Assembly: GCA_016184105.1 (NCBI GenBank) | Contig: JACPDI010000034.1 | Location: forward strand, 1 to 59,231 | Origin: Acidobacteriota bacterium | GTDB lineage: Bacteria; Acidobacteriota; Vicinamibacteria; Vicinamibacterales; 2-12-FULL-66-21 | Direction of reading: 5' to 3' | DNA: 59,231 bases | Program-made: the position numbers and the translations under genes | Part shown: positions 1 to 59,231 of the stretch, one piece after another | Layout: each line of letters starts with the position of its first letter | Numbering within the stretch: the first letter of the stretch is position 1 | Notes under the pieces: generated by a model | Databases searched by the model: none | Told to the model about the DNA's origin: nothing | What the model saw: only the letters and a program-made list of their open reading frames with translations

Positions 1-1431
1 CTTGTCGCGTGTTTCCTCGTATTCCGCGGCCGGGTTCGAGTCGGCGACGATCCCGGCGCCCGCCTGAATGAACGCCGTGCGTCCCTGGATCGTGATCGCG
101 CGGATGGCGATGCAGAAATCGAGGTTGCCCGCAAAGTACAGGTACCCCAACGCTCCGGCGTAAATGCCGCGCCGCGTGGGCTCCATCGAGGCGAGCAGCT
201 CCATCGCGCGGATCTTCGGCGCGCCGGAGACCGTGCCTGCCGGGAACGTGGCCATCAACGCGTCGAGCCGGTCGTGCTCGTCGGAGAGCCGTCCCTCCAC
301 CCGCGAGACCAGGTGCATCACGTGCGAGAACCGATCGAGCGCCATGAACTCCGGCACCCGCACCGACCCGTATGCGCAGACGCGGCCGAGGTCGTTGCGC
401 CCCAGATCCACCAGCATCACGTGCTCGGCGCGCTCCTTCTCGTTGCGCCGCAGCTCGTCGGCGAGCCGCAGGTCCTCCTCATCGGTGCGGCCGCGCGGCC
501 GGGTGCCGGCAATCGGGTGCGTCTCGACGCGGCGCCCCTCGACGCGCAGCAGCATCTCCGGCGAGGATCCGACGATGGCGAGCGGCCCCATCCGGATGAA
601 GTACATGTACGGCGACGGGTTCACGTGCCGCAGCGCCCGGTAAATCGTGAACGGCTCCGCCTCCACCTCGGCTTCGAACCGCTGGGAGAGCACCGCCTGG
701 TAGATGTCGCCGGCCGCGATGTGCTCCTGCAGCCGCCGGACGGAGTCCTCGAACCTGTCCCGCGTGATGTTGGCGCGGATCTCGGGCACGGGGCGCCCGC
801 CGCTCTCGCTCTGCGAGAGCGCGCGGTCCAGCTCCCGCTCCAGGAACGCGATCTTCGCGCACGCAAACTGGTACAGCGCCTCGAGGTTCTCCTCCGGCGT
901 GACGCGTGCGTTCGCGATCATCAGGATGCGGTGCTTCACGTGGTCGAAGGCGAGCACCGTGTCGAACAGCATGAACGCCCCGTCGTCTCCCTCGGCCGGG
1001 GGAACCGTCGACCAGGCGCCCTGAAGCGCCGGCTCGAAGGAGGGGGCGGCGTCGTACGAGATGAAGCCCACCGCTCCGCCGGTGAACCGCGGCAGGTCGG
1101 GGACGAACGGCGCCTGCAAGGACGCCATCAGGCCGCGCACCTTTTCGACAAACGGCTCCTCACTTTCGACCGTCGTCCCCGACTGCTCGACGATCGTGCG
1201 CCCCCCGCGCGATCGCACCACCAGGAAGGGGTCCTTGCCGAGGAAGGAGTACCGGGCCACGCGCTCCCCGCCTTCGACGCTTTCGAGCAGGAACGAGTAG
1301 TCCGAATCCTCGGCGACCTTGAGAAAGGCGGAAACCGGCGTCAGCAGGTCCGCCATGATCTCCTTCCAGACGGGCACGAACGTGCCGCGCCGTGCGAGCT
1401 CGACGAATTCCTCAAACGACGTTTGACGCAT
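1..1431 (-). CDS. trpE: Anthranilate synthase component I (3' end beyond window)
   Basis: TrpE converts chorismate to anthranilate, the first committed step of tryptophan synthesis, with the TrpG amidotransferase. 477 codons are visible; the frame is still open at base 1, so roughly the last 15-20 residues are missing. The chorismate-binding half is clear: PIAGTRPRG, DLGRNDLGRV, FPAGTVSGAPKIRAME and QAGAGIVADSNP. The N-terminal half carries FLLESVEGGERVARYSFLG, the region where tryptophan usually binds for feedback inhibition. The ATG at 1431 lies inside the end of aroDE (20 nt overlap), so translation is probably coupled and both genes share the attenuator upstream of aroDE. Identity is certain from motifs; control by the leader is inferred from position. 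Confidence 0.96.
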   Translation of the reverse strand, partial: MRQTSFEEFVELARRGTFVPVWKEIMADLLTPVSAFLKVAEDSDYSFLLESVEGGERVARYSFLGKDPFLVVRSRGGRTIVEQSGTTVESEEPFVEKVRGLMASLQAPFVPDLPRFTGGAVGFISYDAAPSFEPALQGAWSTVPPAEGDDGAFMLFDTVLAFDHVKHRILMIANARVTPEENLEALYQFACAKIAFLERELDRALSQSESGGRPVPEIRANITRDRFEDSVRRLQEHIAAGDIYQAVLSQRFEAEVEAEPFTIYRALRHVNPSPYMYFIRMGPLAIVGSSPEMLLRVEGRRVETHPIAGTRPRGRTDEEDLRLADELRRNEKERAEHVMLVDLGRNDLGRVCAYGSVRVPEFMALDRFSHVMHLVSRVEGRLSDEHDRLDALMATFPAGTVSGAPKIRAMELLASMEPTRRGIYAGALGYLYFAGNLDFCIAIRAITIQGRTAFIQAGAGIVADSNPAAEYEETRDK

Positions 1432-2857
1432 GGGCCACTTTCCTGAACAATCCCGGCGCAGGCGGTTGTCCCGTCCACCACTCGAACTGCCGCTCCGCCT
1501 GCGCGATCAGCATCTCGAGGCCGCCGATGGTCCGGCATCCGGCGGCCGCCGCTTCGCGCAGCAGCCTGGTTACCGGGGGGTTGTAAACGAGGTCGTACAC
1601 GATCCGGCCGCCGGAGAGCAGCGGCGCGGGCACGGGCGTGTCCTCCACGCGCGGCCACGTGCCCACCGGCGTGGTGTTGACGAGAAGGTCCCACGTTCCC
1701 GCGCCGGGCGGAAACGCCGCCACGGCGCCGCCGGGTCCCGCGAGCATTGCCGCCATGCGGCGGCGCCGCGCCGCGACGGTCACATCCGCCCCGCGGCTGC
1801 GCAAGGCGGCGACCGCCGCGCGCGCGGCGCCTCCCGCGCCCATGACCGTCGCGCGCACGCCGTGCAGCGACTCGTCGCGCAGCGCCTCGAGGAAGCCCGG
1901 CACGTCGGTGTTGGTCGCGTGCCAGCCATCGCTTTCGCGCTTCAGTGTGTTCAGCGCGTTGACGCTCTCCACCCATTCATCGCGACGCCGGACGCGATCG
2001 AGCAGCGCGATCTTGAGCGGCGCGGTCACGCTCACGCCGCTGACGCCAAACGCGTCGCCCGCGGCCAGGAGATCGTCGGCGCTGTCGGTCTCGAGCGGAA
2101 CGTACACCGCGTCGAGGTCCGCGGCGTCGAAGCCGGCGTTGTGCATCGCCGGCGAGAGCGAATGCCCCAGCGGCTCGCCCGCGATCGCGTAGACGCGCGT
2201 GGCGGCCGAGACACGGCGGAACCGGTAGCAATCGAGCAGCGTGTCGAGCGGGATCTGCTCGCTGGGCGCGTCCCGCCCTGCGTACATCCAGACGCTGCCG
2301 AACCGCGACGCGAGGATGCGCGTCGTCGCTCCCTTCGGCCCCATTCCGATCACGACGAGCTTCTGGCCGGGCACGCGGCGCTGCAGCTCCAGCAGCCGCA
2401 GGGTGTCGGACAGCCGTTCGACGCGGACCGCAATCTTGACGACCTCGGCACCCATGGCCGCCATGGCGGTGAGGCGCGCGCCAAGGTCGAACGGGATCAC
2501 GTCGAACTGGTGCATGGAGAGCACGATCCCGTGGCCGCCACGCGCGAGCACGAGGTCCTCGAAATCCGCGCGGCACTCGATGTCGACGTAATCCGCGTCT
2601 GACGCGATCGCGTCAGCCAGGATCCGCTTGCGCTCCTCCTCGCTGCCCGCAAACCGGCCCCCCTCCCAGCGCGGGCGGCAGGTCAGGATCACCGGCTTCT
2701 TGCGGCCCTCGAGCGCGCCCCGCACGTCGATCGCCTCGAGCGCGTCCAGACGCAGCTCGACCAGATCGGCCGACGCCTCGACGCGCGTGCGCTCCGCACG
2801 CAGATCCTCTAGCGTCGGCGCCATCACCGTGGCGCACACCAAAACACGAGCGTTCAT
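1412..2857 (-). CDS. aroDE: Bifunctional 3-dehydroquinate dehydratase / shikimate dehydrogenase
   Basis: This fusion covers two consecutive shikimate steps. Residues 1 to about 215 form a type I dehydroquinase: SMHQFD carries the catalytic His and EVVKIAV the Schiff-base Lys. From about 220 to the end is shikimate dehydrogenase, with HSLSPAMHNAGF, SVTAPLK, NTDVPGF, the NADP loop GAGGAARA and NTTPVG. Such fusions are better known from plants and some bacteria. I chose the ATG at 2857; a TTG at 2869 is in frame but lies in the U-tract of the upstream terminator. The only Shine-Dalgarno-like run, AAGGGG at 2874-2879, is inside the terminator stem, so start access may also be controlled. The gene overlaps trpE by 20 nt. 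Confidence 0.95.
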   Translation of the reverse strand: MNARVLVCATVMAPTLEDLRAERTRVEASADLVELRLDALEAIDVRGALEGRKKPVILTCRPRWEGGRFAGSEEERKRILADAIASDADYVDIECRADFEDLVLARGGHGIVLSMHQFDVIPFDLGARLTAMAAMGAEVVKIAVRVERLSDTLRLLELQRRVPGQKLVVIGMGPKGATTRILASRFGSVWMYAGRDAPSEQIPLDTLLDCYRFRRVSAATRVYAIAGEPLGHSLSPAMHNAGFDAADLDAVYVPLETDSADDLLAAGDAFGVSGVSVTAPLKIALLDRVRRRDEWVESVNALNTLKRESDGWHATNTDVPGFLEALRDESLHGVRATVMGAGGAARAAVAALRSRGADVTVAARRRRMAAMLAGPGGAVAAFPPGAGTWDLLVNTTPVGTWPRVEDTPVPAPLLSGGRIVYDLVYNPPVTRLLREAAAAGCRTIGGLEMLIAQAERQFEWWTGQPPAPGLFRKVAHASNVV

Positions 2858-2867
2858 CGTCAAAAAC

Positions 2868-2901
2868 AAAAAGCCCCTTCAGCTGGTGGGCTGAAGGGGC
2901 T
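2868..2901 (-). terminator. Attenuator: intrinsic terminator in front of aroDE
   Basis: A perfect 12-bp stem (2872-2883 with 2890-2901, loop 2884-2889) is followed on the minus strand by TTTTTGTTTTTG, a strong U-tract. It lies 11 nt before the aroDE ATG and downstream of a leader peptide, not behind a gene, so it cannot be an ordinary end-of-operon terminator. The 5' arm can instead pair with 2940-2950 (10 of 11 positions counting one G-U), giving a competing antiterminator. This is classic attenuator geometry. Confidence 0.88.
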
Positions 2902-2937
2902 CGGAAGTCCGGTGGCTTGTTACGACTAAGCCTCAGT

Positions 2938-3012
2938 TCAACCCCTGCAGCCGCAGCGGTACCACCACCAGCGATAAAACGAGTGCGCGGCGTGGCGGGA
3001 TGAGCAGGGCAT
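2938..3012 (-). CDS. Aromatic-amino-acid leader peptide (trpL-like)
   Basis: A 24-codon ORF beginning ATG CCC and ending TGA contains the run FYRWWWY at codons 12-18, with three consecutive TGG codons at 2962-2970 flanked by Phe and two Tyr codons. Chance clustering of six aromatic codons in seven within such a small ORF is very unlikely. It sits between a consensus promoter and a terminator in front of aroDE-trpE. By analogy with the trp and phe leaders of enterobacteria, a ribosome stalled on these codons would let the antiterminator form. The start codon is only about 10 nt from the predicted transcript 5' end and has no strong ribosome-binding site. Confidence 0.85.
   Translation of the reverse strand: MPCSSRHAAHSFYRWWWYRCGCRG
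2940..2950 (-). promoter_or_regulatory. Predicted antiterminator strand (region 2) of the attenuator
   Basis: On the minus strand this reads CTGCAGGGGTT. It overlaps the last codons of the leader peptide and is complementary to the 5' arm of the terminator (2891-2901) apart from one mismatch. Its GCAGGG part is also perfectly complementary to CCCTGC at 3004-3009, the second to fourth leader codons, which could act as region 1. A stalled ribosome on the Trp codons would leave region 2 free to pair with region 3. Pairings were found by eye, without energy calculation. Confidence 0.6.
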
Positions 3013-3028
3013 CGGGGTAGATCCCGGA

Positions 3029-3057
3029 AGATAACAAACCGCCACGAAGAGTGTCAA
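3029..3057 (-). promoter_or_regulatory. Sigma-70 promoter of the leader-aroDE-trpE operon
   Basis: A perfect -35 TTGACA (3052-3057), a 17-nt spacer and a -10 TTATCT (3029-3034) face the leader peptide. The predicted start is near 3022, giving a leader of about 165 nt before aroDE. Confidence 0.85.
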
Positions 3058-3086
3058 ACGCCCGTAGCCGGCGGGGCACGGCGCTT

Positions 3087-3092
3087 TATAAT
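3087..3092 (+). promoter_or_regulatory. -10 box TATAAT, likely leaderless transcript
   Basis: A consensus TATAAT ends 11 nt before the ATG at 3103, so the transcript would begin at or a few bases before the start codon. There is no recognisable -35 box and no Shine-Dalgarno sequence. It is divergent from the aroDE promoter about 30 nt away. Confidence 0.55.
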
Positions 3093-3102
3093 GGACTGAC
3101 GC

Positions 3103-4953
3103 ATGAAGACCTTGCTCAAAGGGATGCATTCGACGCTCCTGGCGGCCGCCATCGTCGCGGCGTGCTGGACGGCGGTGCCCGCCACCTCCGCCCTCATGGG
3201 GGTCGAGGAGGTCCGGCCCGGTATGACAGGGTTCGGCCGGACGGTGTTCGAAGGGACTGAGCCTCAGGAGTTCAAGGTCCGGATCCTCGGGGTCTTGCGA
3301 AACGTGGTGGGCCCCCAGCGGAACCTCATTTTGGCGCGCCTGGAGGGAGGGCCGCTCGCGAGCACAGGCGTGATGCAGGGCATGAGCGGCAGCCCGGTGT
3401 ATATCGACGGGAGACTCGTCGGGGCCGTGTCCTACTCGATCGGCTCCTTTTCGAAAGAGCCCATCGCCGGGATCACGCCGATCGCCGAGATGACCGAAAC
3501 GACGGCGCTTGCGCCCCGGCGCCCCGCCGTGCAGCGGGCCGCGCTCTCGTGGCCCCTGACGCGAGAGAGCGTCTCGGCGGCACTGCGCGCCGCCTACGAT
3601 CGCGCCAGGCCCTTTGCCGACGCGCCGGGTGATGTCCAGGCGCTGGGGATCCCCGCCGGGGACGGCGCCAGGATGGGGGCGCAGTTGCGGCCGATCGCCA
3701 CGCCGATGATCATGTCCGGCTTCGCACCGCAGGCGGCGTAGCTGCTGGCCGGGCCGTTCGCGGATGCGGGGTTCGCGCCGGTCATGGGGACGGGCGAGGG
3801 CGGCGACGAGGGAGCGAAGGTTGCGCGACGGCTGCAGGCGGGCGACGCGGTCGGCGTCAGCCTCATGAGCGGCGACCTCGAGCTCGGCGCGACCGGCACT
3901 GTCAGCTACGTGGAGGGCGATCGCGTGTATGCGTTCGGCCACCCGTTCCTTGCGCTGGGGCCGACCTCGTTCCCGATGACCCGCGCGCGCGTGTATACCC
4001 TGCTGCCCAGCCTCATGAGCTCATTCAAGATCTCGGCGATGGGCGAGGTCGTCGGCACCTTCGAGCAGGATCGTTCGACGGCGATCGCGGGAACCCTCGG
4101 CAAGGGCCCCGACCTCGTGCCGGTCCGCGTGACGCTGGAGTCGGGCCGCGGGCTGAAGAAGACGTTCTCGTTCGACATTGCGGACGACCAGCTCTTCACG
4201 CCGCTGCTGACCTACGTGGCCGTGTTCAACACGATCGGCTCGTACGAGCGGCAACTGGGCGCGGCGACCTACGGCATCAAGGGGCGCGCGCGCGTCACGG
4301 GCCAGCCGGATGTCGCCATCGAGGATCTCTTCGCCGGCGAGAACGCCGTGGCCGGCGCCGCGGCGGCCGTGGCGGGTCCGGTCACGTATCTGCTGACAAA
4401 CGATCTCGAGAAGGTGGCCATCGGCGGCGTCGACGTGACGATCACGTCGTACGAGGAGCCGCGCATCGCGACGATCGAGCGCGTCTGGCTGGACGAAGTA
4501 CGGCCGCGGCGCGGGCGGACCGTGCCGCTCAAGGTCCTGCTCCGCAGCTATCGAGGCGACGAGGAGATCCGCACGGTGCCGGTCGAGCTGCCGGCGAACG
4601 CGCCCGCGTCCGTCTCGCTGCTCGTCTCCGATGGCGCCACGCTGACCCGCTGGGAACAGCGCGAGCTGAAGCGGCCGGGGCAGCCGGAAAGCATCGCGCA
4701 GATGATTCGCGCGCTCAACACGACGCGCCGGAACAACCGGATTTACGTGCGGCTGGTTGCCGATGAGCCGGGCGCGGTCGTGCAGGGTGAGACGTTGCCG
4801 GCGCTGCCTCCGAGCGTGCTCGCCGTGCTCGAAGCCGAGCGCAACGGCGGCAGCTTCGCGCCGCTGCGCAACGCCGTGCTCGGCGAATGGGAGCTGGCGA
4901 GCCAGAAGGCGGTTTCCGGTTCGCGCGTGCTCACGGTTCGCCTCGATCCGTGA
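3103..4953 (+). pseudogene. Exported S55 (SpoIVB-like) peptidase, interrupted by in-frame TAG
   Basis: One reading frame of 616 codons is split by TAG at 3739-3741 (codon 213); the frame continues unchanged on both sides and an ATG at 3784 could restart it. Residues 1-30 look like a signal peptide. GMSGSPVY at 93-100 holds the presumed catalytic Ser, followed by IGAVSYSIG-type residues, and after the stop YAFGHPFL (about 277-284) resembles the His-bearing motif of the SpoIVB/S55 family. The C-terminal third is a beta-rich region of unknown role. Such proteins occur in acidobacteria that do not sporulate; the substrate is unknown. The TAG could be a real nonsense mutation (one change from CAG or GAG) or a sequence error. 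The propeller gene follows 39 nt downstream. Confidence 0.8.
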
Positions 4954-4992
4954 ACCCGCGATCGGTGATTGATCCGATTTCCCTCCTCTACT

Positions 4993-7194
4993 ATGAACCG
5001 CACCCTGCTTTCGGCGCTCTGTGTCTTCACGACGGCTGCGCTCGCGCATGCCGCCTCCGCAACGTTCTGGATCGTCGCCACGCAGGCCGAGTTCCTCAAG
5101 GGCGACGCCACGTCGCTGTCGGTTGACAGCGACGGGCGCCTGTCGCTGGGCCCCGCCCTCGAGCAGCTGGCTGAGACCTCCGCGCCCGTGCTGTGGGCCG
5201 TGATTCCCGCGCCCGATGGCGGGTACTACGTCGGCAGCGGCAATGAAGGCAAGGTGTTCCGCGTGACGAAGGACGGCCGGTCGTCCGTGCTGTTCGACGC
5301 CGCCGAGCTGGAGGTGCACGCGCTCGCAACCGCGCCCGACGGGGCCATCTACGCCGGCACCTCGCCTGATGGAAAGGTCTATCGCCTTGCGCCGGACGGC
5401 CGCGCGACGGTCATCTTCGATCCCGACGACAAGTACATCTGGGCGCTTGCGGTCGACCCCAAAGGCGCGCTGTTTGTCGCGACGGGCGAGAGGGGCGTCA
5501 TTTACCGCGTCACGTCCGACGGCACCGGGGCGCCCTTCTACCGCACGCGCGCGACGCACGCGCTCTCGCTCACCTTCGATCGCGAGGGCCACCTGCTGGC
5601 GGGCACGGGAACACCCGGCCGCGTCTTCCGGATCGACGCCGACGGCCGGGGGTTCGTCCTGCTGGACTCGCCGCACCGCGAAGTGCGGGCGCTGCGCGTC
5701 GCCGACAGCGGCTCGGTGTACGTCGCCGCGCTCAGCGACCGGCCCGCCGCGAGCGGCGGCGACACGTCGAGCGATCGGGTCACGCCAGACTCACAGCGCA
5801 CCACCACGCCGAGCGTATCCACCGAGATCACCGCCATCGCCATCGTCGACACGTCGCAGGCGGGCGCCGGGTCGCCTCCGTCGCGCGAAGGACGCCCGCA
5901 GCCGGCCAAGGGCGCGATTTACCGGATCCTGACCGACGGCGTGTCCGACATCGTGTGGACGTCGGAGGCCGATCTTCCGTACGACCTCGCCATCGACGCG
6001 CAGAACCGGCTGCTCGTGGCCACCGGCAGCGAGGGACGGCTCTACCGGGCGCAGCCAACCCTCCTGAGCGCGACGCTGCTCGGCCGCGTGGGCGCGCAGC
6101 AGGTCACGGCGGTCCTGCCCGTTGCCGATGGACAGTACGTGCTCGCGACGGCCAATCCCGGGAAACTCTTTCGCCTCTCGGCGGCGCGCGCCGCAAAAGG
6201 CACGTACGAGTCCGACGTGCGCGACGCATCCACCGTCGCCTCCTGGGGCACGATCAGCTGGCGCGCGGTGCTGAACGGAGGCCAGGTCGAGATCGCCACG
6301 CGGACCGGCAACACCGCGACGCCCGACGACACGTGGAGCGACTGGTCCCCCACCTACCGCAACGCCGAAGGCGACCGCATCGTCAGCCCGAAGGCACGCT
6401 ACCTGCAGTGGCGCGCCGTCCTCACCGGGAACGGCGATGCGTCCCCGCTGCTCACCTCGGTGACGACCGCGTACCTGCCGCGGAATCTCCGGCCCGAGGT
6501 GACCGGCATCACGGTGCATCCGTCAGGGACGGTGTTTCAGAAACCGTTTTCAACCGGCGAATTCGAGATCGCGGGGTTTGACGGCGAGGGAGTAGACGCG
6601 CGCCAGGCGCAGACGAATCAACCCGGCATGCCGCAGGCGGCGCCGCTGCTCGGCCGCCGCATGTACCAGAAGGGACTGCAGACGTTCGTCTGGAAAGCGG
6701 AGGATGCCAACGAAGACCGCCTGCAGTACGACGTGTTCTACCGCCGCGAAGGGGACGCCACCTGGAAGCCGTTGAAGCGCGGCCTCCCGGACCCGATCGT
6801 GGTCTGGGACACCTCCATGGTGCCTGACGGCACGTACGTCGCCAAGATCGCGGCGAGCGACGCGCCGTCGAACTCGCCCGGAACGGCGCTCACGGGCGAG
6901 CGCGAGAGCAGCAGCTTCGAGGTGGACAACACGCCGCCGCGCGTGGTCTTCGGCGAGCGCACGCCCGCACCCGCCGGCCGCCTGCGTGTCTCCGTGCGCG
7001 ACGACCACTCCCCTATCCAGCGCGTCGAATACTCGATCGAGGGGGATCGCTGGCGCGTGATTTACCCGGTTGACGGCATTCCCGATTCCCGCGTGGAGGA
7101 GTTCGAAATCGAGCTGGGTGAGGGCGCCGGACGGACGGTGACAATCCGCGCGACCGACGCGATGAACAACACGGCGACGATGACGGCGCGGTAG
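4993..7194 (+). CDS. Exported beta-propeller protein of unknown function
   Basis: 733 residues. The ATG at 4993 gives a clear signal peptide ending near AHA-AS (about residue 20); an in-frame ATG at 4969 would place eight extra residues before it. Residues 50-400 carry repeats of about 40-45 residues with patterns such as GKVFRVTKDG, GKVYRLAPDG and GVIYRVTSDG, typical of NHL/SMP-30-like propeller blades. Residues 430-730 look like beta-sandwich (fibronectin-like) domains. No catalytic motif is recognised. It is probably periplasmic or surface exposed and may be co-transcribed with the S55 gene. Confidence 0.75.
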   Translation: MNRTLLSALCVFTTAALAHAASATFWIVATQAEFLKGDATSLSVDSDGRLSLGPALEQLAETSAPVLWAVIPAPDGGYYVGSGNEGKVFRVTKDGRSSVLFDAAELEVHALATAPDGAIYAGTSPDGKVYRLAPDGRATVIFDPDDKYIWALAVDPKGALFVATGERGVIYRVTSDGTGAPFYRTRATHALSLTFDREGHLLAGTGTPGRVFRIDADGRGFVLLDSPHREVRALRVADSGSVYVAALSDRPAASGGDTSSDRVTPDSQRTTTPSVSTEITAIAIVDTSQAGAGSPPSREGRPQPAKGAIYRILTDGVSDIVWTSEADLPYDLAIDAQNRLLVATGSEGRLYRAQPTLLSATLLGRVGAQQVTAVLPVADGQYVLATANPGKLFRLSAARAAKGTYESDVRDASTVASWGTISWRAVLNGGQVEIATRTGNTATPDDTWSDWSPTYRNAEGDRIVSPKARYLQWRAVLTGNGDASPLLTSVTTAYLPRNLRPEVTGITVHPSGTVFQKPFSTGEFEIAGFDGEGVDARQAQTNQPGMPQAAPLLGRRMYQKGLQTFVWKAEDANEDRLQYDVFYRREGDATWKPLKRGLPDPIVVWDTSMVPDGTYVAKIAASDAPSNSPGTALTGERESSSFEVDNTPPRVVFGERTPAPAGRLRVSVRDDHSPIQRVEYSIEGDRWRVIYPVDGIPDSRVEEFEIELGEGAGRTVTIRATDAMNNTATMTAR

Positions 7195-7204
7195 AACACG
7201 CGCC

Positions 7205-7247
7205 GGGGCCGAAGGCCAGTGGCCCCGACACGTTACCCGACACGTTA
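7205..7247. repeat. Convergent gap: GGGGCC hairpin and tandem 12-mer
   Basis: Between two converging genes, GGGGCC (7205-7210) and GGCCCC (7221-7226) form a hairpin without a U-run. CCCGACACGTTA then occurs twice in tandem (7224-7235 and 7236-7247); the second copy includes the anti-sigma stop codon. It could be a weak bidirectional terminator or a remnant of a dispersed repeat. Confidence 0.45.
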
Positions 7248-7958
7248 TAAGTGCTGCTTCCCCCGTACCGTGGTGTGCGCCAGCAGCCACACCATGTTGA
7301 CGGACACCGGAGAGCCCGCCTGTTCGGCAGGCTGGAAGCGCGCGCGCGACACGGCGTCGAGCAGTTGCGCCATGTGTCGCTTGTCCTTCTCGGTCGACAG
7401 CAACTCCAGGCCGTTCACGCGCCCCTCGCGCGTCACCATGGCGGAGAGCGCGAGCACGGCCTCGCCTTCGGTCATCGAATCCATCAACGCGGCCGGGACG
7501 ACGTCGCCGGGGCTGGGGAGCCGCATGTAGGGATCCCGCGAGGCCAGCGCCTGGATCATCGCGGCCAGCGAGTCGTTGCGCTCGGGCGACGCGTACTGCA
7601 GCATCCCCGCCATCAGGACGCCGCACACGAGCGAGGCGGCTGCCGCCGCCATTCCGATCCACACGAGATGCACGTCGTCGCGGAACCGGTCGAGGCGGGC
7701 GGGCCAGCTCGCGTCGTACTCCTGCTTCGCGAGGCTCAGGATGTCGGCGCGCAGGCCGCGCAGGTCGACTTGATCGGCGCGGCTGGCCTGCGTGCCACGC
7801 AGCAGCGCGCGCAGATCATCGAGCGCGTCGGCCTCCTTCGCGCAGGGCGGGCAGCTCTCCAGGTGCGCTTCGACCGCGAAGAATTCTTCGATCGGCAGCT
7901 CGCGGTCGTGGAACGCGGTCAGCCGCCGCCGAACGGACGCACAGGTCAGCAGCTTCAT
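7245..7958 (-). CDS. Anti-sigma factor with zinc-finger, one TM helix and TonB-C-like tail
   Basis: 237 residues. The N-terminus has the ZAS pattern, with an early Cys, His and then HLESCPPC (about 33-40), which normally binds zinc and the cognate ECF sigma factor. One membrane helix follows at about 98-120 (IGMAAAAASLVCGVLMAGML). The outer part ends in a segment like the TonB C-terminal fold (VTREGRVNGLELLS, then AVSRARFQPAE, then SVNMVWLLAHTTV). Its ATG overlaps the sigma factor stop by 4 nt (ATGA), the usual arrangement of a sigma/anti-sigma pair. Zinc-finger and TM calls are strong; the TonB-like call is by residue pattern only. Confidence 0.85.
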   Translation of the reverse strand: MKLLTCASVRRRLTAFHDRELPIEEFFAVEAHLESCPPCAKEADALDDLRALLRGTQASRADQVDLRGLRADILSLAKQEYDASWPARLDRFRDDVHLVWIGMAAAAASLVCGVLMAGMLQYASPERNDSLAAMIQALASRDPYMRLPSPGDVVPAALMDSMTEGEAVLALSAMVTREGRVNGLELLSTEKDKRHMAQLLDAVSRARFQPAEQAGSPVSVNMVWLLAHTTVRGKQHL

Positions 7959-8572
7959 ACGCCCCTCAATTGCGCGCGCAGGCTTTCGCGGGCGCGCGCG
8001 AGCCGAGACTTGATCGTGCCGACCGCGACGCCGAGCGAGAAGGCGATCTCCTCGTAACTCAACCCGTCTATCTCGCGCAGCACGATCGCGGTCTTCTGGT
8101 CGAACGGGAGCCGGTCGAGCGCGTTGCGGAGCCGATCGCCGATCTCTTTCTGGCGCAGCACGCGGTCAGGCGACGAGCCCACGGCATCGCTCGGCAGCTC
8201 GCCGTGGTCGCGGACGTGGTCATCCAGGGAGACCTGCTGCGCCCGATGGCGGCGGCGCCACCAGCGCAGGCGGTTCTTCGCCTGGTTCACGGTGATGCGA
8301 TAAATCCAGGTGCGGAGCGCCGAGTGCCCGCGGAAGGTGGGCAGCGTGCGAAACACACGCAGGAACACCTCCTGGGACAGATCAAGCGCTTCCTGAGTGT
8401 CACCGAGCAGGTTCAGCGCGAGCTGAAAGACGAGCCGTTGATGCTCGTCGACCAGCTCGGCACAGGCTTCTTCGTCACCCGCGGCGCAGCGCGCGATGAG
8501 CGAAGCTTCCCGGCTGCCTACCTCCGACCAGGTAAGGGCTGGGGCGGGTTTCACCGACAGTTCCTCAGCCAT
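7955..8572 (-). CDS. rpoE: RNA polymerase ECF sigma factor (RpoE-like)
   Basis: 205 residues. Region 2 is at about 35-105 (ELVDEHQRLVFQLALNLLGD, DLSQEVFLRVFR, RTWIYRITVNQAKNRLR) and region 4 at about 145-200 (LPFDQKTAIVLREIDGLSYE, GVAVGTIKSRLARARE). It would direct RNA polymerase to envelope-stress or similar promoters when released by the membrane anti-sigma factor encoded next to it. Start is the ATG at 8572. Only 45 nt separate it from the divergent TPR gene, so both promoters must be packed there. The exact signal is unknown. Confidence 0.93.
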   Translation of the reverse strand: MAEELSVKPAPALTWSEVGSREASLIARCAAGDEEACAELVDEHQRLVFQLALNLLGDTQEALDLSQEVFLRVFRTLPTFRGHSALRTWIYRITVNQAKNRLRWWRRRHRAQQVSLDDHVRDHGELPSDAVGSSPDRVLRQKEIGDRLRNALDRLPFDQKTAIVLREIDGLSYEEIAFSLGVAVGTIKSRLARARESLRAQLRGV

Positions 8573-8617
8573 GGTAGCACCCTTCGGCGTCTGGTATCTT
8601 GTTTAGACACTAACTCC

Positions 8618-10000
8618 TTGAAACGGTTCCTGATCGGCCTGTTCGTCGTTGCCGCCGGCTTTGCCGCCGTCGCGGGCTATTCCGCCGCCTCCCAGGAGCG
8701 TGAATACCGGAAGCTCATTGCCGTGGGAGACGCGGCGCTCGGCCGGGACGACACCTACGTGGCGGTTGAAGCCTTCAGCGGCGCCATTGCCCTCAACCGC
8801 GACGCCATGCTGGCCTACCTGAAACGGGGCCAGGCGTACCACCGGCGGGGGGAGCTGCAGAACGCGCGGCGGGACCTCAGGATGGCCGCCTCGCTGGACC
8901 CCGCCTCCGTGCGGGTGTTCGAGGCGCTTGGCGACGTCACCTACGCCCTGCGCGAGTACGAGCGTGCAGCGGACGGCTATGCGCATAGCGTGCGGCTCGA
9001 TGACACTTCGGCGCGCGTACTCTACAAGCTTGGCCTCGCCCACTACCATGCGGGGCGGCCCGCGGCGGCCTTGCAACCGCTCACGCGGGCGGTATCGCTC
9101 GACCCGCGCTACGCCGAGGCGCACTACGTGCTGGGCCTCGCGCTTCGGGACCTGGGACGCGCCAGCGAGGCGCTGGGCGCCCTGCGACAGGCCGTCTCGA
9201 TCGCCCCGGCGCTGACCGAGGCGCGCGCCGAACTGGCCGCCCTATACGGCGTTCTCGGGCGCAGCCGCGATCAGGTCGAGCAGCTCGAGGCGCTGGCGGC
9301 GCTCGGGCCGCGCCCGGAACGCGCCGTCGCGCTTGGTCTTGCCTACGCTCGCGCCGGGCGGACGAACCAGGCGGTTCTCACGCTCGGCAGCGCGGCCGAG
9401 CGCTTCCCCGAGACCCAGCAGGTCTACGTCGCCCTGGGCCGGGTGTGGCTCGAATCCGCGGAAGCGCGCGGGGATCGGATCGCGCTCAGCAAGGCCATGG
9501 AGGCGCTGGAAGGCGCGCTGACGGCCGCAGACCCGAGCAGCGAGGCCCTGGCGCTCTTCGGCCGCGCGCTGGCGCTGTCGGGCGACGCCGAGACCGCCGA
9601 ACAGACGTTGCTCGACGCATGCGCGCGTTCCCCCGTCGAGCCCCTCGCGTTCCTGTATCTGGCTGATGTCTCCGAGCGCCTGGGGCACGTCGATCGCGCG
9701 GGCGACGCGCTCGGCAGTTATCGCGCGCTCCTCGCTCCCGACGATCCGGTCGCGGAGCGGCTTGCGCCGTCGGCGAAGATCGGCGACCTCGCGTTGCGAA
9801 GCGGCGACGCGCCGACCGCCGTGCGATGGTACCGCCGCGCATCCGACGCCGCGCCGAACGACGTGCACTTGCTGACGCGCCTGGCCGAGGCGGCCTGGGG
9901 CGCGGGAGATCAGGATCTCGCCCGCCGCTCGGTCGCGCGCGGCCTCGAGGTGGCCCCCGGCGATCGCACCCTGCGGCTGTTGCAGCAGAAGGTGCGCTGA
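8618..10000 (+). CDS. Membrane-anchored TPR-repeat protein
   Basis: 460 residues from a TTG at 8618, chosen because it gives MKRFLIGLFVVAAGFAAVAG, a clear signal anchor; no ATG or GTG is suitably placed. About ten tetratricopeptide repeats follow, for example AMLAYLKRGQAYHRRGELQN, ARVLYKLGLAHYHAGRPAAA and AEAHYVLGLALRDLGRASEA. TPR arrays bind partner proteins; no enzymatic domain is visible. It converges on the sigma-54-type regulator gene (17 nt gap), and both proteins contain TPR-like repeats, but a functional link is not shown. Confidence 0.82.
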   Translation: MKRFLIGLFVVAAGFAAVAGYSAASQEREYRKLIAVGDAALGRDDTYVAVEAFSGAIALNRDAMLAYLKRGQAYHRRGELQNARRDLRMAASLDPASVRVFEALGDVTYALREYERAADGYAHSVRLDDTSARVLYKLGLAHYHAGRPAAALQPLTRAVSLDPRYAEAHYVLGLALRDLGRASEALGALRQAVSIAPALTEARAELAALYGVLGRSRDQVEQLEALAALGPRPERAVALGLAYARAGRTNQAVLTLGSAAERFPETQQVYVALGRVWLESAEARGDRIALSKAMEALEGALTAADPSSEALALFGRALALSGDAETAEQTLLDACARSPVEPLAFLYLADVSERLGHVDRAGDALGSYRALLAPDDPVAERLAPSAKIGDLALRSGDAPTAVRWYRRASDAAPNDVHLLTRLAEAAWGAGDQDLARRSVARGLEVAPGDRTLRLLQQKVR

Positions 10001-10017
10001 CGCCTGCCGGCGACACG

Positions 10018-13000
10018 TCAGGCCGATTCCTGGATCGACAATCGGCGCATCAACTTGGCCAGCCCCTGTCGCGAGACGCCAAGCTCTCGCGCGGCGGCGG
10101 CGTGCCGTCCCCCGCAGCGGGCCAGCGCGGCGGCAACGAAACGCCGATCGAATGCCTGGCGTGCCTCTTCCAACGACGTGCCGGACGTCGGCGGGTCTGC
10201 GCCGGCCGGCGCGCGGTCGACCAGGGCCGTCACCTGTTCCGCGCCGACGCGGCCGCGCGGCACCTGCACGGCGAGCGCCGCCATCACGTTCTGCAGCTCA
10301 CGCACGTTGCCGGGCCAGTCGTACCGGGCCAGCGCCGCGAGCGCCGCAGCGCCAAGCGCCGCGCGGCTCCCGGCCCGCTCCGTCGCAGCCTGCCAGCAGT
10401 GCGCGGCAATGAGCGGAATGTCCTCCGGGCGCTCGCGCAGCGCGGGCACCGCGATCCTGATCACGGCGAGCCGGAACAACAGGTCCCTGCGGAAGCGCCC
10501 CGCCCGCACGTCATCTTCCAGGTTGCGGTTGCTGGCGGCGACCACGCGCACGTCGGCACGCCGGGTGAGATTCTCTCCAACCCGCCGGACCTCTCCATCC
10601 TGGAGCACGCGAAGCAGCTTGGTCTGCGCACGCGGCGACAGCTCGCTCACCTCGTCGAGGAACAACGTGCCACCGTCCGCCTGCTCGAACAGCCCGGCGC
10701 GGTCGGCGTGGGCACCGGTGAAGGCGCCGCGCGTGTGCCCGAACAGTTCGGCCTCGAGCAGGTCATCGCTGAGCGCCGCACAATTGATGGCCACGCAGGC
10801 GCGGCTGCGTCGCGGGCTGGCCGCGTGGATCGCGCGGGCGACCAGCTCCTTGCCCGATCCGCTCTCTCCCTCGATGAGCACCGGGAACGGCGAGCCGCCC
10901 GCGCGCGCCACGGTCTCGCGGAGCCGGACGATCCCCGGCGAGCGCCCGACGATGCCGTCAGCATCGGCGCGCGCGGGCGGCTGAACGCGGCGCTCGAGCA
11001 GCGCCCCGAGCGCCGGCACAGCGAACGCGGCAGCGGCCGTGACCAGGAGAAACCCGTCGCGTTCCGGCGTCCGGGCCAGCGTCCACCTCGCGGCCAGGCT
11101 GCCGATCACCTGTTTCGCCGCTCTGAGCGGAACCGCCGCTTCGATGCCGTCCCCGGCGTCCCACGGCGGCTGCGGCGCGCGGGTGACCAGGACACGTCGC
11201 GCCGCAGTGATGGGATCGCTTGGCCCGGCACACGCCACGCGCACGCCATCACGATCGACGATGTGCACCGCGCGCGCTCCAGTCCGGTCCTGGAGCCATC
11301 CCCCCAACGCCTGGAGGAGCGTCCCGGGATCCGCGCTCGTGTCCTGGAGATGCACGAGCCGCGCGAGTTCGGCGCCGAGCGTGACGGCCGGGGTCTCGGT
11401 GCCCGGCACAATCAGCGATCTGGCGCCCGTCGCGGTCACAAACGATCGCACCCGCTCGGCGTACTGCTGTCGGTCCCTGGCTGACGGGTGCACCCGTGCG
11501 CCCATGAGCCAGAGGCGGGCGCGGGTCAGGGGGACGACGCGCGGCGCGACGGCAAGCAGCCGGTCGACCGCGCGGCGGCCCGGGTCGACACCGCAGGCGT
11601 GGATCGCTTCGAGCGCCGCGGCCCGAATCCGCGGAATGCGGACCAGCGTCCCGGCGCGCCGCGCCGCCGCGATAGCCGCCGACGCGTGATGTCGTACCGC
11701 GTCGCGATGGGCAACCTTGCCGTGCGACGCCATGAGCACCTCCAGCGCGCGGGCGCCCAGATCGGAACTGCCGTGTCCTTCCGCAACCCGGAGCGCGGCG
11801 CCGGCGAGCCGCGCGGCGCGCGGCAAGTCCTCCTCCGCGAGCGCGACCCGTGCCCGGAGGCAGTCTGCCGCCGCCCGCGCGAGCGGATCGACGACGGTCC
11901 CGACCGGCGTGAGGCAGCGTTCCACCTCGGCGTACCGCCCCTGCCAGTACAGGCATCGCGCGAGCGCGAGCGAGGCGCGAACCGGATCCAGCGCGCGCGC
12001 CGCTCGCAGGAGCGACTCGGCGGCCTCGAGCGCGCCGCGCTCCACGTGAATGCCGGCAAGGCCCAGCGCGGACTCGATCGCGAACGGATCGTCCACGGCA
12101 TGCCCCCTGGCGGCAAACAGCGCCTGCGCGGCGTCCAGGCGCCCGCGCCCGGCCAGCATCCATCCGAGCCTGAGTTCCGCGGCGGCCGCGACGTGACTCC
12201 GGTCGCGCCGTGCTGCGCCCGCGGCGATCTGCCGCAGGTCTCGTTCCGCCGCGGCCCGCCGTCCGGCCGCGCTCAGCCGGTCGGCGGCGGCCAGCATGTC
12301 GGCCCACGGATGCTCGATCCGCGAACCGCTGTCGGCGGGCTCCGCACCCGGCGCGTACGCCGCCCGGGCCTCCGCCACCCGGAGGGCCACCGCGGCCGTC
12401 CTGCCGAATCGCAGCGCGTCTACGAACGGGCCCGGAAGACCACCGCTGCGCGCGGCGGCCTCGCTCACCGCTCGGGACGCAAGCGAGCCCGGCGGGTAGA
12501 TGCTGGCCGCCTTCATCAGTTCGTCTGCGCCGAACGGCGAGAGCCGCAGCCGCGCGTCGGACCACGCGCGCGCCGGCCCCAGTCGCAGCAGCACGTGGCC
12601 GGCGGCACACGCGCGGGTCAGGCGAAGCAGCCACTGCTCGCCCGCGCGCGCGGGCAGACGTCCATCCGAAAGCAGGAGCGCGTGCCGCCCATCGAGCAGG
12701 CGGACGAGCAGCGGATACCGCTCGAGCACGACGAGGGACACCGGTGCAAAACCGCGGCGGCGGCCATCGGCGGCCACCGCCCGGAGAAACGTCGTCGCGC
12801 CAGCCCCCGGTTCCGCTGCGCAGTCGACCGCTCGCGGCTGGCCCGCCGACGCTTCTTCGAGCAGCTCGCCGAAGAGCAGGAGCGCGCGCCGCGGCAGCAG
12901 GCGCATGCCGATACGCGGCCGGCCCATGAGGCGAGGAGCCGCCGTGTGCTCGCAAGCGCCGGAGACACCCGCCTCTGCGAGAAACGCGCACACGGCCTCC

Positions 13001-13254
13001 GGCGCCGCCGCGCACGGGCCGCAGTCGCGGCGACGCTCGTACGCCTCGAACCGCGCGGCGCCCGCGCTCCCGTAATCCAGGAGAGACGGCATGTCCTCGT
13101 GCCACAGCGTCACGAGCCGTGCGCAGGCGGCCGCCCATAGGCGCTCGTCGTGCGCCTCGCAGGCGGGCAGGCACCGCAGCATCACGCTGTCGCCGGTCGC
13201 CAGATCGATCGTGTCGCTGCCCGTTTCGAGAAACCTGTCTGCGACAATCTTCAT
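10018..13254 (-). CDS. Sigma-54-type activator with N-terminal NTPase-like, TPR and GAF regions
   Basis: 1078 residues, much longer than usual NtrC-type activators. From the N-terminus: a region with a P-loop-like GAGATTFLRA near 150; helical TPR-like repeats at about 300-590; a GAF-like region at about 600-740; the AAA+ domain with Walker A GESGSGKE near 793, GAFTGA near 843 and Walker B GTLFLDE near 860; and a Fis-type helix-turn-helix at the end (ARELGVSRQGLAKLMRRL). Intact GAFTGA implies true sigma-54 contact. There is no receiver domain, so it is probably ligand- or protein-sensing. I chose ATG 13254; a TTG at 13272 and a GTG at 13263 are in frame. It is divergent from aroC; target genes are unknown. 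Confidence 0.87.
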   Translation of the reverse strand: MKIVADRFLETGSDTIDLATGDSVMLRCLPACEAHDERLWAAACARLVTLWHEDMPSLLDYGSAGAARFEAYERRRDCGPCAAAPEAVCAFLAEAGVSGACEHTAAPRLMGRPRIGMRLLPRRALLLFGELLEEASAGQPRAVDCAAEPGAGATTFLRAVAADGRRRGFAPVSLVVLERYPLLVRLLDGRHALLLSDGRLPARAGEQWLLRLTRACAAGHVLLRLGPARAWSDARLRLSPFGADELMKAASIYPPGSLASRAVSEAAARSGGLPGPFVDALRFGRTAAVALRVAEARAAYAPGAEPADSGSRIEHPWADMLAAADRLSAAGRRAAAERDLRQIAAGAARRDRSHVAAAAELRLGWMLAGRGRLDAAQALFAARGHAVDDPFAIESALGLAGIHVERGALEAAESLLRAARALDPVRASLALARCLYWQGRYAEVERCLTPVGTVVDPLARAAADCLRARVALAEEDLPRAARLAGAALRVAEGHGSSDLGARALEVLMASHGKVAHRDAVRHHASAAIAAARRAGTLVRIPRIRAAALEAIHACGVDPGRRAVDRLLAVAPRVVPLTRARLWLMGARVHPSARDRQQYAERVRSFVTATGARSLIVPGTETPAVTLGAELARLVHLQDTSADPGTLLQALGGWLQDRTGARAVHIVDRDGVRVACAGPSDPITAARRVLVTRAPQPPWDAGDGIEAAVPLRAAKQVIGSLAARWTLARTPERDGFLLVTAAAAFAVPALGALLERRVQPPARADADGIVGRSPGIVRLRETVARAGGSPFPVLIEGESGSGKELVARAIHAASPRRSRACVAINCAALSDDLLEAELFGHTRGAFTGAHADRAGLFEQADGGTLFLDEVSELSPRAQTKLLRVLQDGEVRRVGENLTRRADVRVVAASNRNLEDDVRAGRFRRDLLFRLAVIRIAVPALRERPEDIPLIAAHCWQAATERAGSRAALGAAALAALARYDWPGNVRELQNVMAALAVQVPRGRVGAEQVTALVDRAPAGADPPTSGTSLEEARQAFDRRFVAAALARCGGRHAAAARELGVSRQGLAKLMRRLSIQESA

Positions 13255-13341
13255 GCGCCTCACGATGTGCAAGACGGCCTCCGCGCGGGAATGTCAGGAA
13301 AAGCGCCCAACGCGCCCCCGAAGTCGGCAAAAACTTCGATG

Positions 13342-13347
13342 TAAAAT
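13342..13347 (+). promoter_or_regulatory. -10-like TAAAAT before aroC
   Basis: TAAAAT ends 9 nt before the aroC GTG. No Shine-Dalgarno sequence lies between them, so a leaderless transcript is likely. No good -35 box was seen. Confidence 0.4.
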
Positions 13348-13355
13348 ACGCAGCA

Positions 13356-14564
13356 GTGCTGCGCTTTCTCACCGCCGGCGAATCACACGGACAGGCGCTC
13401 GTCGCCATTCTCGAAGGGCTTCCCGCAGGGCTCCGCCTGGATCCAGCGGCAATCGCGGCGCAGCTTGCGCGCCGCCAGCGCGGGTACGGCCGCGGCCGGC
13501 GCATGGCCATAGAGACGGATCGCGCGGAGATCCTCTCCGGCGTGCGAGGGGGCGAAACCATTGGCGGGCCGATCTCCCTCCTGATCAGGAACCGTGACTG
13601 GGAGAACTGGCAGCGGTCGATGGCCGTCACCGAAACCGTCCCGGAAGGGGCGAAGGGGGCGGACCGCGCACCCGTCACGCGGCCACGGCCCGGACACGCG
13701 GATCTTGCCGGGGCGGTGAAATTCGACCGGGCCGACATCCGCGACGTGCTCGAGCGCGCGAGCGCGCGCGAAACGGCGGCGCGCGTCGCCGTGGGCGCGA
13801 TTGCGGCGCAGTTCCTCCACGAAGTCGGCATCGACATTACGAGCCATGTCGTGGCCATCGCCGACGTCGCGCTCCCTGCCTCCCACACCATCTCCTTCGA
13901 GCGGGCGGCCGCGCTTCCCGACGACTCGGCGCTGCGCTGCGTGGATGCGGCGCTCGAGCGGAAAATGACGGCCGCCATCGACCGCGCGCGCCAGGCCGGC
14001 GATACCGTGGGGGGCGCGTTCGAGGTCATCGCCCGCGGCGTGCCGCCGGGACTCGGCAGCTACACGCACTGGGACCGCAAACTGGACGGGCGGCTTGCCC
14101 AGGCGCTCATGTCGATTCACGCGATCAAGGCGGTCGGTATCGGCCTTGGGGCCGAAGGGGCCGCGCTCCCCGGCTCGCAGGTGCACGACGAGATTCTGGC
14201 CGGCCACGCGGCCGGTGAATCGGGCCCCTGGAACTGGAACCGCCCCACCAACAACGCAGGCGGCCTGGAAGGGGGTGTGACCAACGGCGAGGAAGTCCGC
14301 CTGACCGCCTTCATGAAGCCAATCTCCACGCTGATGAAGCCGCTGCGCTCGATCGATCTCAGGACGATGAAGGACGCGCCTGCGACCATCGAGAGGAGCG
14401 ACGTGTGCGCGGTGCCCGCGGCCGCGATCGTGGGCGAGGCGATGATGGCGCTCGTCCTGGCCGACGCCTGCCTCGAGAAGTTCGGTGGCGACGCCATGCG
14501 CGACGTCACCGCCGCCTACGCCGCCTGGCGCGAACGCCAGGAGGCGCGTTTCCGCGATGCTTAG
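13356..14564 (+). CDS. aroC: Chorismate synthase
   Basis: Chorismate synthase makes chorismate, the branch-point precursor of Trp, Phe and Tyr, from EPSP using reduced FMN. 402 residues. The GTG at 13356 gives the canonical N-terminus MLRFLTAGESHG. Further signatures are RRQRGYGRGRRM, RPGHADLAGAVKF, RASARETAARVA and NNAGGLEGGVTNG. It heads a long run of overlapping genes and supplies the substrate of TrpE encoded elsewhere in the window. No aromatic leader was found in front of this gene, unlike aroDE. Confidence 0.96.
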   Translation: MLRFLTAGESHGQALVAILEGLPAGLRLDPAAIAAQLARRQRGYGRGRRMAIETDRAEILSGVRGGETIGGPISLLIRNRDWENWQRSMAVTETVPEGAKGADRAPVTRPRPGHADLAGAVKFDRADIRDVLERASARETAARVAVGAIAAQFLHEVGIDITSHVVAIADVALPASHTISFERAAALPDDSALRCVDAALERKMTAAIDRARQAGDTVGGAFEVIARGVPPGLGSYTHWDRKLDGRLAQALMSIHAIKAVGIGLGAEGAALPGSQVHDEILAGHAAGESGPWNWNRPTNNAGGLEGGVTNGEEVRLTAFMKPISTLMKPLRSIDLRTMKDAPATIERSDVCAVPAAAIVGEAMMALVLADACLEKFGGDAMRDVTAAYAAWRERQEARFRDA

Positions 14565-15039
14565 GCCGATCCTGCGCTACGGCGACCAGGGTCTCCACGT
14601 CCCCGCGCAGCCCGTCGCCTCGATCACGGCGGACACGCAGACGCTCATCGACGACATGATTGAGACGCTGTATGCCGCGCCGGGCGTGGGGCTTCGCCTG
14701 TTCGTGATCGACCTGTCGGTCGGCCGCGCCACGGGCGACCTCATCGTGATGATCAATCCCGAGTTCGTCGAGCGCGACGGCATGCAGCTCGAGGAGGAGG
14801 GCTGCCTCAGCGTGCCGGGCTTCAATGCCACCGTCGTGCGGCCGGCCCGCGTCGTCTGCGCAGGCCTGGACCGGGACGGCACGCCGCAGCGCGTCGAAGG
14901 GACCGAGTTGCTCGCGCGGGCATTCCAGCACGAGATGGATCACCTCGAAGGCACGCTCTTCGTGGACCGCCTGCGCGGCATCAAGCGCGACATGATCGTC
15001 CGCCGGATCCAGAAGCTCAAACGAGCAGGCCGATGGTGA
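14557..15039 (+). CDS. def: Peptide deformylase lacking motif I residues
   Basis: Peptide deformylase removes the N-formyl group from nascent proteins with a metal ion. 160 residues; ATG 14557 overlaps aroC by 8 nt. Motif II (EEGCLSVP, metal-binding Cys) and motif III (FQHEMDHLEG, HExxH) are intact. Motif I, normally GxGLAAPQ with a catalytic Gln, is not: the sequence runs APGVGL directly into RLFVID, as though about nine residues including AAPQ were deleted in frame. The neighbour fmt, the enzyme that adds the formyl group, supports the family call. Activity is doubtful unless the deletion is a sequence error or another def exists. Confidence 0.88.
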   Translation: MLRPILRYGDQGLHVPAQPVASITADTQTLIDDMIETLYAAPGVGLRLFVIDLSVGRATGDLIVMINPEFVERDGMQLEEEGCLSVPGFNATVVRPARVVCAGLDRDGTPQRVEGTELLARAFQHEMDHLEGTLFVDRLRGIKRDMIVRRIQKLKRAGRW

Positions 15040-15992
15040 GGCTGCGGCTCGCGTTTCTCGGCACGCCGGCGTTCGCCGCCGCCGCGCTGGACCGCCTGCT
15101 CGGCTCGCCGCACGAGGTCGTGGGCGTCGTCACGCAGCCTGACCGGCCGCGCGGCCGGGGACAGAGATCCTCGTTCAGCCCGGTGAAGGCGCTTGCCGCC
15201 GGGGCGGGGCTGCCCGTCCTGCAGCCGGAGCGCCTCAAGGCGCCGGAGTTCCACGAGGCCTTCCGTGCGCTCAATGCGGAGCTGGCCGTGGTGGCCGCCT
15301 ACGGCCGAATCATCCCGGATGAGGTCATCGCAACGCCACGCCTTGGGATGATCAACATCCACGCGTCGATCCTCCCGGAGTACCGCGGTGCCGCGCCGAT
15401 CCACCGCGCGGTGATCGCGGGAGAGGTGGAAACCGGCGTCTCAATCATGCGTGTCGTGCGCGAGCTGGATGCCGGCCCGGTGTTCGCCGTCGCGCGCCGT
15501 CCGATAGGGACCGACGAGACCTCCATCGACGTCGAGCAGGCGCTTGCGCGTGCCGGCGCGGATCTGTGCGTGGAGGTGATCGACGCGATCGCGGCCGGCA
15601 CCGCCGTCGAGACGCCCCAGGACCATGCCCGGGCAACCTACGCCCCCCGCCTGACGCGGGAAGAAGGATGGCTCGACTGGGCGCTGCCGGCAATCGACCT
15701 GCACAACCGGGTGCGGGGGCTCCAGCCGTGGCCCCTTGCGCAGGGGGTGTTGGCCGGGCAGCGGCTGCTGTTCCTCCGCAGCGCCGTCGCCCGGCCGCCG
15801 TATCGCGCGAGGCCGGGCGAGGTGCTGGCCGCCGGGGGTGATGATTTCCTGGTGGCGGCGGGAGATGGCGCCCTTCGGCTGGTCGACGTGCAGCCCGAAG
15901 GCCGGCGCGTGATGACCGCGCGCGAGTTCCTCGCCGGACGGCCGGTCGTCCCCGGCGCGCGATTCGAACCGCCTCTCCGGACCCTGCCGTGA
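15033..15992 (+). CDS. fmt: Methionyl-tRNA formyltransferase
   Basis: Fmt transfers a formyl group from 10-formyltetrahydrofolate to initiator Met-tRNA. 319 residues. The N-terminus LAFLGTPAFAAAALDRLL, the folate-site motif NIHASILPEYRGAAPIHRA and the catalytic Asp region (ELDAGPVFA) are present, and the C-terminal OB-like domain starts near residue 210. It overlaps def by 7 nt, and rsmB starts inside its stop codon (GTGA). The def-fmt-rsmB order is widely conserved. Confidence 0.96.
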   Translation: MVRLRLAFLGTPAFAAAALDRLLGSPHEVVGVVTQPDRPRGRGQRSSFSPVKALAAGAGLPVLQPERLKAPEFHEAFRALNAELAVVAAYGRIIPDEVIATPRLGMINIHASILPEYRGAAPIHRAVIAGEVETGVSIMRVVRELDAGPVFAVARRPIGTDETSIDVEQALARAGADLCVEVIDAIAAGTAVETPQDHARATYAPRLTREEGWLDWALPAIDLHNRVRGLQPWPLAQGVLAGQRLLFLRSAVARPPYRARPGEVLAAGGDDFLVAAGDGALRLVDVQPEGRRVMTAREFLAGRPVVPGARFEPPLRTLP

Positions 15993-17365
15993 TCGCGCCG
16001 GCACGGCGAGCCGCGTACGACGTGCTCCGCGCCGTGTCGATGGGCGCGCTCGATCTTCCGGCGGCGCTTGCCGCGTCGCGCGACCACCTGCGGGATCCCC
16101 GCGACCGCGCGCTCACCGGCGAGATTGCGGTCGGCGTCCTGCGGTGGCGCGGAGCGATTGACGCGATCGCCGCCCGCCTCGTGCGCCGGCCGCTGGCGAA
16201 GGTCGATCCGGAGGTGGTGGACATCCTGCGGATCGGCATCTACCAGCTCTGGCACCTGCAACGCGTGCCTCCGTCGGCGGTCGTGAACGATGCGGTGCAG
16301 CTGACGCGCGTGGCGCGCCGCGGTCGTGCCTCCGCGCTCGTGAACGCCGCGCTGAGGGCGTTCGGCCGATCGGATCCCACCACGCTCCTCCCTGCGCGAC
16401 CGGTGGATTCCGGCGCCGCGACCGGGCCCGCGCTCGACTATCTGTCGGTCGCGCTCTCGCATCCTCGCTGGCTCGCGTCCCGCTGGCTCGCGCGGCACGG
16501 TTTCGACGCCACCGAACGCTGGCTGCGCTTCAACAACAGCGCCGCGCCGCTCACCCTTCGTGTGAATACGCTCAAGTCGGCCGCCCACGCCGCGGCGGCG
16601 GGAATGGATGCTGAAGGCATCACGACGGAAGCTGCCCGCCGGGCGCCCGACGCGCTGGTCGTGCGCGACGGCAATCCGCTTCTCTCGAGCCGGTTTGCCG
16701 CGGGTGAGTTCATCGTGCAGGACGAGGCCTCGCAGCTCGTCGCGCTGATGGCGGGCGCGCGGCCGGGCGAGCGCGTGCTCGACGCGTGCGCCTCGCCGGG
16801 AGGCAAGAGCGTGGTCATGGCGTGCGAATCGGACGGTCGCGCGCAGATCGTCGCGGCTGACGTGCGCGACAAGAGAATTGCGCTGCTGCGCGAGACGTTC
16901 CGCCGCACCGGCGTGCACGCGCACGTGCTGCAGTTGGACCTGCGCGGCCCGGCCCCCTTCGGCGCCAACTTTGATTGCGTGCTCGTCGACGCTCCCTGCT
17001 CCGGCCTTGGCACCGTTCGTCGCGATCCGGACATCAAGTGGCGTCGCGAAGAGGCCGATCTCCCCGCGCTTGCCGGCGTGCAGGTGCGGCTCCTGCGCCA
17101 CGCCGCCGCCGCGGTGCGTCCCGGCGGACGCCTGGTGTACGCCACCTGTTCGAGCGAGCCGGAGGAAAACGACGGCGTCGTCGAAACGTTCCTGCAGCAG
17201 CCGGAGGGCTTCACCCCGGCGGCGCGCGCGGAACTGGCGGGGCTGCCCCGCTGGCCAGTACTGGCGGGCGTCTGCGACGACCTAGGCCGCCTGCGCACGC
17301 TCCCGCACGTGCACGGCCTCGAAGCGTTTTTCGCCGCTGTATTGGTCAAAGGGAACGCGCTGTAG
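15989..17365 (+). CDS. rsmB: 16S rRNA (cytosine-967-C5)-methyltransferase
   Basis: 458 residues from a GTG overlapping fmt by 4 nt. Residues 1-140 form the NusB-like RNA-binding domain (ARRAAYDVLRAV, DRALTGEIAVGVLRWRG). The catalytic domain has the SAM site LDACASPGGKS, then LVDAPCSGLGTVRRDPDIKW with the motif IV Cys, and YATCSSEPEEND with the second Cys. It modifies helix 31 of 16S rRNA, as in other bacteria. The length is normal. Confidence 0.95.
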   Translation: MIAPARRAAYDVLRAVSMGALDLPAALAASRDHLRDPRDRALTGEIAVGVLRWRGAIDAIAARLVRRPLAKVDPEVVDILRIGIYQLWHLQRVPPSAVVNDAVQLTRVARRGRASALVNAALRAFGRSDPTTLLPARPVDSGAATGPALDYLSVALSHPRWLASRWLARHGFDATERWLRFNNSAAPLTLRVNTLKSAAHAAAAGMDAEGITTEAARRAPDALVVRDGNPLLSSRFAAGEFIVQDEASQLVALMAGARPGERVLDACASPGGKSVVMACESDGRAQIVAADVRDKRIALLRETFRRTGVHAHVLQLDLRGPAPFGANFDCVLVDAPCSGLGTVRRDPDIKWRREEADLPALAGVQVRLLRHAAAAVRPGGRLVYATCSSEPEENDGVVETFLQQPEGFTPAARAELAGLPRWPVLAGVCDDLGRLRTLPHVHGLEAFFAAVLVKGNAL

Positions 17366-17379
17366 TACGATTTTTCAAA

Positions 17380-18102
17380 ATGCCTCTCAAGACCCGCGTC
17401 TGGAGCGCAGGCAAGCTGCTGTTGCTGGCCGGTGCGCTGCTGGCCACCTATGCCCTGTTCGCCGCGGCGTCGATGCGGCTGGCGCTTCGCACGCGCGAGG
17501 TCGTCCTGCCCGACCTGCGGGGGCGCACGGTCAGCGAGGCCACCTCGGTGCTCAGCGAGGCGGGCGTGAGACTTCGCGTGGAAGAGCCCCGCCGGCTCGA
17601 TCCCAAGGTGCCCGCCGGACGCATCATCGCGCAGGAACCGGGCCCCGGTTCGCCGGTGCGCCGCCAGCGCGGCATCAAGGTGTGGATCAGCGCCGGCGCG
17701 CGGGCGACCATCGTGCCGGCGCTTGAAGGACAGACCGCCCGGAGCGCTGAATTACGGCTGAAGCAGGACGGGTTCGAGATTGCCGACATCGCCGAGATCC
17801 GCAGCGCCGAGTACACGCCGGATGCCGTCGTCGCGCAGGAGCCCCCCGCCCAGACGAGCGCGACGCGCGTGGCGCTGCTGGTCAACCGCGGCGAGGCGGG
17901 CGCCACCTACGTGATGACGGATCTGATCGGCGTCGACGGCGACCGCGCGGCCGACGTGCTTCGCGCGCGCGGCTTCCGGGTCGCCGTCGTCAGCCAGCAG
18001 TTGTACCCCGGCGTGCCGGCCGGCGTCGTCATCAGGCAGTCGCCGCAGGGCGGTTTCCAGATCGCCCCCGGAGAGGCGATCTCGCTGGAGGTCAGCCGGT
18101 GA
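17380..18102 (+). CDS. Membrane-anchored PASTA-domain protein
   Basis: 240 residues: a short cytoplasmic N-terminus, one TM helix (about 13-32) and three PASTA repeats (about 42-107, 108-175, 176-240) with the pattern VPDLRGRTVSEATSVLSEAG and ending in KVWIS, ALLVN and SLEVS. PASTA repeats bind peptidoglycan or muropeptides and usually belong to kinases or penicillin-binding proteins; here they stand alone. The same arrangement between rsmB and rpe is known from other acidobacteria and deltaproteobacteria. The ATG is 14 nt after rsmB and has no clear ribosome-binding site. TACGAT at 17367-17372 could be an internal -10 box. Confidence 0.87.
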   Translation: MPLKTRVWSAGKLLLLAGALLATYALFAAASMRLALRTREVVLPDLRGRTVSEATSVLSEAGVRLRVEEPRRLDPKVPAGRIIAQEPGPGSPVRRQRGIKVWISAGARATIVPALEGQTARSAELRLKQDGFEIADIAEIRSAEYTPDAVVAQEPPAQTSATRVALLVNRGEAGATYVMTDLIGVDGDRAADVLRARGFRVAVVSQQLYPGVPAGVVIRQSPQGGFQIAPGEAISLEVSR

Positions 18103-18770
18103 TCCGGATCGCGCCGTCGATCCTCTCAGCGGACTTTGCCGCGCTGGGTGCCGCCGTGCAGGCGGCGGAACGCGGCGGCGCCGATCTGATTCACGTGGAC
18201 GTCATGGACGGCCATTTCGTGCCGAACATCACGGTCGGCGTCCCGGTCGTGCGATCGCTCAAACGGGTCGCGCGCGTGCCGCTCGACGTTCATCTGATGA
18301 TCGAGGAGCCGGACCGCTACATTGCCGATTTCGTTGCCGCCGGCGCCGCGATGATCTCCGTCCACGTGGAGGTGCTGCCGCACCTGCACCGCACGCTGCG
18401 GCACATCCGCAGCCTCGGCGCGAAAGCCGGAGCGGTGCTCAACCCGTCGACGCCGGTCAGCGCGCTCGAGGAGGTCGCCGGCGACGTCGATTTCGTGCTG
18501 GTGATGTCGGTGAATCCCGGGTTCGGCGGACAGACTTTCATTCCGCGCAGCGAGTCTAAAATCCGGGTTGTGCGTGCGCTCCTGGACCGTGCCGGCAACG
18601 CCGCCCCGATCGAGGTGGACGGCGGGATTGACGCCACCACGGCGCCGCGCGTCGTCGCGGCCGGCGCCGAGATCCTCGTCGCGGGCCAGGCGATCTTCGG
18701 CGCGCCGGATCCGGCCGAGGCCACGCGCGCCCTTCGCCGCGCCGCCGAAACGGCGCAGGCGCGTGCCTGA
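18099..18770 (+). CDS. rpe: Ribulose-phosphate 3-epimerase
   Basis: Rpe interconverts ribulose-5-phosphate and xylulose-5-phosphate. 223 residues from a GTG overlapping the PASTA gene by 4 nt. The TIM-barrel signatures are IAPSILSADFA, HVDVMDGHFVPNIT, LDVHLMIEEPD, VMSVNPGFGGQ and EVDGGID. All metal-binding His and Asp positions are present. Confidence 0.96.
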   Translation: MIRIAPSILSADFAALGAAVQAAERGGADLIHVDVMDGHFVPNITVGVPVVRSLKRVARVPLDVHLMIEEPDRYIADFVAAGAAMISVHVEVLPHLHRTLRHIRSLGAKAGAVLNPSTPVSALEEVAGDVDFVLVMSVNPGFGGQTFIPRSESKIRVVRALLDRAGNAAPIEVDGGIDATTAPRVVAAGAEILVAGQAIFGAPDPAEATRALRRAAETAQARA

Positions 18771-18776
18771 GCCCGC

Positions 18777-19172
18777 GTGCGGTCTTCCATTTCCATCGTG
18801 CGTGTCCGTTATGCCGAGACCGACCGGATGGGGGTCGTGTATTACGCCAATTACCTGGTCTGGTTCGAGGTGGGTCGCGCGGACCTGATGCGGGCGCTCG
18901 GCCGGACGTACCGGCAGCTGGAGGAGGATGGTGTCATCCTGCCGGTCATCGAGGCGCACTGCGAGTATCGGCAGCCGGCGCGGTACGATGAAGAGATCGA
19001 GATCCGCACGACCGGCGAGGTGCTTTCGCCGGTGCGGATGAAATTCAAGTACGACGTCGTGCGGCGTGTTGATGGCGCCCCGATCGCCTCGGGGCATACC
19101 ATGCATGCCGCGGTCGATCCGCGCGGGAAACCCACGCGCCTGCCGGAGGACCTGCGAAAGGCATTTTCATGA
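18777..19172 (+). CDS. ybgC: Acyl-CoA thioesterase, YbgC/4HBT family
   Basis: 131 residues from a GTG 6 nt after rpe. The hotdog-fold signature VRYAETDRMGVVYYANYLVW contains the catalytic Asp of the 4-hydroxybenzoyl-CoA thioesterase family. Members hydrolyse short or long acyl-CoA, and in proteobacteria ybgC belongs to the tol-pal locus; no tol gene is seen here. The substrate is therefore unassigned. The next gene overlaps by 4 nt. Confidence 0.88.
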   Translation: MRSSISIVRVRYAETDRMGVVYYANYLVWFEVGRADLMRALGRTYRQLEEDGVILPVIEAHCEYRQPARYDEEIEIRTTGEVLSPVRMKFKYDVVRRVDGAPIASGHTMHAAVDPRGKPTRLPEDLRKAFS

Positions 19173-20113
19173 GGGCGCTGATCACGGGGGCGGCGGGCTT
19201 CATCGGCTCGCACCTGGCCACCACGCTGCTCGACCGGGGTACGGACGTGACGGGCGTCGATTGCTTCACGGACTACTATCCGCGGTCGACGAAGGAATCG
19301 AACCTGCGGCCGCTGGCCGGCCGGCCGGGCTTCCGGTTCGTCGAGGCTGCGCTCCAGAGCGCGGATCTCGGCGCGCTGCTCGAGGGGCGGACGCACGTCT
19401 TCCACCTGGCGGCGCAGGCGGGCGTCCGAAAGAGCTGGGGGCGCGATTTCCAGACCTACACGACGAACAACGTCGAGGCGACGCAGCGGCTCCTCGAAGC
19501 GTGCGTGGACCGGCCGCTCGAACGGGTCGTGTACGCGTCCAGTTCGTCGGTCTACGGCGACCACGTCAGCATTCCGATGAAGGAAGACGCGCTGCCGCAG
19601 CCGGTGTCGCCGTACGGCGTGACGAAGCTGGCAGCCGAGCAGCTCTGCCACCTGTATTTCGTGAATTACGCCGTGCCGACCGTCTCGCTGCGCTACTTCA
19701 CGGTGTACGGGCCGCGCCAGCGTCCTGATATGGGATTTCATCGATTCCTGAGGGCGGCGCTCGCCGGCGGCACGATCTCGCTGTATGGTGACGGCGAGCA
19801 GACGCGGGACTTCACCTACGTCGCCGACGCGGTGGCTGCCACAATTGCGGCGGCCGAGCGCGGCGTCGCCGGGCGCGTCTACAACATCGGCGGCGGCTCG
19901 CGCGTGTCGATCAACGAGGTGCTCGCCATCGTCGAGCGGTGTGCCGGCCGCCCGCTGAACATCCGGCGCGAGCCCGCGCAGAAGGGGGACATGCGCGATA
20001 CGTACGCCGACACGACCGCGGCGCGCCGCGACCTCGGGTTCGCCCCGAAGACCAGGCTCGAGGACGGCATCGCGGCCGAGTGCCGCTGGCTGGAAAGCTC
20101 ACTGACAGCATGA
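19169..20113 (+). CDS. NAD-dependent nucleotide-sugar epimerase (extended SDR)
   Basis: 314 residues. Rossmann motif [10 protein letters not shown] at the N-terminus, then SSSSVYGD and the catalytic Tyr-Lys pair in SPYGVTKLAAEQ. Overall pattern (VDCFTDYYPRSTKESNL, RYFTVYGPRQRPDM, DFTYVADAV) fits UDP-glucuronate or UDP-GlcNAc 4-epimerases of the WbpP/Gne type. Likely role is supplying a sugar for lipopolysaccharide or exopolysaccharide. Which sugar cannot be decided from motifs. It overlaps ybgC and bamD by 4 nt each. Confidence 0.87.
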   Translation: MRALITGAAGFIGSHLATTLLDRGTDVTGVDCFTDYYPRSTKESNLRPLAGRPGFRFVEAALQSADLGALLEGRTHVFHLAAQAGVRKSWGRDFQTYTTNNVEATQRLLEACVDRPLERVVYASSSSVYGDHVSIPMKEDALPQPVSPYGVTKLAAEQLCHLYFVNYAVPTVSLRYFTVYGPRQRPDMGFHRFLRAALAGGTISLYGDGEQTRDFTYVADAVAATIAAAERGVAGRVYNIGGGSRVSINEVLAIVERCAGRPLNIRREPAQKGDMRDTYADTTAARRDLGFAPKTRLEDGIAAECRWLESSLTA

Positions 20114-21054
20114 ACACACAGATCGCAGAGTCGTTCGAGAACGCCGCTGGAAACCACAGAGACCCAGGGGCACGGGGACGCACAGAGCACCCCTCGCCGC
20201 CGGCGCTTCGCGCCGCCCGGATCGCCCGACGAAGTCGGGCCAACGGCGAGGAGCCCGCCCTCCGCGCGTCGCTGCGCCGCCGTGTCTCCGTGGTTTCCCT
20301 CGGCGCTCTCGTCTGCCTTCTCTTCTCCGTGTCCTGCGCCTCCGGTCCCAAGCGGATCCCGCCCGGCACGGCGCAACCGGACAAGTTCCTCTTCGAGCAG
20401 GGCACCGCGGCGTTGAACGACCGGAAGTTTCTGACGGCCCGCGACTATTTTCGCGAGCTGGTGGACAGCTATCCCCAGAGCCAATACCGCGCGGATGCCA
20501 AGCTCGGCATCGGCGACAGCTATCTGGGCGACGGGACGACGGAAGCGAGAATCCTGGCGATCAGCGAGTTCCGGGAGTTCCTGACGTTCTTCCCCACACA
20601 CCCGCGTGCGGACTACGCGCAGTTCAAGCTCGCGATGGCGCACTACTACCAGATGCAGAACCCGCAGCGGGACCAGACCGAGACGAAGGAAGCCATCCAG
20701 GAACTCCAGGCCTTCATCGAGCGGTACCCGAACAGCGGCCTGATGCCGGAAGTCCGCACCCGGATGCGGGAGGCCAAGGATCGCCTGGCCGAGTCCGACT
20801 ATCAAGTTGCGGTCTTCTACTACCGAAATCGTTGGTACCCGGGGGCGGTGGAGCGGCTCAAGTCGCTGCTCGCGCGCGACCCCGAGTACACGTATCGGGA
20901 CGCGGCGTACTACCACCTGGGCGAGGCGCTCGTGAAACTGGATCGCGCGGCCGAGGCCCTGCCCTATTACGAGCGGCTCGTGAACGAGTTCCAGAACAGC
21001 GAGTATCTCGCCGAGGCGCAGAAGCGCATCGCCGAGCTCAAGAGCAGGAGCTGA
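20110..21054 (+). CDS. bamD: Outer-membrane assembly lipoprotein BamD
   Basis: BamD is the essential lipoprotein partner of BamA in outer-membrane protein insertion. From about residue 90 the TPR pattern is typical: FLFEQGTAALNDRKFLTARD, YFRELVDSYPQSQY, EFREFLTFFPTHPRADYAQF and the YYLRNRWYPGAV-like QVAVFYYRNRWYPGAVERLK. A lipobox-like stretch ends at Cys (LFSVSC). The N-terminus is odd: from the ATG at 20110 about 60 residues of low-complexity, Arg-rich sequence precede the signal, encoded by a repeat element at 20149-20298. A GTG at 20290, in frame at the edge of that element, would give a normal short lipoprotein signal. Either the element extended the gene or it now provides the start. 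Confidence 0.88.
   Translation: MNTQIAESFENAAGNHRDPGARGRTEHPSPPALRAARIARRSRANGEEPALRASLRRRVSVVSLGALVCLLFSVSCASGPKRIPPGTAQPDKFLFEQGTAALNDRKFLTARDYFRELVDSYPQSQYRADAKLGIGDSYLGDGTTEARILAISEFREFLTFFPTHPRADYAQFKLAMAHYYQMQNPQRDQTETKEAIQELQAFIERYPNSGLMPEVRTRMREAKDRLAESDYQVAVFYYRNRWYPGAVERLKSLLARDPEYTYRDAAYYHLGEALVKLDRAAEALPYYERLVNEFQNSEYLAEAQKRIAELKSRS
20149..20298. repeat. MITE-like repeat element inside 5' end of bamD
   Basis: GGAAACCACAGAGAC (20149-20163) and GTCTCCGTGGTTTCC (20284-20298) are inverted repeats matching at 14 of 15 positions. Between them, GCCCGAC-GAA-GTCGGGC (20224-20240) is a perfect hairpin. The about 150-bp unit resembles dispersed non-coding palindromic repeats of the accacagagac type seen in many genomes; that likeness is from memory. 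It is in frame with bamD. Confidence 0.65.
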
Positions 21055-21056
21055 CC

Positions 21057-21800
21057 ATGACCGGTCCTCGTTGCATCACCCGCCTGGCGCTGGCCGTGAT
21101 CCTCGGCGCGCTGCCGGCGGTGCCCGCGGCGGCCCAGACCACCCTCTCGAACGAGGCACTGGCGATTGCCTGCGGCCCGCGCGCGTCGTACGAGCCGCCC
21201 GACATGAAGATGACGGTCGGAGGCTCCCTGACGGGCGCAAAAGGCGTGTACGCGCCGTGGCATCGCATCGTGATCAATGCCGGGAGCGAGGAGGGCCTGC
21301 GATCCGGGCAGGAGTTCTTCGTCCGCCGGATCGTGCCGCCGCGGGAGCTTCCCAGGCAGGGTGAGAAGCCCGTGCACGCCGTCTCCACCGCAGGCTGGAT
21401 CCGCATCGACGACGTGCAGTCGCACCGGGCGATTGCATCCATCCTGCACGAGTGCGACGGCATCTCGCCGGGGGACTTCCTCGAGCCGTTCGCCGTGCCG
21501 AGCGTCCCCACGCCGCTGCCGGAGGGCAAGCCGGACTACACCGAGGCGGGACGCGTGCTGTTCGGGGCCGAGCGGCAGAACCTGGGAGGGTCAGGCTCGC
21601 TTCTCCTGGTGGACCGCGGCAGCAACCAGGGCATTCAGCCGGGCCAGCGCTTCACGATCTACCGGCCCAGCGACGCAGGGCCGAACGTCATCGTCGCGCG
21701 CGCGATGGTGGTCGCGCTGCAGCCGGATGTCTCGATGGTCCGCGTGGAAGACATGCGCGACGCCGTGATGGCGGGCGACTTCGCCGCGCCGCACAAATGA
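21057..21800 (+). CDS. Exported protein with two FlgT-C-like repeats, function unknown
   Basis: 247 residues with a signal peptide cleaved near AAA-QT (about 26). Two similar segments are visible: VINAGSEEGLRSGQEFFVRR (about 72-91) and LLVDRGSNQGIQPGQRFTIY (about 183-202). The GS-x2-G-(I/L)-x2-GQ-x-F pattern resembles small beta-barrel repeats found in FlgT and similar periplasmic proteins. No flagellar genes are present. It starts 2 nt after bamD, suggesting an outer-membrane or periplasmic role, but no function is assigned. Confidence 0.72.
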   Translation: MTGPRCITRLALAVILGALPAVPAAAQTTLSNEALAIACGPRASYEPPDMKMTVGGSLTGAKGVYAPWHRIVINAGSEEGLRSGQEFFVRRIVPPRELPRQGEKPVHAVSTAGWIRIDDVQSHRAIASILHECDGISPGDFLEPFAVPSVPTPLPEGKPDYTEAGRVLFGAERQNLGGSGSLLLVDRGSNQGIQPGQRFTIYRPSDAGPNVIVARAMVVALQPDVSMVRVEDMRDAVMAGDFAAPHK

Positions 21801-21801
21801 T

Positions 21802-22380
21802 CTAGGCGACGTTCCGGGTGACTTTCCCCCCGGAGAGCACGGTGTTGAAGCGGCGGTAGTAGTCGATCGCCGACACGACCGCCGCCACCACCACGACCCA
21901 CAGCGCGATCCTCCCGAGCACGAAAAAGCCCTGCAGGTGGTCCCGGCCGAGGATCAGCAGGAGGATGGCCACCACCTGCGACGCCATCTTGAACTTGCCC
22001 AGCGGGGACGCGGAGATCGTGACGCCGCGCGCGTGCGCGATGCTGCGCAGCACCGTGACCGCGAACTCGCGCCCGAGGATCACCGCCACCATCCAGGCGG
22101 GAGCCAGGTCCATCTGCACGAGCGAGACGAGCGCCGCGGTGATCAGCAGTTTGTCGGCGAGCGGGTCCATGAGCTGCCCGAGCGTGGTGATCTGCTTGCG
22201 GCGGCGCGCGAGATAGCCGTCGGCCCAGTCGGTCAGCGCGGCGAGCCCGAAAATCGCGGCGCCGATCAGTTCTTTGCGGATCCCGAAAATCAGCCGCCCC
22301 TCGAACTTGGTCAGCAGCACCACGACGAGCAGCGGGACGAGAAAGATGCGGATCGCGGTCAGTGAATTCGGCAGGTTCAT
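21802..22380 (-). CDS. pgsA: CDP-diacylglycerol-glycerol-3-phosphate 3-phosphatidyltransferase
   Basis: PgsA makes phosphatidylglycerol phosphate, the precursor of phosphatidylglycerol and cardiolipin. 192 residues with four to five membrane helices and the CDP-alcohol phosphotransferase signature DGYLARRRKQ then GQLMDPLADK (D-G-x2-A-R-x8-G-x3-D-x3-D). N-terminus NLPNSLTAIRIFLVPLLV is typical. It converges on the preceding exported-protein gene with one base between them. A second member lies at 55673-56233. Confidence 0.9.
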   Translation of the reverse strand: MNLPNSLTAIRIFLVPLLVVVLLTKFEGRLIFGIRKELIGAAIFGLAALTDWADGYLARRRKQITTLGQLMDPLADKLLITAALVSLVQMDLAPAWMVAVILGREFAVTVLRSIAHARGVTISASPLGKFKMASQVVAILLLILGRDHLQGFFVLGRIALWVVVVAAVVSAIDYYRRFNTVLSGGKVTRNVA

Positions 22381-22429
22381 TGGTGCGGGGCCGTTCGGAG
22401 GATTCTATCAGGAGAGCGTTCTGTTGTGA

Positions 22430-22435
22430 TGTAAT
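22430..22435 (+). promoter_or_regulatory. -10-like TGTAAT before guanylyltransferase gene
   Basis: TGTAAT ends 12 nt before the ATG at 22447 with no Shine-Dalgarno sequence between. A near-leaderless start is possible. The -35 region is not recognisable. Confidence 0.35.
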
Positions 22436-22446
22436 GAGCGTTTGCC

Positions 22447-23526
22447 ATGAAAGCCATCCTCCTTGCCGGCGGGAAGGGCACGCGACTTCGTCCGCTGACG
22501 CTGCACACCCCGAAGCCGATCGTGCCGATTTTCGACCGGCCGTTTCTCTATTACCAGATCGACCTGCTCCGCCAGATCCCGGAAATCGACGAGGTCATCC
22601 TCAGCCTCAATTACCAGCCGCGCCGCATCGAGGAAATCTTCGGCGACGGACGCGACGCCGGGATCCGCATCCGGTACCTCGTTGAGCCGAACCCGCTCGG
22701 CACGGGCGGCGCGATCAAGTACGCCGAGCAGTACCTCGACGACTCGGTCGTGGTCTTCAACGGCGACGTGCTGGCGCAGGTGAATCTCGCCGAGGTGCTG
22801 GCGCTTCACCGCGCGCGCCGCGCGCGCGCCACGATCGTGCTGACGCCGGTCGACAATCCGCGCGCGTACGGGCTCGTGGAGACCGACCGTGACGGCAACG
22901 TGCAGCGGTTCCTCGAGAAACCGGACCCCGACCAGATCACCTGCGACACGATCAACGCGGGCATCTACGTGCTCGAGCCCGGCACCTTCGATCGCATTCC
23001 GAAGGACACCACGTTTTCGATCGAGCGCGGCTACTTCCCCTCGCTCGTCGAGCGCGGCGAGACGTTCGTCGCCTACATCTACCGCGGGTACTGGATCGAC
23101 ATCGGCACACCGGCGAAGTATTTGCAGGTCCACAGGGACATCATGGACGGGCGGTTCATCGCGCCCCCCTTCGACGCGGTCGGCAGCCAGCCGTGGATCT
23201 CCCCCGACGCGCGCGTCGAGGACGGCGCCAGGCTCGAGGGGCCCTGCTTCGTCGCCGAGGGGGCGAACATCAAGCCGGGGGCGCGTGTCGGGCCGTGGTC
23301 GGTCATCGGCCGCCAGTGCCATATCGAGGAGGACGCGGTCGTCGATGGCGGCATCCTGTGGGCGAACAGCTGGGTCGGACGCGAGGCGCTCGTCGGCGGC
23401 GCCATCCTCGGCCGCCATTGCCACGTCGGTCGGAACGTCGTCGTCCCCGACGGCGCGATTCTGGGCGACAAGTCCGTCCTGACCGACTACACGCGATGCG
23501 AGCCCCCGGCGGGACCGAGAGGCTGA
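22447..23526 (+). CDS. Mannose-1-phosphate guanylyltransferase-type nucleotidyltransferase
   Basis: 359 residues. The N-terminal nucleotidyltransferase domain has LLAGGKGTRLRPLT, EPNPLGTGGAI, FNGDVL, FLEKPDPD and WIDIGTPAKY. From about 245 a left-handed beta-helix with hexapeptide repeats follows (ARVEDGARLEGPCFV, GARVGPWSVIG). Together with the following phosphomannomutase gene it most likely makes GDP-mannose; glucose-1-phosphate uridylyl- or thymidylyltransferase activity cannot be excluded from motifs alone. Confidence 0.87.
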   Translation: MKAILLAGGKGTRLRPLTLHTPKPIVPIFDRPFLYYQIDLLRQIPEIDEVILSLNYQPRRIEEIFGDGRDAGIRIRYLVEPNPLGTGGAIKYAEQYLDDSVVVFNGDVLAQVNLAEVLALHRARRARATIVLTPVDNPRAYGLVETDRDGNVQRFLEKPDPDQITCDTINAGIYVLEPGTFDRIPKDTTFSIERGYFPSLVERGETFVAYIYRGYWIDIGTPAKYLQVHRDIMDGRFIAPPFDAVGSQPWISPDARVEDGARLEGPCFVAEGANIKPGARVGPWSVIGRQCHIEEDAVVDGGILWANSWVGREALVGGAILGRHCHVGRNVVVPDGAILGDKSVLTDYTRCEPPAGPRG

Positions 23527-23532
23527 GCGCAC

Positions 23533-24888
23533 ATGGCAGTGAATCCCGGAATCTTCAAGGCCTACGACGTCCGCGGAATCTATCCGGACGAGGTCAACGA
23601 AGAGGTCGCCTACCAGATCGGCCGCGCGTTCGTCGCGTACCTGCACGCGGGGCGAATCGCCGTGTCGCGGGACATGCGCCTCTCGTCGCCGTCGATCGCC
23701 AGGGCCTTCATCGACGGCGCCCTCGACCAGGGCTGCGACGTCGTGGACTACGGCTTGATGGGCACCGACATGCTCTACTTTGCCGTTGCACGCGACGGAC
23801 ACGACGGGGGCGCGCAGATCACCGCGTCCCACAATCCGAAACAGTACAACGGCATGAAACTGGTTCGGCGGGAGGCGTTCCCGCTGTCGGGCGACGCGGG
23901 TATTTCAGACATCCGCGACGCGATCGTGAGCGGCGGGCTGCCCGCCAACGCGGCGGCGCGGGGGCGCGTGTCGGAAAGCCGCGTGCTCGAGGACTACGTC
24001 AGGCACGTCATGTCCTTCATCGATCCGCCGCTCATCAAGCCGTTCAACGTGGTTCTCGATGCCGGCAGCGGCATCGGCGGGCTCGTCGCGCCGCCGCTGT
24101 TCGACCGCCTGCCGTGCCGGACCACTCGGCTGTGCTTCGACGTGGACGGCACGTTTCCCAATCACGAAGCGAACCCGCTCATCGAAGAGAATCGCCGGGA
24201 CATCACCGAGGCGGTCCTCGCCGAGCACGCCGACATCGGCATCGCGTGGGACGGCGACGCCGATCGCTGCTTCTTCATCGACGGGGACGGCGAGTTCATC
24301 GCCGGCGACTTCGTGACGGCGCTGCTCGCCGAGGCATTCCTCCTGAAGCACCCGGGAGCCAGGATCGTGTACGACGTCCGCGCCAGCTACGCCGTCAAGG
24401 ACATCGTGGCGCGCTACGGGGGCACGGCGCTCATCAACCGCGTCGGCCACGCGTTTTTCAAGAAGCGGATGCGGGAGGAGAACGCGATTTTCGGCGGCGA
24501 GGTGACCGGCCACTACTACTTCCGCGACAACTTCTACGCGGACAACGGCTTCATCCCCGCGCTCCTCATCCTCGAGCTGATGTCCAAGAAGGGGCAGACG
24601 CTCGCCGAGCTGCTCGAGCCGCTGCGGAAGAAGTACTTCATCTCGGGCGAGATCAACACGAAGCTGCCGGACATGGCGCTGGTGCAGCAGAAACTCGACG
24701 AGCTGGAACGGCGTTACGCGGACGGCCACATCACGAGGATGGACGGCATTTCCGTCGAGTACCCCGACTGGCACTTCAACGTCCGCCCCTCCAACACCGA
24801 GCCCCTGCTGCGGCTCAATCTCGAGGCGACCACCGCCGGCGAAATGGATCGGCGCCGTGACGAGGTGCTCGGGCTTATCCGCCGGTGA
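23533..24888 (+). CDS. manB: Phosphomannomutase/phosphoglucomutase
   Basis: 451 residues. Catalytic Ser loop TASHNPKQYNGMKL, metal loop DGDADRCFF, sugar-binding GGEVTGHYYFRD and phosphate-binding RPSNTEPLLRLN are all present. It interconverts hexose-6-phosphate and hexose-1-phosphate, feeding the guanylyltransferase encoded 6 nt upstream. The pair serves exopolysaccharide or lipopolysaccharide synthesis. Mannose versus glucose preference is not resolved. Confidence 0.93.
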   Translation: MAVNPGIFKAYDVRGIYPDEVNEEVAYQIGRAFVAYLHAGRIAVSRDMRLSSPSIARAFIDGALDQGCDVVDYGLMGTDMLYFAVARDGHDGGAQITASHNPKQYNGMKLVRREAFPLSGDAGISDIRDAIVSGGLPANAAARGRVSESRVLEDYVRHVMSFIDPPLIKPFNVVLDAGSGIGGLVAPPLFDRLPCRTTRLCFDVDGTFPNHEANPLIEENRRDITEAVLAEHADIGIAWDGDADRCFFIDGDGEFIAGDFVTALLAEAFLLKHPGARIVYDVRASYAVKDIVARYGGTALINRVGHAFFKKRMREENAIFGGEVTGHYYFRDNFYADNGFIPALLILELMSKKGQTLAELLEPLRKKYFISGEINTKLPDMALVQQKLDELERRYADGHITRMDGISVEYPDWHFNVRPSNTEPLLRLNLEATTAGEMDRRRDEVLGLIRR

Positions 24889-24890
24889 GG

Positions 24891-24896
24891 TAAAAT
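24891..24896 (+). promoter_or_regulatory. -10 box TAAAAT of tRNA-Gly
   Basis: TAAAAT starts 2 nt after the mannomutase stop and ends 10 nt before the mature tRNA 5' end. No consensus -35 is visible. The downstream kinase gene may share this promoter. Confidence 0.5.
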
Positions 24897-24905
24897 GGAC
24901 GCGAC

Positions 24906-24979
24906 GCGGGCTTAGCATAGTGGTAATGCTCTGGCTTCCCAAGCCAGCTAGACGGGTTCGATTCCCGTAGCCCGCTCCA
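24906..24979 (+). tRNA. tRNA-Gly (anticodon CCC)
   Basis: 74 nt including an encoded CCA (24977-24979). The acceptor stem GCGGGCT/AGCCCGC pairs fully. The anticodon arm is CTGGC-TTCCCAA-GCCAG, giving anticodon CCC, and the T arm is ACGGG-TTCGATT-CCCGT. It reads GGG codons. Confidence 0.96.
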
Positions 24980-24987
24980 TATTCTTC

Positions 24988-27558
24988 ATGCCCCCAGACG
25001 CCGCTGGTGCGGGCGCCGCCGCGGGTCCCACCCATTGGGGCCCGGACTCCGCCGCGCGCGATGCCGAGCGTGCCCGGCGCCTCGCGGCCCTCCACCTGGT
25101 CGAAATCCCCCGGATCCGCATCGCCGGCTGCGCGCTGCTCGCCCTCGCGGTCCTCCTGCACAATCGGCTGGTGTTCGGGTCGGCGGGCGCCTGGCTGCCG
25201 TTTGCCGGCGCGCTCATGTCGTACGCGCTGGCCGCTGCACTCCTGTTGCGGGTCCTGCACGGCCGCCTGACGCGCTTCGACCCGTCGATCATTTTCCTCG
25301 CTGCCGACCTGCCGTTCTGGGCCGCCGCGGTGTATGTCACGGGCGCCGACCGCAGCTGGTTGTTCTTCGTCATGGTTCTGCGCACGGCGGACCAGACCAT
25401 CGTCAGCTTGCGCCGCGCGGTGATCTTCGCGCACCTCGCGACGGTGATGTATCCCGCGATGCTGCTGTACGCCGTGTGGGTGGACGGCCGTCCCGTCTCC
25501 TGGCCCGTCGAGATCACGAAGACGCTTCTCATCTACGCGGGCAGCCTGTACATCTCGCTGATCGCCAGGACCGGCGAGCGGTACCGCCGGCGGCGCGCGG
25601 AGACGCAGCGGCTTGCGGAAGAACTCTCGCACACGGCGTGGCGCCAGCAGCAATTGCTGCTGCGAATTTTCAACGCCACCTCCGACGGGTTGGCGTTCAT
25701 CTCCCCGCGCGGGCACGTGGAATCGGCCAACGCACAAGCCGGCCAGCTGCTCGGCTTCGACGCGGCCGCCGCGACGGGGTGCGAGGCGGCGGGCATCCTC
25801 GGCCGGCAGGCGCGCACGATCCCCGACGGGGCGCCGTTCGACGGCGTGCTGCGCAATGTGGTTGCGGCGCGCGCGGAGGCGCACGGGCACGTGCGCGGCT
25901 CCGCCGGGCGCATCCTCCACTGGCACGCCCAGCCCACCGACGATGACGGCGGCGGCTTCCTGGGCCTGACCGTGACCGTGCGGGACGTGACCCGCCCGCA
26001 GGAACTTATCGAGCAGCTCGAGGAAAACGCCCGGCTGCTGGAGGAGGCGCGCGGCCGCGCGGAAACCGCCGGGCGCGCGCGCGCGGAATTCCTCGCGAAC
26101 ATCACCCACGAGCTGCGCACGCCGTTGGCCGCCATCCTCGCACTGTCGCAGCTGGCGCGCGACGCGCGCGGCGACGAGCAGCGCCGCCACCTCCGGCGGA
26201 TGCAGGTCAGCGCCGAATCGTTGCTGGCGTCGATCAACGACATCCTCGACTACTCGAAGATGGACGCGGGGCGCCTGGAACTCGAGCACGTCCCGTTTTC
26301 ACTGCGCGCCATCGTCGATGAAGTGCTCGACACGGCGTCCCTGTCGGCCGAAGACAAGGGGCTCTCGCTCGCGCGCGGCGTCGAACCGGACGTGCCCGAT
26401 ATCTGTGTCGGAGACCCCGTGCGCGTGCGACAGGTGCTCTCGAACCTGGTCGGCAACGCGGTCAAGTTCACGGAGAAGGGGGGCGTGAACGTCCGCGTCG
26501 GCGTCGCCGCGCTCGCCGACGGGCAGGCGCTGGTGCATGTCGAGGTGGCCGATACCGGCATCGGCATACCTCCCGAGAAACAGAAGTGGATCTTCGAGGC
26601 GTTCGCACAAGCCGACGGATCGACCACGCGCCGCTACGGCGGAACGGGACTGGGCCTCTCGATCGCCGCGCACCTCACCTCGTTGATGGGCGGGAACCTC
26701 TGGGTCGAGAGCGAACCGGGCCACGGCAGCCGGTTCCACTTCACGGCTGCGCTGCGCGTGCACGAGAGCGCCCAGGCCGGCCCGGCCGGCGTGGCGATTG
26801 AAACCACCGGCGACCGTCGCCGGGAGCCGGCGCGCGGGATTCGCCGAATCCTCATGGCGGATGACAGCCCGCTGCAGCGCGAGCTGCTCTCGCACCTCCT
26901 CCGCGCGCGTGGCTATGAGGTGGTCTCCGCGTCAAACGGCGCCGAAGCGGTGACCGCGTTCACCGCCACGCGCATCGACGCCGTCATCGTCGACTGGCAG
27001 ATGCCGGAAATGGACGGCCTGCAGACGACGCGCGCCATCCGGCAGGCGGAGCGACACACGGCGAGGCGCGTGCCGATCATCGCCGCCACGGCCGCCGTGA
27101 GACCCGAGGACCGGACGCGAGGTCTTGCCGCCGGCGTGGATTACTTCCTTGCGAAGCCGATTCCGACATCGATGCTGCTCTCGATTCTCGAGACCGGCCC
27201 GAAAGAAGTGCCCGGCCCCGACCCGGATGCGGTGTCGGCCGGCCGCGCCGAGCTCCTCGCGCACTTCGGCGACGAACAACTCGTGCGACGAATGATCGAA
27301 TTGTTCCTGGGCGAGGGCCCGCGGCTGGTTGGAGAACTGCGCGCCGCTCTCGATCGGGGAGACCGCGATGGCGTGCGAAAGAGCGCCCACGCCCTGAACG
27401 GCGCGATCGCGAACTTTCCCGCCCGCGACGCCCGGCGAACCGCCGCGCAGATGGAGCGGCTCGCGCTCGCCGGCGACCTGGTGCAGGCCGAGACGCTCTT
27501 CCCCGAGCTGCGGGATGCCGTCAGGTGGATCTCGCTGCAGCTCCCGACGCTGCTCTAG
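24988..27558 (+). CDS. Hybrid sensor histidine kinase with receiver and Hpt domains
   Basis: 856 residues. Five or so membrane helices lie in residues 40-200, a PAS-like domain at about 220-340 (IFNATSDGLAFISPRG), then a HisKA domain with H374 in ITHELRTPL, the HATPase domain (NLVGNAVKFTEKG, DTGIGIP, GGTGLGLSI), a receiver with D669 (VIVDWQMPEMDG) and an Hpt domain with H801 (SAHALNGAIANF). This is a complete His-Asp-His phosphorelay in one protein. The output partner might be the receiver-only protein at 30059-30475. The ATG lies 8 nt after the tRNA CCA with no ribosome-binding site, so it may be a read-through product of the tRNA transcript. Its stop overlaps the convergent gene in CTAG. 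Confidence 0.93.
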   Translation: MPPDAAGAGAAAGPTHWGPDSAARDAERARRLAALHLVEIPRIRIAGCALLALAVLLHNRLVFGSAGAWLPFAGALMSYALAAALLLRVLHGRLTRFDPSIIFLAADLPFWAAAVYVTGADRSWLFFVMVLRTADQTIVSLRRAVIFAHLATVMYPAMLLYAVWVDGRPVSWPVEITKTLLIYAGSLYISLIARTGERYRRRRAETQRLAEELSHTAWRQQQLLLRIFNATSDGLAFISPRGHVESANAQAGQLLGFDAAAATGCEAAGILGRQARTIPDGAPFDGVLRNVVAARAEAHGHVRGSAGRILHWHAQPTDDDGGGFLGLTVTVRDVTRPQELIEQLEENARLLEEARGRAETAGRARAEFLANITHELRTPLAAILALSQLARDARGDEQRRHLRRMQVSAESLLASINDILDYSKMDAGRLELEHVPFSLRAIVDEVLDTASLSAEDKGLSLARGVEPDVPDICVGDPVRVRQVLSNLVGNAVKFTEKGGVNVRVGVAALADGQALVHVEVADTGIGIPPEKQKWIFEAFAQADGSTTRRYGGTGLGLSIAAHLTSLMGGNLWVESEPGHGSRFHFTAALRVHESAQAGPAGVAIETTGDRRREPARGIRRILMADDSPLQRELLSHLLRARGYEVVSASNGAEAVTAFTATRIDAVIVDWQMPEMDGLQTTRAIRQAERHTARRVPIIAATAAVRPEDRTRGLAAGVDYFLAKPIPTSMLLSILETGPKEVPGPDPDAVSAGRAELLAHFGDEQLVRRMIELFLGEGPRLVGELRAALDRGDRDGVRKSAHALNGAIANFPARDARRTAAQMERLALAGDLVQAETLFPELRDAVRWISLQLPTLL

Positions 27559-29594
27559 CGGGCGATCCGGAACGGCACCAGGACCGTTTTCGTCGCGCCA
27601 GCCGCCTGCTTGGTCAGCTCGAGGAGGTAGTCGCCGTTGACGAGGGGCGCCAGCGTCAGTGTGCCCGTCATCCACCGGCCGCCGTCGGCGGACTGCTCGA
27701 CAGGCGACGAGGACAAGGCCATCCCTTCGCCGGCGCGATCCAGCACGCGGACGCGCCCGGAGGATTCCGACGCCGCAAGCGGCCACCGGTAGATCAGTTC
27801 CTCCGTCCGGAAGAACCTGAAATCGGCTGCCGCTTTCGGGGTCGCCGCGCCCGAGCGGCGCATGAGAAGCGGCGCCCCTGCCAGCGGCGCCACTTCGAGC
27901 CCCACCGCCGGCGCTCCGGCCGGCTCGGCCCTGACCTGCACGCGCGCGGGCGTGACAGCGGGATCGTCGAGCGCGACCGGGGTGACGAAATCGCGCTGTC
28001 CGGGCGCGATCTCCTTTCGCGCGACCCCCACGGTGCTGCCCGACGCGTCAACCGCCATGATCGAGACGCGAACGCCGCGCGCCCACGCGTCGGTGCGCGC
28101 GGTGGCGGCCGGTATTTCCCCGGCCACCCAGAGCGCACCGCCGCGCTCGTGCGTCGCATGGACATACATGGCCGCGTCCGGCCTGATGAGCGACAGCCGG
28201 TTGAGCGCGGACGCCGCCGCCGCGTTGCCGGCGCGCGCCGCGGCGGGCGGCGCGGCGGACACCTCCGCTCCGCGCGCCACTTCATCCCGGCTGGCGGCAC
28301 GATAGCCCTTCCGCGCGCGCACCACCGCACCAGGCCGCTTCACGCGCACGGTGATGCGGTGATATTTGCCGTCGAGCGAAGCATTCGGCGAGTAGTACCC
28401 GAGCAGGTAATACGACGTGAGATCCGCGCTGATCTTCCGCAGACCTTCGACCAGGTTGTTCGTGCTCACGACCGCGAGGCCATCGGTCTCCTCCGCCAGC
28501 GTCCGCAACGAGGTCTGACGCGCGCGCACCATCGCCGCGTCCATCGTCAGGCTCGGGATCGCGGGCGCGCTGATCGGCGTGTCGAACACGACCAGGCCGC
28601 GAGGGTCGATCGGATAAAAGCTCACGTTCGCGCGATTCGCATCCTGCATGAGCCGCTGGAACGCGTCCCAGTGGTCTATTTGCGCGAGTTCGAGCCGGTG
28701 CTGGTCGCAGCGCGTCTGCTGCGACGGCTCTCTCGGGTCGTCGCCCGATCGCGGCTGCCCGCCCGGACCGACGATGATCGGCGGCGGCGCCATGACGCCG
28801 CCGCCCCGCGATCCGAGCGGGCGCGCCAGCCGCAGATCCGGCCGGAACAACGGCCAGCCCGCCGTCAGAATCAGCACGGCCTTCCGCTCCTCGCGCACGC
28901 CACGCAAATAGACCACGAGGTCGCGCAGCGCGTCGAGCGCGAGCTTCTCGCGGCGGCGCGCGATCATCTCGTAGGCGACCGTTTCCCCGCCCGGATACCG
29001 GCCATAGCAGGCCAGGTAGGACGTTTCGTCGGGGTGGAGCGACAGGCCGTGCATCTGCCCCCAGTACCAGTACTTCTCCAGCTGCTCTTCGATGAGCGCG
29101 GTCTTCCGGGCCAGGATCAGATCCGTGGGGCTGTGCCGTGAGGTCAGGATGCCGATGAAGTCATCAACCCCCAGCATCCGCGTGAGCATCGCCGCGAGCG
29201 CCGTCTTCAGGCGATAGGACCCCTCGACCGGCACGTGGTCGACGTCGAGGAACAGGACAAAGACCCGCGCCCGCGGTTCGGCAGCCATCTGATGCCCGAT
29301 CTGCTGACTGTTCGGCTCGATGCGGGCGACCTGGGGCCCTGCCGGCTGAATCCGGACGTGCTCGAACGCCTCAATCTTCTGGAGGACGCCGTCCTCGAGC
29401 AGCTCGAAATCAGCGAGTGTCAGGTCCTCGATCGCGACGCCGTCGCGGGTGGCGATGAACGCGTCGACGCGGATGTAATTGGCTTCGGAACGGAACGTCG
29501 GCTGGCGCGGCGCAACGGCGGGCGTTTGCTGCGCGGCGATGAGCAGGGCGGTTGCCGTGAGCGCAAGCGACAGCGCGGCGGCGAGACGGATCAC
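27555..29594 (-). CDS. Exported VWFA-domain protein (acidobacterial type)
   Basis: 679 residues. GTG 29594 has a strong GGAGG five bases upstream and gives a signal peptide ending near AAQQ. Residues 30-100 hold FRSEANYIRVDAFIATRDG and DFELLEDGV, the start of the acidobacterial VWFA-related domain. A VWA fold follows with FVLFLDVDHVP (MIDAS-like D-x-D in place of DxSxS). SYYLLGYYSP at about 405 is also typical. The C-terminal 200 residues are beta-rich. Probably secreted or periplasmic; ligand unknown. The upstream TTG at 29606 is a weaker start. Confidence 0.85.
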   Translation of the reverse strand: MIRLAAALSLALTATALLIAAQQTPAVAPRQPTFRSEANYIRVDAFIATRDGVAIEDLTLADFELLEDGVLQKIEAFEHVRIQPAGPQVARIEPNSQQIGHQMAAEPRARVFVLFLDVDHVPVEGSYRLKTALAAMLTRMLGVDDFIGILTSRHSPTDLILARKTALIEEQLEKYWYWGQMHGLSLHPDETSYLACYGRYPGGETVAYEMIARRREKLALDALRDLVVYLRGVREERKAVLILTAGWPLFRPDLRLARPLGSRGGGVMAPPPIIVGPGGQPRSGDDPREPSQQTRCDQHRLELAQIDHWDAFQRLMQDANRANVSFYPIDPRGLVVFDTPISAPAIPSLTMDAAMVRARQTSLRTLAEETDGLAVVSTNNLVEGLRKISADLTSYYLLGYYSPNASLDGKYHRITVRVKRPGAVVRARKGYRAASRDEVARGAEVSAAPPAAARAGNAAAASALNRLSLIRPDAAMYVHATHERGGALWVAGEIPAATARTDAWARGVRVSIMAVDASGSTVGVARKEIAPGQRDFVTPVALDDPAVTPARVQVRAEPAGAPAVGLEVAPLAGAPLLMRRSGAATPKAAADFRFFRTEELIYRWPLAASESSGRVRVLDRAGEGMALSSSPVEQSADGGRWMTGTLTLAPLVNGDYLLELTKQAAGATKTVLVPFRIAR

Positions 29595-29853
29595 GGCGGC
29601 CTCCAAGCGGCGCTCGGCCGCGCCAGTCTATCGCAAACCGCCGCCGCCAAACCGCACTGATTCGCGACGCGCCCCGTCGAACTTAATGCACAACTCGGCG
29701 GTTCGCTCGACCGAAGAATGGCTGAGCCGTCGCTTTAAACCTCACCGCCGCTTGAAGATGCCAGCAAAGCGAGGCCGCTCCCCATCCTCGCGAGTCGTGG
29801 CAGGTCCGTTGCTCAGGCGACCGCGTCCCATCGAATCCTGGGCGGGAGGACGT
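29595..29853. other. Divergent intergenic region, no feature recognised
   Basis: This 259-nt gap lies between the VWFA gene and a small membrane-protein gene. Apart from the ribosome-binding sites at its two ends I see no RNA gene or known riboswitch. CGTCC near 29824 and GGACG at 29848-29852 could form a short helix that covers the GGAGG of the downstream gene. Confidence 0.4.
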
Positions 29854-30051
29854 ATGTTTTCATCACGGTCGGATGAGTGGACGGTCGCGCGTTGGCGCCA
29901 GCCGAACATCGCGCAGGTTTCGCTCGACTTCATCGAACCGAACGACGGTCTCGACGAGGAGGGGCGCACGCCGCTCTGGAAGGACCTGACGGTCGCCTCC
30001 GGCCTCGCGCTCGCGCTCTGGGCCATCGCGGCCATCATTTTCCTGGGATGA
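29854..30051 (+). CDS. Small single-pass membrane protein, function unknown
   Basis: 65 residues. ATG 29854 is preceded by GGGAGGA four bases upstream, a strong ribosome-binding site. The N-terminal 40 residues are soluble and acidic (SLDFIEPNDGLDEEGRTPLW) and the C-terminus is one hydrophobic helix (ASGLALALWAIAAIIFLG) reaching the last residue: a tail-anchored layout. I do not recognise a family. It converges on the response regulator with a 7-nt gap. Confidence 0.6.
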   Translation: MFSSRSDEWTVARWRQPNIAQVSLDFIEPNDGLDEEGRTPLWKDLTVASGLALALWAIAAIIFLG

Positions 30052-30058
30052 GTTCCGC

Positions 30059-30475
30059 TCAGGCGGAAACAATCGGTCGATCGAGCATGTCACGCACCGC
30101 CCGCAGCAGGTCGGCGCGGACGAACGGCTTCTGCAGCAGCGCCGAGTTGGGCCCCAACTCGAGGCGCGTCGGATACCCCGAGATATAGAGCAACCGCAAC
30201 TCCGGCTTCTCCTTCAGAAGCTTTGCCGCGAGTTCGGTTCCTCCCAGGTACGGCATCCGGATGTCGGTCAGCAGCAGCCTGATCTCTTCGCGGGCCTCGG
30301 CAAACACCGCCAGCGCTTCGGTCCCATTGCGCGCCTCGAGGACCTGGTAGCCCGCCTGCCGGAGGGCCACGGCGAACAGGGCCCTGACGGCCGGTTCGTC
30401 TTCAACGAGCAGGATGGTCTCCGAGGGGAGAGGCGCCTCGCTGGCACCGCCATCGCCGGTATCCGAAAAAGCCAT
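30059..30475 (-). CDS. Single-domain response regulator
   Basis: 138 residues, receiver domain only, as in CheY. ILLVEDEPAVR holds the acidic pair, LLLTDIRMP the phospho-acceptor Asp, YISGYP the switch region and QKPF the conserved Lys. ATG 30475 is chosen because GGAGGT lies exactly nine bases upstream; a GTG at 30484 touches that site. With no output domain it may act as a phosphate shuttle, possibly with the hybrid kinase at 24988-27558. That pairing is inferred from proximity only. Confidence 0.9.
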   Translation of the reverse strand: MAFSDTGDGGASEAPLPSETILLVEDEPAVRALFAVALRQAGYQVLEARNGTEALAVFAEAREEIRLLLTDIRMPYLGGTELAAKLLKEKPELRLLYISGYPTRLELGPNSALLQKPFVRADLLRAVRDMLDRPIVSA

Positions 30476-30548
30476 CACGCGCACACCTCCAAGTGGATCC
30501 TACCCAATAGAGTGCAACATCATCGCCCGGATCCGCACGCGGATCATG

Positions 30549-30580
30549 CCCAAATGTGGCACGATTCGGCTGAGTTTGGG
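30549..30580. repeat. CCCAAA-TTTGGG inverted repeat upstream of response regulator
   Basis: CCCAAA (30549-30554) and TTTGGG (30575-30580) are perfect inverted repeats about 75-105 nt upstream of the response regulator start. It may be an operator. No protein is identified that binds it. Confidence 0.25.
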
Positions 30581-30644
30581 AGCGAGACGGCGTGCGACTG
30601 TGCGGCGCCCGTGCGCGCGCACACTGCGCGGGTGGGGGGAAAAT

Positions 30645-30722
30645 TGGTCGGGATGGCGGGATTCGAACCCGCGACCCCCAGACCCCCAGTCTGGTGCGCT
30701 ATCCAGGCTGCGCTACATCCCG
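30645..30722 (-). tRNA. tRNA-Pro (anticodon GGG)
   Basis: 78 nt including an encoded CCA (plus-strand TGG at 30645-30647). Acceptor CGGGATG/CATCCCG pairs fully. The anticodon arm is CCAGA-CTGGGGG-TCTGG, giving anticodon GGG, and the T arm is GCGGG-TTCGAAT-CCCGC. Confidence 0.96.
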
Positions 30723-30784
30723 ATTCTCGCTCTCGCGAGGCGGCCTTCTCGCGGCCTTTCGGTGCTTTCAGCCGCGACCCGGGC

Positions 30785-31312
30785 CTACCGCGCCTTGCGG
30801 TGCCTGGCCCGGCTGGCCCCCTTCGAGGCCTTCGCTTTCGCCGCGTGTTTGGCCGGACGCGGTCCGCGCGGCGCGTGCAACTCAAACGGACGCTGCGCCG
30901 CCCCTTCCGTCTCCAACATGTCCAGCAGCTCGCGCAGTCCCTGCCGCACGGCGCCGAGCTGTCGTCGCAGCGCGCCGTCGCGCTTGTCCGGCGAAGAGAC
31001 CCCGCCCGCCGCAGGCCGGGACGCCGCCGCGTCGGCCGCGAACTCTTCGATCGCCGGCAGCGGCGCGCGTTCCTCTTCCAGCCGCCGTCGCGCGCCCGCG
31101 AGCGTCAACCCTTCGACGAAGAGCAGATGCTTCAGCCGCAACACGCGATCGAGATCGTCACGACGATAGACGCGGCCGGACGATCCCGCGCGCGTCACGC
31201 CGAGATCGGGAAACTCCGCTTCCCACGAACGCAGCACGTACGGCTGGAGCTGCGCGATCTCGCAGACCTCGGGCGCTTTGAACAGGGACCTGTTCGGCAG
31301 TTCCGCGAGCAT
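30785..31312 (-). CDS. MerR-family transcriptional regulator
   Basis: 175 residues. The N-terminal winged helix is clear: LFKAPEVCEIAQLQPYVLRS, then SGRVYRRDDLDRVLRLKHLL and FVEGLTLAGARRRL. A short coiled region follows and the tail is Lys/Arg/Ala-rich. There are no Cys residues of the metal-sensing type near the C-terminus. MerR proteins of this sort often lie beside ihfA in other phyla; here the HU/IHF gene is next to der, divergent. It may bind the dyad at 32744-32771, which is a guess. The gene starts 29 nt after der and is probably co-transcribed with it. Confidence 0.82.
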   Translation of the reverse strand: MLAELPNRSLFKAPEVCEIAQLQPYVLRSWEAEFPDLGVTRAGSSGRVYRRDDLDRVLRLKHLLFVEGLTLAGARRRLEEERAPLPAIEEFAADAAASRPAAGGVSSPDKRDGALRRQLGAVRQGLRELLDMLETEGAAQRPFELHAPRGPRPAKHAAKAKASKGASRARHRKAR

Positions 31313-31341
31313 CGTTCGTTCGGCCAGTATACCAAGGAATC

Positions 31342-32721
31342 TCAAGACCTGACCCCCCGTTGACGCTTCCGCACCTGGATCCGGATCGGGGTGCCGATCA
31401 GGCCGAAGGACTCTCGCAACCGGTTGCTGAGGAACCGCTCGTACGAGAAATGGAACTCGGTCGCGACGTTCGTGAAGAACACGAACGTCGGCGGATTCAC
31501 CGCCGTTTGCGCCGCGTAAAGGATGCGGACTTCCCTCTTGCCCGGGCTTGCAGGCGGGTGCGAGGCGGTCACGGCCTGGATGAAACGGTTCAGCTCTCCC
31601 GTCGGAATCCGGCGCGCGCGTGCCACGGCGACCTTGTCCACCATCTCGAGCAGTTTCGGCGTCCGCTCGCCGGTGAGCGCCGAGATGTGCAGCAGCGGCG
31701 CATACTCCAGGAATTTCAACTGGAACCGCAGCTTGTCGTCGAACTCCTTCGCGTAATCCTGCCCGCGGCCTTTCATCAGATCCCACTTGTTGACGACGAT
31801 GACCACGCCGCTGCCCGCCTTCTCCACCTCTCCCGCGATGGCGCCGTCCTGGTCGGTCGCGCCCTCTGTCGCGTCGATCACCAGCAGCGCCACGTCGGCC
31901 CGCTCGATCGCGCGTCTCGCGACGAGCACGCTCACCGATTCCATCTGCCCGGCCCGCGCGACGCGTCCCGGCCGGCGGATGCCCGCGGTATCGACCAGCC
32001 GGAACGTCCGCCGGTGCCATCGCAGCACGGCATCGACGGCATCGCGGGTGGTACCCGGCATGTCGCTCACCATCGCGCGCTCCTCGCGCAGCAGGCGGTT
32101 CAGGAGCGATGACTTGCCCACGTTCGGCCGTCCCACGATGGCCACGGCGAGTTCCGCGTCCTGGCTGGCGTGGGCATCCAGCTCCGTCGGCGGCGTCGAC
32201 GGCACCGGCCGCCTGGCTGGCAGCCGCTTCAGGACCTCGTCGAGTAAATCGCCTATTCCGATACCGTGCTCGGCCGCAATCTCGAGCACCGGCTCGAACC
32301 CGTACTGGTAGAACTCCACGGAACGGCCGTGCGCCCGGCGGTCGTCCGCCTTGTTCACGGCGACGATGACGGGCTTGCCTGCCTCGTGAAGCGCTTGCGC
32401 GATTTCCGCATCGCCAGGGACCGGCCCTTCGCGTCCGTCGACGATGAACACGACGACGTCCGCACCTTTGATGGCCTTGCGTCCGTGCACCACCACCAGC
32501 TCATGCAGGGGATCTTCGCTCTCGCCGAACATCCCGCCGGTATCCACGAGCGAGAACGCGGTTCCCTGCCATTCAGCCGGCTGCACGTTGATGTCGCGCG
32601 TCGTCCCGGCAACGGCCGTGACGATCGCGCGGCGTGTTTCGGTGATGCGGTTGAACAGCGTGGACTTGCCGACGTTCGGCCTGCCGACCAGCACAACCGC
32701 GGGAATGCGCCTCACCGCCAT
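31342..32721 (-). CDS. der: Ribosome-assembly GTPase Der
   Basis: Der (EngA) is an essential GTPase needed for 50S subunit assembly. 459 residues with two tandem G domains: first GRPNVGKSTLFNRI, DTGG and NKAD; second GRPNVGKSSLLNRLL, DTAGIRR and NKWD. A C-terminal KH-like domain follows. The ATG at 32721 has GGAG nine bases upstream; the TTG at 32736 overlaps that site. It is divergent from the HU/IHF gene, sharing the dyad at 32744-32771. Confidence 0.96.
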   Translation of the reverse strand: MAVRRIPAVVLVGRPNVGKSTLFNRITETRRAIVTAVAGTTRDINVQPAEWQGTAFSLVDTGGMFGESEDPLHELVVVHGRKAIKGADVVVFIVDGREGPVPGDAEIAQALHEAGKPVIVAVNKADDRRAHGRSVEFYQYGFEPVLEIAAEHGIGIGDLLDEVLKRLPARRPVPSTPPTELDAHASQDAELAVAIVGRPNVGKSSLLNRLLREERAMVSDMPGTTRDAVDAVLRWHRRTFRLVDTAGIRRPGRVARAGQMESVSVLVARRAIERADVALLVIDATEGATDQDGAIAGEVEKAGSGVVIVVNKWDLMKGRGQDYAKEFDDKLRFQLKFLEYAPLLHISALTGERTPKLLEMVDKVAVARARRIPTGELNRFIQAVTASHPPASPGKREVRILYAAQTAVNPPTFVFFTNVATEFHFSYERFLSNRLRESFGLIGTPIRIQVRKRQRGVRS

Positions 32722-32743
32722 CTCAACGGGCTCCAATAAGTAG

Positions 32744-32771
32744 ACTTACACGCGGACTTGACAGTGTAAGT
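32744..32771. promoter_or_regulatory. Perfect 8+8 bp dyad over the HU/IHF -35 box
   Basis: ACTTACAC (32744-32751) and GTGTAAGT (32764-32771) are perfect inverted repeats separated by 12 nt. The spacer includes the TTGACA -35 box (32758-32763). A protein bound here would block the HU/IHF promoter and could affect der on the other strand. The binding protein is unknown; HU/IHF itself or the nearby MerR protein are candidates. Confidence 0.6.
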
Positions 32772-32786
32772 GACTGACTTTATGCT
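32758..32786 (+). promoter_or_regulatory. Sigma-70 promoter of the HU/IHF gene
   Basis: Perfect -35 TTGACA (32758-32763), 17-nt spacer and -10 TATGCT (32781-32786). The start codon is 28 nt downstream of the -10 box and has an AGGAG ribosome-binding site (32801-32805). Confidence 0.85.
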
Positions 32787-32814
32787 ATTTATCACTTCCG
32801 AGGAGCGGCTAAGC

Positions 32815-33087
32815 ATGATCAAGGTCGACATCGTCAACGAGGTGTCGCGCGTGGCCGACATCACCAAAGTGAAGGCTGAGGTCGCCGTGGACGCCGTGTT
32901 CGATGCGATGCGGCTCTCGATGCAGCGCGGCGAGCGGATCGAGCTGCGCGGCTTCGGCGTGTTCCAGGTGAAGCCCCGCAAGCGAGGCATCGGCCGCAAC
33001 CCGCGAACGGGCAAGGAAGTCCGCATCCCGCCCGGGCGGACCATCCGCTTCAAACCGGGCAAGGAACTCCAGAATATCGGCGGTTAG
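32815..33087 (+). CDS. HU/IHF-family nucleoid protein
   Basis: 90 residues. N-terminus MIKVDIVNEVSRVADITKVK; the DNA-bending arm carries GRNPRTGKEVRIPPGRTIRF, with the conserved NP(R/K)TG of this family, preceded by FGVFQVKPRKRG. It bends DNA and organises the nucleoid; IHF-alpha versus HU cannot be separated by eye. I chose ATG 32815, with AGGAG nine bases upstream, over an upstream ATG at 32770 that would lie within the promoter. The M50 protease gene starts 9 nt after its stop. Confidence 0.93.
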   Translation: MIKVDIVNEVSRVADITKVKAEVAVDAVFDAMRLSMQRGERIELRGFGVFQVKPRKRGIGRNPRTGKEVRIPPGRTIRFKPGKELQNIGG

Positions 33088-33096
33088 CCGCGTCAC

Positions 33097-34095
33097 GTGT
33101 CCACCGAATATCGGCCGGCGCCGCTGCAGCCCTCCGAGCTGCAGTGGGCGGACCCGGCATCCGTCTCGTCCGAGATCCCTTGCGGCGAATGGCCCTCGCG
33201 GCGATTCCATCACCGCTACTGGCTTCACGCCCTGCTCCTGCTGATCACGCTTGTGACGACAACCGCCGCCGGCGGCCTCCACTACGCCAGTTTTCTCTCC
33301 GACTTCGGCGCGCGCGCGTTGGCGACCGGCGAGCTTTTGTCCTACATCTGGCCCCAGGGGCTGTGGTACAGCGGCACGCTGCTTCTCATCCTGGGAGCAC
33401 ACGAGATGGGTCACTATCTCGCGTGCCGTTACCACCAGGTGGATGCCACGCTACCGTACTTCCTGCCTGCGCCGCTGCCGCTGACCGGCACGATCGGCGC
33501 GTTCATCAGGATTCGCGAAGCGTTCCCCAACCGGAGGATCTTATTCGACATTGGCGTGGCGGGGCCGCTCGCGGGCTTCGCGGTGCTGGTGCCGGCCCTG
33601 TTCGCCGGGCTGGCCATGTCGACGATCGCCCCGCTGCCGGCCGACTTCAGCGGCCTGGCGCTGGGAGAGCCGTTGCTGTTCAGGGCTGCGGCGAGGATCG
33701 TGTGGGGAGCGGTACCGGACGGGTATTCGATCAACATGCATCCGATGGTATTCGCGTCCTGGTTCGGATTGTTCGCGACGGCGCTGAACCTGATGCCGTT
33801 CGGACAGCTCGATGGCGGGCACATCTCCTATGCGGCGCTCGGGCGGCGGTCCACGATCATCTCGCTGGTGACGATTGCCGTGGCGGTTGGCCTCACGTTC
33901 GTGTCGAGCAGCTGGATGGTCGTCACCGTCATGATGGTTCTGATGCTGCTCGCCTTCGGCGCGAAGCATCCCAGTGTCATCGACGACGCGATCGAGCTCG
34001 ATCCGCCGCGCCGCGCTGTCGCGCTGTTTTCCGCGGTGGTGTTCGTGGTCTGCTTCACGCCCGTTCCGATCGAACCGTTGGAGCTCCTCCGCTAG
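33097..34095 (+). CDS. Site-2 protease family (M50) membrane metalloprotease
   Basis: 332 residues from a GTG. About seven membrane helices. The zinc motif HEMGH (in LGAHEMGHYLACRYH) and the distant FGQLDGGHISYA motif with the third ligand are present, as in S2P-type proteases. Unlike RseP it has no PDZ domain between them; instead a loop with PLTGTIGAFIRIREAFPNRR is seen. It cleaves within membranes; the substrate is unknown. An ECF anti-sigma factor is a possible target in general, but nothing here ties it to the one at 7245. Confidence 0.87.
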   Translation: MSTEYRPAPLQPSELQWADPASVSSEIPCGEWPSRRFHHRYWLHALLLLITLVTTTAAGGLHYASFLSDFGARALATGELLSYIWPQGLWYSGTLLLILGAHEMGHYLACRYHQVDATLPYFLPAPLPLTGTIGAFIRIREAFPNRRILFDIGVAGPLAGFAVLVPALFAGLAMSTIAPLPADFSGLALGEPLLFRAAARIVWGAVPDGYSINMHPMVFASWFGLFATALNLMPFGQLDGGHISYAALGRRSTIISLVTIAVAVGLTFVSSSWMVVTVMMVLMLLAFGAKHPSVIDDAIELDPPRRAVALFSAVVFVVCFTPVPIEPLELLR

Positions 34096-34106
34096 CAGGG
34101 CGTCCT

Positions 34107-36535
34107 TCACAGCACCGTCATCGGATCGACGTCCACGACGATCTTCCGCTTGTGCTCCGGCAGGTGCGCGAGGGCGCGGACCAGCGCCTCGCGCATCGCG
34201 CGGCGGTTGGTCCCCTTGATGAAGAACTGCACGCGGTGCTCGCCGCGCAGCCGGCTGAGCGGCGCGGTGGCGGGCCCGAGCACGCGGAGGTTGTACGGGC
34301 CGGTGCGCACGCGCCGCGCCAGATCGGTCGCGGTCGTCATCGCATCGGTGAGCGAACTGCCGCGTACGATGGTGTTGATCAGCGCGACCGCGGGCGGATA
34401 TCGCATCGCCTGGCGATAGCGGAGTTCTTCGCGGAAGAACGCGTCGTAATCCTGCAGGCACGCGTGCCGGATGCTGTAGTGCCCGGGGAACAGCGTCTGG
34501 ATGATTGCGGTGCCGGGCGCGTCGCCGCGGCCGGCGCGTCCCGCCACCTGCGTCAGCAGCTGGAAGGTCCGCTCGGCCGCGCGAAAATCCGCCAGACCGA
34601 GCCCGACGTCCGCCGAGACGACGCCTACCAGCGTGACCCGCGGAAAGTCATGCCCCTTCGCGATCATCTGCGTGCCCACCAGAACGTCGATCTCCCCGCC
34701 CGCGAAGCGGGCAAGCAGCGCGGCGATCGCGCCGCGCCGGCGTACCGTGTCCCGGTCCAGCCGCGCCACGCGGGCGCGTGGCACCGTCTTCCTTACCTCC
34801 GACTCGACGCGCTCGGTGCCGAACCCGATGTGATCGAGGTACGGCGCCGCGCACTTGGGGCATTGCCTCGGCACCGTCATCGAGTAACTGCAATAGTGGC
34901 ACCGTGCGCGGCGTGACTGCAGGTGCACGGTCAGCGACACGCTGCAGTTCGGGCACTCCGCGGTGCCGCCGCACTGCCGGCAGAACACGGCCGCGGCGTA
35001 CCCCCGGCGGTTCAGGAGCACCACCGCCTGCTCGCCCCGTTCGATGGTCCGGTGCAGCGCCTCGACCAGCGCGCGGCCGAGCACGACGTCTGCCCCCTCG
35101 GCGGCCATCTCCTCGCGCATGTCCACGACCTGCACGCCGGCAAGCGGCCGGTCGAGCACGCGCCGCTCGAGCACGATCTTCTCGTAGCGGCCGTTCTCCG
35201 CGTTGAAGTAGCTCTCGAGCGACGGGGTCGCCGACCCGAGCACCACCAGCGCCTTCTGGTCGCGCGCGCGGACGATGGCGACATCGCGGCCGTTGTAGCG
35301 AGGGCGCTCGTCCTGTTTGTAGGAGCCGTCGTGTTCCTCGTCCACGACGATCAGGCCGATGTCGGCCAGGGGCGCGAACACCGCCGAGCGGGTGCCCACC
35401 GCCACGTCAATCCCGCCGGACCGGATGCGATGCCATTGATCGTGGCGCTCGCCGTCGGACAAGCCGCTGTGCTGGATCGCCACCCGGTTGCCGAACGCCG
35501 CGCGGAACCGCGCGGCCACCGCCGGCGTGAGCGCGATCTCGGGCACGAGCATCAGCACGCGGCGCCCCTGCGCGATGCAGGTCCGCGCGAGCCGCAGATA
35601 GATTTCCGTCTTGCCGCTGCCGGTCACGCCGTGCAGCAACGCGGCGTGGAACGCGCGCGCGCGGAGCCTGGGTTCGAGGCGAGTCATGGCGGCGGTCTGT
35701 TCCGCCGTCAGTTCCAGCCCGGATGTATCCAGCGCGCCGGCCGGTGCGCCGGCCGCGCCGAACGGGTCCCGCTCGGAGCGGCGCGTGCGGACGGCGACGA
35801 GCCCGCGTGAGGCGAGGCGCTTCACGGTGGCCGCGTCGATCCCACGATCCCCGAGGTCCGCCACCCTCAGCCCTTCGGGGGCGCCGCGCAGCGCGGCGAT
35901 CGCTTCGAGCTGCCGCGGGCCGAGCCGCGGCTGCGCGGACTCATCCAGCCCCTGCGCGGTGATGGCCGCGACCCTCTCGGTGCGAAACGCCTGCGCCCGG
36001 CCGATCAGCGGCTGCTCGATCGTGACCAGTCCCTCGGCCGCGAGCGCGTTGACGAGCGCGTGGATGCCGCGCCGCGCGCCCCCATCGCCAACCGTCCGCG
36101 CGAGCCCGGCGATCGGCTCGGCGCGCCCGCCCTGGAGCGCGCGCAGCAGGCGTTGCCGTGCGCCGCGGGCGCGCGGCGCCTCCGCGATTCCCGCGCCAGT
36201 GATGCGTACCCGTCGCTCGCTCTCCACCTCCGCACGCGGGGCATCGCCGCGGCAATCGCCTCGCCGGGAGGACTGACGTAGTACTCGGAAACCCACTGCG
36301 CGAGCCGTACCACGTCGGGCGGCAGGAACGCTTCGGTGTCGAGGACATCGGTCAGCGGCTTGACGGCAACCGATCGGTCCGGCGCCTCCGCGGCGCCGAC
36401 GGCAATGCCGGTGATCGTGCGCGCGCCCACCGGGACCAGCACGCGCGCGCCCGCAGCCGGCGCCGGCCAGCCCTCAGGAACGCGATAGGTAAGGAGATCG
36501 ACGCCGGGAACGGCAACCGCGACGGAGACGAACAC
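34107..36535 (-). CDS. priA: Primosomal protein N' (PriA helicase), with one-base frameshift
   Basis: PriA restarts stalled replication forks. The N-terminal DNA-binding part starts at GTG 36535 (PGVDLLTYRVPE) and runs to about 36242. The rest continues in another frame from there to 34107, with Walker A GVTGSGKTE, DEEHD, SATPSLE and eight zinc-binding Cys in two clusters (CRQCGGTAECPNC and CHYCSYSMTVPRQC). The frame change falls in GGGG at 36238-36241 (CCCC on the coding strand); one more C would restore ALA-MP-PRAEVES continuity and a protein of 809 residues. A sequencing indel in the homopolymer is the simplest cause, but a true mutation is possible. It starts 2 nt after udg. Confidence 0.9.
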
Positions 36536-36537
36536 GG

Positions 36538-37290
36538 CTATCGCCCTGCCGCAAGCAGTTCGCGCACCTTCTTCATGTCTTCCCAGGTGTCGCGCTTCTT
36601 GTCAGGGCTGCGCAGCAGATAGGCGGGATGGTACGTCGCGACGAGCTGTGCGCCCTCGTACTCGTACACGCGGCCGCGGAGCCGCGAAATCGCCTGTTCG
36701 GTATTCAGCAGCGTGCGCGCGGCGAAGGATCCGAGGGCGACGATGACCTTCGGCCGCACCGCCGCGATCTGCCTCCGCAGAAATGGCTGGCAGCTGGCCA
36801 CTTCGTCCGGCTCCGGGTTGCGGTTCTCGGGTGGGCGGCACTTGAGGACGTTCGCGATGTAGACGTCTTCGCGGCGCATCCCGATCGCTTCGATGATCTT
36901 CGTGAGCAGCTGCCCCGCGCGTCCGACAAACGGAAATCCCTGGATGTCCTCGTCGTGGCCCGGCGCTTCGCCCACGAACATCAGATCGGCGTCGGGATTG
37001 CCCACTCCGAATACGATCTGCGTGCGGCCGAGCCGGTGCAGCTTGCACCGCGTGCAGTCGCCGAGATCGTTGCGGATCTCGACGAGACGATCGTGAGCGC
37101 GTCCGCCCTCCGGCCTCTGGTGGTCGGCGTTGGCGAGTCCCTCGTCGGCGAGGCCCTCGGTCCTGACAGGCTCCTGCTCGCCCGTGCGCTTCCGCCAGCG
37201 CACGTCTCGGCTCATGCCGCTGACGCCGAGTTCGCCAAAGAAACGCAGGTGCTCGGCCGCCTGCGCCCGAAGATCGCGGGTGTCCGCCAC
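36538..37290 (-). CDS. udg: Uracil-DNA glycosylase family 4 (Fe-S)
   Basis: 250 residues. The family 4 signatures are [20 protein letters not shown], the [15 protein letters not shown] loop and YHPAYLLR. Four Cys fit a 4Fe-4S cluster: C-x2-C in CTRCKL, one in LKCRPP and one in VASCQPF. It removes uracil from DNA. GTG 37290 follows the coaBC stop by one base, which decides the start. About 75 residues before the catalytic core are longer than usual and charged. Confidence 0.93.
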
Positions 37291-37291
37291 G

Positions 37292-38515
37292 TTACCGCGC
37301 CGGCTCTGATGCGGCCGCCCGCGCCTGCAGGAGCGCCTCGGCGCGGTCGAGGATGGCGCGCGCCATGTCACGCTTGCTCTGCAGCGGCAGGCGCTCTTCG
37401 CCCGCCGCCGAGACGATCGTCGCGGCGTTCATGTCGGTGTCGAAGCCGCGATCAGGTTGCGATACGTCATTGGCGACGATCAGATCGATCGCCTTGGCCG
37501 CGAGCTTCTCGCGAGCGCGCGGCTCGACCTCACCCGTTTCCGCGGCGAACCCGACGAGCACTGGCGAGGGGGCGCCCTCGCGCCGCCGGCCCAGCTCGCC
37601 CAGAATGTCCATCGTCCTTCTGAGCTTCAGTGTCAACGTGCCATCGTCCTTGGGCAGTTTGACCGGCGCGGCGCCGGCCGCGGGGGTGTAATCCGCCACG
37701 GCCGCGGCCATGACCACCAGGTCGGCGCCGCCTGCATGCTGCAGCACGACTTCGCCCATCTCCCTGGCCGACCGCACGCGAACGACCGCGGGGCCCGGTG
37801 GAGGCTCCAGCCGTGTGGGACCGGACACGATCGTGACGTGCGCGCCGCGGCGATGCGCTTCCGCGGCGACGGCAAACCCCATCTTGCCGCTGGAACGGTT
37901 CCCCAGAAAGCGGACGGGATCGAGGTCCTCGTAGGTCGGTCCGGCGCTCACCACCACGCGGCGGCCCGCCAGGGACTGGCGCGGGCGCAGCACGTCCTCG
38001 GCCGCCTCGGCGATCGCGTCGGGCTCGGCCAGCCGCCCCTTCCCCATCCAGCCGCACGCGAGGTAGCCCTCGCCCGGCTCCACGAAGCGCACCCCGCGCG
38101 AGGCCAGCGTCGCGACGTTCCGCTGCACCGCCTCGTGCTCGAGCATGCGCGTGTTCATGGCCGGCGCGAGCAGCACCGGCGCCCGTGTCGCCAGGTACAA
38201 AGAGGTGAGAAAGTCGTCCGCGATACCGTTGGCGAACTTGCCCACGATGTTCGCGGTCGCCGGCGCCACGAGCAGCAGGTCGATGTCCGTCGCGAGCGAG
38301 ATGTGCTCGACGTCGGCGTTCATGCCCGGCGTCCACTGGCTGGTGATCACCGTGTGCCGCGTGATCGCCTCGAACGTCACCGGCCCCACGAACCGGCGCG
38401 CGCTGCGCGTCATGACCGCGACGACGTCATGCCCGCGCTGCTGGAGACGCCGCACGACCTCGACCGCCTTGTAGGCCCCGATGCCTCCGCTCACGCCCAA
38501 CGCGATCAGCGACAT
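37292..38515 (-). CDS. coaBC: Phosphopantothenoylcysteine synthetase/decarboxylase
   Basis: CoaBC performs two steps of coenzyme A synthesis. 407 residues. The CoaC half has [28 protein letters not shown], the substrate clamp PAMNTRM and the catalytic Cys in [13 protein letters not shown]. The CoaB half starts near 190 with [20 protein letters not shown] and contains VADYTP, the KLKR-like region and FAAETGE. The gene follows rpoZ, as in many bacteria (gmk-rpoZ-coaBC). Confidence 0.96.
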
Positions 38516-38529
38516 AGATGCCCCCTGTG

Positions 38530-38709
38530 TCAGCGGGCCGGCGTGTCTTCCTTGCGCACGGCGCCGGACTTCACTTCCTTCATCGCCACCCGCGCCTTCT
38601 TGGGCGTCATCGCCTCGACCTTCGGGGTGCATCCGTTGAGGAGCTGCCGCGCACGGGCGCTGGCCACGGCGACGAATTCAAACGCGTTCTTCACTTCGGT
38701 TCTCTGCAC
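38530..38709 (-). CDS. rpoZ: RNA polymerase omega subunit
   Basis: 59 residues. GTG 38709 has AGGAG upstream. FEFVAVASARARQLLNGCTP matches the conserved omega core and KKARVAMKEVKSG the second conserved helix. It stabilises RNA polymerase assembly. It is shorter than E. coli omega (91 residues) but typical for this phylum in my judgement. It lies between gmk and coaBC, the classic order. Confidence 0.9.
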   Translation of the reverse strand: MQRTEVKNAFEFVAVASARARQLLNGCTPKVEAMTPKKARVAMKEVKSGAVRKEDTPAR

Positions 38710-38758
38710 GATCCTTCTCCTGTACTTCCACCGGGCGGCGTCCGCCGCCGCTTGCCCT

Positions 38759-39385
38759 TCACGCCTTCACCCGGAACGTCGACACGATCGACTCGGCTGC
38801 AGGCCGCACGACGTCGAGCCTCGCCCGTTCCGCCGTCACGATGCTGCGCAGCCGGTCCACGCAGGCGTCGAACTGGTCGTTGACCACGACGTAGTCGTAT
38901 TCGGCAAACGCCGCCACTTCGTCACGCGCGGTGGCGAGACGGCGCCGGATGGCGTCCTCCGGGTCCTTGCACCTCCCGCGCAGCCGCTGCTCGAGCGCGT
39001 CGTAGGAGGGCGGGAGCACGAACACGCTGATCGTCGGCGGGCCGCACGTGCGGACCTGTCGCGCCCCCTGGACGTCGATGACCAGCACGACGTCCTGTCC
39101 CGCCGCCAGGAGCGCTTCCGTGTCGGCGCGGCGCGTCCCGTACAGGTTCCCGAACACGTTGGCCCACTCCAGGAACTCGTTCCCGGCGATCAGGGCCTCG
39201 AAGCGTGGGCGCGTCACAAAATTATAGTCGACGCCGTCGCACTCGCCCGGCCGGGCCGGCCGCGACGTGTAGGAGCGCGACATCCGCAGGTTCGGGACGA
39301 GCCGCACGAGCTGCTCGACCAGCGTCGTCTTGCCCGTCCCCGACGGCGCGGACACGACGAACAGCAGCCCCTCTTTACTCGACAT
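38759..39385 (-). CDS. gmk: Guanylate kinase
   Basis: Gmk phosphorylates GMP to GDP. 208 residues: P-loop SAPSGTGKTTLV, GMP-binding SYTSRPARPGE and GVDYNFV, LVIDVQGARQV and the lid region RRRLATARDEV. Its start overlaps yicC by 11 nt. Confidence 0.96.
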   Translation of the reverse strand: MSSKEGLLFVVSAPSGTGKTTLVEQLVRLVPNLRMSRSYTSRPARPGECDGVDYNFVTRPRFEALIAGNEFLEWANVFGNLYGTRRADTEALLAAGQDVVLVIDVQGARQVRTCGPPTISVFVLPPSYDALEQRLRGRCKDPEDAIRRRLATARDEVAAFAEYDYVVVNDQFDACVDRLRSIVTAERARLDVVRPAAESIVSTFRVKA

Positions 39386-40268
39386 TCTGGACCTGCTCGC
39401 GCACGCGCTCGAGTTCCGCCTTGACCTCGACGACGAGGGCCGACACCGCGGCCCCCTCCGCCTTCGATCCGATCGTGTTGATCTCGCGGTTCAGCTCCTG
39501 CAGCAGGAAATCGAGCTTGCGGCCGCAGGGCTCCCCGCCGGCCGCGAGCGACTGCCAGTGCTCGAGGTGCGTGTTGAACCGGACGACTTCCTCGGTGATA
39601 TCGGACCTGGCGACGAACCGCACGATCTCCTGCGCGAGCACGGCCGGATCGACCGTACCGTCCGCGCCGAGCTCGCGGATGCGCTCGGCGAGCTGCTGCT
39701 CGCGGGCGGCGCGGCCGGTATCGGCGCCGCTCGCGACGCGGGCAATGAGATCCCGCAGGCGCATCCGCCGGCTCTCCAGGTCCGCCGCGAGCCCCTCCCC
39801 TTCGCGCGCGCGCATACTGTCGAGCGCCGTGAGCGCCCCGCCCACCGCCTCGAGGACGGCGCGCTCGAGCGACGCCGCCGTGCCGTTTTCGATCGCCTCG
39901 GCGCGATCGCGGATCACAAGCGCCTGCGGCACGCGCAGCAGGTCGCCGGCACCGAGCGGCCCCGCAATGAGGCCGCGGGCGCGCGCCTGCTCGAGCGCGG
40001 CGTTCAGCGCCTCGACGAACGCGTCGTTCAGCAGCACGTCGGGCGCCTGCGCCTGCCGCATCTGGACGGACACGTTCAGCTCGACGCGTCCGCGCCCCAG
40101 CCGCTGTTGCACGAGCGCGCGCAGTTTCGGTTCCAGCGCGGCCAGCGCCTGCGGCAGCCGGACCTGCAGATCGAGATAGCGATGGTTCACGGCGCGAAGC
40201 GTCACCCCGATGCTCGCCGCCTCGTCGTCGCGCGAGAGCGAGGCAAACCCCGTCATCGATTTAATCAC
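39375..40268 (-). CDS. yicC: YicC-family endoribonuclease
   Basis: 297 residues. N-terminus MIKSMTGFASLSRDD and the C-terminal GRKLDFLLQELNREINTIGS motif define the YicC family, shown elsewhere to be an endoribonuclease acting on RNA. The order yicC-gmk-rpoZ is conserved. It overlaps msbA by 4 nt and gmk by 11 nt. Confidence 0.92.
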   Translation of the reverse strand: MIKSMTGFASLSRDDEAASIGVTLRAVNHRYLDLQVRLPQALAALEPKLRALVQQRLGRGRVELNVSVQMRQAQAPDVLLNDAFVEALNAALEQARARGLIAGPLGAGDLLRVPQALVIRDRAEAIENGTAASLERAVLEAVGGALTALDSMRAREGEGLAADLESRRMRLRDLIARVASGADTGRAAREQQLAERIRELGADGTVDPAVLAQEIVRFVARSDITEEVVRFNTHLEHWQSLAAGGEPCGRKLDFLLQELNREINTIGSKAEGAAVSALVVEVKAELERVREQVQNVE

Positions 40269-41995
40269 GCGTTTGCGGGCTCCTTCCTGCGGTCGAACAA
40301 CTGCAGCGCGTACAGTCGCGCGTAGGCGCCGTCCGGGCGCGCGAGCAGCTCGTCGTGCCGCCCCTGCTCCACGATCTGCCCCGCCTCGAGCACGATGATC
40401 GCATCGGCGCGGCGGACGGTGGACAGGCGATGGGCGATGACGAACGACGTGCGGTTCGCCATCAGCGTCGCCAGCGCGTCCTGCACGAGCAGCTCGGACT
40501 CGGCGTCGAGCGAGGACGTGGCTTCGTCGAGGATGAGGATCGGCGCGTTCTTGAGGAGCGCGCGCGCGATCGCGATGCGCTGCCGCTGCCCGCGCTCGCC
40601 GATGCGGCTCTGGTACTGCCCCGCCAGCCCCGTGATGAACTCGTGGGCGTGCGCCGCCCTGGCCGCCGCTTCGATGTCCGCATCGGTCGCGCCCGGCGCG
40701 CCGTAGGCGATGTTGCGCGCGATCGTGTCGTCGAACAGCACCGTTTCCTGCGTCACCATGCTGATCTGCCCGCGCAGCGACTGCAGCGTGACGTCACGGA
40801 TATCGGTTCCGTCGATCGCGATCGCGCCCCCCGTCACGTCGTAAAATCGCGGGATCAGGTTCACCAGGGTCGTCTTGCCGGCCCCGCTCAGGCCGACGAT
40901 GGCGAACATCCGGCCGGCAGGAACGTCGAACGACACCTCCCGGAGGATCGGCGTTGCCGCCGCGTCGTCATAGGCGAACGAGACGTTGCGGAACTCGACC
41001 GAGTGCCGCATCGGCGGCAGCGGCTGCGCGCCCGGGCGGTCCAGCACCTCCGAGTGCGTGTCCATCATCTCGAAAATGCGCTCGGATGCGGCCACCGCCT
41101 GGTTCAGGTTGGCGCTGACGCGGCTCAACTTCTTGACGGGCCCGTACATCAGGAACGAGGCGGCCAGGAACGCCGCGAACTCGCCCGTCGTCAGCTGGCC
41201 GGCGGCGATCTCACGGCTGCCGTACCAGAGCGCCCCGACGATGGCGACGCCGCCAAGCACTTCCATCAGCGGCGGCAGCACCGACACCGTGCCGATCACC
41301 TTCATGTTGGTTCGATACAGCCGCGCGGAGGCGCGCTCGAATCGCTCCACCTCCTGGCGCTCCGCGCCGAACGCCTTGACAATCCGGTGGCCCGTGAACG
41401 CCTCCGCGGTGATGTGCGTCAGGTTCTCGAGATCTTCCTGGCTGCGCCGCGTCGTCCGGCGCACCCGCTGCCCGAGGCGCACGAGCGGATAGACGACGAT
41501 GGGAGCGGCCGTGAGCACGACCAGCGCAAGTCGCGCGTCGTACCAGAACATCAGCGCGAGGTATCCGGCCACCGCGAGCGTCTCACGGAGCAGATCGCCG
41601 ATCGTCTCCGAGACGGCCTGCTGGATCTGGCCGACGTCGTTGGTGATCCGCGACATCAGCTGGCCGCTGGTTCGCCGCGCGAAAAAGCTGGCGGATTGCC
41701 CGAGGATGTGCCCGAAGAGCGCGTTTCGGACGTCGAGCACCACGCGCTGCCCCACGTCGGTCATCAGGTACACCGAAAAATAGGCGCCGATGCCCTTCAC
41801 CAGGTAGGCGAGGAGGATCAGCGCCGACGTGGACCAGATGTCGATCCCGGCGAGCAGCACCTTGTCGAATATCGGTTTGATCAGGTACGCAATTCCCGCC
41901 GACGCCGCGCCGTACGCCAGCATCGCCGCGAGCGCCGCCACGAGGCGGCCGCGGTACGGCAGGGCGAAGCGAAGCAGGCGAAGGAAGGCGTTCAC
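40265..41995 (-). CDS. msbA: Lipid A/lipid flippase ABC transporter MsbA-type
   Basis: 576 residues. Six membrane helices in residues 1-310, then an ABC domain with Walker A GLSGAGKTTLV, Q-loop VTQETVLFDD, Walker B ILILDEATSSLD and H-loop IAHRLSTV. The signature motif region reads IGERGQRQRIAIARALL, where the usual LSGGQ is altered to ERGQRQ: the residues LSGG between G and Q are missing. A four-residue loss in this place would weaken ATP hydrolysis unless it is an error. It flips lipid A or another lipid-linked substrate across the inner membrane. Confidence 0.9.
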   Translation of the reverse strand: MNAFLRLLRFALPYRGRLVAALAAMLAYGAASAGIAYLIKPIFDKVLLAGIDIWSTSALILLAYLVKGIGAYFSVYLMTDVGQRVVLDVRNALFGHILGQSASFFARRTSGQLMSRITNDVGQIQQAVSETIGDLLRETLAVAGYLALMFWYDARLALVVLTAAPIVVYPLVRLGQRVRRTTRRSQEDLENLTHITAEAFTGHRIVKAFGAERQEVERFERASARLYRTNMKVIGTVSVLPPLMEVLGGVAIVGALWYGSREIAAGQLTTGEFAAFLAASFLMYGPVKKLSRVSANLNQAVAASERIFEMMDTHSEVLDRPGAQPLPPMRHSVEFRNVSFAYDDAAATPILREVSFDVPAGRMFAIVGLSGAGKTTLVNLIPRFYDVTGGAIAIDGTDIRDVTLQSLRGQISMVTQETVLFDDTIARNIAYGAPGATDADIEAAARAAHAHEFITGLAGQYQSRIGERGQRQRIAIARALLKNAPILILDEATSSLDAESELLVQDALATLMANRTSFVIAHRLSTVRRADAIIVLEAGQIVEQGRHDELLARPDGAYARLYALQLFDRRKEPANA

Positions 41996-42702
41996 TCGGT
42001 AAACCGGTACTTCAGCAGGACCCAGAGCGCGACGACACCGTCGCGCCAGGTAATCTTCTTGCCTTCGTCGTAGCCGCGCCCATCGTACGTGATGGGGACC
42101 TCGTACACGCGGTACTTCCGCTTGAAAATCTTGGCCGTGATCTCCGGCTCGATGCCGAACCCGTTCGACCGCAGCGTGAACGACCGCAGGACCTCGGTCC
42201 TCATGGCCTTGTAGCAGGTCTCCATGTCGCTCAGGATCGTGTTGTAGAGCACGTTGGTGAGCAGCGTCAGCAGCCGGTTGCCCGCGTAGTGCGTGAACAG
42301 GAAGACGCGATGCCGGCCGAGGAACCGCGAGCCGAAGACGACGTCGGCGCGCCCCTCGCAGATCAGCTCGATGAGGCTCGGGAATTCCTCCGGCGAATAC
42401 TCGAGGTCCGCGTCCTGGATGACGACAATGTCTCCGGTGACCTCGACAAATCCCCGCCGCAGCGCGGCCCCCTTGCCCTGGTTGCGTTCCTGGAAGATCA
42501 GCGTGAAGCCGTATTGCGCGTGGAGCTCCCGGAGGATCTCCCGGGTGCCGTCGGTCGAGCCGTCATCCACAACGATCAGCTCGGTCCGAATCCCGACCGC
42601 CAGCACGCGGCCGATGATCTCCCTGATGGTCTCACGCTCGTTGAAGACGGGCATGACGACCGACAGCAGCGGATCGCGCAGCGCGCCGCGAATGCGCGAC
42701 AT
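41992..42702 (-). CDS. Family 2 glycosyltransferase (dolichol-phosphate-mannose synthase-like)
   Basis: 236 residues. GT-A signatures: SVVMPVFNERETI, VDDGSTDGT, ERNQGKGAALRRGF and the metal-binding DAD in IQDADLEY, then GSRFL. No membrane domain, so like soluble DPM synthases that move a sugar from a nucleotide to polyprenyl phosphate. ATG 42702 overlaps the galE stop by one base. Substrate unknown. Confidence 0.88.
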   Translation of the reverse strand: MSRIRGALRDPLLSVVMPVFNERETIREIIGRVLAVGIRTELIVVDDGSTDGTREILRELHAQYGFTLIFQERNQGKGAALRRGFVEVTGDIVVIQDADLEYSPEEFPSLIELICEGRADVVFGSRFLGRHRVFLFTHYAGNRLLTLLTNVLYNTILSDMETCYKAMRTEVLRSFTLRSNGFGIEPEITAKIFKRKYRVYEVPITYDGRGYDEGKKITWRDGVVALWVLLKYRFTE

Positions 42703-43721
42703 CAGGCCAGGTTCCTCGCGAAGCCGCCGCCCGGCCGCGACCATTCCGCCGCCGTGCGGACGATCGTGTCGATGTCCTCGAAGCGCGGGCGCCAGCCCAG
42801 CTCGCCCTTGATCCGCTCGCTCGACGCAAACAGCACCGCCGGGTCTCCCTCCCGCCGCGTGCCCATGCTCCACGCGACTCTGCGTCCGGTGACGCGCTCG
42901 ACCGCCTCGATGACCTCCCGCACCGAGGTCGGCCGGCCGTTGCCCAGATTGTAGGATGCGGACGCGCCGCGCGCGCGCAGGTGGCGGAGCGCCAGCACGT
43001 GCGCGTCGGCCAGGTCGGAGACGTGGATGTAGTCGCGGAGGCACGTCCCGTCTGGCGTCGGATAGTCGTCGCCGAACACGCTCAGCGGGGTCCCCCCCTG
43101 CGTGGCCGCCAGGGCGAGCGGAATGAGATGCAGCTCCGGATCGTGGTCCTCGCCAAGGTCTCCCTCGGGATCGGCGCCGGCGGCATTGAAATACCGAAGG
43201 ACGACCGACGAGAGGCCGTACGCGCGCTCGAAGTGCGGCAGCGCACGCTCGATGGCCAGTTTCGTTTCGCCGTACGCGTTGATGGGCTGCGTCGGGTGAC
43301 CCTCGGTGATCGGCGTCTCGATCGGGTTGCCGAACACCGCCGCCGTCGAGGAGAACACGAACGACGTGACGCCCTCGGCGGCCATCGCTTCGAGCACCGA
43401 GAGCGCGCCCGCCACGTTATTGCGGTAGTAGCCGATCGGATCCCGCACCGACTCGCCGACCGAAAGCCACGCGGCAAAGTGCATGACGGCATCCGCGCCG
43501 TGGTCGCGCAACGCGCGGCGGACCGCATCCACGTTCCGGATGTCGTCGCGCACGAGCGACACCCGCTCGCCGCCGAACCGGCGGGCCAGCGCGGCCACCG
43601 CCTCTGAGTGGCCGGCTGACAGGTTGTCGTACACGACGACGCGGTCCCCGCTGGCGAGCAGCGCCTTGACGGCGTGGCTCCCGATGTATCCCGCGCCCCC
43701 GGTGACCAGGATCGTGGCCAT
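42702..43721 (-). CDS. galE: UDP-glucose 4-epimerase
   Basis: 339 residues. GGAGYIGSHAVKAL Rossmann motif, FSSTAAVFG, the catalytic Tyr-Lys in NAYGETKLAIE, YFNAAGADPEGDLGE and LRDYIHVSDLADAH all match GalE. It interconverts UDP-glucose and UDP-galactose for envelope polysaccharides. Six bases separate it from the upstream ugd. Confidence 0.95.
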   Translation of the reverse strand: MATILVTGGAGYIGSHAVKALLASGDRVVVYDNLSAGHSEAVAALARRFGGERVSLVRDDIRNVDAVRRALRDHGADAVMHFAAWLSVGESVRDPIGYYRNNVAGALSVLEAMAAEGVTSFVFSSTAAVFGNPIETPITEGHPTQPINAYGETKLAIERALPHFERAYGLSSVVLRYFNAAGADPEGDLGEDHDPELHLIPLALAATQGGTPLSVFGDDYPTPDGTCLRDYIHVSDLADAHVLALRHLRARGASASYNLGNGRPTSVREVIEAVERVTGRRVAWSMGTRREGDPAVLFASSERIKGELGWRPRFEDIDTIVRTAAEWSRPGGGFARNLA

Positions 43722-43727
43722 CGGCGC

Positions 43728-45023
43728 CTACCGCCCTATCGAGAAGTACGTGAAACCCTGCGCGCGAAGCACGCCGGGCGTGTAGATGTTCCGGCCGTCA
43801 AATACAACCGGCTCGCGCATCAGCTTCTTGATGCGCGCGAAGTCGGGTTCGCGGAACTCGTTCCACTCCGTGGCCACCACCAGGGCGTCGGCCCCCTTCA
43901 ACGCTTCGTACCCGCTCTTGGCCAGCTCCACTTTGGGTCCGAAGATGCCCCTGGCCACCTCCATCGCCTCGGGATCGTAGGCCTGCACGCGCGCCCCCCT
44001 GGCAAGCAGCCCTTTGATCAGCGCGATGGCGGGCGCTTCCCGCATGTCATCGGTCCTCGGCTTGAAGGCAAGGCCCCACACCGCGACGCGCTTGCCCTTC
44101 AGCGAGCCGAAGTGCTTTTCCATCCGCCCAAGCAGCCGTGTTTTTTGCGTTTCGTTGACGTCCTCGACCGCCTTGAGGATCCGGAACTCGTACTCGCGGT
44201 CCCCCGAGAAGCGGATGAGGGCCTTGACGTCTTTCGGAAAGCAGCTGCCGCCGTAGCCGATCCCCGGGAAGAGAAATGCCGGACCGATCCGCTTGTCGGC
44301 GGCGATGGCGCGCCGCACCTGGTCCACGTCGGCGCCGAACAGCTCGCAGACGTTCGCCACCTCGTTCATGAACGAAATGCGCGTCGCGAGCATCGCGTTC
44401 GCGGCGTACTTGCACAGCTCCGCGCTGGCGCAGTCCATCACCATGATCGGAGCGCCGGTGCGCGTGAATGGCTTGTAAAGCTCCACCATGAGGTCGGCCG
44501 CGCGCGGATCTTCCGCCCCGACCACCACCCGGTCCGGCTTCAGGAAGTCCTCGATCGCCGCCCCCTGTTTCAGGAATTCCGGATTGCTGACCACGCTGAA
44601 GGGATGCGTCGTTTCGCGGCGGATGACATCGCGGACTTTCACCGACGTGCCGACGGGCACCGTGCTCTTGCCGACGATGACCTTGTAGCCGTTCATCGCC
44701 CGGCCGATTTCCCGGGCGACGCCGAGCACGTGTTGCAGGTCGGCCGATCCGTCGTCGCCTGGCGGCGTCCCCACGGCGATGAAAATGATCTGCGACTGAC
44801 GGACGGCGCGCTCCAGCGTGGTGGTGAACGAGAGGCGTGCCTCTTTCTTGTTCCGTGTAACCAGCTCCTCGAGGCCAGGTTCGTAGATCGGGATCTTCCC
44901 CCGCCGGAGCTTCGCGATCTTGGATTCCTCCCTGTCGACGCAGATGACCTGATTGCCGGTCTCCGCCAGACAGGCGCCGGCAACGAGGCCGACATACCCT
45001 GTACCTATGATCGCAATTCGCAT
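43728..45023 (-). CDS. ugd: UDP-glucose 6-dehydrogenase
   Basis: 431 residues. GTGYVGLVAGACLAE binds NAD; STVPVGT, NPEFLKQGAAI and the catalytic Cys in GYGGSCFPKDVKAL are intact; WGLAFKPRTDDMREAPA closes the family pattern. It makes UDP-glucuronate, which the decarboxylase at 51870 can turn into UDP-xylose. It heads the minus-strand run down to priA and has its own promoter. Confidence 0.95.
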   Translation of the reverse strand: MRIAIIGTGYVGLVAGACLAETGNQVICVDREESKIAKLRRGKIPIYEPGLEELVTRNKKEARLSFTTTLERAVRQSQIIFIAVGTPPGDDGSADLQHVLGVAREIGRAMNGYKVIVGKSTVPVGTSVKVRDVIRRETTHPFSVVSNPEFLKQGAAIEDFLKPDRVVVGAEDPRAADLMVELYKPFTRTGAPIMVMDCASAELCKYAANAMLATRISFMNEVANVCELFGADVDQVRRAIAADKRIGPAFLFPGIGYGGSCFPKDVKALIRFSGDREYEFRILKAVEDVNETQKTRLLGRMEKHFGSLKGKRVAVWGLAFKPRTDDMREAPAIALIKGLLARGARVQAYDPEAMEVARGIFGPKVELAKSGYEALKGADALVVATEWNEFREPDFARIKKLMREPVVFDGRNIYTPGVLRAQGFTYFSIGR

Positions 45024-45034
45024 AAAACTCCCTA

Positions 45035-45063
45035 ACGTAACATGAGCTTGAAAAGGCTGTCAA
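45035..45063 (-). promoter_or_regulatory. Promoter of ugd
   Basis: Perfect -35 TTGACA (45058-45063), 17-nt spacer and -10 TTACGT (45035-45040, weaker). The predicted start lies within a few bases of the ATG at 45023. Confidence 0.65.
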
Positions 45064-45073
45064 TCCATTGAAA

Positions 45074-45087
45074 GACAAGCACTTGTC
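45074..45087. promoter_or_regulatory. Palindrome GACAAG-CA-CTTGTC between ugd and the EPS cluster
   Basis: A 6+6 bp perfect palindrome with a 2-nt centre lies upstream of the ugd -35 box and of the divergent glycosyltransferase gene. It could be an operator serving both directions. No binding protein is known. Confidence 0.35.
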
Positions 45088-45126
45088 GGCACGGGCGGGA
45101 AGCGGGGGTACGCCCTATGCCTGTGC

Positions 45127-45132
45127 TAGCAT
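45127..45132 (+). promoter_or_regulatory. Extended -10 TGC-TAGCAT before the EPS cluster
   Basis: TAGCAT with an upstream TG (45124-45125) ends 10 nt before the TTG start at 45142, implying a leaderless or nearly leaderless message. Confidence 0.4.
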
Positions 45133-45141
45133 GGCAGCCGT

Positions 45142-46257
45142 TTGCGGATCATCCTGGATTACCGGCCGGCCCTGCGGGAGCGCACGGGGGTCGGCGAATA
45201 TGTCCACGAGTTGGCCCGGGCGCTGGTCGAGGTGACGCGGGCTCGACCCGACGATCGCGTCGTCGTGTTCTCGAGCTCGTGGAAGGATCGGTTCGAGGCA
45301 GCGGATCTGCCCGGCGTCGAGGCGGTGGATGCCCGCGTCCCGGTACGCGTGCTCAACTGCGCGTGGCACCGCGCCGGATGGCCGCCCATCGAAGCGCTTG
45401 CGGGGCCGGCGGACATCGCGCATTCGGCGCACCCGCTGCTGATGCCGGCGCGGCGCGCCGCGCAGGTGATCACGATTCACGACCTTGACTTCCTGAGCCA
45501 TCCGGAGCGAACGCAGCGGGAGATCCGCCGGGACTATCCCCGGTTCGCGCGGGAGCATGCGCAGCGCGCCGACCTGGTGGTGGTCTCGTCGCAGGTGACC
45601 GCGGCCGAGGTGACGCGCATTCTCGGCGTGCCGGACGAACGCGTCGCCCTCGTGCCGGCCGGCGCTCCGGCGTGGGAGCCGCGCGCGCAGACGCCCGTTT
45701 CCGGCTACTTCCTGTTCATCGGGACTCTCGAGCCGCGCAAGAACATCGGCGCGCTGCTGGCCGCCTACACGCGGCTGCTCGACCGGCTGCCTGGCGCACC
45801 CCCGCTGCACCTGGCCGGAAAGATCCTGGATTCGTCGGCCGCCTGGCTCGCCCAGATTGGACGTCCACCGCTGAAGGATCGCGTGGTCCGGCTGGGATAC
45901 GTCTCGCCGCCACAGAAACGCCAGCTTTACGAAGGGGCGCTCGCGCTCCTCATCCCGTCACTGCACGAGGGCTTTGGCCTCACGGCGCTCGAAGCGATGA
46001 CGGCCGGGGTGCCCGTCATCGCGTCGCGTCGCGGCTCGCTCCCCGAGGTCCTCGGCGATGCCGCCCTGTTTGTGGACCCTGAGGACGAGCAGTCGATTGC
46101 CCACGCGATGTGGCGTCTCGCGACGGATTCAGCGCGGGGGCGCGCGCTCGCTGAAGCCGGCCGTGCGCGCGCCGGGGCGTTTTCCTGGACGCGCTCGGCG
46201 GAGGCCCTCAGGCGCGCATACGACGCGGCCCTGCGGCGCCGGCGGGAGAGGGCATGA
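45142..46257 (+). CDS. Glycosyltransferase family 4 (EPS cluster, first)
   Basis: 371 residues from a TTG, preferred because RIILDYRPALRERTGVGEYV matches the N-termini of sister proteins. GT-B fold; the donor-binding half has FIGTLEPRKNIGALLAAY and the E-x7-E-type motif in SLHEGFGLTALEAMTAGVPV. It adds a sugar from a nucleotide donor to a lipid-linked acceptor, presumably in exopolysaccharide assembly. It overlaps the next gene by 4 nt. Confidence 0.88.
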   Translation: MRIILDYRPALRERTGVGEYVHELARALVEVTRARPDDRVVVFSSSWKDRFEAADLPGVEAVDARVPVRVLNCAWHRAGWPPIEALAGPADIAHSAHPLLMPARRAAQVITIHDLDFLSHPERTQREIRRDYPRFAREHAQRADLVVVSSQVTAAEVTRILGVPDERVALVPAGAPAWEPRAQTPVSGYFLFIGTLEPRKNIGALLAAYTRLLDRLPGAPPLHLAGKILDSSAAWLAQIGRPPLKDRVVRLGYVSPPQKRQLYEGALALLIPSLHEGFGLTALEAMTAGVPVIASRRGSLPEVLGDAALFVDPEDEQSIAHAMWRLATDSARGRALAEAGRARAGAFSWTRSAEALRRAYDAALRRRRERA

Positions 46258-47333
46258 AGGTCCTCGTTGATGCGCGCGAGCTGGCGGGCCGCCCCACCGG
46301 AGTGGGTCGCTACTTGCGCGAGATTCTCCGGCGCTGGAATGCGCCGCACGTCGCCTCGCTGCATGAGATCGTGCTGTGCGCTCACGACCTTCGGAACGCC
46401 GGCGAGCTCGGGTTCAGGATGATCGAAACGGGGCACGGGCCGGCGGGCACCTGGTGGGAGCAGCGCACGCTGGCGCGCATCGCGGCGGGCGAGCGGCCCG
46501 CGGTCCTCTTCTGTCCCGCCTACACGGCGCCACTCGGCGCACGGGTGCCGATCGTGGTGACGATTCACGACGTGTCGTTTGTGGCACACCCCGAGTGGTT
46601 CACGTTCCGCGAGGGGACGCGGCGCCGGCTGCTGACCCGCGCGACCGCCCGGCGCGCTGCCGCGATCCTCACCGTGTCCGAGTTCTCCGCCTCGGAGATT
46701 TCGCAGGCCTTCGGCGTTCCAGCGGACCGCATCCACGTGGTGCGCCACGGTGTGCCGCGCCCGCGCCCGCCGGCGGTTCCAATCGCTCGCGAACCCATGG
46801 TGCTGTTTGTCGGGTCGGTGTTCACCAGGCGGCATGTTCCCGAGCTGATGGCGGCCCTCCGCGGCGTGCTGCCCCACGTGCGCGACGCGCGCCTGGTTGT
46901 TGTCGGCGAGAACCGGACCCAGCCGCGCCAGGATCTTCGGGCGCTCGCCGCCAGCCTGGAGATCGAGCATGCCGTGGAGCTCGCCGATTACGTCAGCGAC
47001 GAGCGGTTGAACGACTTGTACGCGCGCGCGCGGGTGTTCGCGTTCGTTTCAGACTATGAGGGGTTTGGACTGACGCCGCTTGAAGCGCTCGCCTCAGGAG
47101 TCCCGCCGATCGTCGCCGATACCGCCATCGCGCACGAGACGTGTGGCCGCGCGGCGGTGTTCGTGAAGCCTGGCGATGTTCACGCGCTCGCGCTGGCCAT
47201 CCGGACGTTGCTGACCGATGACCGGGCGCGGCTGCGGGTGTTCGAAGCGGCCCCCGCCGTACTAACCCGCTACTCCTGGGACCGCGCCGCCGAGGACACC
47301 CTGCAGGTCCTCGAAAGGGTCGCGCGCCGATGA
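46254..47333 (+). CDS. Glycosyltransferase family 4 (EPS cluster, second)
   Basis: 359 residues. N-terminus VDARELAGRPTGVGRYLREI closely resembles the first and third glycosyltransferases of the cluster, suggesting duplication. Donor site: FVGSVFTRRHVPELMAAL and YEGFGLTPLEALASGVPP. It overlaps both neighbours by 4 nt (ATGA). Sugar and linkage are not predictable. Confidence 0.87.
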   Translation: MKVLVDARELAGRPTGVGRYLREILRRWNAPHVASLHEIVLCAHDLRNAGELGFRMIETGHGPAGTWWEQRTLARIAAGERPAVLFCPAYTAPLGARVPIVVTIHDVSFVAHPEWFTFREGTRRRLLTRATARRAAAILTVSEFSASEISQAFGVPADRIHVVRHGVPRPRPPAVPIAREPMVLFVGSVFTRRHVPELMAALRGVLPHVRDARLVVVGENRTQPRQDLRALAASLEIEHAVELADYVSDERLNDLYARARVFAFVSDYEGFGLTPLEALASGVPPIVADTAIAHETCGRAAVFVKPGDVHALALAIRTLLTDDRARLRVFEAAPAVLTRYSWDRAAEDTLQVLERVARR

Positions 47334-48172
47334 GTCCGCAGCTGGCTGTCATCATCGTCAGCTTCAACGTGCGGGAGGATCTCGCGGCCTGCCTCGAGTC
47401 CCTCTTCGCGCATCCGCCTGCCGTTCCCCACGAGATCGTCGTGGTCGACAACGCTTCCTCCGACGACTCGGTGGCGATGGTGCGGTCCCGGTTTCCGCAA
47501 GTGAAGGTGGTGGCGCTCGCCGAGAACCGCGGTTTTGCCGCGGCCAACAACGTGGGAATCCGCGAAACCGCCCCGGGAAACAGCCGCTGGGTCCTGCTGC
47601 TGAACAGCGACGCCATCGTGCCGGAAGGTGCGCTCGACCGCCTGGTCGGCCGCGCCGAAGCCGTTCCGGGCGTCGGGGTCGCTGGGCCGAGGCTGGTTGA
47701 TGCGCAGGGACGGCCGGAGCTGTCCTTCGGGCCGATGCCTGGCCCCATCAACGAAGCGCGGCAGAAGCGGCTTGGGACGGCGGCGGCGCGAGGCGCCGCC
47801 TGGGCAGTGCGCGAGGTGGAACGGCGGACCTCGGTCGAGCACTTTCCCGACTGGGTGACGGGTGCGTGCCTGCTGGTGCGCCGGGCCGACGCGGTGGACG
47901 CCGGGCTGCTCGACGAGCGGTACTTCATGTATCTGGAGGATGCGGACTTCTGCGCGGCCGTGAGGCGTCTCGGCCGCCGCGTCCTCTTCACCCCCGTGGC
48001 CACCGTGACACACCTGCGGGGCCGTTCTCGCGCAAAATCACCACATCTGGTCGAAGCTGGCTACCGCCGGAGCCAACTGGCCTTCTATCGTAAACATCAC
48101 CCGTATTGGACTTGGCTGTTGCAGCTGTATCGTGGGGTCAGATCCAGAATTCTAACTTTTTTCGTGGGTTGA
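47330..48172 (+). CDS. Family 2 glycosyltransferase (rhamnosyltransferase-like), C-terminus altered by palindrome
   Basis: 280 residues. GT-A motifs VIIVSFNVREDLAACLESLF, VDNASSDDSV, ENRGFAAANNVGI, LLNSDA and DWVTGACLLVRR with YLEDADFC fit WbbL-like rhamnosyltransferases. The last 13 residues (RGVRSRILTFFVG) and the stop are encoded by the left arm of the 40-bp palindrome, so the original C-terminus has probably been replaced. The core appears complete, so the enzyme may still work. Confidence 0.85.
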   Translation: MSPQLAVIIVSFNVREDLAACLESLFAHPPAVPHEIVVVDNASSDDSVAMVRSRFPQVKVVALAENRGFAAANNVGIRETAPGNSRWVLLLNSDAIVPEGALDRLVGRAEAVPGVGVAGPRLVDAQGRPELSFGPMPGPINEARQKRLGTAAARGAAWAVREVERRTSVEHFPDWVTGACLLVRRADAVDAGLLDERYFMYLEDADFCAAVRRLGRRVLFTPVATVTHLRGRSRAKSPHLVEAGYRRSQLAFYRKHHPYWTWLLQLYRGVRSRILTFFVG

Positions 48173-48228
48173 CCCCGGACGGTGCCAGCCCACGAAAAAA
48201 GTTAGAATTCTGGATCTGACCCCACGAT
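48129..48228. repeat. Perfect 40-bp inverted repeat (100-bp palindromic element)
   Basis: Bases 48129-48168 are exactly complementary to 48189-48228, with a 20-nt loop. Each arm begins ATCGTGGGGTCAGATCC and ends AACTTTTTTCGTGGG. The element fills the junction between two glycosyltransferase genes, supplying the C-terminus of one and the AT of the start codon of the next. GGGGTCAG-type ends recall repeats mobilised by REP-associated (Y1) transposases; that is from memory. In RNA it would form a very strong hairpin. Confidence 0.85.
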
Positions 48229-49342
48229 GCGAATCGCGATCGACGCGCGCAAGCTCCACGACTATGGCATCGGCACGTACGTGCGCAACATCCTCAAGCA
48301 GCTCGCGCTGCAGGACCGCACGAACGAGTACGTCCTGATCTGCCGGCCGGACCACTGCGCGATGGCGCGCGACCTCGGCCCGAACTTCACCGCCGTGCCG
48401 GACGCCTCGCGTCCCTACTCGGTCGCCGAGCAGTTCAGCGTCCCGCTCGACCTGCGCCGCCACAAGGTGGACCTGCTTCACGAGCCCCACTACGTGCTGC
48501 CCCCCTTCGTGCCGTGCCGCGCCGTCGTCACGATCCACGACTGCATCCACCTGCGGTTTCCCCAGTACCTGCCCCACCGGAAGCTCGCGCACGCATACGC
48601 GCGAATGTTTCTCTGGACGGCCACGCACCAGGCGGAACGGATCATCACCGTCTCGGAAACGTCCAAGCGCGACATCCTCCAGTACTTCCGGATCCCGCCG
48701 GACAAGATCGAGGTCATTTACAACGGCATCGACGACCGGTTCTGGACCCGCCCGACCGACGACGAGATGGAGCGCGTCCGCGAACGGTACCAGCTCACCG
48801 GCCAGTTCCTGCTGTACGCGGGAAACATCAAGCCGCACAAGAATCTCGAACGGCTCATCGAGGCGTTTCATCAGCTTCGCCGCGAGGGCTTCGACGATCT
48901 CAAGCTGCTGATCATCGGCGACGAGATCTCCAAGTACGCCACGCTCCGCCGCACGGTGCACCGGTACAAGCTGCACCAGCACGTCCGGTTCTTCGGCTTC
49001 GTGCCCGACCACACGCTCGCCGCGCTCTATCGCCTCGCCGCCGTGTTCGTGTTCCCATCGCTGTATGAAGGGTTCGGGTTGCCGCCACTCGAAGCGATGG
49101 CGAGCGGCACGCCGGTCGTCACGTCGAACGTCTCCTCCATGCCGGAAGTCACCGGCGACGCCGCACTCCTGATCGATCCGTACGACGCCGAAGCGATCGC
49201 GGCCGGCATCAAGACGGTGCTCACAGACGATTCGCTTCGCGTCGGCCTGCGGGAGCGCGGTTTCAAGCGGGCGCGGGAGTTCTCGTGGTCGCGATCGGCC
49301 GAGCGGGTGCGCGCGATCTACGACGAGGTGGGGTCCAGGTAA
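48227..49342 (+). CDS. Glycosyltransferase family 4 (EPS cluster, third)
   Basis: 371 residues. N-terminus RIAIDARKLHDYGIGTYVRN; donor half LLYAGNIKPHKNLERLIEAF, then SLYEGFGLPPLEAMASGTPV. The ATG lies at the outer edge of the palindromic element, so its original ribosome-binding site may be lost; the hairpin could hinder translation. The next gene starts directly after the TAA. Confidence 0.87.
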   Translation: MRIAIDARKLHDYGIGTYVRNILKQLALQDRTNEYVLICRPDHCAMARDLGPNFTAVPDASRPYSVAEQFSVPLDLRRHKVDLLHEPHYVLPPFVPCRAVVTIHDCIHLRFPQYLPHRKLAHAYARMFLWTATHQAERIITVSETSKRDILQYFRIPPDKIEVIYNGIDDRFWTRPTDDEMERVRERYQLTGQFLLYAGNIKPHKNLERLIEAFHQLRREGFDDLKLLIIGDEISKYATLRRTVHRYKLHQHVRFFGFVPDHTLAALYRLAAVFVFPSLYEGFGLPPLEAMASGTPVVTSNVSSMPEVTGDAALLIDPYDAEAIAAGIKTVLTDDSLRVGLRERGFKRAREFSWSRSAERVRAIYDEVGSR

Positions 49343-50434
49343 ATGCCACAGGTCGCGCTGATCCACGACTGGCTGACCGGGATGCGGGGCGGCGAGTACG
49401 TGCTCGAGGCGCTTTGCGGCATGTTCCCCGAGGCGGACGTCTTCACGCTGTTGCACGATCGCGGCAGCGTCTCACCGGTCATCGAGCGGCGCGTCCGCCG
49501 GACCTCGGTCGTCCAGCGCCTTCCCGCCGCCTCTCGCCTGTACCGGCATTATCTGCCGGTCTTTCCGTTCGCGATCGAGCAGTTCGACCTCGACGGCTAC
49601 GATCTCATCATCAGCAGCAGCCACTGCGCCGCCAAGGCGGTCGTGCGGCCCGGGCGCGCCACCCATGTCTGCTACTGCCACTCGCCGATGCGGTATGCCT
49701 GGGACCAGTTCGACGCGTATTTCGGCGAGCAACGCATGGGGCGCGTCCCCATGCGCCTGCTCCGGCGCTACATGCGGCGGCTGTCGCGCTGGGACGCGGA
49801 CACCTCGGCGCGCGTCGACCGGTTTGTCGCGAACTCCCGGCACGTCGCCGCCCGCATCGCTCGCTACTACGGACGGGCGGCGACCGTCGTGCACCCGCCG
49901 GTCAACACCGACTTCTTCACGCCCGACGCCCGATTAGCCGATAATTACCTGTTGGTGGTGTCCGCGCTGGTGCCGTATAAGAGGCTCGACCTGGCCATCG
50001 CGGCCGCCGACGCCCTCCAGATGCCGCTCAAAATCGTCGGGCGGGGTCCGGAGCTGTCCCGGCTGCGCCGGCTGGCGTCCCCACGCATCGAATTCCTGGG
50101 TTCGCTGACGAACGACGACATCCGCACGCTCTACCGCGGGGCCGTGGCGCTCGTGATGCCAGGCGAGGAGGATTTCGGGATGGTGCCGGTCGAGGCGCAG
50201 GCGTGCGGGTGCCCCGTGGTCGCGCTCGCCCGCGGAGGGGCGCTCGAAACGGTGCAGGACGGCGTCACCGGCGTGCTCGTGCCGGACGCGTCGGTGACGG
50301 CCTTCGCCGCCGGCCTCCGCCGCGTCGCCGCGATGGACGTCGACGCCGGAACGCTGCGCGCGCACGCGCTGCGATTCTCCACGGAACACTTCGTCCGCGG
50401 CATGACCGCCGCGGTCCAGGATTCGCTGAACTGA
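49343..50434 (+). CDS. Glycosyltransferase family 4, WbaZ-like (EPS cluster, fourth)
   Basis: 363 residues. [38 protein letters not shown] and HPPVNTDFF are typical of WbaZ/RfbU-like mannosyltransferases. Donor half: [20 protein letters not shown] and [20 protein letters not shown]. It abuts the upstream gene and overlaps the sugar transferase gene by one base. Mannose as donor is only a family-level guess, but GDP-mannose genes lie at 22447-24888. Confidence 0.87.
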
Positions 50435-51873
50435 TGGTCCGACGCCAGAACCGCCTGCTCGTCACGCTGCACATCCTCGCCGACGCCCTGCTGGGGATGC
50501 TGGCGTTCGCGGCGGCGTATTACATCCGGTTCGATTCGGGCCTGATCCCGCTCACGAAGGGACGCCCCCCGTTCGGCAACTACCTCCAGGTCATGCCGTT
50601 CATCGGCATGCTGGTCCCGCTGGCCTTCCAGCTCCACGGCGTCTATCGGCTGCGCCGCGGACGGTCGCGCGTCGACGACTTCTTCGGCGTCTTCATCGGC
50701 ACCGTCCTCGCCGTCGTTCTCGGCATCGTCGGCACGTTGTACTTCCAGGCGTATTACGTGTCGGACGTCAACAAGGACCGGGGCGTCTACGAGATCTCGC
50801 AGCTGGTCTGGGCCCTGTTCCTGACCCTGACGGTCCTCTTCACGTTCGGGTCGCGCGTGGTGGTGCGCGAGCTGCTCCAGCGCCGGTGGCGCGCCGGGAT
50901 CGGGCTGAAACGCGTGCTCATTGCGGGCGCCGGAGAGCTCGGCCGCCTCGTCGCCGACAAGGTCATCGAGCACCGGGAGCTCGGGTATCTCATCGTCGGG
51001 TTCGTGGACGACCGCGCGGTGGGCGATCACATCGGCTATCGCGGCCTGCCACTGCTCGGCACGCTGGCCGACGTGGGCGAGATCCTGCAGCGCGAGCGCG
51101 TCGACCAGGTGTATGTCGCGCTCCCGCTCGAAGAGCACGTCAAGATGCTGACGATCATCGACCAGACGAGCCGCGAGGTGGTCGACGTCCGCGTCATCCC
51201 CGACCTGCTGCAGTTCATCGCGATCCGCGCCAGGCTCGAGGACCTCGACGGCATCCCGATGATCGCGATCAACGACGTCCCGCTCCAGGGCTTCAACTCG
51301 GTCCTGAAGCGCATGACCGACATCGCGATCTCCGCCGCGGCGCTTGCCGTGCTCGCCATCCCGATGGCGATCATCGCCGCCATCGTGAAGCTCACCTCCG
51401 AGGGCCCGGTCTTCTACCGGCAGGAGCGCATGGGGCTCGACGGCAAGGCGTTCACCGTCTACAAGTACCGCTCGATGTACGCGGGCGCCGAAGACACGTC
51501 CGGCCCTGTCTGGGCGCGCGACGACGACCCGCGCGCGACGCCGATCGGCCGTCACCTGCGGCGCTTCGATCTGGACGAGCTGCCGCAGTTCTGGAACGTG
51601 TTCAAGGGAGACATGTCGATCGTCGGCCCGCGGCCCGAGCGCCCGTATTTCGTCGATCAGTTCAAGCAGCGGATCCCGCAGTACATGCTGCGACACAAGG
51701 TGAAGGCGGGCATCACCGGCTGGGCGCAGGTCAACGGCTGGCGCGGCAACACGTCGCTCGAGAAACGCATCGAGTACGACCTGTATTACATCGAGAACTG
51801 GTCGGTTGCGCTCGACCTCAAGATCATCTGGCTCACCGTCCTGCGCGGGTTCGGCAAGCAGGCCTTCGAATGA
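50434..51873 (+). CDS. Undecaprenyl-phosphate sugar phosphotransferase (WcaJ-type)
   Basis: 479 residues. Four N-terminal membrane helices, a Rossmann-like CoA-binding domain ([20 protein letters not shown]), a fifth membrane segment (about 290-315) and the catalytic C-terminus with [59 protein letters not shown] and [15 protein letters not shown]. It starts repeat-unit assembly by loading a hexose-1-phosphate, often glucose, onto undecaprenyl phosphate. Confidence 0.94.
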
Positions 51874-52811
51874 CACACGGCAAACGGGTCGTCATCACCG
51901 GTGTCGCAGGCTTCATCGGCTCGCACCTGGCGGATGCCCTCCTCGCACGAGGCTACTCGGTCGTCGGGGTCGACAACCTGCTCACGGGCGATCTGGCGAA
52001 CATCGCGCACCTGGCGAACAAGGATTTCCTGTTCATCAAGCACGACGTCACGAACTACATCTACATCGACGGCCCGGTCCATTACGTGCTGCACTGGGCG
52101 AGCCCGGCCAGCCCGATCGACTACCTCGAGCATCCCATCCCGACGCTGAAGGTCGGCGCGCTCGGCACGCACAAGGCGCTCGGCCTCGCGAAGGCGAAGG
52201 GGGCGTCGTTCATGCTCGCGTCCACGTCGGAGGTGTACGGCGACCCGCTCGAGCATCCGCAGACGGAGAGCTACTGGGGCAACGTGAACCCGATCGGGCC
52301 GCGCGGCGTCTACGACGAGGCGAAGCGCTTTGCGGAAGCGATGACGGTCGCGTATCACCGGTACCACGGGCTGGACACGAAGATCGTCCGGATCTTCAAC
52401 ACGTACGGGCCTCGCATGCGGATCAATGACGGCCGTGCGGTCCCCACGTTCATCGCCCAGGCGCTCCGGAACGAGGACATCACGGTCTTCGGGAGCGGAT
52501 CGCAGACGCGCAGCTTCTGCTACATCAGCGATCTCGTGGACGGACTGATCCGGCTGATGCTGTCCGGCGAGAACGAGCCGGTCAACATCGGCAACCCGCA
52601 CGAGATGACCATCGAGCAGATCGCCATCACGATCGTGCGCATGACCGGATCGTCGAGCCGGATCGTCCACATGCCGCTGCCGGAAGACGACCCCAAGGTC
52701 CGAAAGCCCGACATCACCCGCGCACGCACCCTGCTCGGCTGGGAGCCGAAGGTGGGGCTGGAAGAGGGGCTCACCGCCACGATCGAGTATTTCAGGAAGA
52801 AACTCGGATAG
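51870..52811 (+). CDS. UDP-glucuronate decarboxylase (UDP-xylose synthase)
   Basis: 313 residues. [54 protein letters not shown], the catalytic pair in [13 protein letters not shown] and [17 protein letters not shown] are hallmarks of the UXS group. It converts UDP-glucuronate, the product of Ugd, to UDP-xylose for the exopolysaccharide. It overlaps the sugar transferase by 4 nt and ends the cluster. Confidence 0.93.
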
Positions 52812-52812
52812 A

Positions 52813-52904
52813 GGCCAGGGGTCAGAGGTCAGGGGCCAGGTACGACCGACGATGGCGTACGCGGGACCTCTTGACCGCCCTGGTACCTGGCCTCTGGCTT
52901 CTGT
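52813..52904. repeat. Heptamer repeat array with inverted copies
   Basis: Four tandem heptamers of type GGYCAGR occupy 52813-52840. Inverted copies (CCTGGCC, TCTGGCT, TCTGTCT) follow at 52886-52906, and GGCCAGGTAC (52834-52843) pairs perfectly with GTACCTGGCC (52883-52892). It lies between two converging genes. Role could be termination or a dispersed repeat. Confidence 0.7.
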
Positions 52905-55601
52905 CTAGCTGGCCGCGGCGCTGGTCCTGACGCGCAGCTGCTGGATGCCGCGCTCGATACGCTCGGCAAGCTCGCGCTCGGTGTGCAGCGCTTTGAGCGT
53001 CGCCTGCGCCTCGCTGGACATCTCGGTCAAGCGCGCGAAGGTCTCCATGACGTGGTCGAGTACCGCCTTGTGCTCGCCGAGCGTCTCCATGTTCACCTGC
53101 ACGTCCTGCAGCATGTTGACGATGACGCTGGTCTTCAGCTGGACCTCGTCGACCAGCGCCTTGCGCGCCTCGATGGCGGCGAGCCGCGATTCGGTCTCCC
53201 CCGCCGCATCGAGCAGCTGATCGACGTTCGTCTTGAGAATGGAGAGCTGCGCCCGCCGGTCCTCCACGTGCTGCAGGTCCGCCCGCGACCGCGCGCTCAC
53301 CTCGTGCACGGCCTCGACCTCCTTGCGCAGCGCGTCGAGCACCCCCTCGCGCGCCGCCACCGCCTCGAGCTTCCGCTCCACCTCGCCGGTGAGTCCGGCC
53401 AGTTCGGCGAGCTTGGCCTCGTACACGTCGATCCGCCGCTCGGAGAACGCCAGCTGGGCGCGCCGCTGATCGAGCGACTTGAGCGTCGCCTCGAGACGCT
53501 TGACCTGATCGTCGGAGGCCTCGAGCTGCTGCGCGACGTCACGCTGCCGCGCCTGCACCCGCGTGAGTTCCTCGACCAGCTCGTCCTTCACCGTCACCGA
53601 CCGCGCCAGATCGTCGCCGAGCGCCTGGATCTGGCGCAGCCGCTCGCCGGTATCCGCCGAGATGTTCTGGCTGCTCGCCAGCATGTCGCTCAGCCGCTTC
53701 TCCTGGTCGGCCAGCTCCGACTCGTCGCGGCGCAGGGCGCTGATGCGCGCGTGCGCCTTGTCGATCTGCGACTTCAGCATCGAGAGCTGCGCGGTGAGCG
53801 GCAGCAGCTTGTTCTGCAGCGCGCTCACACCTTCCAGCTTCTGCTGCACGTCCGTGATCTGCAGCGCGAGGCCGTCGCAGACGCTCCGCAGTCCTTCGAC
53901 CTCCCCCCGGCGCCGGATCTGCTCGTCCATCTTGCGGTCGACGTCACCGCTGAGCGCGTTGAGCGCGTTCAGCCGCACCTCGACGCGCTCCACGAACTGC
54001 TGCTGCCCGGCGAGCCGCGTCATCTGGCGATCGAGGTCGTCGGCAATCCCGACCAGGTTCGTCGCCTTCTGCGTCGCCTCGTCGACGATCGACAGCTTGC
54101 CGTTGATCGCGTCCATCTTGGCGTCGAGCTCGGGCACGCTGGTGCCGAACGCGCCCATGCGCTCGAGGAAGGACTCGAGCGCCGCGCGGTCCTCGCCGAG
54201 CCGGTCGCGCAGTTGCGCGGCGGCCGCGTGGCTCTTGTAGAACTCCTGGATGTCGCGCCGCAGCGTCTCCAGATCCTGCCGGCTCTGCACGAGCGTCTCG
54301 TACTGGCGCGCCGTTTTCGCCGACAGCTCGTCGACGTGCGACAGCGCTTCCTGCAGCCCTTCGACCGCCATCTGCTTCTTCTGGAGCTCCTCGGCCTGGA
54401 TCGCCAGCTCGTCGAGCTGCTTGGACAGCGCGTCGGCGCGCTGCCCGACCGCGGCGACGTTGCGCTCGCGCCCCGCCACCGCTTCCATCCGGTTCTCCGC
54501 CTCGCGCAGCGTCGTCTGCAGCGTCTTGACGCGCTGCTCGAACCCGTCGAACTCGCGGCGCTCGAGCGTGAGCCGCTCCAGGTACCCGCGGATGAATTCG
54601 GCGAGCGTGCCGCGGTCCCGCTCGAGCCGCCCGATCTCCTGCGCGAGCGCGTCCTTCGCGCGCGTCGCCGTCTCGAGCTGCGCCTGCGCCTCCCGCGCCA
54701 GCTTGTCGATGCGCTCGACCGTCTCCTGGGTCCGCGACGCCTGCCGCGCCCCTTCGTTCAACTTCCCGATCTGGACTTCCATGTGCCAGATCATCTCGTT
54801 CAGGCGGTTGGCCTCGACCACGGCGTGCTCGACGGTGTGCTTCTGGTTCTCGAGGGCTTTCACCTTCTGCCCGACGTGCTCGGCCAGCCCGTTCAGCGTG
54901 GCCAGCCGTTCCTCGGTCGTCCGCGTCAGCTCCTGGAGCTTCGCGAGGGCGCCCATCTTCTTTTCGACTTCCTTCACCGTCTCGGTGACGGCAGTGGCTT
55001 CCTCGCGCGCCTCGCGCGTGATCTCGCGGACGCGGGCGTTCTCCTGCGCGAACTGCGACGCCGCCGCGCGCAGCTGATCCACTTCCGTGCGAAGCGCGGT
55101 CGCGCGCTCCGCCGCCTCGCGCACATCCGTCGTCGACTGCCGCAACTGCTCGCGGACCTCGTCGAGCGCCGACTGCTCCTTCTTGAGCGCGTCGAGGCTC
55201 GCGCGCGTCTGCAGCGCGTGCGACGACAGGCTCTGCAGCGCGTTGCGGTGCTTCTGCAGCTCGCCGTCGGGCGCCGTCAGCTTCTCCGCCTCGCGCGCCG
55301 CCTTCCCGATGGTGTCGGTCAGCTCGCGGACCCGCGCGTCCAGCGCCTCGGCCGTCGCCCCCTTCTTGTCCGCCTGTCCGAGCTTCTCGAACAGATCGTC
55401 CAGGCGTGCGGCGATCCCCCCCGCCCGCTCCTCCACCTTGTGGAGCGTCCGGGCGGCTTCCGTCACTTTCCCGCCGTGGGCCTGCAGATCGGCGAGGGCT
55501 TTCGCCAGCTGCTCGCGTTCCTGCCGGGCAGTCGCAATCAGAACTTGCAGTTCATCGGCCTGTTCGCGCGCAGGTTTGCCCTTCCGGAAGGCTTCCAGCA
55601 T
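52905..55601 (-). CDS. Large cytoplasmic coiled-coil protein, function unknown
   Basis: 898 residues with heptad-like, Ala/Glu/Gln/Leu-rich sequence from about residue 15 to 885 and no signal peptide or membrane segment. There are few Gly and Pro, and rare Trp (IWHMEVQIGKLNEG). ATG 55601 has GGAG seven bases upstream. If extended it would be a rod of roughly 130 nm (870 residues at 0.15 nm each). It could be a scaffold or cytoskeletal protein, or be related to polysaccharide secretion next door; none of these is shown. Its neighbour on the same strand is a pgsA-like gene 71 nt upstream. Confidence 0.8.
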   Translation of the reverse strand: MLEAFRKGKPAREQADELQVLIATARQEREQLAKALADLQAHGGKVTEAARTLHKVEERAGGIAARLDDLFEKLGQADKKGATAEALDARVRELTDTIGKAAREAEKLTAPDGELQKHRNALQSLSSHALQTRASLDALKKEQSALDEVREQLRQSTTDVREAAERATALRTEVDQLRAAASQFAQENARVREITREAREEATAVTETVKEVEKKMGALAKLQELTRTTEERLATLNGLAEHVGQKVKALENQKHTVEHAVVEANRLNEMIWHMEVQIGKLNEGARQASRTQETVERIDKLAREAQAQLETATRAKDALAQEIGRLERDRGTLAEFIRGYLERLTLERREFDGFEQRVKTLQTTLREAENRMEAVAGRERNVAAVGQRADALSKQLDELAIQAEELQKKQMAVEGLQEALSHVDELSAKTARQYETLVQSRQDLETLRRDIQEFYKSHAAAAQLRDRLGEDRAALESFLERMGAFGTSVPELDAKMDAINGKLSIVDEATQKATNLVGIADDLDRQMTRLAGQQQFVERVEVRLNALNALSGDVDRKMDEQIRRRGEVEGLRSVCDGLALQITDVQQKLEGVSALQNKLLPLTAQLSMLKSQIDKAHARISALRRDESELADQEKRLSDMLASSQNISADTGERLRQIQALGDDLARSVTVKDELVEELTRVQARQRDVAQQLEASDDQVKRLEATLKSLDQRRAQLAFSERRIDVYEAKLAELAGLTGEVERKLEAVAAREGVLDALRKEVEAVHEVSARSRADLQHVEDRRAQLSILKTNVDQLLDAAGETESRLAAIEARKALVDEVQLKTSVIVNMLQDVQVNMETLGEHKAVLDHVMETFARLTEMSSEAQATLKALHTERELAERIERGIQQLRVRTSAAAS

Positions 55602-55672
55602 GGGTCATCTCCGTCTTGGAAATGGAGGCAGTGTCCTAGTTTACCGCTGAGTCGGACCGGCGGCAAGGCCAA

Positions 55673-56233
55673 TCAGCTCTGCTGGTTGATGATGTGGATC
55701 CCGTGGCGGACGTAGTGGACGCCCGACACGATGGTGACGACCAGCGACGCGTAAATGCACGCCGCCACGAGCGGCGACGGGCGATTGAGGTAGTTGAAGG
55801 TGAGCGTGACCACCCCGGTGACGATGTAGGTGGCGGTGGCGAGCTTGCCCCAGATCGACGGGTGGAACGTGCGGGGGCCGATCGCGAAATTCACGACGGC
55901 GACCGACAGCACGATCGCCACATCCCGGCTGATGACGAGGACCGTCAGCCAGATCGGCAGCCGGTTGGGAAACCCGAGGCCCGGCAGCGTCAGCATCACG
56001 AACATCGTCACCAGCAGAAGCTTGTCGGCCATCGGGTCGAGCCAGGCCCCGAGCGTGGTCTTCTGGCCCGTGCGGCGCGCGATGAGGCCATCGAGTCCGT
56101 CGGTGATGCCGGCAGCCACCAGGGTGACGAGCCCCCACCCGCTGTAGCCGTACAGAAGAAAGATGACGAAGGCGGGGATGAGGGCCATCCGCAGCAGCGT
56201 GAGCTGATTGGCGGCCGTCAGCGTGCTCGTCAT
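55673..56233 (-). CDS. Second CDP-alcohol phosphatidyltransferase
   Basis: 186 residues, five or so membrane helices. Signature DGLIARRTGQKTTLGAWLDP followed by MADK matches D-G-x2-A-R-x8-G-x3-D-x3-D. It resembles PgsA at 21802-22380 but differs in the loops (GFPNRLPIWLTVLVISRDV). It may make phosphatidylglycerol phosphate or cardiolipin-like lipids. ATG 56233 overlaps the upstream stop by one base. Confidence 0.87.
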   Translation of the reverse strand: MTSTLTAANQLTLLRMALIPAFVIFLLYGYSGWGLVTLVAAGITDGLDGLIARRTGQKTTLGAWLDPMADKLLLVTMFVMLTLPGLGFPNRLPIWLTVLVISRDVAIVLSVAVVNFAIGPRTFHPSIWGKLATATYIVTGVVTLTFNYLNRPSPLVAACIYASLVVTIVSGVHYVRHGIHIINQQS

Positions 56234-57606
56234 CACCGGCGCCGCGTGCCGTCGCGCCAGAGCGCGTCGAGGCGCTCGAGCGACGCGAGCGCCTCGGCGC
56301 CTGACACCGCGCGTCCAGGCTGAAACGTATTCCCGTCGATCGCGGGCAGCACGCCGGCGGCCACGGCGAGGGCGGCGGCCGGGTAGATCAAGTGGGTGGC
56401 CGGCAGGTCGTCGAATTTCGGGCGCGCCGCGCGCCACCTCTCGAGCGCGCGCGGATTGGCGGTCCCCACTGTTCCCAGCAGCCGGCTGATCGCCATGGCG
56501 AGGTCGTTGCGCCTGATGTACGCGCCCGGCTGGAACGTGTGGTTCGGATACGGATCCATGATGCCGGCGCGGACGACCGCCATGATCCAGGGCGCGGCCC
56601 AGCTCCCGCGCGTGTCGGTCATGACCGGCGTCTCGCGTCGCGTCGCCTGCTCGAGGAGATCGTTCAACCTGACCCCGATGAGCGCCGCAAGCTGGGCGCG
56701 CGTGATCATCGGCTCGGCCTGGATGTTCTGAAACTCGGGCGGAAGTTCCGCGAGCGCCGCGCGCTCGCGCGCCCTTTCCATCCGCCTCGCCAGCTCGTCG
56801 CTCGGCTCGACCGCGGCAGCCGCCTCGTACTCGGCGATCGCTGCCGTGAACTGCCGCTGCGACTCCAGGACCTCCCCGGCCAGCACGCGCGCGCGGACGT
56901 CCGACGGATCCAGTTCGATCGCCTTTTGCGCGTGCGCAAGCGCCGGCTCCAGCCGGCCGCGCCGCTGTTCGACCATCGCCAGCTCGCGGTACAGGAACCC
57001 GCTCTCCGGCGATGCGGCCAGCGCGCGCTCGTAGGCGGTGGCCGCCTCGTCGAACCGGCCCGCGTCGCGCGCCCTCCGGGCGGAGGCGACCTGGTCCTCG
57101 AGATTGCGGAAGCGCAGCGACTCGACGCGCGCGCGCAGCTCGGTGAGCGAGGGATCGGCGGCGGTGGCCGCCTCGAAGTTCACGATCGCCTCCGCCTGGC
57201 GGCCGAGGCCGAGGAGCGCCTCGCCGCGTCCGACCAGCCCGGACGGATAGTTCGGCGCGACGACCAGTCCCAGCTCAAAGCGCTCGAGCGCCTCGCGGTA
57301 GTCCCGGCGCGCGAGCGCGACGTAGCCGAGTCCAACCTGCGACGGAAAAAACGTCGGGAGCTGCCCGGTGACCCAGGCGAACTCGCGCTCCGCCGCACGC
57401 AGGTCGCCGGCCTGGAGAAAGCGCCACGCTCCGTCGTGCCGCGCGACGAGCGCGGGCTGCTGCGCGAGGATCCCGGGCACGCCGGGAAAAATGAAGGAGG
57501 GGTACCGGGGTGCCGCCGCAACGGGCGCCGCGGTTTTCGGGGCGCAGGCCGCCGCCATGGCAAGCAGCAGCGCGGCCGTGACGAGAGAACGATCCACACG
57601 CGTCAT
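56233..57606 (-). CDS. Lipoprotein with TPR repeats and C-terminal SLH-like domains
   Basis: 457 residues. A signal peptide ending in AMAAAC gives a lipoprotein Cys near residue 21. Residues 60-290 contain TPR repeats (SGLVGRGEALLGLGRQAEAI, GFLYRELAMVEQRRGRLEPA). From about 305, SLH-like motifs appear: ITRAQLAALIGVRLNDLL, then AGIMDPYPNHTFQPGAYIRR and NDLAMAISRLLG, and a third near the end (GNTFQPGRAVSGAEALASL). SLH domains bind cell-wall polymers. It overlaps hflX by 4 nt. Confidence 0.83.
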   Translation of the reverse strand: MTRVDRSLVTAALLLAMAAACAPKTAAPVAAAPRYPSFIFPGVPGILAQQPALVARHDGAWRFLQAGDLRAAEREFAWVTGQLPTFFPSQVGLGYVALARRDYREALERFELGLVVAPNYPSGLVGRGEALLGLGRQAEAIVNFEAATAADPSLTELRARVESLRFRNLEDQVASARRARDAGRFDEAATAYERALAASPESGFLYRELAMVEQRRGRLEPALAHAQKAIELDPSDVRARVLAGEVLESQRQFTAAIAEYEAAAAVEPSDELARRMERARERAALAELPPEFQNIQAEPMITRAQLAALIGVRLNDLLEQATRRETPVMTDTRGSWAAPWIMAVVRAGIMDPYPNHTFQPGAYIRRNDLAMAISRLLGTVGTANPRALERWRAARPKFDDLPATHLIYPAAALAVAAGVLPAIDGNTFQPGRAVSGAEALASLERLDALWRDGTRRR

Positions 57607-58856
57607 GAATGATAGGCGGCGAAGCGTGGCAGCACGCGGCGCGGCAGCTCGGCTTCGATCGATACGCGTTTGTCCGACGTCAGGTGCCGCAGCACGCGGC
57701 CGTGACGGTACAGCTCCGCGATCGCGCTGCGATCGGCCCCGTCGACGCCGAATTCCAGCGTCACGCGCGCCGTATCGAGCGCGAGTCGCGATGCGATCGC
57801 ATCCAGCAGTTCCGCGCGTCCCTCCCCGCGCAGCGCCGAGATGCAGAATCCCGCGGGGTGCATGGCCTGGAGCCGCGTCCGCTCGACAGGGTCGAGCAGG
57901 TCCGTCTTGTTGAACACCTCGATGGCCGGCACGCGCGACGCGCCGATCTCCAACAGGACGCTCCGCACCGTATCGATGTGGCGCTCGCGTTCGGGCGCCG
58001 ACGCGTCGATGACGTGCAGCAGCAGTTCCGCCTCGGCGGCCTCCTCGAGCGTCGCCCGGAATGCGGCGACGATCTGGTGCGGCAGCCGGTCGATGAACCC
58101 GACCGTGTCCGAAAGGAGGAACTGGCGCCGGTCCGGCAACTTGACGCGCCGCACCAGCGGGTCGAGCGTCACAAACAGGGCGTCCGACGCGCGCGCCGCT
58201 TCGCCCGTCAGCGCGTTGAACAGGGTCGTCTTGCCCGCGTTGGTATACCCCACGAGCGCCACGGTGGCGACCGCCGCCTTGCGCCGGCGCTCGCGGAGCT
58301 GACCGCGGCGCCGGCGCACGTCGTCGATGTCGCGGGACACCGACGCGATGCGGTGACGAATCCGCCGCCGGTCCGTTTCGAGCTTGGTCTCGCCCGGTCC
58401 GCGAGTCCCGATGCCGCCGCCCAGCCGCGAGAGCGCGGTGCCTGCGCCGACCAGCCGCGGCATGAGGTACTTGAGCTGCGCGAGCTCCACCTGGAGCTTG
58501 CCCTCGCGCGTGCGGGCCCGCCCGGCGAAGATGTCCAGAATGAGCTGCGTGCGATCGACGACTTTGACACGCAGGCGTTCTTCGAGATTGCGGAGCTGCG
58601 CGGGCGACAGCTCGTTGTCGAAAATCACGACGTCCACGCGCGCGTCCGCGCATGCCGCGGCGAGTGTTTCCACTTTCCCGCTGCCGAGAAACGTGGCGGG
58701 ATCGGGCCTGGGGCGCTCCTGGAGCAGCCGCAGGACGACGAGCGCGCCGGCCGCTTCAGCGAGCCCGGCCAGCTCGTCGAGCGCATGCTCCGGATCGGCG
58801 GCCTGCATCTGCGATGAGAGCAGCCCGACCAGCGCAGCGCGTTCCGAGGCGTTCAC
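57603..58856 (-). CDS. hflX: GTPase HflX
   Basis: 417 residues. The HflX N-terminal domain (FLGSGKVETLAA, VVIFDNELSPAQLRNLEERL, DRTQLILDIFAGRARTREGK), the linker GGGIGTRGPGETKLETDRRR and the G domain (GYTNAGKTTLFNAL, DTVGFI, NKTD) are complete. It splits stalled or hibernating ribosomes. GTG 58856 overlaps the tsaC stop by 4 nt (GTGA) and is preferred over GTG 58883. Confidence 0.95.
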   Translation of the reverse strand: MNASERAALVGLLSSQMQAADPEHALDELAGLAEAAGALVVLRLLQERPRPDPATFLGSGKVETLAAACADARVDVVIFDNELSPAQLRNLEERLRVKVVDRTQLILDIFAGRARTREGKLQVELAQLKYLMPRLVGAGTALSRLGGGIGTRGPGETKLETDRRRIRHRIASVSRDIDDVRRRRGQLRERRRKAAVATVALVGYTNAGKTTLFNALTGEAARASDALFVTLDPLVRRVKLPDRRQFLLSDTVGFIDRLPHQIVAAFRATLEEAAEAELLLHVIDASAPERERHIDTVRSVLLEIGASRVPAIEVFNKTDLLDPVERTRLQAMHPAGFCISALRGEGRAELLDAIASRLALDTARVTLEFGVDGADRSAIAELYRHGRVLRHLTSDKRVSIEAELPRRVLPRFAAYHS

Positions 58857-59231
58857 TTCAGCGATTCTAGCACGCGGTCCCACGCCACCGCGCCCGCGCG
58901 CACGAGCCGCGGGAGCTGCTGCGTCACGTCCACGATCGTGGATGGCGGACCGCCCGGCGCCTCGCCCGCATCGATCAGCACGGCCACCGCGTCGCCAAGC
59001 GCCGCACGTACCTCGCCGGCGCGCGACGCCGGCGGTTCGCCGGATCGATTCGCGCCCGTCGCGGTAACCGGGAACCCGAACCCGCGCGCGAGCGCCCGCG
59101 CGACGGCGTGATCCGGCACGCGAACGGCGACCGTCCCGTCGGCTGCCGCGACCCCGCCGGCCAACTCCGCCGCAGCGGCGGCGACCAGCGTCAGCGGGCC
59201 GGGCCAGAACTGCGCGGCCAGGCGGAGCCCG
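58853..59231 (-). CDS. tsaC: Threonylcarbamoyl-AMP synthase (5' end beyond window)
   Basis: Only the C-terminal 125 residues are visible. FWPGPLTLV, VAVRVPDHAVARALARGFGF, PVTATGANRSGEPPA and PSTIVDV match the Sua5/YrdC/YwlC family, which makes threonylcarbamoyl-AMP for the t6A37 modification of tRNAs reading ANN codons. Ends overlapping hflX by 4 nt. Confidence 0.92.
   Translation of the reverse strand, partial: GLRLAAQFWPGPLTLVAAAAAELAGGVAAADGTVAVRVPDHAVARALARGFGFPVTATGANRSGEPPASRAGEVRAALGDAVAVLIDAGEAPGGPPSTIVDVTQQLPRLVRAGAVAWDRVLESLK

Follow-up and report, generated by a model that had tools for sequence, protein, structure and literature searches.

The HU locus and its inverted repeat

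The window, which is the whole 59,231-nucleotide stretch of DNA analysed, contains a gene for a HU/IHF-type DNABII protein (hereafter HU), the divergent gene der and a gene for a MerR-family protein (merR) placed after der (Table 1). The best NCBIfam models for the HU/IHF-type protein are IHF beta and IHF alpha, both below their cut-offs. The der gene is divergent from HU in 57/57 loci (own included). Within the window's family of 11 loci, the two start codons are 82-93 bp apart in all but one, where the distance is 112 bp. Since merR starts 29 bp after the der stop codon, both genes probably belong to one transcript here. A tRNA-Pro (GGG) gene is found after merR, at 30645-30722 of the window; in beta-proteobacteria a similar order of merR and tRNA-Pro occurs beside ihfA. 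Upstream of HU, TTGACA and TATGCT (32781-32786) are separated by 17 bp as a -35 and -10 pair. No other promoter-like match occurs between 30500 and 34500, where 0.4 are expected.

Table 1. Genes, promoter and half-sites around the HU start in the window.
Feature	Position	Strand	Remarks
MerR-family protein, 175 aa, candidate binder	30785..31312	-	PF13411 MerR_1
der (EngA), ribosome-assembly GTPase	31342..32721	-	PF01926 MMR_HSR1 and PF14714 KH
Dyad (L plus M)	32744..32771	.	Sequence, genome search, comparison, shuffles
Half-site L, outer	32744..32749	-	ACTTAC on + (GTAAGT on -); centre about -46
HU promoter TTGACA-17-TATGCT	32758..32786	+	Sigma-70-like; hexamers conserved in relatives
Half-site M, GTAAGT	32766..32771	+	Just 3' of -35; TAA core 54/55
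Half-site R, ATTTAT	32787..32792	-	Directly 3' of -10; TTA core 54/55
Half-site A, CTAAGC, outer	32809..32814	+	Abuts HU start codon; centre about +18
HU/IHF-type DNABII protein, 90 aa, target gene	32815..33087	+	PF00216 E 3e-26

The preliminary description had reported a perfect 8-bp inverted repeat with a 12-bp spacer, ACTTACAC-N12-GTGTAAGT, enclosing the -35 element of HU. The repeat is indeed located at 32744-32771 and TTGACA (32758-32763) lies inside it. The search for further copies, which had been proposed as a check, returned this single place in the own genome (4.24 Mb, both strands searched). The repeat had also been considered unlikely to arise by chance, which is borne out only in part. 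Perfect 8-bp dyads with spacers of 0-20 number 117 in the window, where 20 shuffles average 84.7; those with a spacer of 12 number 7 versus 4.6. On the other hand, only 257 of 20,000 shuffles of the 92 bp of intergenic stretch (approximately 1.3%) contain such a dyad, and its cores are conserved. The dyad is thus unremarkable for the window and only mildly notable for the intergenic stretch. Taken alone it carries little weight, and the strong evidence comes from comparison between genomes.

Conservation in relatives was expected of the dyad. As written, the 8+8 form is private to the own genome among the loci read and the outer letters of its left arm are not conserved, whereas its 6-bp cores recur at the same spacing (the left in 27 and the right in 54 of 55 loci). 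On the condition set in the preliminary description, the 8+8 dyad in its written form would thus be refuted, and it was rejected as the functional unit, conservation being limited to the 6-bp cores.

A four-half-site array at the HU promoter

Phylogenetic footprinting of 57 loci, another of the proposed checks, places both dyad cores within a conserved array at the HU promoter. The array consists of four half-sites [GC]TAA[GC][TC] that alternate in orientation (L<- M-> R<- A->), spaced by 21, 22 and 21 bp and centred at about -46, -25, -3 and +18 when the first T of TTGACA is counted as -35. Owing to the alternating orientation, L-M and R-A are equal head-to-head pairs. Site R of the window has a less usual form, the commonest among the relatives being AGTTAC.

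HU was searched in 60 genomes (own included) and its upstream region was read for 57, since G006, G020 and G041 contain only distant HU relatives. The core counts cover the 55 loci with a promoter within 220 bp; of the other two, G031 shows none and G017 has its promoter about 440 bp upstream. The only exceptions to the M core TAA and the R core TTA are L031 and L055, respectively. In a sequence logo, the core letters of M and R show much the same conservation as the promoter hexamers; the logo comprises 46 loci whose spacer is 17 bp and whose -10 is good (one without flanks), with the seven 18-bp promoters, L003 and L026 left out.

The spacings, taken from the start of one TTA/TAA core to the start of the next, are rigid. 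L-M is 21 bp in the 27/27 loci having L and R-A is 21 bp in the 24/24 having A. Of the 53 loci counted for M-R, 49 have a distance of 22 bp and 4 have 23 bp (L031 and L055 lack one of the cores; an additional TAA near M in L007 and L008 was left uncounted). The seven promoters with an 18-bp spacer between -35 and -10 all keep M-R at 22 bp. In four loci of family f4, genus g12 (L045, L048, L049 and L052), the inner half-sites have drifted jointly to CTAAAC/TCTTAG, with the 22-bp spacing kept; HU is also altered at several positions in these genomes.

The outer sites change together. Both are present in 24 loci, both absent in 28, L alone occurs in 3 and A alone in none (55 loci; Fisher p 1.2e-12, kinship ignored). 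When G017 is added by hand reading, the numbers become 25, 28, 3 and 0 (56 loci). On a 56-tip tree of der and HU proteins, with G031 left out (parsimony, midpoint root, several weak nodes), six branches change both L and A, one changes only L and two only A (hypergeometric p 9e-8). Furthermore, 20/20 acidobacterial matches of a pattern requiring A and not L carry the L core, these species overlapping the first comparison set. In G017 (L109/L224), L and M form a 14-bp perfect inverted repeat around a 4-bp loop, ACACTTACGCTGTC-TCTT-GACAGCGTAAGTGT, and no array read was more perfect than this one.

In the searches made, the array is confined to HU with few exceptions. The pattern SGTAAGTN9TATNNTNNTTA gives 20 matches in the 60 genomes, 20/20 at HU (10 checked as loci, the rest by coordinates against the HU search), and its reversed control none. 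A scan of 396 genomes of the phylum for promoter, M and R is positive in 31/42 genomes of the order, 0/4 of other orders of the class and 1/350 elsewhere, with 5 matches for the reversed control. The outlier, G383, has no HU nearby, and the own genome contains a second match (C57:3550) where HU is also absent; both are taken as chance. Three half-sites (M-R-A or the mirror R-M-L, promoter letters not required) were then searched in 149 genomes of the order, of which 34 are positive, 34/34 at HU, against 2 control matches; G032, G042 and G448 match through the mirror reading L-M-R only. In 84,980 species, a pattern of M, -10, R and A gives 22 stretches. Twenty come from records titled Acidobacteria or Acidobacteriaceae, with 'gp6' in five cases, and each of these lies at HU with der next to it; the other two, from Saprospiraceae and Pseudanabaena, have neither gene there.

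Pairs of half-sites separated by N14-N18 occur in 40 genomes at 20 places at HU and 7 elsewhere, this loose pattern being no measure of enrichment (293 reversed-control matches, summed). The seven use N16 (2), N17 (3) and N18 (2), with no preference for N16, and the two inspected (G009 C86 and G022 C165) share no gene. The same site was accordingly not found at further genes as a multi-target regulon would have it. By these searches, the array is conserved in most examined members of the order, at least as its inner pair, with the outer sites in about half of the loci. Judging by the 'gp6' titles and the kinship labels, the order would be Vicinamibacterales.

Candidate binders and alternative readings

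The array is probably a control site on the HU promoter. Its architecture, spacing, conservation and restriction to HU in the searches made indicate, with high confidence, a dedicated single-target operator for the HU gene.

The preliminary description named the adjacent MerR protein as a candidate, and it is the leading one. That this protein binds the array and represses HU is a tentative proposal, to which we give less than an even chance. The regulator gene is close to the site. The protein has a MerR winged-helix domain (PF13411, 45.5 bits versus a cut-off of 21.6). The best PDB matches of its model (m2fd148233e47, mean pLDDT 79.6) are GlnR-DNA 4r4e and CarA 2jml; the fold matches to GlnR, CarA and MtaN reach a best E of 2.8e-3, none being <=0.001, and CarA and GlnR are among its closest solved relatives, judged by sequence and fold. 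A relative at E<=0.001 is present in 57/60 genomes (own included), 54 of them above 80 bits, and in 20/20 further genomes chosen from the class and the phylum. The joint loss of MerR and HU in G041 and G020 was dismissed as support, since no der orthologue was found in either genome and the region is therefore absent or unassembled.

Residue 29 of MerR, placed in a model helix (24-33), is S/T/G/A in 54/54 rows of the order, while in the outgroup it is Y/F in 18/20 rows and A and T in the other two. Gene order differs as well. Four same-class genomes have an IHF-like gene between der and merR (L134-L136, L138, L144-L147). In 16 other genomes of the phylum, a HU/IHF gene stands beside merR in five loci (L154, L156, L158, L159 and L162), and der adjoins merR without a HU/IHF gene in two. 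Within the order, no IHF-like gene was seen in the der-merR gaps read, that of the window included. The differences in residue 29, gene order and array all contrast one order with the rest and consequently count as one observation. G031 has no array, yet carries S at residue 29, and four same-class genomes possess MerR, der and divergent HU without the array. The four genomes with CTAAAC/TCTTAG half-sites show no matching change in the MerR recognition helix. In a locus of another genome (L216, G058), the near-invariant recognition-helix residues R28 and E31 are replaced by N and A, and the R half-site has the odd form GCTTAA.

In classical MerR promoters, the dyad lies inside a 19-20 bp spacer between -35 and -10. 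Here the best spacer is 17 or 18 bp in the 55 loci (16-19 tried) and the half-sites flank the -10, unlike that layout; the half-site distance of 21 bp also differs from the classical arrangement. No array was seen by eye in the 13 regions read upstream of a merR separated from der, which argues against general autoregulation by MerR. Twelve of these 13 regions (L071, L073, L075-L078, L081, L083, L085, L089, L095 and L097) have TATACT shortly before the start, nine with TGN directly before it, which looks like an extended -10 with a short or missing leader.

The divergence of the array was compared with that of both proteins. In a rank test, the array score correlates with HU identity (0.61) and not with the identity of the MerR helix-turn-helix (rho 0.09, p 0.51); this test uses a fixed register, which penalises family f11. 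The register is free in the later partial Mantel test given der distance, which yields 0.145 for MerR (p 0.043) and 0.432 for HU (p 0.0005) with 52 genomes. Without f4/g12 (48 genomes) the values are 0.236 (p 0.002) and 0.260 (p 0.005), and without f4/g12 and f11 (43 genomes) they are 0.268 and 0.297 (both p 0.0025). The mirror-tree comparison does not separate MerR from HU: the two values are close once f4/g12 is removed, and on the full set they lean towards HU.

Alternatively, the protein on the operator could be a regulator whose gene lies elsewhere in the genome, such as a ribbon-helix-helix tetramer or another dimer with half-sites spaced by two helical turns; this reading is only slightly less likely than MerR. 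A one-target regulator need not be linked to its target, and the 6-N16-6 geometry of L-M and R-A is that of the NikR operator, given as GTATGA-N16-TCATAC in the available part of PMC7055735. That operator has another arm sequence and a single pair, and no NikR operator was recognised in the array. The NikR_C domain is present in just 2/40 genomes (own included), and a single target in the genomes searched makes, in our judgement, an unlinked dedicated regulator less usual. NikR itself was rejected as the binder owing to its rarity and to the arm sequence.

Autoregulation by HU, in which the abundant DNABII dimer would bind the phased sites and shut its own promoter, is unlikely. It agrees with the single target and with the array divergence that tracks HU beyond der, both on the full set and without f4/g12; the HU of G031, where the array was not found, is moreover the most diverged full-length one (73%). 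On the other hand, the variable HU positions are 7-40, 70, 84 and 88-90, presumably mostly outside the DNA-binding arm, and HU usually binds DNA with little sequence preference. In addition, three same-class HU proteins are 84-86% identical and a fourth 57%, and the array was seen in none of the four genomes.

Two readings dispense with a regulator. GTAAGT/AGTTAC might be intrinsic promoter elements, in the spacer and the discriminator, that tune RNA polymerase, which would suit the anchoring of M and R beside the -35 and the -10. This is improbable: the combination is rare at other promoters (every match in the 60 genomes is at HU and two lie elsewhere in the phylum scan), M keeps its phase to R, and loses that to the -35, in promoters with an 18-bp spacer, and L and A change together outside the core promoter. 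A function of the outer sites in RNA, as translation signals near both start codons, is very improbable. It would account for the position of A, which abuts or almost abuts the HU start codon in most loci having it, and for L being close to der. In G017, however, A is also 21 bp from R, with the HU start codon some 390 bp farther downstream; the whole array, A included, lies about 440 bp upstream of HU, which speaks against a start-codon role and led to the rejection of this function. Site L, moreover, is outside the HU transcript, yet co-varies with A, and its spacing to the der start is not fixed. That chance produced the dyad and the remainder is ordinary promoter conservation is scarcely credible, since the core half-sites are conserved and rigidly spaced in relatives, even if such dyads are frequent in the window and the perfect form is private.

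Proposed mechanism and known systems

The half-sites are about two helical turns apart, which places them on the same side of the helix. Binding would most likely be cooperative, by a pair of dimers or a single tetramer, and the protein would then mask the -35 and the -10 together with the start site; in the window the start codon would be covered as well. M-R is the core, being retained where L and A are lost. As the sites extend under RNA polymerase from about -46 to +18, its exclusion is the simplest effect and HU transcription would most likely be repressed in this way. The operator, placed between HU and der, could also set HU and the der-merR operon jointly, and a feedback loop would close in the genomes having merR in the der operon.

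The preliminary description went further and suggested a repressor linking HU and der. The comparison gives good support to a regulatory site for HU and extends it to four half-sites; control of der is only suggestive. A TANNNT- or TGNNNT-like hexamer often stands shortly before the der ATG in the window's family; it is not kept in the wider set, where no conserved der -10 was found. The predicted operator perhaps also touches the divergent der-merR operon. Binding of a protein to the array, repression, MerR as the protein and a response of der are inferences from these sequence patterns.

Nucleoid proteins are usually described as being under global signals. A one-gene operator with four strictly phased sites would instead be a dedicated HU homeostat, and the array would provide a way to test what sets the HU level. 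It would also offer a first testable target for the MerR proteins beside IHF-like genes in parts of the phylum, for which no assigned job was found in the portions of the literature available. The broadest reading is a private single-target complex of about 64 bp, with four phased half-sites and built by MerR or HU, that would act in one order of Acidobacteria as a gauge tying chromosome packaging to ribosome assembly (der) through the shared operator. Taken as a whole, this is speculative and unlikely.

In enterobacteria the IHF/HU genes are autoregulated, a precedent for a DNABII gene being controlled at its promoter. The present case differs by its four phased sites, and no IHF-type consensus was seen by eye at the array. 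A four-site array of this kind was not found described in the literature consulted, including the available parts of PMC10561277, PMC9662190, PMC8156234 and PMC7055735. The MerR-type protein MlrA of E. coli acts at csgD on a widely spaced inverted repeat, AAAATTGTACA-N12-TGTACAATTTT (PMC9662190, available in part). The N12 spacer is shared with the dyad, whereas the MlrA operator has 11-bp arms with TGTACA and a single pair, in contrast to the four [GC]TAA[GC][TC] sites over the promoter. CarA and CarH, from Myxococcus and Thermus, are repressors with a MerR-type winged helix that act as cooperating dimers or a tetramer over a promoter; two cooperating CarA dimers occupy about 55 bp of DNA spanning the -35 (PMC8156234, available in part). 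CarH uses 11-bp direct repeats and has a B12 domain, whereas here the half-sites are inverted and 21-22 bp apart and the 175-aa protein has a Pfam match to MerR_1 alone.
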